A stretch of 38,334 nucleotides of DNA, taken from assembly GCF_030012175.1 (NCBI RefSeq), contig NZ_JASCXW010000018.1, positions 1-38,334 on the forward strand, given 5' to 3'. The stretch's first letter is position 1, and every line of letters begins with the position of its first letter. Positions 1-38,334 of the stretch are shown in pieces. This stretch comes from Peloplasma aerotolerans (GTDB lineage: Bacteria; Bacillota_I; Bacilli_A; Acholeplasmatales; Acholeplasmataceae). The notes beneath the pieces were generated by a model. It was not told the origin of the DNA, made no database searches, and was given only the letters and a program-made list of their open reading frames with translations. Made by a program: the position numbers and the translations under genes.

Positions 1-3
1 AAA

Positions 4-30
4 TCAAAAAAAGACTAAATGACTTTAGTC
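4..30 (-). terminator. Rho-independent terminator after the 354-residue membrane protein gene
   Basis: A 7-bp stem (13-19 with 24-30, loop TGAC) is followed on the minus strand by a run of seven T at about 12-6. It lies 30 bases past the stop of the upstream minus-strand gene, so it probably ends the two-gene membrane protein operon. Confidence 0.7.
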
Positions 31-59
31 CTTTATCGTGTTGAAATATTTCTTATAGA

Positions 60-1124
60 TTAATTTAGCTCTATAATTTCTTTTTGCTGGATAGACCTTC
101 TTTTATAATTAATTATCAACTTAAGATCATTAAATAAAATGAAAAGTCCAATAATGATCATCAGATAAATTGGTATGGAATATAACCAATAATTTTGGAA
201 AATAAATACTGCTAAGAACCCAAAAACAACCCATGATGCAGGTAACACTATAGATATAACTAACAATGATTTTCTCATACTGAAAAGATTAAAGACGCTT
301 CTACATATTACCCACATGTAAAAACAAAATGCTAACAAATGAATATAAAATACATGAATTGTGTATTCAATAGGTAGTAGATAAATCAGAGGGAATCCAT
401 TTGTGTTAGGATACTTATATAGTGTTGCAATACGAAGTGCATACATTACAAAAGGAATTGCTGTTATCATCCATAGACCATTATACAAAGATTTTTTCGA
501 TGTGTTTATCTCAATATGATCTCTATTCAGGAATATAAATATCATTACTCCAATAATTAATATACCACCTTGAACTGAGATCCAATATATTGATTGATAT
601 CCTAATATAAAATTCCAATAAATCAAACGATAAATAAATGTCATTAAAGCAATCATTAAAGAAGTGAATTTGAAGATTATCATTTTTCTTTTCGACAAAT
701 AATCTGAATGTCGAACGTAGACAATAAGCAGAACTAGAATTAAAACAATACTTAAAGGTTCTATTAATCTGATCATTACCTGCAAAATCCCAACATTAGG
801 AATATTTAAAGCAGAGAATATATTATATCCAATTAAAAAACCAATTGCGATAAATACAAGTTCTTCTATTTTACATGACTCCATCTCTTTAGGATATGTA
901 GCAACTATTAGCAAGGTATATATTGCTATCCAGTAAAAATTAGGTGATACGAAAAAACTGTACTCCATATAACTTGATAAGTGAGTGAGTAGCAATATAA
1001 AAAACTGGTTACGGCCCCAATTATTAATAATAAATAAGCGAGATGACATAAATACTCCTATAAATAATAACAACAGTCCTAATATAAGTAATATGACATG
1101 TGTATACTTGCGTATAAATTGCAT
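60..1124 (-). CDS. Polytopic membrane protein of unknown function (354 aa)
   Basis: I do not recognise this family. The protein is very hydrophobic, with roughly nine or ten membrane segments spread from residue 8 to residue 335 and a short basic tail (KRRSIQQKE). No catalytic motif, nucleotide-binding loop or transporter signature is visible. The start is supported by an AAAGGAGA ribosome site about six bases upstream. It lies 29 bases after the 87-residue membrane protein gene, so the two are probably co-transcribed, and a terminator follows it at 4-30. A sensor, flippase or stress-related membrane protein would all be possible. Confidence is high that it is a gene and very low for any function. 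Confidence 0.8.
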   Translation of the reverse strand: MQFIRKYTHVILLILGLLLLFIGVFMSSRLFIINNWGRNQFFILLLTHLSSYMEYSFFVSPNFYWIAIYTLLIVATYPKEMESCKIEELVFIAIGFLIGYNIFSALNIPNVGILQVMIRLIEPLSIVLILVLLIVYVRHSDYLSKRKMIIFKFTSLMIALMTFIYRLIYWNFILGYQSIYWISVQGGILIIGVMIFIFLNRDHIEINTSKKSLYNGLWMITAIPFVMYALRIATLYKYPNTNGFPLIYLLPIEYTIHVFYIHLLAFCFYMWVICRSVFNLFSMRKSLLVISIVLPASWVVFGFLAVFIFQNYWLYSIPIYLMIIIGLFILFNDLKLIINYKRRSIQQKEIIELN

Positions 1125-1153
1125 ATAGATCTCCTTTTTTATTTAATCAATAC

Positions 1154-1417
1154 TCAACTTCTTTTTATTGACAACCCATTCAAACAAATAAGGAAGACAG
1201 CTAGAGGTAATCCATACAATTGAAATAATCCCCATGCAATGACTCCTAAAACTGGAGCAAGCTCTTCAAATGTATAGTTTTGCAAAATATCCAAAATATC
1301 TTGCCATTCGAAAGCACCAAAACCAAGGCTCATAAATAGACTGTTAACTGAAATCGTAAACAAAATCATTGTTACTAAGCTGATAATCATAAAAATAAAC
1401 ATGATTAGTTTTCTCAT
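1154..1417 (-). CDS. Small two-segment membrane protein of unknown function (87 aa)
   Basis: The protein has two hydrophobic segments, about residues 4-32 and 55-80, with an acidic and aromatic stretch between them (EWQDILDILQNYTFEE). It resembles no family I can name. An AGGGGAG ribosome site precedes the ATG, and the gene stops with TGA. It is the first gene after the extended -10 promoter at 1475-1483 and sits directly upstream of the 354-residue membrane protein, so the pair may act together in the membrane. That partnership is inference from spacing only. Confidence 0.75.
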   Translation of the reverse strand: MRKLIMFIFMIISLVTMILFTISVNSLFMSLGFGAFEWQDILDILQNYTFEELAPVLGVIAWGLFQLYGLPLAVFLICLNGLSIKRS

Positions 1418-1474
1418 TTTTCTCCCCTTTTATATACTTGATTATGATGACATATTATATTTATAATCCATATA

Positions 1475-1483
1475 ATTATAACA
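1475..1483 (-). promoter_or_regulatory. Extended -10 promoter for the two-gene membrane protein operon
   Basis: The minus strand reads TGTTATAAT, an extended -10 (TGn plus TATAAT), about 58 bases before the start at 1417. No good -35 is present, which is usual for extended -10 promoters. The same nonamer precedes the mscS-like, photolyase and heliorhodopsin genes. Confidence 0.5.
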
Positions 1484-1539
1484 TCAAACTTGAAATAATG
1501 AAGCTTTTTATAATAACTGAATTATTAACAAAAAATAAC

Positions 1540-1569
1540 AAAAACACACCATAAAAACAACTATGGTGT
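1540..1569 (-). terminator. Rho-independent terminator overlapping the stop of the 268-aa lipoprotein gene
   Basis: The 8-bp stem ACACCATA/TATGGTGT (1546-1553 with 1562-1569) has an 8-base loop and is followed on the minus strand by T-rich sequence. The stem includes the last codons and the stop of the lipoprotein gene. Confidence 0.7.
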
Positions 1570-2367
1570 ATCCGGATACCCAGCTAGAGAACGATGTAAT
1601 ATTAATGCTTCTTCATTTGGAATTTGAATGGTTACAACTTCAACAGTATCATGTGAGTATGTCCCACTTAAACTATATGGATTAATAGTACCTGAAGATA
1701 CTTCAATATCTTGCATTCCAGAAACACTAACACTAATTAAATTTAAATTATCATCAATCAAAAGTATAAATGTGAAATATGGATTGTTTAATACACCTAA
1801 TTCTATAAGATTTGGTTCTATTAAACATAGTGTTTCATAATCCAAAACTATTTCTATTTGATGAAACTCAAAAATTTCATTGTACGTGATATTTAACAGT
1901 GACAAATCAACAGTAGAAAAGTCAGGTTTTAATCTGGGTATGAGCTTGTAGTTACTTTGATTGGAATCACTTTTTCTGTCATGTGATACGTACTCATGAA
2001 CACTAAAAGATTCCTTAAACTCTTCATCTTGTTCATCAAATATAAATCTTTGCTGGTAAATATAATCATTATTCTGTGCGTCTTGGAAAAACCAGTCATT
2101 AACTCTTGTTTTATTTCCATCGACCAATCTGTCAGATTTATAAGTAATCATCACTTGATCATTTGCAAAGTCAACAAGCATTTCCGTATCATTTTCAATC
2201 ATTGAGTTTTCATCATAATATCTATTTAAGCTAAGATGCCCCCAATAATACTCTGATTCATTTATTTTGAGATTCTCAAGAATCATCTCTGGTGTGTAAC
2301 TTTTTTGACAGCCCATCGTAATTAATGTAATACTAACGATTAATAAAATATAATATGTTTTTTTCAT
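1561..2367 (-). CDS. Lipoprotein of unknown function (268 aa)
   Basis: The N-terminus has two lysines, a hydrophobic core and a lipobox ending ITMGC, so Cys20 is the likely lipidation site and the mature protein would sit on the outer face of the membrane. The rest is acidic and predicted to be rich in beta structure, like the LolA/LppX-type folds of many Gram-positive lipoproteins, but I see no diagnostic motif. An AGGGGGA ribosome site precedes the ATG. Its start is only 21 bases after the encoded CCA end of the tRNA-Thr gene, leaving little room for its own promoter, so it is probably read from upstream, through the lipid kinase and the tRNA. Confidence 0.8.
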   Translation of the reverse strand: MKKTYYILLIVSITLITMGCQKSYTPEMILENLKINESEYYWGHLSLNRYYDENSMIENDTEMLVDFANDQVMITYKSDRLVDGNKTRVNDWFFQDAQNNDYIYQQRFIFDEQDEEFKESFSVHEYVSHDRKSDSNQSNYKLIPRLKPDFSTVDLSLLNITYNEIFEFHQIEIVLDYETLCLIEPNLIELGVLNNPYFTFILLIDDNLNLISVSVSGMQDIEVSSGTINPYSLSGTYSHDTVEVVTIQIPNEEALILHRSLAGYPDTP

Positions 2368-2388
2368 ATATCCCCCTAATGTTTTTTA

Positions 2389-2464
2389 TGGTGCCGAAAA
2401 TAGGATTCGAACCTACGACCTGCTGATTACGAGACAGTTACTCTACCATCTGAGTTATTTCGGC
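2389..2464 (-). tRNA. tRNA-Thr (anticodon CGU)
   Basis: The minus strand folds as a tRNA. It has a 7-bp acceptor stem (GCCGAAA/TTTCGGC), a 4-bp D stem (ACTC/GAGT) and an anticodon loop CTCGTAA with anticodon CGU. The 5-bp T stem has one G-U pair around TTCGAAT, and the 3' CCA is encoded. It should read ACG codons. The anticodon stem is irregular: ACTGT faces TCAGC, so pair 31:39 is U-U and pair 27:43 is A-C, leaving three normal pairs. The gene begins one base after the lipid kinase stop codon and ends 21 bases before the lipoprotein start, which suggests it is cut out of a longer transcript. Confidence 0.9.
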
Positions 2465-2465
2465 C

Positions 2466-3365
2466 TTAGAAATATCTTTTCTTTCTTTTCGGACTTGCAA
2501 AAACCTTGATAGCTTTTTTTTGTGTTTTAATGACGATATTACCTTTACATGCATATTCCCCATCGACATTCCATTCAACATTTGAACTTGTTTCTATTTC
2601 AAATTTGGACGATACCAAATGAATATCTTCTCTTAATTTTTTGCCACCTCGAATAAACGATGACAAAAGTCTAAATCTCCAAAATGATTTAGCTCTCTTA
2701 AAAAATCTTAACTCGAATAAACCATCATTAAGCTTTGATTCTGAGAAATTAACTAAGCTCATTCCACCAACTCGATTTGTGCTCAAACCAAGTATCATTA
2801 CACATTCACAGGATAAATATTGATGATCGTATTTAACTTTGACTGGATAACGATAATCATGTGAGAAATCTTTCATTGCTTCAATCACATATGCGAAGTA
2901 TCCGTATTTCTTAATATGTCTTCTTGTTACATCATAACTGATTCTGCTTAGAATTCCAGATGCTACAGTATACAAGAAATATCTTTCATTGAGTTGATTA
3001 ACATCCATTTCAACTGGCTTTTCATTGAAGTATATTTTTAGTGATCTTTTAATATTTTTGTTGATGCCCAAAATAGCAGCAATATCATTTGCTGTCCCAC
3101 TTGGCAGTAGACCTAAAATAGGTTTTTTTTCGGAATTCATCATACCGTTAAGTACTTCATTAACAGTGCCATCTCCACCTGCAACTAAAAAAACATCATA
3201 ATGTTTTGATTCTATTGCTGAAACCTTTTCTAAATCTTTAGGCTCTTTTGATTCATAGATATCAATTTCATGATTTGTTTTACTGAATTCTTTGATGATC
3301 TTAGCTAGATTTGATTTAAAATTAGCTCTACCACTGACCGGATTATACATTAACAGAAATTTCAT
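2466..3365 (-). CDS. Diacylglycerol kinase family lipid kinase (DagK/YegS-like)
   Basis: This is a soluble lipid kinase that uses ATP to phosphorylate diacylglycerol or a related lipid at the membrane surface, returning it to phospholipid synthesis. The N-terminal kinase domain shows NPVSGR at residues 8-13, the nucleotide-binding GGDGTVNE around residue 64 and the LPSGTAND motif near residue 87. The C-terminal beta-sandwich domain carries NVDGE near residue 267. Its length of 299 residues is normal for the YegS/BmrU/DgkB group. The exact substrate (diacylglycerol, undecaprenol or a sphingoid base) cannot be told from sequence. The preceding terminator at 3413-3445 means its own promoter must lie in 3366-3412, where TATGAT is the only -10 candidate. 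The tRNA-Thr gene starts one base after its stop. Confidence 0.9.
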   Translation of the reverse strand: MKFLLMYNPVSGRANFKSNLAKIIKEFSKTNHEIDIYESKEPKDLEKVSAIESKHYDVFLVAGGDGTVNEVLNGMMNSEKKPILGLLPSGTANDIAAILGINKNIKRSLKIYFNEKPVEMDVNQLNERYFLYTVASGILSRISYDVTRRHIKKYGYFAYVIEAMKDFSHDYRYPVKVKYDHQYLSCECVMILGLSTNRVGGMSLVNFSESKLNDGLFELRFFKRAKSFWRFRLLSSFIRGGKKLREDIHLVSSKFEIETSSNVEWNVDGEYACKGNIVIKTQKKAIKVFASPKRKKRYF

Positions 3366-3401
3366 ATGTTATTTGCCTCTTTGTGACATTTTATCATAGT
3401 T

Positions 3402-3445
3402 TAAAAATAAAAAAAAGAGTTGTGGAGCAAACACACAACTCTTTT
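3402..3445 (-). terminator. Strong terminator of the pectin operon
   Basis: A perfect 12-bp stem (3413-3424 with 3434-3445, 9-base loop) is followed on the minus strand by TTTTTTTTATTTTT-like sequence. It lies 15 bases beyond the stop of the 1884-residue protein and closes the 13.5-kb minus-strand operon. Confidence 0.9.
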
Positions 3446-3459
3446 ATGTATATTTTGTC

Positions 3460-6400
3460 TTAACTTAATTCATAGAAGCTAGATACTGCATTGAATGTCC
3501 ATAAATCACTACTTGTAATATTTGCTAAATTTGTAGTCCACCATGCATCATCTACTGTTGTAATGCTTGTATCAATGATATATTCAGCATCGACTACTTG
3601 TCTATTGAGTGTACCTACCACTGTGATATCTATCATGTAAATATTTGTTATATTTGCATTACGATCACCTGATACATGACCTACATTAGTGCTTGATGCA
3701 TTAATAGTTCCAGTGAAAACGACATCTGATAAATTCATTGTCATACCATCAACACTAGGTCTACCTAATATACCAGCGACATATTGTCCACCATTAACGG
3801 TTGCACTAATCACAACTCGATTTACATTAAGGATTAATGCTGCACCACCTTTGACTTCACCATATAAGCCACCAGAACGGTTAGCTGCATTGACTTCTAC
3901 ATTACGAATTTCAACATCACTAATTGTTATTGCTGCCCCATCAGTTAAACCAATGAGTCCACCAGCAGCTGCACCAGCATTAGTAATTGTTGTGTTTTGA
4001 ATCAATACATTTGATATTGTGATTTCAAATCCTGGTTTTGTGTAACCTAATAAACCACCAACACCATTTGAGTTGTTACCTGATACTGAAGAGTTGATAA
4101 CTTTAACATTATGTATATTAACATTGTTTCCATCAACTTCACCTACTAATGTACCTGCTCTACCAGTAGATATTATTTCTACATTATCAAGTGTAAGATT
4201 AGTTATGGTTGCTCCATTAACTCTACTGAATAAACCTAAACGGTCTCCACCATTTATGGTTAAATTCATAATAGACTTTCCATTTCCATCAAGTGTTCTT
4301 GTAAAATTATAATTGACTGGAGTCCAATTATAGCCAGTAAAATCTAAATCATTTTCTAAATAATATGCTGATTCAGTTCCACCTGTTGTTGCAATCGTAT
4401 AAAACTCTTCAATAGTTGTAATTGCTGTTCCAACTGGACCTTCATCTACAACTTCTTCCCATTTAGCATATAATGTGATATCTTCTGTAACGACATCTAC
4501 ATCAAAATCCCATAAGGTATCAAATGTTGCTTCTATAAACCAACCTTCAAATGTATAGCCAAATTTTGAAGGTTCCGCAGGTTCAGTTATCAATTCATTT
4601 TCTTCAACTTGAACTGGACTAACTGATGATCCACCATCAACATCAAATGTGACAGTATAATAAACCGCAGGTTCAACTGGATCCAATTCAGGAACTGTAT
4701 ATGCTAATTGATAGAACTCTTGAGCATTAATGCTCCATGAAGTGTGTTCACTTATAGCTGGTAAGTTTGTTTCCCACCATGTTTGATTTAAACCTGATAA
4801 ATCTTCTAGGTCATATGCTGGGTCATTTGCAACACCGATTGTTCCAATAACAGCATCAGCTAGATGAGTAAATACATCTGTAAATACTGGTGTTGTATTA
4901 TCGGCTGTACCTACACGGCCAAGTAATCCACTAGATTGTGATTGTGAACCGTTGTAAGTGATTTGTAGATCAACAAACATATTTGATGCAGTAAGTGAGC
5001 CTCTATTATAATAACCAACAAGTGCACCAGTTGCTCTACCAATGAGTTCTGAATTTTCAATAACGATACGATCTAATGTAACTACAGCTGCTATGTCATT
5101 AGTATAACCTAGGACAGCTCCAACACCAGAATCAGTATTATCATTAGCACTACTTGCTGTTGTGCCGTAAACATAGAAATCAGTAATATTAGTTTCTGCT
5201 AATACTTGACCTCCAAAGAACCCAACGTTCTTAGCTGTTGTTTCTAAAACTGTATCAACAATAACTATATGGTTAGCAGTAACTTTATTCGCTATTTGTC
5301 CAATTAAGCCACCAACGCCTTCATTTGCAGTACCGGTTGCTTTAGAGTTGATAATTGTAACATTTTCTAAAATTGCTGGATTGTTTTGTAATCTACCCGC
5401 AATAATACCGGTACGACCACCAGAATTAAGTACTTCTGTGTTGACGATGATTAAATCATAAATGGTTGCACCATCAATCATTTGGAAAATACCCATTCTT
5501 CCGGATCCAGTAATTGTGATATTTGAAACAACAAAACCATTACCATTTAATACGCCATTAAATGCAACACCATTTCCTGTTTGTGTCCATGGAACTCCAG
5601 TAAAGTCGATATCATTTTCTAAAATATAATGAGTACCACTTGTATCAATTGTCATTGCCATGAATTCTGAAGCTGTTGAAATTGATGTTGGGATAATTTC
5701 TTCCCACTTCGCAAATAATGTGATATCTTCAGTTACTGTATCAACATCAAAATCCCATAAGTTATCAAATGTTGCTTCTTTATACCAACCTTTAAATGTA
5801 TAACCATCTTTTGTTGGGTCTGCTGGTTTAGTCGCTAAACCATCTTCAGCAACAACTTGCATTTCAACACTTGTTCCACCATCAACATCAAATGTTACAT
5901 TGTATGTAACTTCAGGTATGATTTCCCATTTCGCATACAATGTAGTGTTTTGTGTAACAACATCAATATCAAAATTCCATAAGTTGTCGAATGTTGCTTC
6001 TTTATACCAACCTTCAAATGTATAACCATCTTTTGTTGGTTCTGCAGGTTCAGTAATCATAGAACCTTCATAAACACCTAATATGGGATCAACACTAGAA
6101 CCTTCATCAACATCAAATGTGACATCGTATGTAGGTAATGCTTCATATTTCCCATAAAGCGTGACATCTTGTGTTACAACGTATCCTTCTGAAAGCGGAA
6201 TTGTCATTTCACTATCTGTGAACCATCCAACAAAGTTGTATCCTTCAACAAGCGGTGCGCCGTAACTAAATGTTAAGCCTTCTCTAACTTGAATCACTTC
6301 TTGAGGTTGTGAAGCATTATAAATAAGTGTGACATCAAATGTAGGTCTAGCTGCGTCTTTATAGTTAGCTAAAGCATATGTGCTATTTGTATCAAATGTC

Positions 6401-9114
6401 CAAAGCGGATGATCAACAAATACCGGTAAGTTCGAGCTCCACCATGCTTGGTTTTCAGGTATTGCAATATTCGTTAAATTTTGAACTTGAGCATGCTCTA
6501 CTGTACCAGTCAGTGATCCAAAGATATGTGTTTGATCAAGATATGATGCTTCATCATTCACACGTCCGATTAAACCAGCATGTGTGCGATCAGGATGTGT
6601 AAATGCAACTTGAACGTATGCATGATTAATAGTTGCACTACCAGGTAAACGATTGTATCCAATTAAAGCTCCACCCATAACAGCATTAACTGTTGAACCG
6701 ACAATAACAACACGTTCAGCTTCAACAACTGAAGTTAATGAATCTCTAATATATCCTACAAATCCTCCAGCAGCTAAGTCTGTTCCGGTTGCTGTAGAAA
6801 TGACTGTAACATTATTAACGTAGATATCTTTTGCGTCTAGTAAGCCACCATCAACACGTCCAACAACGCCACCAACATTCTTTTGACCTGTTGCTTGTAC
6901 TGTTGAATCGATAATTGCTATATTACTAAGTTCTGTCTTGCGTGAAACTAAACCGATGACACCGCCAACACCATTAGAGTTTTCAGCAGTTACGGATGAA
7001 TTCATGATAACAATATTCATGACGACGGAATCATTATTTTCAACACGACCAACTAATACACCGCCCCGTTCAACAGAAGTTATGGTTGCATTGTCAATAA
7101 CTAAATCACGTACTGTCGCCCCGTTTAATCTAGGGAAAATACCTCCATAATTGCCACCTGTGCGGTTAATTGTAATATTGGATAAAGTATGACCATTACC
7201 ATAAATCTTGCCTCTAATCGAAGCATTATGTTCTGGGAATACTAAACCTGTAAAATCGAGATCTGCAACAATTGCAAAGCTTGTATTAATAACACCACTA
7301 CTATCTGGAGTCGTTAGTGTGATAAAGTCTTGTGCTGTTGCAATTTCAGTTACTGCCTCAAATATTAATGTATGAGAAACTATATTTGACTCACCAAATA
7401 AATCAACAACAAAATGTATAAATGTATTGTTTCCCACTTCTATATCTTCTATTAACGTTGAAATGCCTGTGATTTCAACAGACGTTCCTGCCATAATTGT
7501 TTCTACGGTTTCAGTTTCATTACTTGACAAGATATAATATAAATCTCCTTGTGGTTGAATGGTTGTAACAGTTATATCTGTTGTATTTTCTAAATATCCT
7601 ACAACTGTCGATACCACTTGAGTAATCTCATTAGGATCACCTACTGCATAAACAATAACCTCTTGTGTTACAACTTTATTATCTAATGGATTATCTAGGT
7701 TTGTAAATGTATATGTTACAACATAATCTCCCGCAACACTAGTGTCAACTGGATTATCAATTGTAAGTGTATAATCTATATCTAGTATAAGTTCTCTTTG
7801 TGTACCATATAGATTTCTAACAACTGGTGCATCCACAGTGAATGTACCATCTTCTTCAACTGATACTGATGGTCTAATACCAGTAACTTCACCAATTTCT
7901 ATAAGTTCAGTTGGTCTTGGCATTGCTTCTATGCGATTTGCTAAAATATTTGTTATGTAAGCAGGAGGTCTAAGTTCAGTCGTTGTTGAACTACCAGAAC
8001 GAATGAATAGACTTTGTAAACTGGTTGTACCTGTGAATTCGACTGGTCCTGGAGTCATACTCATAAGTTGTCCATTATCTTCATAATAGAAAACTTCAAG
8101 TGTTTTATCTGCCAAATTGACTTCTGCTCTTAATGTATACCACTTATTGACTTCGATGTCTGTCTTCATTAATGGTCCATTATCTGTACGATAGAATAAT
8201 GCAGCACCATCAACCCCAAATGCTACAACTGGAGATGATGAAGATGACTGAATATTAATCGGTGAACCATTTGATGTTGCAGTTTGCATCACATCAACTT
8301 CAATAATAACCAAATCATACGCATGTACAATAGGTGCTTCTATTTGCAACTCTAATAAAGCTTCAAGTTTTAATGCTTGAGAGCCACCAGGTATTGCTGC
8401 TGGTGCAGAATCAACAACAGTAAATATTGAGTTGCCGCTCTTACCAGAAACTGGTCCCCAAATCGTTGTTTGATCCAAAACATTGCCAAGCGGATAATTG
8501 AACGTTTCATTGATGATAGGTTCAGTTTCCTCTAGACTCGGTAATGCAATCACTGTTGCAGTAAATTCTTTTGTCCGTGTGACTGAGCCTTTTGATAGTG
8601 TTGCAGTAAGTGTTACAGTTTGATCGCCTTCCTCAAAAGTAGGTTGTGTAATCACACCATTGGCTGCAATGTATTCAGTCTTATCAATAACCCAACTGAT
8701 ATCTACACCTTGAACTGGATATGTTGTAGGTAATATCAAACGAGGTGAGCTATTTGTTAACGCAGATAAGTCTGGTAACGTTAGCCATGTATGAGTTGCA
8801 TCAACCGCTTCTTGATCTGTTGGACCAGAAGGCTCATTCCATTTTGCATACAATGTAATGTCTGCCACTACAACATCTGTTGCAAAATTCCACTGGTTGG
8901 TTAACTCGCTGTCTTTAAACCAACCTCCAAATTCATAATTTGCTCTTGTAGGTGCTGTAGGTGCTGTGATTGTTGAATCTTTTTCAACATCTGTAATCGC
9001 AGCAACAGCAGAACCTCCATTTGATTCAAATGTAACAGTATATGTTCTACTGCCACAAGCAACCAAAACGAAAATGAGCAATAATGCACTAAACGTACTT
9101 AATATTTTTCTCAT
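3460..9114 (-). CDS. Giant modular surface lipoprotein with InlB-type repeats and three beta-helix modules (1884 aa)
   Basis: The N-terminus is a lipoprotein signal with lipobox LVAC, so Cys20 is probably lipidated and the protein displayed outside the cell. Domains in order: InlB/Flg_new-type repeat (24-92), atrophied bacterial Ig-like domain (98-190), concanavalin-like jelly-roll (about 200-400), Ig-like region (400-585), beta-helix module 1 (588-917), three tandem InlB-type repeats (920-1141), beta-helix module 2 (1143-1478), a fifth InlB-type repeat (1485-1556) and beta-helix module 3 (1563-1884). The modules carry GLUG-like turns such as VGGLIG and each closes with WWxxNL followed by a Trp and Tyr tail. 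No enzyme motif or LPXTG anchor is seen. As last gene of a pectin-use operon it may bind plant polysaccharide or hold the lyases; this is inference. Ribosome site GGGAGG fits the start. Confidence 0.85.
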   Translation of the reverse strand: MRKILSTFSALLLIFVLVACGSRTYTVTFESNGGSAVAAITDVEKDSTITAPTAPTRANYEFGGWFKDSELTNQWNFATDVVVADITLYAKWNEPSGPTDQEAVDATHTWLTLPDLSALTNSSPRLILPTTYPVQGVDISWVIDKTEYIAANGVITQPTFEEGDQTVTLTATLSKGSVTRTKEFTATVIALPSLEETEPIINETFNYPLGNVLDQTTIWGPVSGKSGNSIFTVVDSAPAAIPGGSQALKLEALLELQIEAPIVHAYDLVIIEVDVMQTATSNGSPINIQSSSSSPVVAFGVDGAALFYRTDNGPLMKTDIEVNKWYTLRAEVNLADKTLEVFYYEDNGQLMSMTPGPVEFTGTTSLQSLFIRSGSSTTTELRPPAYITNILANRIEAMPRPTELIEIGEVTGIRPSVSVEEDGTFTVDAPVVRNLYGTQRELILDIDYTLTIDNPVDTSVAGDYVVTYTFTNLDNPLDNKVVTQEVIVYAVGDPNEITQVVSTVVGYLENTTDITVTTIQPQGDLYYILSSNETETVETIMAGTSVEITGISTLIEDIEVGNNTFIHFVVDLFGESNIVSHTLIFEAVTEIATAQDFITLTTPDSSGVINTSFAIVADLDFTGLVFPEHNASIRGKIYGNGHTLSNITINRTGGNYGGIFPRLNGATVRDLVIDNATITSVERGGVLVGRVENNDSVVMNIVIMNSSVTAENSNGVGGVIGLVSRKTELSNIAIIDSTVQATGQKNVGGVVGRVDGGLLDAKDIYVNNVTVISTATGTDLAAGGFVGYIRDSLTSVVEAERVVIVGSTVNAVMGGALIGYNRLPGSATINHAYVQVAFTHPDRTHAGLIGRVNDEASYLDQTHIFGSLTGTVEHAQVQNLTNIAIPENQAWWSSNLPVFVDHPLWTFDTNSTYALANYKDAARPTFDVTLIYNASQPQEVIQVREGLTFSYGAPLVEGYNFVGWFTDSEMTIPLSEGYVVTQDVTLYGKYEALPTYDVTFDVDEGSSVDPILGVYEGSMITEPAEPTKDGYTFEGWYKEATFDNLWNFDIDVVTQNTTLYAKWEIIPEVTYNVTFDVDGGTSVEMQVVAEDGLATKPADPTKDGYTFKGWYKEATFDNLWDFDVDTVTEDITLFAKWEEIIPTSISTASEFMAMTIDTSGTHYILENDIDFTGVPWTQTGNGVAFNGVLNGNGFVVSNITITGSGRMGIFQMIDGATIYDLIIVNTEVLNSGGRTGIIAGRLQNNPAILENVTIINSKATGTANEGVGGLIGQIANKVTANHIVIVDTVLETTAKNVGFFGGQVLAETNITDFYVYGTTASSANDNTDSGVGAVLGYTNDIAAVVTLDRIVIENSELIGRATGALVGYYNRGSLTASNMFVDLQITYNGSQSQSSGLLGRVGTADNTTPVFTDVFTHLADAVIGTIGVANDPAYDLEDLSGLNQTWWETNLPAISEHTSWSINAQEFYQLAYTVPELDPVEPAVYYTVTFDVDGGSSVSPVQVEENELITEPAEPSKFGYTFEGWFIEATFDTLWDFDVDVVTEDITLYAKWEEVVDEGPVGTAITTIEEFYTIATTGGTESAYYLENDLDFTGYNWTPVNYNFTRTLDGNGKSIMNLTINGGDRLGLFSRVNGATITNLTLDNVEIISTGRAGTLVGEVDGNNVNIHNVKVINSSVSGNNSNGVGGLLGYTKPGFEITISNVLIQNTTITNAGAAAGGLIGLTDGAAITISDVEIRNVEVNAANRSGGLYGEVKGGAALILNVNRVVISATVNGGQYVAGILGRPSVDGMTMNLSDVVFTGTINASSTNVGHVSGDRNANITNIYMIDITVVGTLNRQVVDAEYIIDTSITTVDDAWWTTNLANITSSDLWTFNAVSSFYELS
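4445..6345 (-). repeat. InlB/Flg_new-type repeats inside the giant surface protein
   Basis: Four copies of a repeat of about 74 codons lie here: three in tandem at about 6345-5692 and one alone at 4660-4445. They share the pattern VTFDVDxGxSV, GYTFEGW, ATFDxLW and TLYAKWE. The copies ending near 5760 and 5982 remain close at DNA level with an offset of 222 bases, pointing to fairly recent duplication. A fifth, more diverged copy sits at the N-terminus, near 9045-8838. Confidence 0.8.
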
Positions 9115-9124
9115 AAATCCTCCC

Positions 9125-9589
9125 TTATCCTAAATATTTATTACATGTATACCCTTCAGCAGGGGCTACAACGAATAACAATTTGGCTGTTCTAACTTGA
9201 CCTTGGTAGGTCATTGTAACATCAATAACAATAGGCCAGTTATCATTTAAGTTCTCGAATTCTTCTTTTGCAATGCCTTGTTGATCTCTACTTTCAATCC
9301 AGCACTCGTTTGGTTGTGTGACAACGCCATTGTCATCAATAATATCCTTGTTTCTTGAGCTATATAAAATTTGTACACCTTGATACTCTGTTGGAAGATT
9401 TAGACTACCTGGTGTTCGAATAACCGTTTTTGTTTGATTAGACATCCCTGATAAATCTTCTGCTTCTATTAACAATCTAAAAATATCATAATTTTCTGAA
9501 TCAGTTTCTGTTGGTTCTTCAGTTTGAGCACAAGCGATTAAACCAAATACCATAATGCTCAAAATGATACCTAATAATATTTTTTTCAT
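9125..9589 (-). CDS. Small lipoprotein with atrophied bacterial Ig-like domain (154 aa)
   Basis: The start is taken at 9589, because MKK followed by a hydrophobic core and lipobox GLIAC (Cys20) forms a complete lipoprotein signal. The in-frame upstream codons run into the preceding gene. Its ribosome site GGGAG overlaps the TGA stop of the PL2 lyase gene, which suggests translational coupling. The mature part holds one Ig-like domain with the landmarks LNLPTEYQGV, YSSRNKDII and NGVVTQP. These match the domain at residues 98-190 of the giant protein encoded 11 bases downstream (LILPTTYPVQGV, NGVITQP). It is probably an accessory surface protein of the pectin system; ligand unknown. Confidence 0.8.
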   Translation of the reverse strand: MKKILLGIILSIMVFGLIACAQTEEPTETDSENYDIFRLLIEAEDLSGMSNQTKTVIRTPGSLNLPTEYQGVQILYSSRNKDIIDDNGVVTQPNECWIESRDQQGIAKEEFENLNDNWPIVIDVTMTYQGQVRTAKLLFVVAPAEGYTCNKYLG

Positions 9590-9593
9590 ATCA

Positions 9594-11369
9594 TCACTCC
9601 CAATCATAAATCGTCTTAGTATAAATTCGATGTTGAGTATAACTTCGATCTTCAAGAACACCATCATCTGCGAGTAAGTACCCGTGAATATAACCTGAAT
9701 CAGCTAAATAGAAAGGCATGCTAGAAGCTGGAATGCCTCGAATAACTGCATCTAATGTTAGTAAAGCAAGTGTATCTGGTTGATCTAAGCGACTGTACAA
9801 CATGATTTCACTATCTACAAAGAATCCACGATGGAATTTTTCTCTTACGATGTTATTACCGATAGTTCGAGCAACCTCAAGGTATTCAACATTTTTTGTA
9901 TAATCATAAAGTTCAACCATTGTCATTAGCGCAAATGGATCATCAATTGATGTATCGACATCAAGTCTAGGTTTTGCACCACCTAACTCACCAATATCTC
10001 CTAAACCAAATGTATAGACGATATCTCTAAAGTATGTCCATAGTTTAATTTGATCTTCAGGGTTTGGTGTTTGGACAATTGTTCTTAAAATCGGCAATAA
10101 ATATGTTGTAGGCATTGACACATAATCAAGTCTCATATTCGACGGTCCAAAATAACCAACCTCGGGAACAACGTATCCATAAGTTACTGTTCCATCATTA
10201 AACATTGGAATGATTTTGTTTTGTCCATCAACACGAATGTAAGCATATTCTAGATAACCTTCTAGATAAATTCTTGCCCAATCGTTAAAGTGAGAAATAT
10301 TATATCTATCAGCTGCTTCTAGCAACATCAAAACATTATCTACATATACTGCCTGTGTATTTTTCCAAGCTACAAAAGATTCTCTAGCAATTGGACCAAA
10401 ATCTCTAAACTGACGTGCAACTCGATCACCACAACCAGAATTTGTATACGCTGGATCAGCACATTCTAATGGTGATCTTGTAACAGCTGTTGACTTATAT
10501 TGATATACGGTCATTCCAGTATTCGGATCTGATGCTAAATTATATTGACGCATTAAATATTCTGCCCAAGCTGCAGGAATTGGATCTCCTGTATGATTCG
10601 CAAGTGTAAATGCTGCATATGCTAAATCAGTTGCTGAATTAACAAATGGGAGTAGACCTGGTGAATCTGAAGGTATGATTGGCATACCATCTTCATCAAA
10701 TGTTACAACATCAGGTGGAATTGTTTGACCAAATACATTTGAATCAAAGGCTGTACTATACGAACCATGTCGATTCATATCAGTCGTGCTCCAATAGAAA
10801 TGGGCAGTCCATAGTTGACGCATAAACTTTAAAGTTGCTTCTTCATTAACTTCTAATAGAAGCTCATAATAAGGCATCATGTTTTTAAGTTCATGCGGCC
10901 CATTTGGACCTTCAAAGGATTGAACCTCCAAATTATCGAGATCAATTGCACGATGCCCACCCCAATGAAACAGACCATTGACATTTTGAAAATCTCTCAT
11001 AAACTCATCCAATATTTCAACTGCCTCATCCTTATATTTAGGGCTTCCTGTTACATTAGATAACGCCACTAAAGTTCTAAAGAAGTTTTGTTGATTTGCT
11101 AAATTTGCATAAGGTACTTCTGCTCGATTAGGAAATGTCCATCGAGCTGGTTCACCTGTTAAAGTATTAATTGCATCAGGTAATAATTTTGTATTTGTAT
11201 TATATTCATGTCCATATTTCAGGACATTTTCAACATGCTGAATCACAGCATGTAATCTTTGATAATCACTATCAGTATAGACAACACCATGTTGTGATGC
11301 TTGAACTTCAAAAGATGGTGCTAAGTACACTGTAAAGATAATAAGTATTGATAAGATTATCTTTTTCAT
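9594..11369 (-). CDS. Exported family PL2-type pectate lyase (591 aa)
   Basis: It probably cleaves homogalacturonan or its oligosaccharides by metal-assisted beta-elimination. Residues 1-24 form an ordinary signal peptide (cleavage predicted after VQA) with no lipobox, so the enzyme should be secreted. The mature part, about 565 residues, fits an alpha/alpha-barrel enzyme. His139 (in HWGGHR), Glu160 and the Arg200-His201 pair (in MNRHG) have almost the same spacing as the metal ligands and catalytic Arg that I recall for Yersinia PL2A (H109, E130, R171, H172). It sits between a jelly-roll lipoprotein and an Ig-like lipoprotein in the operon led by a PL1 lyase, which supports pectin as substrate. 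Other alpha/alpha-barrel lyases or hydrolases are the alternative. Known PL2 enzymes are often intracellular or periplasmic, so export is notable. Confidence 0.7.
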   Translation of the reverse strand: MKKIILSILIIFTVYLAPSFEVQASQHGVVYTDSDYQRLHAVIQHVENVLKYGHEYNTNTKLLPDAINTLTGEPARWTFPNRAEVPYANLANQQNFFRTLVALSNVTGSPKYKDEAVEILDEFMRDFQNVNGLFHWGGHRAIDLDNLEVQSFEGPNGPHELKNMMPYYELLLEVNEEATLKFMRQLWTAHFYWSTTDMNRHGSYSTAFDSNVFGQTIPPDVVTFDEDGMPIIPSDSPGLLPFVNSATDLAYAAFTLANHTGDPIPAAWAEYLMRQYNLASDPNTGMTVYQYKSTAVTRSPLECADPAYTNSGCGDRVARQFRDFGPIARESFVAWKNTQAVYVDNVLMLLEAADRYNISHFNDWARIYLEGYLEYAYIRVDGQNKIIPMFNDGTVTYGYVVPEVGYFGPSNMRLDYVSMPTTYLLPILRTIVQTPNPEDQIKLWTYFRDIVYTFGLGDIGELGGAKPRLDVDTSIDDPFALMTMVELYDYTKNVEYLEVARTIGNNIVREKFHRGFFVDSEIMLYSRLDQPDTLALLTLDAVIRGIPASSMPFYLADSGYIHGYLLADDGVLEDRSYTQHRIYTKTIYDWE

Positions 11370-11371
11370 TC

Positions 11372-12247
11372 TTATTCACCTTTCCTTTCGACAATTACAT
11401 CATCTAAATATGCCCAACCAGGAAGGTTTTGCATCATCGTGACTCTTACAACATTAGGTACCATGATTTCTCCACTTGCTACCGCATTAACACGATTGCT
11501 AATATGAAACTCATCTGTATGTAATAGAATTTCATTTTCTCCATCTAAATGATATGCAGCAACCATATTTTCACTTGCATCCCATATAAACTTAAATCGA
11601 TACCAAATACCTTTTGTCAAAGTTAAAGATGTGTTATAAATATCTCCACCATCTCCATTACCTGAATAATAGAAAAATGGACCTCCGACTCTAATTGTAA
11701 CTGCCATATTCGAACCAATTTGGACACCTATTACATTAACTGCACCAGTTGCGACACCGACGTTAACTCCACTAGATGTTTCTTCTTCTGGAATCATAAT
11801 AGAAGCATATGCAACACCTTTACGATCAATATCTAAGTTAAACTTAGTTGTAAAAATGAAAGATGGTTTGGTGATATTTGTTGATTGGGGGTAAGGTGGT
11901 GTGTTTCTACCATCAGAATACATGCGAACAAAACGATTACCACCATCTTCTTCACCAATAATGGTACGAACACCATTAATTGCATACTCTTCATTACGAT
12001 ACAATAACCAATTTCTTGGCATGCTTCCAACATTTTCACTATCGAATGTTTCACTAATCAAATACTCTTGAGGAATTGGAGAGATGTGATTTAAGTCTTC
12101 TGCAGGTATATAGCAACCTTCACCGAGTGGATTATCTTTGCAGATGTAATCTTCTATAATGGTAGGATCACTGGTGATTGGTATTTCAGTACAAGCACTT
12201 AATATAAAGATTAAAATGAACAATAAAGATATAGTATATTTTTTCAT
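11372..12247 (-). CDS. Lipoprotein with jelly-roll, LamG-like domain (291 aa)
   Basis: A lipoprotein signal with lipobox LSAC places the lipidated cysteine at residue 19. From about residue 65 the sequence (SETFDSENVG, RFVRMYSDG, IWYRFKFIWDAS, WAYLDDVIVER) has the pattern of concanavalin-like or family-16-type jelly-rolls: a beta-sandwich that opens with a FDSE-type strand and closes with a LDDVxVxR strand. The giant protein of the same operon has a comparable region at 200-400. No catalytic acid motif is evident, so a carbohydrate-binding role at the surface is more likely than hydrolysis. The gene ends two bases before the PL2 lyase start, so the two are co-translated. Confidence 0.7.
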   Translation of the reverse strand: MKKYTISLLFILIFILSACTEIPITSDPTIIEDYICKDNPLGEGCYIPAEDLNHISPIPQEYLISETFDSENVGSMPRNWLLYRNEEYAINGVRTIIGEEDGGNRFVRMYSDGRNTPPYPQSTNITKPSFIFTTKFNLDIDRKGVAYASIMIPEEETSSGVNVGVATGAVNVIGVQIGSNMAVTIRVGGPFFYYSGNGDGGDIYNTSLTLTKGIWYRFKFIWDASENMVAAYHLDGENEILLHTDEFHISNRVNAVASGEIMVPNVVRVTMMQNLPGWAYLDDVIVERKGE

Positions 12248-12261
12248 AATCGACCTCTTTT

Positions 12262-13170
12262 CTATCCTTTAATTGCTGAATCTGCATCATTTCCAACAAA
12301 ATACTTCTGTGCTCCAAAGAAGATCAATATGAGTACAGAAACAGAAACGATGGATCTTGCAAACACATGTGCATATGTGTTGGTTGAATCAAGCCCAAGG
12401 AGTTGTAGGACTATAGGTAATGGGTATGTTGAGACATGCCCCCGATAAATAAGTGGTCCTTGGAAATCATTAAACTGTGAAATAAACATAAGTAAACCAA
12501 CAGTAATAACAATTGGTTTTAATATTGGCATTAAAACGTAAAACAATACTTGAAACTTGTTTGCTCCATCCATATAAGCAGCTTCATCAAGATCTCTAGG
12601 AATTGTTCTAAAAAATTGAATAAACATGAAGATTGAGAATGAATTGACTGCGAATAATGAACCAGCCCATAACGGTAGATATGCAGTAAATGCCAAACGA
12701 CTACCATCCCATAAGTTGACAATACCTGGACTTGTCCAAAATGCATAAAGGGGAATTCTAAAAATTGTAGCTGGCATCAATAATGTCCCAATAATAAGAG
12801 CAAACACTATTTTCTTACCTTTAAAATGCATTCTAGTAATAACATATGCTGTAATCAAACATGAGAATGTGCCAAATAAAACGTACGGAATTGTATACTG
12901 CAAAGTATTTGACAATGCTCTAAGTAATGAATAACCTTGTGCAGAACCCCATCCAGGGGCACTAAAAGCTGCTTGCCATCCAATAAGTGAAAAATCTTGA
13001 GGAATAAATGAAAATGATGGTATAGCACTACGGTCAAATGAAGCTCCGATAATCCATATAAGAGGATATAACATAATAATTGCTGCAAGTATGATTACCG
13101 TATACTTAATAACAGATTTTACATCACTTTTAAGACGGTGATTTCTAATTCTTTTTTGAGTTTCAGTCAT
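12262..13170 (-). CDS. Carbohydrate ABC transporter permease, MalG type (CUT1)
   Basis: This is an inner-membrane subunit of a sugar importer. About six membrane segments are visible, the first at residues 22-42. The cytoplasmic EAA loop, which docks on the ATPase, is clear: DEAAYMDGAN followed by PILKPI near residue 215. The 302-residue length fits MalG/LplC-like permeases. It follows the MalF-type permease by 12 bases and the binding protein before that. No ATPase gene is present anywhere in the window, so a shared MsmX-type ATPase encoded elsewhere is expected. The pectate lyases on both sides suggest oligogalacturonides as cargo. Confidence 0.9.
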   Translation of the reverse strand: MTETQKRIRNHRLKSDVKSVIKYTVIILAAIIMLYPLIWIIGASFDRSAIPSFSFIPQDFSLIGWQAAFSAPGWGSAQGYSLLRALSNTLQYTIPYVLFGTFSCLITAYVITRMHFKGKKIVFALIIGTLLMPATIFRIPLYAFWTSPGIVNLWDGSRLAFTAYLPLWAGSLFAVNSFSIFMFIQFFRTIPRDLDEAAYMDGANKFQVLFYVLMPILKPIVITVGLLMFISQFNDFQGPLIYRGHVSTYPLPIVLQLLGLDSTNTYAHVFARSIVSVSVLILIFFGAQKYFVGNDADSAIKG

Positions 13171-13182
13171 GTCATCACCCTC

Positions 13183-14064
13183 CTAATCTTGATAGTGAAC
13201 CCAATATCTTGATGATCTAAATATAAGGACAGTGAACACCATGATAATTAAGAATAATACCCATGACATTGCTGCACCTAAATTAAGATTACCTTGATAG
13301 AAGGCTACATTATAAATCAACAAGTTAATAACATTCGTTGATCTTGCTGGGCCACCTTGAGTAATCAAGTATGGTCCGTTGAAAATTTGGAATGTTTCAA
13401 CTAAACGCATAACTGCGTTAAATAAAATAATAGGAGTAATCATTGGCAATGTGATTGCAAAAAACTGTCTGAACTTACCAGCTCCATCAATCGTTGCTGC
13501 TTCATATAGCGACTCAGGGACATTTTTAAGTGCATTCAAGAAGATTAACATTGTTGATCCAAATTGCCATACACGTAGGGTAATAATACTTGTCATTGCC
13601 CCAGCTGAAGTTCCTAACCACTGAACAGGACCAAGTCCGAATAGACCAATAATTTGATTAATAAGTCCCTCGTCTTGGAAAATAAAACGCCATAACAATA
13701 TAATCGCAACATTTGTTCCTAAAACGGTTGGTATATAAAATGCTGTTCTAAAAAACCCTATACCTCTAAGTTTTAGAGCTAATACATAAGCAACAAAAAG
13801 CGATACGATTAAAATCAGGGGTACTGTGACAAACACGTAAATGAATGTGGTACCTAGTGATTGAACGAATTCTTCACCAATCGGATCCACTGTGTTAAAA
13901 ATTTGAACAAAGTTATCAAATCCAACAAAAACTGAATTTCTTCCTTGAGTTCTAAATAAACTCATAATAAACGAATTAATAAAGGGATATAACTTAAATA
14001 ATATAAACCCAATAATCCATGGTCCTAACAGGACATATGGAACCCATTTCTTTTCACCTACCAT
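13183..14064 (-). CDS. Carbohydrate ABC transporter permease, MalF/UgpA type (CUT1)
   Basis: This is the partner permease of the importer. It has about six membrane segments (the first at residues 10-30) and an EAA loop, YEAATIDGAG followed by PMITPI, near residue 190. Its length of 293 residues suits the short MalF/UgpA type without the large periplasmic loop. It lies five bases after the binding protein gene and 12 bases before the MalG-type permease, the usual order for CUT1 systems. Substrate is inferred from the lyases in the operon, probably pectin oligosaccharides. Confidence 0.9.
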   Translation of the reverse strand: MVGEKKWVPYVLLGPWIIGFILFKLYPFINSFIMSLFRTQGRNSVFVGFDNFVQIFNTVDPIGEEFVQSLGTTFIYVFVTVPLILIVSLFVAYVLALKLRGIGFFRTAFYIPTVLGTNVAIILLWRFIFQDEGLINQIIGLFGLGPVQWLGTSAGAMTSIITLRVWQFGSTMLIFLNALKNVPESLYEAATIDGAGKFRQFFAITLPMITPIILFNAVMRLVETFQIFNGPYLITQGGPARSTNVINLLIYNVAFYQGNLNLGAAMSWVLFLIIMVFTVLIFRSSRYWVHYQD

Positions 14065-14069
14065 GATGA

Positions 14070-15395
14070 CTATCCAATAACTTTCGCAAGTTCAGTGTCA
14101 AATCTATTGATGATGTTTTGAGCAGCCTGTACGGCTGTTATACGATTTAACAAGAAATTTTCGATAGGTTGTTCGTAAATTGCTCTAAATGTTGCATGTT
14201 CATAATATGGATGAATATAAAGATTAATATCGTTTTCAATTTGTGTTTGATAGAAAGTTTGAACAGTTTCATGTCCTTTCCATTCTAGTGTTTGTGTAAA
14301 GTCTTTTGATGTTGCTGTTCTTAATAAGTCCTGTGCTAGAGAGTGATTTGTCACACCACGGTCAACACCTAAAATTTCAAGCGCTTCAGGATCAGTTGTC
14401 ATGAACTCAATAAATGTGCGCACTGCTTCTTTTTTAGCATCAGATTCTTCAACACGTTTAGAAACTGCATAAGCCATAGAGACCTTCTTATACATACCAT
14501 AATTTGTATTTTCATTAGCTGTTTGTTGGAACATACCTACAGCAACAAGACTTTGACCTTGGTTTGGTAATGTATTTTGGTATTCAGAAATTGCAGTGTT
14601 CCAAGTTACAACACCACCATAACGTTGACTTGTCCAGTTAGGATTAGTTGGACCATCATTATGCGTATCAGTCACATTCGAGGAAATTAATACACCTGAA
14701 CTTCTTAAATCACTTATAAAATTGAATGCATCAATGAGTTCTGCTTGTGTGAAGTTTAGTGTGTTATTTTCTGAAATAACGTTTTTGCCGGTTTTTTGTG
14801 ATAACCAGGTGAACATCAATATGGCAGCTTGTTGAGCATCTAAGCGGCCTATTGCATAACGTCCAGGAAATGCACTAGAAATCTGTTGACCAGCATTCAT
14901 TAAATCATCCCAAGTTTTGATTTCGTTAATATCAAGATCTACTAAATCATAAACATTTTTGTTCAAATAAAAGATATATCCTGTTTCCGATACTGATAAA
15001 CCTAAAACTTTACCATTAATAGATAGTGGTGTATGTTCATTTGGTGGATAGTGAGATAAATCTAAACCTAATTCTGTAATATCCATAAAATAATCTTCAC
15101 CATACATTGAATAGATCCAGTTATAGTTCACTTGAAATACATCTGCTTCAGTTCCACGGTTTAGTCTGTTGTTAAGGGTGGTTTGATATCCAGACCAAGG
15201 AGCTTGGTCAGGTTCCACTTTATATTGTGGATATCTTTCTTCAAATAGTTCTATTGCTTGATAGGTTGCGATATTTCGATCTGATGTGCCCCACCATGAA
15301 AATGAAATCGTAGATTCGTCATCTACTCTTCCTCCGCAAGATATAAGTATAATTGATACAATTAATAGAATTACTGCTAATAACATTTTTTTCAT
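14070..15395 (-). CDS. Sugar-binding lipoprotein of a CUT1 ABC transporter
   Basis: This extracellular solute-binding protein captures an oligosaccharide and hands it to the two permeases downstream. The lipobox IISC-like sequence (ILISC, Cys20) anchors it in the membrane. After that come the family hallmarks: ISFSWWGTSDRN, a FEERYPQYKV helix and strand, and GTEADVFQVNYNW near residue 110. At 441 residues it is a normal size for the SBP_bac_1 family. The gene follows the PL1 lyase by 12 bases. The specific ligand cannot be read from sequence; the context argues for galacturonides. Confidence 0.9.
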   Translation of the reverse strand: MKKMLLAVILLIVSIILISCGGRVDDESTISFSWWGTSDRNIATYQAIELFEERYPQYKVEPDQAPWSGYQTTLNNRLNRGTEADVFQVNYNWIYSMYGEDYFMDITELGLDLSHYPPNEHTPLSINGKVLGLSVSETGYIFYLNKNVYDLVDLDINEIKTWDDLMNAGQQISSAFPGRYAIGRLDAQQAAILMFTWLSQKTGKNVISENNTLNFTQAELIDAFNFISDLRSSGVLISSNVTDTHNDGPTNPNWTSQRYGGVVTWNTAISEYQNTLPNQGQSLVAVGMFQQTANENTNYGMYKKVSMAYAVSKRVEESDAKKEAVRTFIEFMTTDPEALEILGVDRGVTNHSLAQDLLRTATSKDFTQTLEWKGHETVQTFYQTQIENDINLYIHPYYEHATFRAIYEQPIENFLLNRITAVQAAQNIINRFDTELAKVIG

Positions 15396-15407
15396 AATTT
15401 TGCTCCT

Positions 15408-16871
15408 TTAGTGTAAATTTGTGTCAATATATAACCAATCAAAATCATTAATAACTTGACGACCTGTTGGATAAATTGAAAATGTTTCTGGTAAAAAATA
15501 GACATCATTGAGTGTATATTGATATGGTATTTCTTCATAATTTCTCAATTGAAAGCCTATGGCTGGTTCTGGATTCGTGTGAACCCATAAAGAATTGAAG
15601 TCAGTTGAACTTCCAAAATATGTTCTATGACTTAAAACCAACTCGCTATTCCGTACTAAATAACTTCCCGTATATTTAGAATCTGGATTAGAGTCCTGAT
15701 GATTTTTGATCGGAGTTGTTATGTATTTGAATATACTGTGTTCCATGAATATTGCACCTTGTTCTGTAGGTACTAATCCCTGATTAACAAACCCAAGACT
15801 TGTATTCGAATATTTACTTCTAAGGTTTAAAACATCTTGATTGTCAACAATAATATGATATATATGGACATCACCTTTTCTAAGTCTTGGCATTCTATCC
15901 ATTAAGTTAAATACTTCTAAATGATGAAATGTCATCGTAATCGTCTCAAAACCTTCACCATCAGTTGTATTGCCTAAATTGAATCCTTTTTTCTGAAAAC
16001 TAGAATATATAACTAAGTCTTCAGCTGTTATCCCTTGTTCTCTTAAACTTTTGTAGTAAGGGTTGTCCTCAATGTTTTCTTCTAAATATTCGATTTGAGC
16101 TTTAATAAAGTCATTGGGCATAAAATTTAATTTAGACCATGATAAGGTCATGTTTTCACTATGTTCTTTTGCGTCGATGATTCCATCATAGGCTTGATTA
16201 AATGTTAAGTGGTCAAACCAAATACCGTTAGATTTTTCAACTGTAAAATAATCCCAGTCGTTACGGTTGTATCCACCTTGCCCAAACTCATCCCATTCCC
16301 ATAAATCTGCAAACTCTAAATTTCTAATAACGATGTTTGTTGAACCATCTATAAGAAATGATGCATGTCTAATTGTTGAACCATTCTTAGAGAAAATGGT
16401 TAAGTTATCTCTTAAAACAATTCTAACAAGTCCAACACCTGTTTCTTTTAGAATTGGGTGAAGAAGAGGTTGTCTAGAGTGTGCTCGATATACAGGTCGA
16501 TAGTCCTCTAGATTTAATTGTTGATCTTCAAGCATATTTCTTACTTCAATAGAACCAAGGTTTAAATCATTTTTTATTTCAATGATTTTTGTATCTTGAT
16601 CCATTAATGCATTAAGAAACTCAACTTCGTTTTCCACTTCATAGTATCCTTGATCAATGTTTGATCTATTTGTCACTATAAGCGAAGAAAAGCCAAATGA
16701 GTTCTCAAATAGCGATAAATCAAGTGGTGTCTCATTTGGTTGCGAGTCGATGGGTTCTGTAGGTATACTTGGTGTGATAGTTGGTTCTTCCGTTGGCAGC
16801 TTTCCCTCACACCCGGTAAGTATGATAACTGTCATCAAGAAGACAATCGTTACGATTAATTGTTTCATCAT
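15408..16871 (-). CDS. PL1-type pectate lyase lipoprotein (487 aa)
   Basis: It probably cuts polygalacturonate at the cell surface by calcium-dependent beta-elimination. I place the start at the ATG at 16871, six bases after GGAG; a TTG 12 bases upstream lies over the ribosome site. The lipobox ILTGC gives Cys21, followed by a Pro/Thr/Glu-rich linker to about residue 50. The right-handed beta-helix shows the PL1 signatures NIVIRNLEF, GIWFDHLTF with YDGIIDAK (Asp229 and Asp233, likely Ca sites) and RMPRLRKG at 326-333. The last contains the RxPxxR motif with the catalytic arginine. At 487 residues it is longer than the classic 350-400-residue enzymes because of the linker and an insertion near 255-300. 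First gene of the operon, under the promoter at 16919-16948. Confidence 0.85.
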   Translation of the reverse strand: MMKQLIVTIVFLMTVIILTGCEGKLPTEEPTITPSIPTEPIDSQPNETPLDLSLFENSFGFSSLIVTNRSNIDQGYYEVENEVEFLNALMDQDTKIIEIKNDLNLGSIEVRNMLEDQQLNLEDYRPVYRAHSRQPLLHPILKETGVGLVRIVLRDNLTIFSKNGSTIRHASFLIDGSTNIVIRNLEFADLWEWDEFGQGGYNRNDWDYFTVEKSNGIWFDHLTFNQAYDGIIDAKEHSENMTLSWSKLNFMPNDFIKAQIEYLEENIEDNPYYKSLREQGITAEDLVIYSSFQKKGFNLGNTTDGEGFETITMTFHHLEVFNLMDRMPRLRKGDVHIYHIIVDNQDVLNLRSKYSNTSLGFVNQGLVPTEQGAIFMEHSIFKYITTPIKNHQDSNPDSKYTGSYLVRNSELVLSHRTYFGSSTDFNSLWVHTNPEPAIGFQLRNYEEIPYQYTLNDVYFLPETFSIYPTGRQVINDFDWLYIDTNLH

Positions 16872-16886
16872 ACATCTCTCCAAAGT

Positions 16887-16902
16887 GTCTGTATATACGG
16901 AC
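16887..16902. promoter_or_regulatory. Palindromic operator candidate downstream of the pectin operon start point
   Basis: GTCTGTATATACGGAC is a 16-base inverted repeat with one imperfect pair (T facing G). It lies between the predicted start point (about 16912) and the ribosome site of the PL1 gene, a classic place for a repressor. The TGTATATACR core resembles operators of the GntR and AraR type. No regulator gene is next to it. Confidence 0.55.
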
Positions 16903-16918
16903 GCTGTTTACACAATAT

Positions 16919-16948
16919 ATTATATCATAGATATCTATCGGATGTCAA
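16919..16948 (-). promoter_or_regulatory. Consensus sigma-A promoter of the pectin operon
   Basis: On the minus strand TTGACA (16948-16943) and TATAAT (16924-16919) are both perfect and 18 bases apart. The spacer contains the perfect palindrome ATAGATATCTAT. The predicted start point is near 16912. It would drive all genes from 16871 to 3460. Confidence 0.85.
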
Positions 16949-16956
16949 CGCTTTCA
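16943..16956. promoter_or_regulatory. cre site (CcpA catabolite repression) over the -35 box
   Basis: The minus strand reads TGAAAGCGTTGACA, which fits the Bacillus cre consensus TGWAANCGNTNWCA at every fixed position. Its last six bases are the -35 box itself, so CcpA binding would block RNA polymerase when a preferred sugar is present. Confidence 0.75.
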
Positions 16957-17037
16957 TATGTATTCATGTCGTGTTGAATTTATATAGATTTTAGGAAACC
17001 GATATTCTATATCCATGCTTTTAAATCTCTTTTAAAA

Positions 17038-17082
17038 TTAAAAAAACATTCAACCTGTGAACTGAATCACAATTGAATGTTT
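17038..17082 (-). terminator. Terminator of the pdh operon
   Basis: A 10-bp stem AAACATTCAA/TTGAATGTTT (17044-17053 with 17073-17082) encloses a second small stem TGTGA/TCACA. It is followed on the minus strand by TTTTTTAATTTT. It begins eight bases after the lpd stop. Confidence 0.8.
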
Positions 17083-17089
17083 AGTTATT

Positions 17090-18460
17090 TTACATATGAA
17101 TTGGCTTATCAACTGCGCCATGTGCAGCTTCCATAACGATTTCAGATAACGTAGGATGCGGGTGAATTGTTTTAGCAATCTCAAACGCTGTTCCCTCAAG
17201 CTCCATCGTTACACCTATCTCAGCAATTAAATCTGATGCATTATATGCTAAAATGTGTGTCCCAATTATTTCTTTATACTTTTCACTTACAATCATTTTG
17301 ATTAAACCATCTTTTTCATTGTCAGCAAGTGATTTACCATTTCCAGCAAGTGGGAATGTTGATACTTTATATTTTAATCCTTTTTCTTTAGCTTCTTTTT
17401 CTGTTAATCCAATAGTTGCAATCTCTGGAGATCCATAGACTGCATTTGGTACACGATCATAACGCATTGATGCTTTATGACCCATAATATGTTCAGCAGC
17501 AACAATGCCTTCTGCTGAAGCGACATGTGCCAACATATATTTGCCATTAACGTCACCAATTGCGTATACATGATCAACACTTGTTTTCATGTGTTCATCT
17601 GTAACAATAGCATTTCGGTCCATTTTAAGATTTAGTGATTCTAACCCTTGCGAATTAGGCTTCATGCCTACTGATACTAAAATTGTATCTGCTTTAATTT
17701 TTTGATCTTTACCATCAAACGAGTAGGTAACTTCATGGTCTTTGACAGCTTTAACTTCAGCACCTGTAAAGATTTCAATGCCTTCTTTTTTAAGTACTTT
17801 GACATAAGCATTACGAATATCATCATCAATGGTTATTAAGATGTTATCCATTTTTTCTATAATCGTAACTTTTGATCCAAGTGCAGAAAAGATTGTTGCA
17901 AATTCAACACCGATAACTCCACCACCAATAACGACAAGTGATTTAGGTGCTTCTTTGATTTGTAATAACTCTTTATAGGTTACAGCAATTTCTTTTTCAT
18001 ATGCATCTTTTAAACCAGTAATTGGTGGAATAATTGGGCTTGCGCCTGTTGCGATTACTAAATTTTTAGTTTCATATGTTTCATCACCAACTTCTACTTT
18101 AGTTGGACTTAACACTTTACCAAATCCTTTAATGACATTCACACCATTTTTCTTTAATAGTGCTGATACACCTGTTGTCAAACGTTTAACGACTTGGTTT
18201 TTTCTTTTTAACATTTGAGTCCAATCAAAACTGATTTCACCATCAACAATAACACCATAATCTAGTGCATGTTGAATCGTTTTGTAGACTTTTGCGTTTT
18301 TTAACAATGTCTTAGTTGGTATACACCCATGATTCAAACAGATGCCACCAACATCTTCTTTCTCAATTAGGGCGACCTTAGCACCTAGTTGAGCTGCTTT
18401 AATAGCTGCAACATAACCACCTGGTCCACTACCTAAAATGATGATATCATATGTCTTCAT
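17090..18460 (-). CDS. lpdA: Dihydrolipoyl dehydrogenase, E3 of pyruvate dehydrogenase
   Basis: This FAD enzyme reoxidises the dihydrolipoyl group of E2 with NAD+. The start at 18460 is chosen because GAGG lies eight bases upstream; a GTG three codons earlier falls inside that ribosome site. The FAD-binding GSGPGG is at residues 10-15, the redox disulfide Cys41/Cys46 lies in GGICLNHGC, an NAD-binding GGGVIGVE follows in the middle, and the C-terminal HPHPTLSE (His435, Glu440) supplies the proton relay. The 456-residue length is normal and no lipoyl domain is fused at the N-terminus. It is the last gene of pdhABCD, 10 bases after E2. Confidence 0.95.
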   Translation of the reverse strand: MKTYDIIILGSGPGGYVAAIKAAQLGAKVALIEKEDVGGICLNHGCIPTKTLLKNAKVYKTIQHALDYGVIVDGEISFDWTQMLKRKNQVVKRLTTGVSALLKKNGVNVIKGFGKVLSPTKVEVGDETYETKNLVIATGASPIIPPITGLKDAYEKEIAVTYKELLQIKEAPKSLVVIGGGVIGVEFATIFSALGSKVTIIEKMDNILITIDDDIRNAYVKVLKKEGIEIFTGAEVKAVKDHEVTYSFDGKDQKIKADTILVSVGMKPNSQGLESLNLKMDRNAIVTDEHMKTSVDHVYAIGDVNGKYMLAHVASAEGIVAAEHIMGHKASMRYDRVPNAVYGSPEIATIGLTEKEAKEKGLKYKVSTFPLAGNGKSLADNEKDGLIKMIVSEKYKEIIGTHILAYNASDLIAEIGVTMELEGTAFEIAKTIHPHPTLSEIVMEAAHGAVDKPIHM

Positions 18461-18470
18461 TTTAATCACC

Positions 18471-19784
18471 TCAACTTAATAGTAACATCATCGGGTCATT
18501 TAATAAAGACTTAATTTTATTTAAAAATCTACCTGCTTCTGCTCCATCAATCACACGATGATCTACAGCGAGTGATAGTGGCAATGTATAAGCGGCTTTG
18601 ATTTCTCCGTTTTCTACAATAGGTTTTTGTTCGATTTTACCTATACCCAAAATACCAACTTCTGGATGGTTAATAATTGGAGTTCCGTAAGCTACATCTG
18701 CAGCACCGAAATTGGTGATAGAAAATGTTGTGTTTTGCAATTGAGAAAGTTGTATTTTTCTTGCTACAGTTTTATCTGCAACATCTCTAATTTCTTTTGC
18801 AAGTTCAAGAATACTCATTTGGTCTGCATCTTTAATATTGGGTACAATTAAACCATCTGGTGTATCGACAGCCATACCTAGATTAATATATTTCTTGTAA
18901 ATCATACGATCGTTTTCTTGATCAAAACTAGCATTGAAATTCGGGAACTCTTTAAGTGCTAATACAGTTGCTTTCATCACGAATGCCATGTAAGTTAACT
19001 TAATATCTTGAGCAGCTGCTTGCCCCTTTACCTTGTTTCTTAATTCAACAAGCTTATCAACAACAACTTCATCCATTAATACTGTATGTGGAATAATTTG
19101 CTTTGACAATGTCATTGATTTAACAATTGCTTTTCTAAGTTTAGATATTTCCACATATTCAACATCACCTTGTGCTGAAACAGTAACTTTTTGTTGTTGT
19201 CCTGAACTGCTAGATGAAGCCATTTTTTGGATGTCTTCTTTTAATACTCTTCCGTTTTCGCCAGTACCTTTAACTTTTTGGATATCAACGTTTAAGTCTT
19301 TAGCCATTTGTCTTGCAACTGGTGTAGCTAATACTTTTTTTGATTCTGAAGCATCAGATGATTCATTAGATTCATCACTTGCTTCCATTAAGTCTTCGGA
19401 TACATCAATAGATCCAATGACACCTGGAGCAGCTTTACTTTCAGATACTTTTCCATCATCTTTATCTTCATCGTCTTCATCATCTTTTGTTTCTTTTTTA
19501 GTTTCTTTTTTCTCTTCTTTTTTAGTTTCTTCCTCAGGTTCATCTCCAGATCCATCATCGATAATGACAATTGTTTCACCAACATTAATGGTTTCTCCTT
19601 CTTGAGCACCTAATTTTTTAATAACGCCATTAACAGGTGAAGGTAGTTCAGCATTAACTTTATCTGTTTCAACAACAACTAAAGTTTCCCCTTCTTCTAC
19701 CTTATCACCAACTTTGAAGTTCCATTTTAAAATCTTACCTTCATGAATACCTTCACCGACGTCAGCAAATTTAAAATCATACAT
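18471..19784 (-). CDS. pdhC: Dihydrolipoamide acetyltransferase, E2 of pyruvate dehydrogenase
   Basis: E2 forms the core of the complex and moves the acetyl group from E1 to coenzyme A. One lipoyl domain occupies residues 1-77, with the modified Lys42 in ETDKVN. A strongly charged linker (78-118, Lys/Glu/Asp runs) follows. The E1/E3-binding domain is at 151-187 (TPVARQMAKDLNV and GTGENGRVLKEDI), then the acyltransferase domain to residue 437 with catalytic His409 and Asp413 in DHRVIDG. The C-terminus LLNDPMMLLLS resembles other PDH E2 proteins. A branched-chain or acetoin E2 is less likely, given the E1 genes. It ends with TGA and is followed by lpd. Confidence 0.95.
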   Translation of the reverse strand: MYDFKFADVGEGIHEGKILKWNFKVGDKVEEGETLVVVETDKVNAELPSPVNGVIKKLGAQEGETINVGETIVIIDDGSGDEPEEETKKEEKKETKKETKDDEDDEDKDDGKVSESKAAPGVIGSIDVSEDLMEASDESNESSDASESKKVLATPVARQMAKDLNVDIQKVKGTGENGRVLKEDIQKMASSSSSGQQQKVTVSAQGDVEYVEISKLRKAIVKSMTLSKQIIPHTVLMDEVVVDKLVELRNKVKGQAAAQDIKLTYMAFVMKATVLALKEFPNFNASFDQENDRMIYKKYINLGMAVDTPDGLIVPNIKDADQMSILELAKEIRDVADKTVARKIQLSQLQNTTFSITNFGAADVAYGTPIINHPEVGILGIGKIEQKPIVENGEIKAAYTLPLSLAVDHRVIDGAEAGRFLNKIKSLLNDPMMLLLS

Positions 19785-19798
19785 AGTTTGACCTCCTC

Positions 19799-20776
19799 TT
19801 AGAATTTAGCTACTTTTAATATCTCAGCAGCAATTCTTTCTGGTTGAACAAAATGATAATGTTCACCTTTAGCTAAAGGAACAGTAATGTCATAACCAGT
19901 AACTCTAGCTGGTGCTGCTTCTAGGTGTAAAAATGCTTTCTCATTGACTAAAGAAATAAGTTCAGCACCTGGTCCATATGTTTTAACTGCTTCTTGTACT
20001 ACCAAGAAACGACCAGTTTTTTTAACTGAGTTGATAATCGTTTCTTCATCAATTGGATTGATTGTTCTTAAATCAATTAATTCAATATCAATATTTTCAT
20101 CTTTAATTAATTCCATTGCTTTTACAACTTCTCTCACGATTGGTCCCCAAGCAACGACAGTCATGTCTTTACCCTTTTTAACAACTTTCGCTTTTCCAAT
20201 AGGTATGCGATACATTTCTTCAGGTACTTCTTGTTTACCTGCACGATAAATACGCTTAGGTTCCATAAAAATAACTGGGTCTGGATCTTCAATTGCTGAA
20301 ATCATTAAGCCCTTAGCATCATATGGTGTTGAAGGCATTACGACTTTTAGACCAGGAATATGACCTAATAATGTTTCAAGACTCTCTGAGTGGTGTTCTA
20401 AGGCTCTAATACCTCCACCAACAGGAAATCTTACAACGATTGGTAGACCATAACGTCCTCTTGTTCTATTTCTATATCTAGCCATGTGAGTAACAATTTC
20501 AGTATAACCAGGAAATACGAATCCGTCAAATTGAATTTCGGCAATAGGAATCAATCCATTGATAGCCATGCCTACTGCACTACCTGTGATTGCTGCTTCA
20601 GCAATCGGAGTATCAAATACACGGTCTTCGCCATATTTCTTTTGTAATCCGGCAGTAACTCTAAACACGCCACCTTCAAAACCTGTATCTTCACCAAAAA
20701 CAACGACACGTTCATCGTCTGCAAGTTTTTGATCAAGTGCTTGGTTGATTGCTCCTAATAATGTTAATGCTGCCAT
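19799..20776 (-). CDS. pdhB: Pyruvate dehydrogenase E1 beta subunit
   Basis: With the alpha subunit it decarboxylates pyruvate using thiamine diphosphate. The transketolase-type pyrimidine-binding domain shows VVFGEDTGFEGGVFRVT near residue 24 and FDTPIAEAAITG near 54, whose Glu is the conserved cofactor-activating residue. The C-terminal domain starts near residue 200 and contains DLRTINPID. At 325 residues it is typical of PdhB in Firmicutes. It starts two bases after the E1 alpha stop and lies 14 bases before E2, so all four subunits should be made from one message. Confidence 0.95.
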   Translation of the reverse strand: MAALTLLGAINQALDQKLADDERVVVFGEDTGFEGGVFRVTAGLQKKYGEDRVFDTPIAEAAITGSAVGMAINGLIPIAEIQFDGFVFPGYTEIVTHMARYRNRTRGRYGLPIVVRFPVGGGIRALEHHSESLETLLGHIPGLKVVMPSTPYDAKGLMISAIEDPDPVIFMEPKRIYRAGKQEVPEEMYRIPIGKAKVVKKGKDMTVVAWGPIVREVVKAMELIKDENIDIELIDLRTINPIDEETIINSVKKTGRFLVVQEAVKTYGPGAELISLVNEKAFLHLEAAPARVTGYDITVPLAKGEHYHFVQPERIAAEILKVAKF

Positions 20777-20778
20777 GA

Positions 20779-21864
20779 TTATTTCCCTCCTTTATCTTCA
20801 AACTGCTTAGCGTACTCATATTGTTCTTTAAGTTGAGGTGTCATTTCTGCATATGTGTATTTGAAGATATCTTCAAGTTCTTCCACACCGCTTTCTTCAA
20901 CTTTCTTAAATGTTTCGCCAACAAATTTTTTATTTTCTTCTTCTAATTTTTCTTCTTCTTTTTCGCTCCAATAACCTTTATCAATTAAATATTTCTTGAA
21001 TCTAATCATCGGATCTTTCTTTTCCCACTCTGCAACTTCTTCATCCTTACGATATATCGTTGGATCATCAGAAGTGGTATGTGCTCCAAGACGATAAGTC
21101 ACAGCTTCAATTAATACTGGACCTTTACCTGAACGTGCATGTTCAATTGCTTCTTTAGTTGCAACATACATCGCAAGCACATCATTACCATCGACTTGAA
21201 TACCGGGAATTCCAAATGCAACAGCTTTTTGAGCTAATGTTTCAGCTTTGGTAGCCTTACTTCTGTGTGTTGAGATTGCATAATGATTATTTTGAATAAC
21301 TGCAACCATAGGCACATCAAAAACACCTGCAAAGTTCATACCTTCGTAGAACTCTCCATGAGATGTTCCTCCATCACCAATCATAACAACAGAAACTTCT
21401 TTTTTCTTTAATATTTTACTTGCATATGCAATACCTGCTGCATGGTTAATTTGTGAACCGATGATCACATCGATTGGCAATACTTTAACACCTTCATCAA
21501 AGTGATTACCCCATTCATTACCATACCAATATAAATATGCTTGTTCTAAGGTGACACCACGATATAACATGGCGTTAAGTTCTCTAAATGCTGGTACAAA
21601 CCAATCTTGTTCAGCCATAGCTGCTGCTGCACCAACTTGTGCTGCTTCTTGGCCACGATTTGGAGCATACGTCAACATACGTCCTTGTCTTTGATATTGT
21701 ACAGCTTTTAAGTCAGCTACACGACCAAGCGACATGATTTTGTACATTTGTAGCAACTCTTTTTTACTAATTTTTGGTTCCAAATCAGGATTTGTAATTT
21801 TTCCTTTAGGATCTAAAATCTTGAGTTGTTGTTTCTTTTGTGGATCATATTTGTCAAATAACAT
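20779..21864 (-). CDS. pdhA: Pyruvate dehydrogenase E1 alpha subunit
   Basis: This subunit carries the thiamine diphosphate site of E1. The cofactor motif runs from GDGG at residue 163 to NN at 192-193, inside GDGGTSHGEFYEGMNFAG and the following strand. The phosphorylation-loop region (STHRSKATKAETLAQKA) follows, as in Gram-positive E1 alpha proteins. Length 361 is normal; residues 1-35 form a Lys/Pro-rich N-terminal arm. The ribosome site GGGAGGAA precedes the ATG, and a TTGAAT-17-TATAAT promoter is 33-61 bases upstream. First gene of pdhABCD. Confidence 0.95.
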   Translation of the reverse strand: MLFDKYDPQKKQQLKILDPKGKITNPDLEPKISKKELLQMYKIMSLGRVADLKAVQYQRQGRMLTYAPNRGQEAAQVGAAAAMAEQDWFVPAFRELNAMLYRGVTLEQAYLYWYGNEWGNHFDEGVKVLPIDVIIGSQINHAAGIAYASKILKKKEVSVVMIGDGGTSHGEFYEGMNFAGVFDVPMVAVIQNNHYAISTHRSKATKAETLAQKAVAFGIPGIQVDGNDVLAMYVATKEAIEHARSGKGPVLIEAVTYRLGAHTTSDDPTIYRKDEEVAEWEKKDPMIRFKKYLIDKGYWSEKEEEKLEEENKKFVGETFKKVEESGVEELEDIFKYTYAEMTPQLKEQYEYAKQFEDKGGK

Positions 21865-21896
21865 GATTTAAATTCCTCCCTTGCTTTTGCACTATT

Positions 21897-21925
21897 ATTA
21901 TACTTGACGTAGTGCTTTTATTCAA
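21897..21925 (-). promoter_or_regulatory. Promoter of the pdh operon
   Basis: The minus strand has TTGAAT (21925-21920) and TATAAT (21902-21897) with a 17-base spacer. The start point would fall near 21890, giving a leader of about 25 bases before the pdhA ATG. Confidence 0.7.
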
Positions 21926-22049
21926 AAGCTTTGCTTAAAGGAATGATAAATAATAAAATATAGGTTTTTGTGTGGGTTTTTCGTGTTAAATAAGCCATAA
22001 ATTAGATTAAGTCATGTCAAGGAATATACATTTGAAATGGAATAAAAAC

Positions 22050-22082
22050 ATAAAAAAAAGGAAATTATTGAATAATCTCCTT
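22050..22082 (-). terminator. Terminator after agmatinase
   Basis: An 11-pair hairpin with one mismatch (22058-22069 with 22071-22082, in practice a short AT-rich loop at the tip) is followed on the minus strand by TTTTTTTTATG. It starts 11 bases after the agmatinase stop and separates this operon from pdhA. Confidence 0.75.
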
Positions 22083-22092
22083 ATTTGTTTGA

Positions 22093-22962
22093 TTAACGTT
22101 TTTCGCGATTCATTTGAAGAAGCAAAACCATTTCTCTAAGCGTTTTAGCTGCAACCGCAGTTGATGCACCGCTTGGATCAAGCATTGGTGCTAATTCAAC
22201 AAAATCCGCTCCAACAAAGTTATTTAGTTTTTGAAATTGATCAAATGCCCATAATAAATCCTTATATTGCATTCCACCTGGTTCAGGTGTACCTGTACCT
22301 GGGAAAACTGCTGGATCTAAGACATCTAAATCAATGGTTACATAAACAGGAACATCTTTTAATTGCTCACAAATCTCATCTAAACCTTCAAAGTCAAACT
22401 TTCTCATATGTGTATGTCCTTGAGCTGACCAATCAAATTCTGGTTTTTCACCACTTCTAATTCCGAATTGATAGATTTTTCCATCACCAACAAACTTGTG
22501 AACATGTCTTAAAAATGTTGCATGAGATAAATCTCTACCATAAAATGATTCTCTCAAATCTGTGTGTGCGTCTAGTTGTATAATATGAAGATTTGGATAT
22601 TTTTCAAATACTGCTTTAATGACTGGATAACTTACTAAATGTTCGCCACCAACCATCATTGGTGTTTTCCCATCATTTAAAATCTGTTTAGTTGTCTTGT
22701 AGACAATGTCTAATGCGTCTTCTACAGCACCAATAGGTAAATCAAGATCACCAACATCTGCAGTCTTAAATTCGTTTAAATCTCTTTCTCTATAAGGTGA
22801 GTACCACTCAACACCAATAGAATCTACACGAATCGCATTTCCTGCAAATCTTGTGCCTGGTCTAAAAGATGTTGTTGAATCCATAGGGACACTGAAGATC
22901 ACCACATCTGCTTCTTCATAGCTGCTTTTACAGCTTTGAAAAGATAAATCAACTTTATTCAT
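22093..22962 (-). CDS. speB: Agmatinase (ureohydrolase family)
   Basis: It should hydrolyse agmatine to putrescine and urea using two manganese ions. The metal ligands are in GGEHL, DAHTDLR, SHATFLRH and DLDVLDPAVFPGTGTPEPGG, and the last stretch is typical of agmatinase rather than arginase. I take the start as the ATG at 22962 (289 residues). It overlaps the end of the decarboxylase gene by eight bases and has GGAG 11 bases upstream. An ATG at 22971 is possible but sits only two bases from GGAG. Being coupled to an arginine decarboxylase makes the agmatine assignment firm. No spermidine synthase gene follows; a terminator does. Confidence 0.9.
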   Translation of the reverse strand: MNKVDLSFQSCKSSYEEADVVIFSVPMDSTTSFRPGTRFAGNAIRVDSIGVEWYSPYRERDLNEFKTADVGDLDLPIGAVEDALDIVYKTTKQILNDGKTPMMVGGEHLVSYPVIKAVFEKYPNLHIIQLDAHTDLRESFYGRDLSHATFLRHVHKFVGDGKIYQFGIRSGEKPEFDWSAQGHTHMRKFDFEGLDEICEQLKDVPVYVTIDLDVLDPAVFPGTGTPEPGGMQYKDLLWAFDQFQKLNNFVGADFVELAPMLDPSGASTAVAAKTLREMVLLLQMNREKR

Positions 22963-24442
22963 AATCGTCATCGCTCCATTTTTCCCAATATTCTTTATCA
23001 ATTATTTTAATATAACCACCTTCAGTATCACTTAGAATTACTGAACCACTTCTTTGATAAAAGTCTAAGTCATCTAATATATCTTGACTAATAACTTCAC
23101 CAGGAATAACGATTGGAATACCTGGTGGATAAATCATCACTGATTCTGCAGCAATTTCATCAACTGCTTGATTGAGAGGTACATACTTTTTAGGTGCATG
23201 ATATGCCTCTCTCGGTCTTGTATAAGCTTCTGGATAAACATATTTGACTTTTGGAAGTAATGGTTCTAATTCCATTGGTATATACTTATCAGATATAATT
23301 TTGAGTGCTTTTACTAATGCATTTAAATCTTCTTGTTTTGTTCCTATGGATAACACAGCTAATATTAAATGTGTTTCAGCTAGTTCAAGCTGGATATGAT
23401 GCTCATCAAATAACTCTTTATACACGTCAAAACCTGTAATACCGATATCAGATACTTTAACAATAATTTTTGTTTGATCATATCCATAAGCATTTTTGGT
23501 TTTGAAATATGTTTCATCAGCTGTTTTTAATCCGGGAATTTGATTGATTTCTTCTCTTGTCTTTTTTGCCATCTCAATTAAGATCGGTAACTGTTTTGGG
23601 CCATCATTATAAATGGTCTTTCTAGCGACATCTAAACTAGCCATAAGTAAACTACTTGGTGATGTGCTTTGAATCATGTTAATGGTTGATCTTAACCGAA
23701 TATGATCTACACGAGGACCTTGTGTAATTAAAATAGAACTTTGTGTGAGTGAACCAACAGTTTTATGAAGTGAACAAGACCCCATATCAGCTCCAGCTTC
23801 CATGGATCCGATGGGAAGTTGGTCTGAAAAAGGGAAGTGTGAGCCATGTGCTTCGTCAACAATTACCATCATATCATGCTCATGTGCTAAATCTACGATT
23901 CGTTTTAAGTCACTTGTAACTCCAAAATAAGTGGGATTAATAACAAACACTGCTTGAGCATCTGGATTTTCTATAATTGCAGTTTCGATATCATGATATT
24001 CCATATGGTTTGCAATACCTAATACGCTGTCAATATAAGGTTTAACAAATATTGGTACAGCACCACTTAATATTAATGCATTGATTGCTGATTTATGGAC
24101 ATTTCGAGGTAAAATGATTTTTTCTTTAGCGCGGCAAACTGACATAATCATGGATAAGATACCCATGGTCGTTCCACCAGTTAAAAAATAAGCTTTTTCC
24201 GCTCCAAAAGCATCCGCCATTAATTCAGCAGCTTCTTTAATAACACCAGTCGGTCTATTTAAATTATCTAAACCTCTAGGGGCATTTGCGTCTAGTTTAT
24301 ACATCTGATTGCCTGCGTAGTCAATCATATCGTTTTTTAAGTGTCCGAGCTTATGCCCAGGCACGTCATGACAAATCGTATTGCTTTCGGCATATTCTAA
24401 AAGTTTTGTATAAAAGGGTGTCAATTGATGATCCTTTTCCAT
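22955..24442 (-). CDS. speA: Arginine decarboxylase, Orn/Lys/Arg family (SpeA type)
   Basis: This PLP enzyme probably converts arginine to agmatine, the substrate of the next gene. It is the short form of the fold-type I decarboxylases (495 residues, no response-regulator-like wing domain), as in Bacillus SpeA. The cofactor lysine is Lys227 in SCSLHKTVG, the PLP-binding Asp196 lies in VDEAHGSH, and FLTGGTTMG near residue 86 binds the phosphate. A C-terminal domain begins near residue 385. Lysine or ornithine decarboxylase activity cannot be excluded from sequence alone, but the overlapping agmatinase gene argues for arginine. The gene is divergent from the mscS-like gene. Confidence 0.9.
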   Translation of the reverse strand: MEKDHQLTPFYTKLLEYAESNTICHDVPGHKLGHLKNDMIDYAGNQMYKLDANAPRGLDNLNRPTGVIKEAAELMADAFGAEKAYFLTGGTTMGILSMIMSVCRAKEKIILPRNVHKSAINALILSGAVPIFVKPYIDSVLGIANHMEYHDIETAIIENPDAQAVFVINPTYFGVTSDLKRIVDLAHEHDMMVIVDEAHGSHFPFSDQLPIGSMEAGADMGSCSLHKTVGSLTQSSILITQGPRVDHIRLRSTINMIQSTSPSSLLMASLDVARKTIYNDGPKQLPILIEMAKKTREEINQIPGLKTADETYFKTKNAYGYDQTKIIVKVSDIGITGFDVYKELFDEHHIQLELAETHLILAVLSIGTKQEDLNALVKALKIISDKYIPMELEPLLPKVKYVYPEAYTRPREAYHAPKKYVPLNQAVDEIAAESVMIYPPGIPIVIPGEVISQDILDDLDFYQRSGSVILSDTEGGYIKIIDKEYWEKWSDDDYE

Positions 24443-24569
24443 GGTTTACCCACCTTTCAAAATGCAAATCTATTTTAACACTTTTCTATACTTTTTTACA
24501 GTTTTTTATATTTTTTATTCAAGAAAACTTTTTTAATATCAGTTTCAACAGGTTTGTGGTTAAAAATGT

Positions 24570-24575
24570 TATAAT
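24570..24575 (+). promoter_or_regulatory. Extended -10 promoter of the mscS-like gene
   Basis: TGTTATAAT (24567-24575) is an extended -10 located 28 bases before the ATG. No good -35 lies at the usual distance (TTTCAA at 24543 would need a 21-base spacer). The ribosome site AAAGGAG follows. Confidence 0.6.
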
Positions 24576-24602
24576 ATAGGAAAGTACGAAAGGAGTTAAC
24601 TT

Positions 24603-25745
24603 ATGAATCTTACATTATTTTTAAACGGGGTTGCTATTAATTCGATGTTAACTGCAGCAATCGTTGTTGGCATCGTTTGCTTGCTCATCGTAGAGCGTAT
24701 TATTCTTAAAAAGCTTGAAGATATTATTAAAAAATGGATCGTCATTCTTGTATTTCTTTTTTCATTTGCATTATTGATTGCAGGAACATTTGCTATTTTA
24801 CTCATATGGGGTGTTGAGATTATGCAATACCTTCAAGATTCGTGGTACTCTATAGTAACAACATTAATGAATAGCGTTGGAAAACTGGTTAGTAGTGCCA
24901 TTATCATCTTTATTTCATTACTCATTTTAAAGTTTTCAAAAATGGCATTTAGGACAGTTGGAACAAAACCTGGTCCTATGCAAAGACGCAAAAGAACGAT
25001 AGCTAAAGTATCAACAAGTATTATCAAATATCTAGTTGGCGTAATTACAATATTAATCGTATTATCTGTATGGGGTATCAATGTTGCTCCAGCGCTTGCT
25101 GGGTTAGGTATTATGGGACTTGTTATTGGACTTGGTGCACAAAAATTTATACATGATTTAATCAGTGGTTTCTTCATTGTATTCGAACATCATTTTGATG
25201 TTGGAGACGTTATTGAAGTTCAGGGTTTCAAAGGTGAAGTTACAAGTATCGGTCTTAAAACAACAAAATTAAGAAATTGGAAAGGTGATGTAAAGATTCT
25301 ATCAAATGGTGAAATCTCTAATCTATTAAACTATTCCATTAATCCATCTACTGCTGTTGTTGAATTCGGTATTGCATATCAAGAAAACATGCAACAAACA
25401 ATTGATTTACTCAATGAAGAATTACCTAAATTGAGAAAAGATTTACCTGACATTATTGAAGATCCGAAAGTTGTAGGAGTTATAAACTTAAATAGTAGTA
25501 GTGTCGACATGAGAGTTGTTGCAAAAACGCTTAATGAAAAACATTATGCAGTTGAAAGGGAATTAAGAAAACAAATCAAAATTATTCTTGATAACAATAA
25601 CATTGAAATTCCATTCCCACAAGTTGTTGTTAATCAACCAACAGTAAGACCTAAAACAACAAAGAAAAAAAGTCAAGAAATAGACAGTCAAAGTATCGAA
25701 GATGGAAACGTTGAAAGTCAATTCCCTGAGAAGGTTAATACATAA
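24603..25745 (+). CDS. mscS: Mechanosensitive ion channel, MscS family
   Basis: This membrane channel opens under membrane tension and protects against osmotic down-shock. Hydrophobic segments lie at about residues 8-31, 45-72, 93-112, 136-160 and 163-192. The last is the pore-lining helix with the glycine/alanine pattern GLGIMGLVIGLGAQ. It is followed by the MscS beta domain with VGDVIEVQGFKGEV and the helix-turn KILSNGEISN. At 380 residues with extra N-terminal helices it is closer to YkuT or YnaI than to the small E. coli MscS. The tail after about residue 345 is polar and charged (TTKKKSQEIDSQS). It stands alone with its own promoter and terminator. Confidence 0.9.
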   Translation: MNLTLFLNGVAINSMLTAAIVVGIVCLLIVERIILKKLEDIIKKWIVILVFLFSFALLIAGTFAILLIWGVEIMQYLQDSWYSIVTTLMNSVGKLVSSAIIIFISLLILKFSKMAFRTVGTKPGPMQRRKRTIAKVSTSIIKYLVGVITILIVLSVWGINVAPALAGLGIMGLVIGLGAQKFIHDLISGFFIVFEHHFDVGDVIEVQGFKGEVTSIGLKTTKLRNWKGDVKILSNGEISNLLNYSINPSTAVVEFGIAYQENMQQTIDLLNEELPKLRKDLPDIIEDPKVVGVINLNSSSVDMRVVAKTLNEKHYAVERELRKQIKIILDNNNIEIPFPQVVVNQPTVRPKTTKKKSQEIDSQSIEDGNVESQFPEKVNT

Positions 25746-25764
25746 GAAACTTAAGGTTAAAAAT

Positions 25765-25791
25765 AAAACGGCATTAACTTAATGTCGTTTT
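25765..25791. terminator. Bidirectional terminator between the mscS-like gene and the feo operon
   Basis: A 12-bp hairpin (25765-25776 with 25780-25791) is flanked by a T run on the plus strand (25788-25794) and by A-rich sequence at 25757-25768, which gives a T-rich tail on the minus strand. The two operons converge here, and the hairpin overlaps the stop of the 54-residue Feo protein. Confidence 0.75.
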
Positions 25792-25938
25792 TTTCTTTGT
25801 CGAACACTCATCTACACAACTTTTAGCATATGCACATCTAGAGCATATGTCATCATCTTTACGAACAACCATTCTAAATACGATTAGCCCTACCATTAAC
25901 CCTATAACAATAACAATAACTATATCTGCTGCTGTCAT
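25774..25938 (-). CDS. FeoB-associated Cys-rich membrane protein (54 aa)
   Basis: This short gene encodes one membrane helix (about residues 5-25) followed by a basic then acidic stretch and four cysteines in the pattern CSRCAYAKSCVDEC (Cys32, 35, 41, 45). That layout matches the small FeoB-associated Cys-rich proteins of Firmicutes, which are thought to help iron entry or metal sensing at FeoB. Its ATG overlaps the FeoB stop as ATGA, so it should be translated by coupling. No separate strong ribosome site is needed, though GAGGTGATC lies upstream within feoB. The stop is inside the bidirectional terminator. Function beyond association with Feo is not established here. Confidence 0.85.
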   Translation of the reverse strand: MTAADIVIVIVIGLMVGLIVFRMVVRKDDDICSRCAYAKSCVDECSTKKKTTLS

Positions 25939-27920
25939 AAAATGATCACCTCAATAAAACGTCCTATGTTAAATACAATAACAGCTAACCCCCATGCAAT
26001 ACCTGTTTGGAAAAACACAGCCCCCCACATTCTTTTTGCAGTCCCTAATTCTTGACGCATAGCACCTATTGCTCCAAAGCATGGTGCACTAAATAAATTA
26101 AATACCATGAATGCATAAGCTGATGCCCCAGTAAAGAAACTAAAAGCCCCACTTCCAAATATTAGTAGTCCTTCAGAAGTTTGCTCTGAGTATCCGGCTA
26201 TAATTGCCATTGAAGCAACCACTTGTTCTTTAGCAACCAATCCTTGTACTGCAGATACCGTAGCTCCCCAGCTCCATTCGCCTAACATTGGATAAAAAAT
26301 CCATGCAAGTGCATTACCGATGCTTGCTAACATACTTTGGTTTGCTTCAACACCATAAGTTAAGTTCCATGAAAAACTAATTAAAAACCAAATGACTATA
26401 GATGCCATTAATATAATTGAGCCAGCTCTTTGTATAAATGCTCCTGCTTTTGAAGTCACATCAAAAAAGACATATTTAAAATTAGGCATTTTATATTCTG
26501 GTAACTCTAAGATAAAACTTGAGGTTTTACCTTTAAATAACACTTTTTTCATTAAATAAGCTGATATTAAAATGACAAATACTGCTAAAAAGTATAATGA
26601 AGCGCTTGCTAAACCTGAATGATCTCTAAAGAAATATCCAGCAAATAATGAAATAATGGGTAGTTTTGCACTACAAGGAATAAAAGGTGTCAACATGATT
26701 GTCATCTTTTTTTCTGTTTCATCATTAATCGTTCTTGCCGATAAAATCGCTGGAACACTACATCCGCTACCAATAATGAATGGAATCAATGATTTTCCTG
26801 ATAATCCAACTTTTTGGAAAATTCTATCTAAAAAGAATGCAATTCTTGACATATATCCTGTTGTTTCTAGTAATGATATGAGTAAGAATAAAATAATGAG
26901 TTGTGGTAGGAAGCTTAAGATTGCTCCTACACCGGCAATCATTCCATCAACTACTAAACTAACTGCCCACGGAGATGCTCCTATCGCATTGAGCCAAATT
27001 GAAGTCCATTCACCAAATGTTGTCATGAGGTCTTCAACAATCTCTACAGTAAATCCTCCTACTGGACCTGCAGCTAAATAATATACACCAAACATAATGA
27101 CCATAAAAATTGGAATAGCGAAAAATCTGTTTAAGAAAACCGAATCAAGACGATCTGTCCATGTCAATTGTTCTTTTCTTGCACTAACTGCTTCATCCCT
27201 TATATTCTCTATATAGCGATATCTCTCATCTGCGATAATCTGTTCCATATCACGTTGATACTGTTTAGAAATATCCATAATGATTTGATTTGATTCTTCG
27301 TTTTGGAAATCATTAAATAATGGATCTTTTTCAATTAGCTTGACTGCTAAAAATCTTTTATGTTCAGTTTCATTTAAGTTCTCAAGTTTCTTTATCGCTT
27401 CTTCTAAATGAAGATCATAGATATGCGTGTAATAATTTTTCCTATAATCTTGACGTTTTATATATTGAATCAAGTTAAAAACATTAGTCTTTTTCAATGC
27501 TGAAATTGAAATAATGGTTGTGTCCAACTTTTCTTCTAACGTATGTAAATCGATTTTTATACCGCGCTTATCAGCAATATCACTCATATTTAAAGCTATT
27601 AATACAGGAATATTAAGTTCTAATAATTGTGTTGTTAAGTACAAACTTCTTTCAATTGAAGTTGAGTCGATAATGTTTAAAATTAAATCAACGTTTTCTT
27701 CAAATAAAAAGCGTCTCGATATCGCTTCTTCGATACTATATGGACTTAAAGAATAGATTCCTGGCAAATCAACGATCTCAAAATCAGTACCTCTAATCGT
27801 GCCAACTTTTCGTTCGATAGTAACTCCTGGCCAATTTCCTACTTTTTGATTTGTTCCAGTTAAGAGATTGAATAAGGTTGTTTTTCCTGAGTTTTGATTG
27901 CCAACCAGTGCAACTCTCAT
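25935..27920 (-). CDS. feoB: Ferrous iron transporter FeoB
   Basis: FeoB is the membrane Fe(II) permease with an N-terminal GTPase domain. G1 GNQNSGKT is at residues 7-14, the switch region TIERKVG near 34, G3 DLPG at 51-54 and G4 NMSD at 111-114. A helical spacer domain follows, then about eight or nine membrane segments between residues 265 and 655. These include the two gate motifs, with conserved cysteines in GSGCSVPAI and FIPCSAKLPI. The 661-residue length is normal for Gram-positive FeoB. Its ATG overlaps the feoA stop (ATGA), and its own stop overlaps the small Cys-rich gene the same way, so the three are tightly coupled. TGA as stop in both overlaps shows the genetic code is not code 4. 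Confidence 0.97.
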   Translation of the reverse strand: MRVALVGNQNSGKTTLFNLLTGTNQKVGNWPGVTIERKVGTIRGTDFEIVDLPGIYSLSPYSIEEAISRRFLFEENVDLILNIIDSTSIERSLYLTTQLLELNIPVLIALNMSDIADKRGIKIDLHTLEEKLDTTIISISALKKTNVFNLIQYIKRQDYRKNYYTHIYDLHLEEAIKKLENLNETEHKRFLAVKLIEKDPLFNDFQNEESNQIIMDISKQYQRDMEQIIADERYRYIENIRDEAVSARKEQLTWTDRLDSVFLNRFFAIPIFMVIMFGVYYLAAGPVGGFTVEIVEDLMTTFGEWTSIWLNAIGASPWAVSLVVDGMIAGVGAILSFLPQLIILFLLISLLETTGYMSRIAFFLDRIFQKVGLSGKSLIPFIIGSGCSVPAILSARTINDETEKKMTIMLTPFIPCSAKLPIISLFAGYFFRDHSGLASASLYFLAVFVILISAYLMKKVLFKGKTSSFILELPEYKMPNFKYVFFDVTSKAGAFIQRAGSIILMASIVIWFLISFSWNLTYGVEANQSMLASIGNALAWIFYPMLGEWSWGATVSAVQGLVAKEQVVASMAIIAGYSEQTSEGLLIFGSGAFSFFTGASAYAFMVFNLFSAPCFGAIGAMRQELGTAKRMWGAVFFQTGIAWGLAVIVFNIGRFIEVIIL

Positions 27921-28186
27921 GACATAACCTCAACATCAATTAAGGACATATCGCGCTTTCTTAGACAAAGCTCATATCCTCTTAGTTCTATATCGACTGG
28001 ATCTCCTAATGGAGCAATCTTTTTGACTTTTACTTGTACGCCTTCAGTAATACCCATATCGAGTAATCTTCTTCTTAAGGCCTTATCTTCCGTGTTTAAA
28101 AAAACCACTTTGGCTTTTTGTCCCTTTCTAAGGTTTGAGAGTATAGTTTGCTCTCCAGGACGACTTTTGTCTAATCTTATTCTCAT
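27917..28186 (-). CDS. feoA: FeoA, ferrous iron transport accessory protein
   Basis: FeoA is a small SH3-like cytoplasmic protein that assists FeoB. The sequence has the usual pattern: a basic, Leu-rich N-terminus, then RRLLDMGITEGVQVKVKKIAPLGDPVDIELRGYELCLR, read here as the hydrophobic core strands with the conserved LxxMG and GDPxxxxxxG elements at about residues 40-70. The 89-residue length is slightly above the usual 75-80. An AAGGGG ribosome site precedes the ATG. It is the first gene of feoA-feoB-Cys-rich protein under a TTGACT/TATAAT promoter. Confidence 0.93.
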   Translation of the reverse strand: MRIRLDKSRPGEQTILSNLRKGQKAKVVFLNTEDKALRRRLLDMGITEGVQVKVKKIAPLGDPVDIELRGYELCLRKRDMSLIDVEVMS

Positions 28187-28222
28187 GTCTTATACCCCTT
28201 GATATCGCTTGTAATCACCTTC

Positions 28223-28250
28223 ATTATATGAGAATTATCAAAGAAGTCAA
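28223..28250 (-). promoter_or_regulatory. Promoter of the feo operon with partial Fur-box-like sequence
   Basis: The minus strand has TTGACT (28250-28245), a 16-base spacer and TATAAT (28228-28223). The spacer contains TGATAAT (28240-28234), a perfect Fur half-site, but the opposite half is poor. Iron control through Fur is plausible yet not proven by sequence. Confidence 0.6.
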
Positions 28251-28281
28251 ATAAAGCTGTAAAGTTTATAATTAGCATTAT

Positions 28282-28310
28282 AAATAAGAAAAACAGGATT
28301 TCTCCTGTTT
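28282..28310 (-). terminator. Terminator of the diguanylate cyclase gene
   Basis: The 8-bp stem AAACAGGA/TCCTGTTT (28291-28298 with 28303-28310, loop TTTC) is followed on the minus strand by TTCTTATTTATAA. It overlaps the stop codon of the GGDEF gene. Confidence 0.65.
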
Positions 28311-29451
28311 AAATTGATACGCTTAAATTTTGTTTAGATTTTGCCTTATCTTCATACATCTTACGATCTAAACTGTACAAGAAATTTTCCATGGATTCAT
28401 AATACTTATCATGATATATGCCATATCCCATTGAAATGCTTAAACAGTAATCATGAACTGCTTTTTTATTGTAATCAGCGAGGTTTTTTTCAATTCTATT
28501 AATGATTTCGAATAACTTATCTTCTTTATCTATTTGCATAATAACACAAAACTCATCGCCACCAATACGTGCAATAAAATCATTTTTCCTAACACTTTTC
28601 GTTAAAATTCTGCCTAACTCAATCAAAGCTTTATCTCCAGCTTGATGACTCATATCATCATTGATGGATTTGAAATTGTTGATATCAATCAAAATAGCAC
28701 CAATCGTTTTTTTAATATTTTTATTGTTTTCGATATTATAGACTTGATACTCATATTCTCTTCTATTAAATACTCCAGTTAGCGAATCAGTATTGGTTAT
28801 TTTTGACTGTATATAAATATAAATAACTAAAATAGATAATGTCATCGACGGCCATAAGACTCGTAATTGAGGTTCAAACAATTGAACTGCAACAGCCAAT
28901 ATTAGAGGCACCGGGAAAAAGAGTAAGGCCTTAAAATCTGATATGGGGATATATTTTTGATTGAATACAATGTAGCCCATAGAAAAAGCAAATACACTAA
29001 CATTAAAAACAATTAATGGTATAAGCATTTCGCCACGTTGATGAAAGCCATTAGCATCTACATAGAAAAAATAGCCTCGGTTAAAACTTAAGACCAGCAA
29101 TACTAGATGAACAATCAATATCGGCCCAAAAATAACACAAATGCTTTTAATATTTTTCAATCTTTTGTTAATGCGATGATCAACATAAAATAACCAAGTA
29201 ACCAAGATTGATAAGGCTACAATGAAATAAATAGTTAGTGCAGATAATAAGACATACCTACCAAGACTTGTTGCACTTCCATTAAATTGTACAATCAAAA
29301 TATCACTAATTAATACAGCAACATTAAACCAAAGCAATGAAAAAAAGTAACGATTGCTATAATGAGATGCTTTCGTATGTTTTCTAAGACTGAAGTAAAT
29401 AATGATTAAAATGATAATAGAAATGATGTTTGTTTGACTTAACTGAATCAT
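28309..29451 (-). CDS. Membrane-bound diguanylate cyclase (GGDEF protein)
   Basis: It should make cyclic di-GMP from two GTP. The N-terminal half (residues 6-215) has about seven membrane segments and no recognised sensor domain. The catalytic domain follows: DSLTGVFNRR at 222, IDINNFKSIND near 255 and intact GGDEF at 297-301. The inhibitory I-site RxxD (RKND, 288-291) is also present five residues before GGDEF, so the enzyme is expected to be active and subject to product inhibition. There is no EAL or HD-GYP partner in the window. A weak AGGGG ribosome site precedes the ATG. It lies downstream of the photolyase on the same strand with a 173-base AT-rich gap, in which I see no clear promoter. 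Confidence 0.9.
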   Translation of the reverse strand: MIQLSQTNIISIIILIIIYFSLRKHTKASHYSNRYFFSLLWFNVAVLISDILIVQFNGSATSLGRYVLLSALTIYFIVALSILVTWLFYVDHRINKRLKNIKSICVIFGPILIVHLVLLVLSFNRGYFFYVDANGFHQRGEMLIPLIVFNVSVFAFSMGYIVFNQKYIPISDFKALLFFPVPLILAVAVQLFEPQLRVLWPSMTLSILVIYIYIQSKITNTDSLTGVFNRREYEYQVYNIENNKNIKKTIGAILIDINNFKSINDDMSHQAGDKALIELGRILTKSVRKNDFIARIGGDEFCVIMQIDKEDKLFEIINRIEKNLADYNKKAVHDYCLSISMGYGIYHDKYYESMENFLYSLDRKMYEDKAKSKQNLSVSI

Positions 29452-29584
29452 AATTCTATTTCCCCTGTTTATCCTGTAACTTATGATAACAAAAAAATAC
29501 CATAAAAAAAAGAATATTAATAAAAAATTAATCTATTCAACATAAGATATAAATACACATACAATAAATTCTACCATTATTATA

Positions 29585-29614
29585 GACAAAAATAACATTT
29601 ATATCAATATTATT
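29585..29614 (-). terminator. Weak, all-AT hairpin after the photolyase
   Basis: A 9-bp stem AATAACATT/AATATTATT (29591-29599 with 29606-29614, one G-U pair) is followed on the minus strand by TTTTTG. It contains almost no G-C pairs, so it may end photolyase transcripts only partly. Confidence 0.35.
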
Positions 29615-29624
29615 TATATTTTTT

Positions 29625-31025
29625 TTATTTGGCAGTTGCCAACTTTTTCTTTTCGCTCACATCATCAACATACTTTTGGATGTTAAATTTTCTTTCTAGT
29701 CCTTTATCATTCATGTATCTTAACTTCCCAAATACTGATCTTTCAGTCCATGCACGATCATGCTTGCCAAAACACCATGCAACACCTGCATAGCTGTTTG
29801 GATCTCTTCCATCTATAAAATACTTATTGTTCAAGTATATAATATAATCATATGCTGATTGATAATTTGGTGTCCATTCGATGATTTTCTTTGCCCAATA
29901 CATTCGCATATAATTGTGCATATATCCTGTATACGCCATTTCATCCATTGCTGCATTAAAATAATGATCATGTGTTTTACTATTTTCAAGTTGTTCTAAA
30001 CTATACAAGTATTCCCTAAAATCGTTTTCATGTTCTTTCATTGTAAAGTAAGCCCATGGCTCTGTCATTTCATCAAAATGATCATATCCTTGATTATAGT
30101 AGACAAAATTAAAAGCTAGTTCTCTTCTAACTAGCAATTGCTCAATAAAAGCATCAAAAGCTTTGCCATCTATATTTCCGTACTCTAACTCTAAAAACAT
30201 TCTGTCTAGTATTTCTAGTGCTGATATTTGTCCGAAGTGTAAATACATCGAAAGTTTCGATGTATAATCATTACTTGGATCGTTGCTTTCCAAATAATGA
30301 TTAGCCTTATCTTGAATGAACGTAAAAACCATTTTTGAAGCCTCAACATAACCACCATGATAAAAAATGCTTAAAGATACACTTTGATTCAAGTTAAGCT
30401 TCTTAATCGTTAACGCTAAATCTGATAAATCATCATCACCTTCTAACTTTAGTTTGGTTTGATTTTTTATACTACTTATTCTATTAAAGTCTCTAAACTC
30501 CAAGTATAACCTCTTAATTTTAGGTCTTAATGTATATGCTCCATATTCAGCTTTATCAGATGCAATATGAACAGGAACAATTAAGTCAGTGTCAACAATA
30601 TCTATATGAATGTCTAAATGATGTATTTTAACATACTCAATAACACTTTGTCTCCATTGTCTTTGGAGTTTTAAGTATCCTTGATCCATAATAAGTGCTT
30701 CAGCATCTTCTAAATAAGGTTTGATACCTTCTTCAGGTGATTCCAATCTTAAAACAAACGAAATATGAAATTTAACCAAAATATCTTTGACTTCCCTTAA
30801 TCCCTCTAACATAAACTGATAATGTCTTTGATTGGCTTCTGGATAGTTTGCTGTTAATCCAAAGTAAACCAATAACGGCAAATCATGATGATTCGCGAGT
30901 TGAATAGCATGCTCAAGAGCATGGTTATAGTGGACGCGTTGTGATTGTTGCATCCAATAAACGACATAACTTTTCTTGTGACCAGATTCTTTTTCTCTCA
31001 CGCGGATGATTCGTTTTTTATTCAT
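29625..31025 (-). CDS. phr: Class II CPD DNA photolyase
   Basis: It repairs UV-made cyclobutane pyrimidine dimers using FADH- and light. The N-terminal alpha/beta domain carries YNHALEHAIQLA at 33-44. The C-terminal FAD domain shows class II signatures: YTSKLSMYLHFGQIS (254-268), LLVRRELAFNFVYYN (297-311), YTGYMHNYMRMYWAKK (365-380) and the closing WCFGKHDRAWTERSVFGK (417-434). The 466-residue length is normal. Trp377 and Trp384 match the Trp pair seven residues apart in archaeal class II enzymes. The third relay Trp, normally in DPLWNAA, is replaced here by Phe356 (DHYFNAA). The gene is divergent from the heliorhodopsin gene across a 176-base region with mirrored promoters. A weak GAGGAG ribosome site precedes the ATG. 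Confidence 0.92.
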   Translation of the reverse strand: MNKKRIIRVREKESGHKKSYVVYWMQQSQRVHYNHALEHAIQLANHHDLPLLVYFGLTANYPEANQRHYQFMLEGLREVKDILVKFHISFVLRLESPEEGIKPYLEDAEALIMDQGYLKLQRQWRQSVIEYVKIHHLDIHIDIVDTDLIVPVHIASDKAEYGAYTLRPKIKRLYLEFRDFNRISSIKNQTKLKLEGDDDLSDLALTIKKLNLNQSVSLSIFYHGGYVEASKMVFTFIQDKANHYLESNDPSNDYTSKLSMYLHFGQISALEILDRMFLELEYGNIDGKAFDAFIEQLLVRRELAFNFVYYNQGYDHFDEMTEPWAYFTMKEHENDFREYLYSLEQLENSKTHDHYFNAAMDEMAYTGYMHNYMRMYWAKKIIEWTPNYQSAYDYIIYLNNKYFIDGRDPNSYAGVAWCFGKHDRAWTERSVFGKLRYMNDKGLERKFNIQKYVDDVSEKKKLATAK

Positions 31026-31077
31026 AAACTCCTCGTTTTTGTAAAAGTATTTTTATTTGCAAAATGTTTATACACAA

Positions 31078-31105
31078 ATTATAACATCTTTAGCAAAATC
31101 AGACA
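31078..31105 (-). promoter_or_regulatory. Photolyase promoter
   Basis: The minus strand has the extended -10 TGTTATAAT (31086-31078) and a weak -35 TGTCTG (31105-31100) at 16 bases. It points away from the heliorhodopsin promoter, whose -10 box is the same nonamer. Confidence 0.6.
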
Positions 31106-31134
31106 TTTAATATTACAAAAAATGTTAGTGCATA

Positions 31135-31166
31135 TTGATACTCAACAATTCAATATATGTTATAAT
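31135..31166 (+). promoter_or_regulatory. Heliorhodopsin promoter
   Basis: The extended -10 TGTTATAAT lies at 31158-31166, 35 bases before the ATG. TTGATA (31135-31140) resembles a -35 but the spacer would be 20 bases, so recognition probably relies on the extended -10. Confidence 0.6.
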
Positions 31167-31201
31167 TAAACTAATCTTAAATAAGAAAAGGGGAATTTTA
31201 T

Positions 31202-31999
31202 ATGACAAATAATGAAACATTACTTAAACTAAAGAAATTTAACATGTTGATGGGTGGACTGCATTTAGTCCAAGGGATTTTGATGCTATTTTTAGCAACA
31301 TCTGTTATCCAAAATATTGCCGAGTTTAAACCAACAATTACACAATTTTACTTAACTTACAATCCAATGACACAATCGCTTGAAGTCGCAAGCCGTACAT
31401 TGTTCGATTTACCTTTTGGTATCTTTGTTGCTTTATTTTTATTAATATCAGCTGGAGCACATGCATTAATTTCATTTCCAAAAAAATTAAATGCTGTCTA
31501 CAATAAAGATTTAGAACAAGGTATTAATAAATTCAGATGGTTTGAATATGCGCTAAGTTCATCAGTTATGATCGTATTAATCGCAACTCTATTTGGAATC
31601 TACGACATTGCATCATTAATCTTAATTTTTGCAGTTAATGCAAGTATGAACTTATTCGGTCTTGTTATGGAGCAATTAAATGCGAAACGCGGAAATAACG
31701 AAAAAGTTATTTGGGGTCCATTTATTTGGGGTTCTATTGCAGGTATCGCACCATGGATTGCAATATTGATTTATATGTTTGGTACAGGTAATTTTGATAT
31801 GGTACCATGGTTTGTTTGGGCAATTGTGGGAACATATTTTGTTGCATTCAATACATTCCCAGTAAATATGATTCTTCAATATAAAAAAATTGGTAAGTGG
31901 AAGAACTATTTATATGGAGAGCGCACTTATATCGTATTAAGCTTAGTAGCTAAATCAATTTTAGCTTGGTTAGTTCTTTTTGGAGCAATGCAACCATAA
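31202..31999 (+). CDS. Heliorhodopsin
   Basis: This is a seven-helix retinal protein of the heliorhodopsin family, which sits in the membrane with its N-terminus inside, opposite to type 1 rhodopsins. The retinal lysine is Lys251 in LSLVAKSILAW, and the counterion Glu115 is in RWFEYALSSSVMIVLIA; both blocks closely match HeR-48C12 as I remember it. His21 (GGLHLVQ), His87 (GAHALIS) and Ser247, equivalent to important residues near the chromophore, are also kept. Length 265 is complete. It is not fused to another domain. A class II photolyase gene lies divergently upstream and a tocopherol-cyclase-like gene 43 bases downstream. No retinal or carotenoid synthesis gene is in the window. Heliorhodopsins do not pump ions efficiently; signalling or regulation of a partner protein is proposed in the literature. 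Confidence 0.95.
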   Translation: MTNNETLLKLKKFNMLMGGLHLVQGILMLFLATSVIQNIAEFKPTITQFYLTYNPMTQSLEVASRTLFDLPFGIFVALFLLISAGAHALISFPKKLNAVYNKDLEQGINKFRWFEYALSSSVMIVLIATLFGIYDIASLILIFAVNASMNLFGLVMEQLNAKRGNNEKVIWGPFIWGSIAGIAPWIAILIYMFGTGNFDMVPWFVWAIVGTYFVAFNTFPVNMILQYKKIGKWKNYLYGERTYIVLSLVAKSILAWLVLFGAMQP

Positions 32000-32004
32000 A
32001 AGTT

Positions 32005-32029
32005 AAAAAGCTAGTCAACTAGCTTTTTT
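32005..32029 (+). terminator. Terminator between heliorhodopsin and the tocopherol-cyclase-like gene
   Basis: A perfect 10-bp stem AAAAAGCTAG/CTAGCTTTTT (32005-32014 with 32019-32028, loop TCAA) ends in a T run. It lies only 14 bases before the next start codon, so that gene would be expressed by partial read-through or from a promoter inside the heliorhodopsin gene. Confidence 0.8.
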
Positions 32030-32042
32030 AATAGGAGTTTGT

Positions 32043-33014
32043 ATGTGTTTTAAGAAACTCATTCATCCTGAGTATTTTCAAGGAGAGAAAAAGAAAAATA
32101 GATATTTCGAAGGTTGGTACTATAAACTCGTTAGTAAAGATGACTTATATACACTAGCTTTCATTCCAGGCGTGAGCATCAATGAAATTGATCCTCATGC
32201 TTTTATCCAAGTCTTTTTATCTAAAAACGATCCTCGAAAAACAAAATTGAGTAGCCATTATTTAAGATTTGATTTGGATGCTTTTGATTATGGAAATAAA
32301 GAGTTTTGGATTCGAATCGATAAGAACTACTTCTCAAAAGAGAAAATATTCATTGATATGAAAAACGATAAAATGAGTATTATAGGTACACTTAAATTAT
32401 CTGGTTTGACGCCTTTGAAGAAAAATATGTTTTCTCCTAATATTATGGGCATATTTGGTTATTTAAGCTTTATGGAATGTTACCATGGCGTTATCAGTAT
32501 GACACATCAGTTAGATGGAGCATTTAAGATTAACGATGAAATCATATCTTTTGAAAGTAGCAAAGGTTATATTGAAAAAGACTGGGGTAGATCATTTCCG
32601 AGATCTTATGTTTGGATACAATCCAATCATTTTAAAAATCCAGAAACATCACTTATGTTTTCATATGCAGATATTCCGTTTATTGGGTTTTATTTTAAAG
32701 GTTTAATTGCCAACTTAATTTATGAAGGCAAAGAGTATAGGTTTGCTACATACAATTTTACAAAAGTACAAAAAGAAGAAATAAAGGATAACTATGTCTT
32801 CTATAAATTAATCAAAGGTAAATACCGTCTTGAGATCGAAGCTTTATCAACTTCTCAAATTGGATTAGCATCTCCAAAAGATGGTATGATGACAGATCAA
32901 ATTAAAGAGGGACTATCTGGTCATGTTAATGTAAGGTTATACATTAAAAATAAACTCATTTATGAAGATATTGGTAAACATGCAGGAATCGAAGTCATGA
33001 AACAAGTTGAATAA
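32043..33014 (+). CDS. Tocopherol cyclase-like protein (323 aa)
   Basis: The protein resembles the tocopherol cyclase family (Pfam PF14249; plant VTE1), a lipocalin-like fold related to CrtC carotenoid hydratases. Supporting motifs are NRYFEGWYYKLV at residues 20-31, near the N-terminus, and the strong block GYIEKDWGRSFP followed by YVWIQSNHF (about 177-200). Plant members close the chromanol ring on a prenylated quinol, while bacterial relatives are mostly uncharacterised. No signal peptide or membrane helix is seen, so it is probably cytoplasmic or peripheral. The start has an AGGAG ribosome site, and an intrinsic terminator separates it from heliorhodopsin. A role with retinal, a carotenoid or another prenyl lipid is an inference from family and neighbours. 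Confidence 0.75.
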   Translation: MCFKKLIHPEYFQGEKKKNRYFEGWYYKLVSKDDLYTLAFIPGVSINEIDPHAFIQVFLSKNDPRKTKLSSHYLRFDLDAFDYGNKEFWIRIDKNYFSKEKIFIDMKNDKMSIIGTLKLSGLTPLKKNMFSPNIMGIFGYLSFMECYHGVISMTHQLDGAFKINDEIISFESSKGYIEKDWGRSFPRSYVWIQSNHFKNPETSLMFSYADIPFIGFYFKGLIANLIYEGKEYRFATYNFTKVQKEEIKDNYVFYKLIKGKYRLEIEALSTSQIGLASPKDGMMTDQIKEGLSGHVNVRLYIKNKLIYEDIGKHAGIEVMKQVE

Positions 33015-33022
33015 TCCAAAAG

Positions 33023-33046
33023 AAAAAGCTCAAGTGAGCTTTTTTT
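33023..33046. terminator. Bidirectional terminator between the tocopherol-cyclase-like gene and arcC
   Basis: Stem AAAAAGCTC/GAGCTTTTT (33023-33031 with 33036-33044, loop AAGT) has T runs on both strands (33040-33046 on plus; TTTTTCTTTT on minus). The genes converge here and the arcC stop overlaps its edge. Confidence 0.8.
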
Positions 33047-33962
33047 ATGCAATAATGATTGTTCCACTTTTTTGTTCTAAAGCTTCTTTGGCTTGATCTA
33101 GTGATGCAATAATTGAAGGTCTTCCTGTTGCTTTAGTAAAAGCCATACACGCCTCAATCTTAGGCAACATAGAACCTTTTTTGAAATGACCTTTCTTTAA
33201 GTAATCTTCAAGTTCAGCTATGGAAACTTTTTTTAATGCTTTTTGATGAGGTGTGTTGAAATCAAGATACACATACTCAACTGCGGTTAAAATAATCAGT
33301 TCATCTGCTTCTGTTATTTCAGCCATTTTCGCACTTGCATGATCTTTATCAATAACAGCATCAACACCTATTAATTCATTATCTTGACTGATTACTGGGA
33401 TACCCCCACCACCTGCAGCAATCACGATATGTTTATCCTTAAGTAAAGCCTTAATACTTTCTTTTTCAATAATGTCTAATGGTTTCGGGCTTGCTACAAC
33501 GCGTCTATATCCTCTACCAGAGTCTTCAACCATTGTATATCCTTGTTCCTTAGATAATTGATCTGCCTCTACTTTACTATAAAAGCTTCCAATAGGTTTA
33601 CTTGGATCTTTGAATGCTTGATCGTTGGCATCAACTAAGACTTGAGAAACAATGGTTGTAATCGGACGTTCATGGTTTTCAAGCTTCATTTTATTATATA
33701 TTGCATTTTGAATATGATAACCTATATAACCTTGGCTCATAGCTCCACATTCTGCAAAAGGCATTAAAGGTGTTGATTTAGACTCATTAAATGCTAAATT
33801 AATCATCCCAACTTGAGGACCATTTCCGTGAACGATAATAATATCATGATCATCTTCAATTAATGGAAAAATAGCTTTAGCTACATCTTTTAGTAATTGT
33901 TTTTGCTCGTTTGCATTATTCCCTAATGCATTCCCACCAAGTGATATAACATACCTAGACAT
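33045..33962 (-). CDS. arcC: Carbamate kinase
   Basis: It transfers phosphate from carbamoyl phosphate to ADP, the ATP-yielding last step of the arginine deiminase pathway. The amino-acid-kinase fold is shown by ISLGGNALG at the N-terminus, HGNGPQVG near residue 45, [13 protein letters not shown] near 150 and AAGGGGIPV near 192. I choose the ATG at 33962 (305 residues), which overlaps the end of arcB by eight bases; a GTG three codons upstream is less likely. It is the last gene of the operon before the terminator. Confidence 0.95.
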
Positions 33963-34974
33963 AAAGATCACTCAGTGTCGCAAGCATAACTGCCTTAATG
34001 GTGTGCAAACGATTTTCTGCTTCTTCAAACACGACACTTTGTGGTGACTCCAAAACTGCATCAGTAACTTCTAATTCTCCACGTTTTACGGCTTCAAACA
34101 TTTGTCCAAAATCATGTGCAATTTGGGCACCCATTTCAGTATCTATGCCATGAAAAGCAGGTAGACAATGCATGAAAATCGCTTCAGCCTTAGCATTGCT
34201 CATCACTTTTGAGTTTACCTGATATGGATGTAAATCTTGAATTCTTGCGTACCATACATCCTTAGGTTCACCCATAGAAACCCAAACATCAGTATATATA
34301 ACATCTGCGTCTTTAGAACCTTTCATTGCATCTTCAGTGAATTGCAATGTTGCACCAGTTTCTTTTGCTATGGTTTGACATATATCGATTAACTCTTGAT
34401 TTGGCCATAATGCTTTTGGTGCAACAGCTGTAAAATGCATGCCCATTTTCGCACAACCAATCATTAATGAATTCCCCATATTGTTTCTTGCATCTCCAAA
34501 ATATGAAAACTTAATATCTTTAAGTGCTCCAAATTTTTCTTGAATTGTTAAGAAATCAGCAAGAATCTGTGTTGGGTGATATTGGTCAGTCAATCCATTC
34601 CAAACTGGAACTCCTGAATACTCAGCAAGCGTTTCTACATCATTTTGCAAATACCCTCTAAATTCAATACCATCATACATATGTCCTAAAACACGTGCAG
34701 TATCCTTGACGGATTCTTTTTTTCCCATTTGAGAACCGGTGGGTCCAATATAAGTGACACCCATACCTAAATCAAATCCAGCAACTTCAAAAGCACATCT
34801 TGTTCTTGTTGAATCTTTTTGAAACAACAAAACAATGTTTTTATCAGTTAAATGCTTATGACTGATGCCTTCTTTCTTTTCATGTTTTAGCCTTTGTGCT
34901 AAATCAATAAGATTTTGGATTTCTTCGGTTGTAAAATCCAATAATGTTAATAAATGTCTTCCCTTTAAGTTCAT
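33955..34974 (-). CDS. arcB: Ornithine carbamoyltransferase (catabolic)
   Basis: In this operon it would phosphorolyse citrulline to ornithine and carbamoyl phosphate. The carbamoyl phosphate loop is STRTRC (about residues 55-60), HPTQILAD lies near 133 and the HCLPAFH motif near 272. The start is set at the ATG 34974, seven bases from GGAG, giving 339 residues. The ATG three bases upstream is also possible, and the longer reading frame upstream overlaps arcA and lacks a ribosome site. The catabolic role rests on its place between arcA and arcC; the protein alone could equally be ArgF. Confidence 0.95.
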
Positions 34975-34985
34975 CATATTTCTCC

Positions 34986-36200
34986 CTATTCTATGTCTTC
35001 TCTTTCTAATGGCATACTCATACACCTTGGACCACCTCGTCCACGAGATAATTCACTTGACTCAATTTCTAATACTTCAATACCTGCATCTACCAACATT
35101 TGATTGGTCACATGATTACGATCATAAACAATGACCTTACCTGGTGCGATTGCTAATGTGTTTGCTCCGTCATTCCATTGTTCTCTAACACTCGTAATCA
35201 CATCTTTACCACCGCATCTAATCAGCTTAATCGGACGTTTAAGGTGCTTCTCTAAAACATCTTCTAATGATCCGACAACCTTAACCACATCAAATCTTGT
35301 ATCATTTTTAGTGATTTCAAAGACAGTAAGCTTGTTTTCAATGCCTGGATGGATGGTAAACATGCCGTAATCGATCTGTGTAAATACAGTATCTAAATGC
35401 ATAAATGCTCTACTTTTTGGAATATTAAAAGCTAGCACTGTTTCAAAATCTGTATTTTCTTTAAAAAGTTGTTCTGCAAAAAATTCAATGGCTCTTGGAT
35501 CTGTTCTATTTGATATCCCAATAGCAATAATATTTTTATTTAATACAAGAATATCTCCACCTTCTAATGGATATCTATTTAACCTATGATAATACTTAAT
35601 AGGTGGATTTTTATGAAAACGTGGGTGATATGTCAATATATACTCTGCAAATATGGTTTCTCTTTGTCTTGCATGAGTAAACATTTTTCCAATCGCTACA
35701 CCATGTCCTACACTTGAAAATGGATCTCTTTGGAACAAGATGTTAGGAATTGGATCTGTAAAGAATGGATATTCGTCTTCTAACATATCCATAATAGATT
35801 TATGCTTTCCAACAGTAATCTCATGTGTTCTTATACCTTCAATCATTTTGTGAATCATATCTGTTATAGATAGATTGACCAAATACTTATAAAGTGCGTT
35901 TTTAATCGTTTGAGATTTAATCTTAGATTCTTCAATAAATGCATTAATAAAGTTAGAAACAACCTCTGGATGAGCTTCCAAAGCCTCAGTCAACATATCT
36001 GTTAGATATAAGACTTCAACACCATGCGCTCTTAACGTGTTTGCAAATATATCATGTTCTTCTTGTGCAACTTTCAAGTATGGAATATCATCAAATAACA
36101 GTTTTTCTAAGACATCAGGTGTTAAATTTTCAAGTTCTTTACCTGGCCTGTGTAATAATACAGATTTGAGTTTACCGATTTCAGAGTGTACTTTAATCAT
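34986..36200 (-). CDS. arcA: Arginine deiminase
   Basis: It hydrolyses arginine to citrulline and ammonia. Family motifs include [14 protein letters not shown] near residue 157, [10 protein letters not shown] near 213, FMHLDTVFT near 265 and the catalytic cysteine in [12 protein letters not shown] near residue 393. The 404-residue length is typical. An AAAGGAGAT ribosome site precedes the ATG, which overlaps the end of the alanine racemase gene by eight bases. arcB follows after 11 bases. No ArcD antiporter is in the window; it may lie beyond the right edge or elsewhere. Confidence 0.96.
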
Positions 36201-37287
36201 TTTTTTTATCTCCTTTAATCATGATTCGTGGGACACGATATGATACTTGTGTTACCACTTCATAATTGATTGTATTTAAACGTTTGGCGATATCATCGAT
36301 TGAAACTAAATCACCAAACAGTATAGCCGTGTCGTTAACATGAACGGACTCATCTATTTTAACAAAGCACGCATCCATGCAAATGATACCAACAATTTTA
36401 TATTTCTTGTCATGGAATTGCACGTGACCAGTTTTATTTTTTCTAATCCATCCATCAGCATATCCAATAGGTAGAATCGCGATTCTTTCTTTCTCTGTAG
36501 CACAATAAGTTGCACCATAGCCTACACAATCACCTGGATTCAATTCTTTGACTTGGACAACTCTAGACTTCAAAGACATAACAGGTTTCAAGTTAGGTTT
36601 TTTCTCATCTAAAGATAAACCATAAAGTGATATGCCTAAGCGAACATGTGTTGTGAACTCTATTTTTGATTCATATTTAAAGGTTGATGATGAGTTTGAT
36701 ACATGTACCATGGGTGGAACCTTCTTAAGACTTGATAGTATCAAGCGCATTTGTTCCAATTGTTTTTGATAAAACATTTCATCATGATCAGCAGTAGCAA
36801 AATGCGTAAATATACCTTTTAAGTTAATATGTTTTTGCTTTTGAAGGTTTGAAACGACTTTTGAAATATTCTCAACACCTCTAAAACCGTATCTTGACAT
36901 TCCAGTATCCACCTTCAGGTGGCAAGTTATATGATGTCCAAGCTTTAAGACAGAATCATAGATATGTTCATCATAAACTGAAAGTTCAATGCGATTTAAT
37001 GAGCAAATCAAAATATCGCTTTCCATCACTGGACCAAGCATTAAAATATCTATATCATCAAAATGCGCTCTTATTTCCAATGCTTCTTCTAATAGTGAAA
37101 CAGCGCATAAACGAACACCTTGATCATATAAATGCTTCATGACCTCGATTGCTCCATGTCCATAAGCATTTGCTTTTATGACCGGAATAACTTTTTTAGT
37201 TAAATTTTGTTTTTGAGCTTCTTCAAAATTATGCCATAAATGATCTAGATTGACTTCTGCCCAAGTTGGTCGATAAATATTACTCAT
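36193..37287 (-). CDS. alr: Alanine racemase
   Basis: This PLP enzyme interconverts L- and D-alanine. The PLP lysine is in VIKANAYGHG near residue 39, with the HLKVDTGMSRYGF block near 127, RLGISLYG near 215 and the catalytic tyrosine loop GYGATY near 257. The start is set at 37287, seven bases after GGAG (364 residues). It lies between an ornithine racemase and arginine deiminase with eight-base overlaps on both sides. D-Ala usually feeds peptidoglycan, but placement in an arginine operon suggests a broader amino acid racemase role is possible. Confidence 0.9.
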   Translation of the reverse strand: MSNIYRPTWAEVNLDHLWHNFEEAQKQNLTKKVIPVIKANAYGHGAIEVMKHLYDQGVRLCAVSLLEEALEIRAHFDDIDILMLGPVMESDILICSLNRIELSVYDEHIYDSVLKLGHHITCHLKVDTGMSRYGFRGVENISKVVSNLQKQKHINLKGIFTHFATADHDEMFYQKQLEQMRLILSSLKKVPPMVHVSNSSSTFKYESKIEFTTHVRLGISLYGLSLDEKKPNLKPVMSLKSRVVQVKELNPGDCVGYGATYCATEKERIAILPIGYADGWIRKNKTGHVQFHDKKYKIVGIICMDACFVKIDESVHVNDTAILFGDLVSIDDIAKRLNTINYEVVTQVSYRVPRIMIKGDKKND

Positions 37288-38329
37288 AACTTTTCTCCAC
37301 ATATGGTGATGTCATTAACGATAGAATGCCACCATAAGTCATTTTAAATGTAATGGTATCTCCTAGTTGATAATCCAATTTAGATATTTGTACAATTAAA
37401 TGATCACTACTACATCCTAAAATAGCAACACCTTTTGGTGGTATTAAATCATGTGCATCAACATCTTGTTTGCCAATTGATAAAATTGCTCGTGTTGTTA
37501 CACCTCGATCTTCAAACTTAACAGGCTTTCCAAATGCATCCATACCCAAAACACCTTCAGGCATTGATGGTTTATCTTTAATCTCAATAATTTCAGCTTC
37601 TAATGTAAAGATATCATCAAACATGTAATACAGAGATTTACCATAAGCAGTTTCTCTACCTAAAACGAGTGCTTCACCAATTCTTAAGTTATTAATAAAC
37701 TTAGGGAGTTTTTGATTTAACGCTAAGAATAAGGAAGATGAGTTCCCACCACTTATTAAATTCAACTTAATGTTTAAGCGGCTTTCAATACTATTTTTTA
37801 TACTGTATAGTTTATCATAAGTTTGCTCTTCTGGGATAACCCCGCCATAACATGTTAAGTTTGTACCTATACCTTCAAGTCTAACATGTTTGAGTTGATA
37901 TATCTCTTCAACAACACTCATATAATCTTCTTTATAATAAATACCTTCTCGTAAATCTCCAATATCAAACATTAAAACAATTCCATGAACACAATCCATT
38001 TTTTCTGCAGATTGATTTAATTTTCGAATTGTACCAATCTCGGAGTTTAAAGATATGTTTGCATGCATAACAACATCATCTGTTTCAGATAACTTAGGTA
38101 TTCTTAATAGAACTCTTGGTTTGGTTGTCTTCATGTTTTGCAAATTTTGAATTCTTGAATCTGCAATATAATCAACATCGGATGCATTTAATACATTAAC
38201 GATATTTTGATCACCATGATAAACTTTTGAAACCGCCATAACAGTAATGTTACGTTCATGCAGCTCTTGAGTTAAGTGATTTACATTGTGTGCGTATTTC
38301 TTGAGATCCACATGAATCTTAGGCAACAT
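37280..38329 (-). CDS. orr: Ornithine racemase-like, alanine racemase superfamily (349 aa)
   Basis: This is a PLP-dependent racemase of the Clostridium ornithine racemase type (Orr) rather than a normal Alr. Visible landmarks are PKIHVDLKKYAHNV at the start, AVSKVYHGD (PLP lysine) near residue 34, DSRIQNLQ near 57, SLNSEIGTI near 92, GIGTNLTCYGG near 153, ISGGNSSSL near 193, NLRIGEALVLGRET near 215 and LGMDAFGKP near 262. Orr makes D-ornithine from L-ornithine, the product of arcB in the same operon. The ATG is five bases from the window edge, so its ribosome site and any upstream gene are not visible. The N-terminus matches relatives, so the gene is probably complete. It overlaps alr by eight bases. 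Confidence 0.82.
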   Translation of the reverse strand: MLPKIHVDLKKYAHNVNHLTQELHERNITVMAVSKVYHGDQNIVNVLNASDVDYIADSRIQNLQNMKTTKPRVLLRIPKLSETDDVVMHANISLNSEIGTIRKLNQSAEKMDCVHGIVLMFDIGDLREGIYYKEDYMSVVEEIYQLKHVRLEGIGTNLTCYGGVIPEEQTYDKLYSIKNSIESRLNIKLNLISGGNSSSLFLALNQKLPKFINNLRIGEALVLGRETAYGKSLYYMFDDIFTLEAEIIEIKDKPSMPEGVLGMDAFGKPVKFEDRGVTTRAILSIGKQDVDAHDLIPPKGVAILGCSSDHLIVQISKLDYQLGDTITFKMTYGGILSLMTSPYVEKSYE

Positions 38330-38334
38330 CTTTT

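Follow-up and report, generated by a model that had tools for sequence, protein, structure and literature searches.

A heliorhodopsin and a tocopherol-cyclase-like gene beside a class II photolyase in Peloplasma aerotolerans: a possible reduced form of a photoprotection cluster

The function of heliorhodopsins (HeRs) is a long-standing question. Their pairing with photolyases has already been published (PMC9769723; PMC11109279), and the HeR of Trichococcus, TfHeR, was found to bind its photolyase and to enhance it about 3-fold (PMC9769723), and the original prediction refers to published work on another monoderm in which an HeR can stimulate a photolyase. Znf-HeRs have been described near carotenoid and photolyase genes (PMC8612252). 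Among the enzymes acting on isoprenoids, two are relevant for comparison: the tocopherol cyclase VTE1 (PF14249) and the hydratase CrtC (PF07143), which needs residues H239, W241, Y266 and D268, the last being the proposed acid, and which was modelled by its authors on AttH (PMC4717167).

The locus considered here lies within a stretch of 38,334 nucleotides of the P. aerotolerans contig NZ_JASCXW010000018.1 (the window). Gene calls and profile searches agreed with the coordinates, strands and families initially given for its three genes: a photolyase (phr), an HeR and a PF14249 gene downstream of the HeR, for which the name tcl is used here. The gaps are 176 bases between phr and HeR and 43 bases between HeR and tcl. 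The features are as follows:

28309–29451, minus strand: GGDEF protein next to phr, hydrophobic in its N-terminal half (PF00990, 111 bits; synteny)
29625–31025, minus strand: class II CPD photolyase (phr), 466 aa (TIGR00591, 470 bits; PDB 8oet/2xry)
31026–31201, no strand: divergent promoter region of phr and HeR (by-eye comparison with relatives)
31078–31086, minus strand: extended -10 site (TGTTATAAT) directed towards phr (same element in L033)
31158–31166, plus strand: extended -10 site (TGTTATAAT) directed towards HeR (sequence, with relatives compared by eye)
31202–31999, plus strand: heliorhodopsin (HeR), 265 aa, with E115 and K251 (PF18761, NF038020, 6is6)
32005–32033, plus strand: intrinsic-terminator-like hairpin and T-run between HeR and tcl (hairpin itself 32005–32028)
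32033–32037, plus strand: AGGAG ribosome-binding site of tcl (sequence)
32043–33014, plus strand: tcl, PF14249 (tocopherol-cyclase-like) protein, 323 aa, with a predicted AttH/CrtC-type fold (PF14249, 60.6 bits; model)
within tcl: candidate catalytic residues H148, Y176, E178 and W191

The best PDB matches of the photolyase (8oet, 5o8e and 2xry, with E down to 5e-92) are structures that we take to be class II CPD photolyases; its TIGR00591 score lies below the curated cut-off of 550 bits, which was reached by no genome of the phylum sample. The HeR passed the cut-offs of both of its profiles (PF18761 with 322 bits; the equivalog NF038020 with 299 bits, where the cut-off is 100), had 6is6 as the closest solved structure and gave no match when compared with phages. 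The two residues reported as intact, Glu115 at the counterion position and Lys251 closing the SxxxK retinal-lysine motif (S247–K251), were exactly in place and are near-invariant in 128 HeRs. The window HeR belongs to the same subfamily as TfHeR (about 80% identity), and a class II CPD photolyase gene is located nearby in both organisms, albeit divergent from the HeR in the window and in the same operon in Trichococcus; the window also has tcl, and an interaction of its HeR with the photolyase is putative (PMC9769723 for the Trichococcus pair). The photolyase-binding residues of TfHeR, E97, R162 and K227, correspond to A98, R163 and K229 in the window HeR, i.e., two of the three are conserved; equivalents of R163 and K229 are common in HeRs generally and the three positions vary widely over the HeRs. 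By analogy, a tuning of the window photolyase by its HeR is plausible.

The region between phr and HeR had been regarded as a control region shared by the two genes. Its length and the divergent arrangement held, but it contains two separate extended -10 sites, back to back and facing apart, so that it is a shared space in which a single common control is unproven. A block at the HeR-side promoter, TGTTATAATnAAACTAATC, is also present upstream of tcl in L175, a locus from which HeR has disappeared. The distance from HeR to tcl was likewise correct, but it does not mean plain co-transcription, since the gap contains the terminator-like hairpin, which had been missed, with the ribosome-binding site of tcl immediately 3' of the hairpin and its T-run. 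This hairpin was present in 21/21 distinct Acholeplasmataceae gaps examined with tcl downstream of HeR, despite different stems (GCTAGG, GACTAAG, GGCCGG, GCCAGG and others), indicating that it is kept as a structure. It likely acts by partial termination that lowers the level of tcl, and it probably holds the tcl transcript well below that of HeR; its presence argues against a strict co-expression of the two genes.

The comparison with relatives placed the three genes in a larger context. In relatives from the genus and family of the window (L322, L336, L338 and L340), a crtI-crtB-221aa-DUF92-phr operon, with phr as the last gene, is divergent from HeR-tcl, and in L324 the same gene series faces an HeR-tcl pair with a broken HeR. 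The 221-aa gene, DUF92 and phr are retained in L339, L341, L345 and L348, while in the window and several other relatives phr alone is left of the divergent operon. A different genus, g125, has HeR-tcl opposite crtI-crtB-phr, and in L320 a further photolyase and a photolyase-related gene (PF04244) come next. The 221-aa product of the operon is a membrane protein with an RK..HI motif, by whose resemblance it is presumably polyprenol-kinase-like; it had no Pfam, no relevant NCBIfam and no PDB sequence match. The crt state of the locus changed at least four times on the tcl tree, of which the starred branches force only one.

The view of the three genes as a conserved light-protection locus was supported and, because the fuller crt-phr/HeR-tcl layout exists in several relatives, the window can be read as an eroded carotenoid/photoprotection cluster. 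We give an even chance to the complete form of this reading, i.e., a reduced photoprotection cluster in which the HeR is a regulatory light sensor and tcl a CrtC-fold enzyme or carrier for isoprenes. The locus would then be what is left of a photoprotection cluster of the Acholeplasmataceae made of two units transcribed apart, a crt/photolyase operon and HeR-tcl, with the HeR sensing light for the photoprotection response much as the Trichococcus HeR acts on its own photolyase. The fuller loci of the relatives resemble the Znf-HeR loci, in which carotenoid genes and DNA photolyases surround the HeR (PMC8612252). The window differs from the latter in a short HeR N-terminus free of zinc-ribbon cysteines and in the loss of the carotenoid genes, and a tocopherol cyclase is unmentioned in that work.

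The link of the third gene to isoprenoids became much firmer than initially proposed: in addition to crtI, crtB and DUF92 in the loci of relatives, two f2 genomes (L182, L183) have tcl divergent from crtI-crtB, with DUF92 also there and no HeR beside tcl, and these are the closest HeR-free tcls. In L181, tcl adjoins VTE5/VTE6-like genes. The tcl protein scored well above the PF14249 gathering cut-off of 26.6 bits, although its best stretch covered the C-terminal half of the profile only, and the profile matched all 25 tcl relatives; a sequence search against PDB gave no match. A four-sequence AlphaFold2 model (pLDDT 78.5, pTM 0.80) had a two-barrel shape with VIA Z of 19.8–21.8 over 257–289 residues to CghA, Fsa2, kievitone hydratase and AttH. 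Its fold matches overall (VIA Z 17–22, covering most of the chain) included AttH NE1406, the fungal pericyclases CghA/Fsa2/Phm7, kievitone hydratase and 25-phosphosteroid lyase, in contrast to VIA Z below 8 for unrelated folds.

The fold group is therefore predicted to be common to tcl and CrtC (PMC4717167), whereas the PF07143 profile of the latter matched 0/25 tcl members. The CrtC residues H239/W241/Y266/D268 aligned with H148/V150/Y176/E178 of tcl in an alignment that was not significant (hhalign probability 0.2%): the H-Y-acid candidates line up weakly, with Glu in tcl in place of the catalytic Asp, and the Trp residues of CrtC are matched only in part. Within PF14249, Y176 and E178 are invariant across all tcl clades compared; H148 and D180 are present in 28/28 members of the HeR/crt-linked clade and replaced by S/N or Q/T in two unlinked clades. 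The model and these residues suggest that tcl binds a terminal isoprene or acts on it by acid catalysis: tcl may be a soluble protein with the two barrels of the CrtC/tocopherol-cyclase fold group, an enzyme or a carrier, that binds the end isoprene of a polyene, which it would protonate with E178 as the acid and H148 and Y176 as helpers, leading to hydration or cyclisation.

Where crt genes remain, the substrate would likely be an acyclic carotenoid. An alternative is that tcl serves the carotenoid pathway alone, as a CrtC-like hydratase acting on the acyclic product of crtB-crtI, with the HeR as a mere neighbour. The crtI and crtB genes adjoining tcl in relatives come without a lycopene cyclase in the locus, and the tcl facing crtI in L182 and L183, as well as the modelled CrtC-like fold and candidate residues, are consistent with such a role. 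We nevertheless consider it distinctly improbable, since six genomes have tcl without phytoene synthase (G000, G045, G027, G139, G170 and G117), with tcl constrained in the pairs tested, while the crtB-positive genomes without HeR (G147, G180 and G143) have no tcl. That tcl is a genuine chromanol cyclase of the tocopherol type, with a quinol antioxidant as its product, is very improbable. The PF14249 match above the curated cut-off would agree with it, as would the VTE5/VTE6-like genes that some relatives have close to tcl, but the restriction of that match mostly to the C-terminal half, the failure to match PDB sequences and the absence of DUF92 from the window genome speak against it. The window organism is a non-photosynthetic mollicute relative.

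The window genome itself gave no phytoene synthase (PF00494) in a family search and no RPE65-type oxygenase in a search with working positive controls; a BCD/Blh search run without a positive control is uninformative on its own. With no known retinal source found, the chromophore of the HeR is only putative. The dN/dS values between the window and L033, obtained with synonymous sites near saturation, were 0.03 for tcl, 0.03 for HeR and 0.08 for phr. All three genes are under purifying selection, as strong in tcl as in HeR, which, despite the absent phytoene synthase, indicates some role of tcl in a genome without carotenoid synthesis. Because phytoene synthase is lacking, the substrate in the window genome would more likely be a scavenged carotenoid or retinoid that is also needed by the HeR. 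A more specific proposal, which we regard as tentative and unlikely, is that tcl conditions the polyene of the HeR by capturing a scavenged carotenoid or retinoid and hydrating, cyclising or delivering it as chromophore or antenna. The hosts in this proposal are bacteria without a known retinal-forming enzyme.

The co-occurrence of HeR and tcl had been expected to exceed chance. The raw counts did so: HeR was found in 35/88 family genomes and PF14249 in 33/88, with both in 30, so that PF14249 was present in 30/35 genomes with HeR against 3/53 without it. In a phylum sample of 295 genomes, 18 of the 24 HeR genomes had PF14249 (3.1 expected) and 21 had a class II photolyase (2.5 expected). However, such counts are inflated by relatedness, and significance was lost once it was allowed for: phylogeny-aware tests, for which an rpoB tree with 29 genomes was used, had only 3–5 independent contrasts and low power, and no test was significant, although almost all contrasts went the same way or were neutral. 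By coordinates, about 24 genomes, from genera g1, g4, g5, g7 and g125, have HeR and tcl as direct neighbours, and much of this adjacency is inherited synteny, the left flank feoB-feoA-GGDEF-phr being conserved across genera.

Alternatively, tcl might be functionally unrelated to the HeR, with a general membrane-lipid job and a position simply inherited with the ancestral order feoB-feoA-GGDEF-phr<>HeR-tcl. Besides the conserved flank and the non-significant test, this would explain the PF14249 genes found in many genomes away from HeR, including plasmids of gut Clostridia, and the HeRs without tcl (G402, G403 and G410), to which tcl is evidently not essential. On the other hand, the pair recurs in three other settings: with tcl before HeR in L031, without the terminator in a Clostridia contig (L063, 55% GC) and in g125 with a divergent HeR type and with photolyases. 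Furthermore, it persists while the right flanks change, and the linked tcls form one clade with diagnostic H148/D180. On balance, inheritance of the order alone seems rather unlikely to be the whole explanation. HeR and tcl were lost together in G093, probably through one deletion and not through two events, and this case was therefore not counted for a functional link. In G170, which is among the genomes without crtB, HeR was lost from the locus and tcl kept, with another HeR elsewhere in the genome. The possibility that all PF14249 genes accompany HeR was rejected: only the one clade does so, and the remaining PF14249 clades are linked to neither HeR nor crt.

A literature search combining tocopherol cyclase and heliorhodopsin, with most subscription papers outside its reach, returned nothing relevant. 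What appears to be new here is that HeR and tcl form a unit within a photoprotection cluster and that the linked tcl clade has a candidate active site of its own; the function is deduced from context. The HeR keeps this one gene for a soluble, isoprenoid-enzyme-like protein at its side even where the cluster has shed its carotenoid genes, which singles out tcl, with its specific residues, as a concrete candidate partner and raises the question of the retinal source in cells without phytoene synthase and RPE65-type oxygenase. The GGDEF protein is a possible, but unproven, extra part of the locus and is kept there in several genera.

In the genomes of relatives that carry the loci L338, L182 and L181, crtB was usually accompanied by genes for a 221-aa membrane protein, which contains the motif RK..HI and had no Pfam family match, and for a DUF92 protein:

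L338:11826-13295; L182:10548-12019; L181:7813-9269, genes for the 221-aa protein and the DUF92 protein

We take these two proteins to resemble the plant phytol kinase/phytyl-phosphate kinase pair (VTE5/VTE6), and this likeness suggests prenol salvage as their candidate role.

Comparison of the 93%-identical relatives G093 (L052) and G100 (L031) showed that what is probably a single deletion in the former took most of the tocopherol-cyclase-like gene (tcl) together with codons 1 to 50 of the heliorhodopsin gene (HeR); the remaining part of HeR is interrupted by stop codons. In genome G170, the locus (L175:6789-9342) has lost HeR from between the photolyase gene phr and tcl, tcl is now preceded by the leftover HeR promoter block TGTTATAATnAAACTAATC, and a divergent HeR is located elsewhere in the genome. 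The small genome G219 (L041, L046) has three HeR genes, two of them less than 4 kb apart.

At L320 and related loci of genus g125, a single HeR is surrounded by a large light-linked group of repair and pigment genes. In L320 (L320:9549-12376, +) and these related loci, a second photolyase gene, of the photolyase/cryptochrome type (PF00875/PF03441), and a photolyase-related PF04244 gene come after HeR-tcl.

Further genes of the window are:

28309-29451, diguanylate cyclase-like (GGDEF) gene
33045-38329, arginine deiminase pathway run
3460-9114, gene for an 1884-aa protein whose repeats are of the Listeria-Bacteroides type (TIGR02543)

The GGDEF gene, unusual in a mollicute relative and retained beside phr in several genera, is possibly a component of the light response. 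The arginine deiminase run comprises carbamate kinase, carbamoyltransferase and arginine deiminase-like genes, accompanied by alanine racemase and ornithine racemase-like genes. The 1884-aa protein is probably a surface protein.
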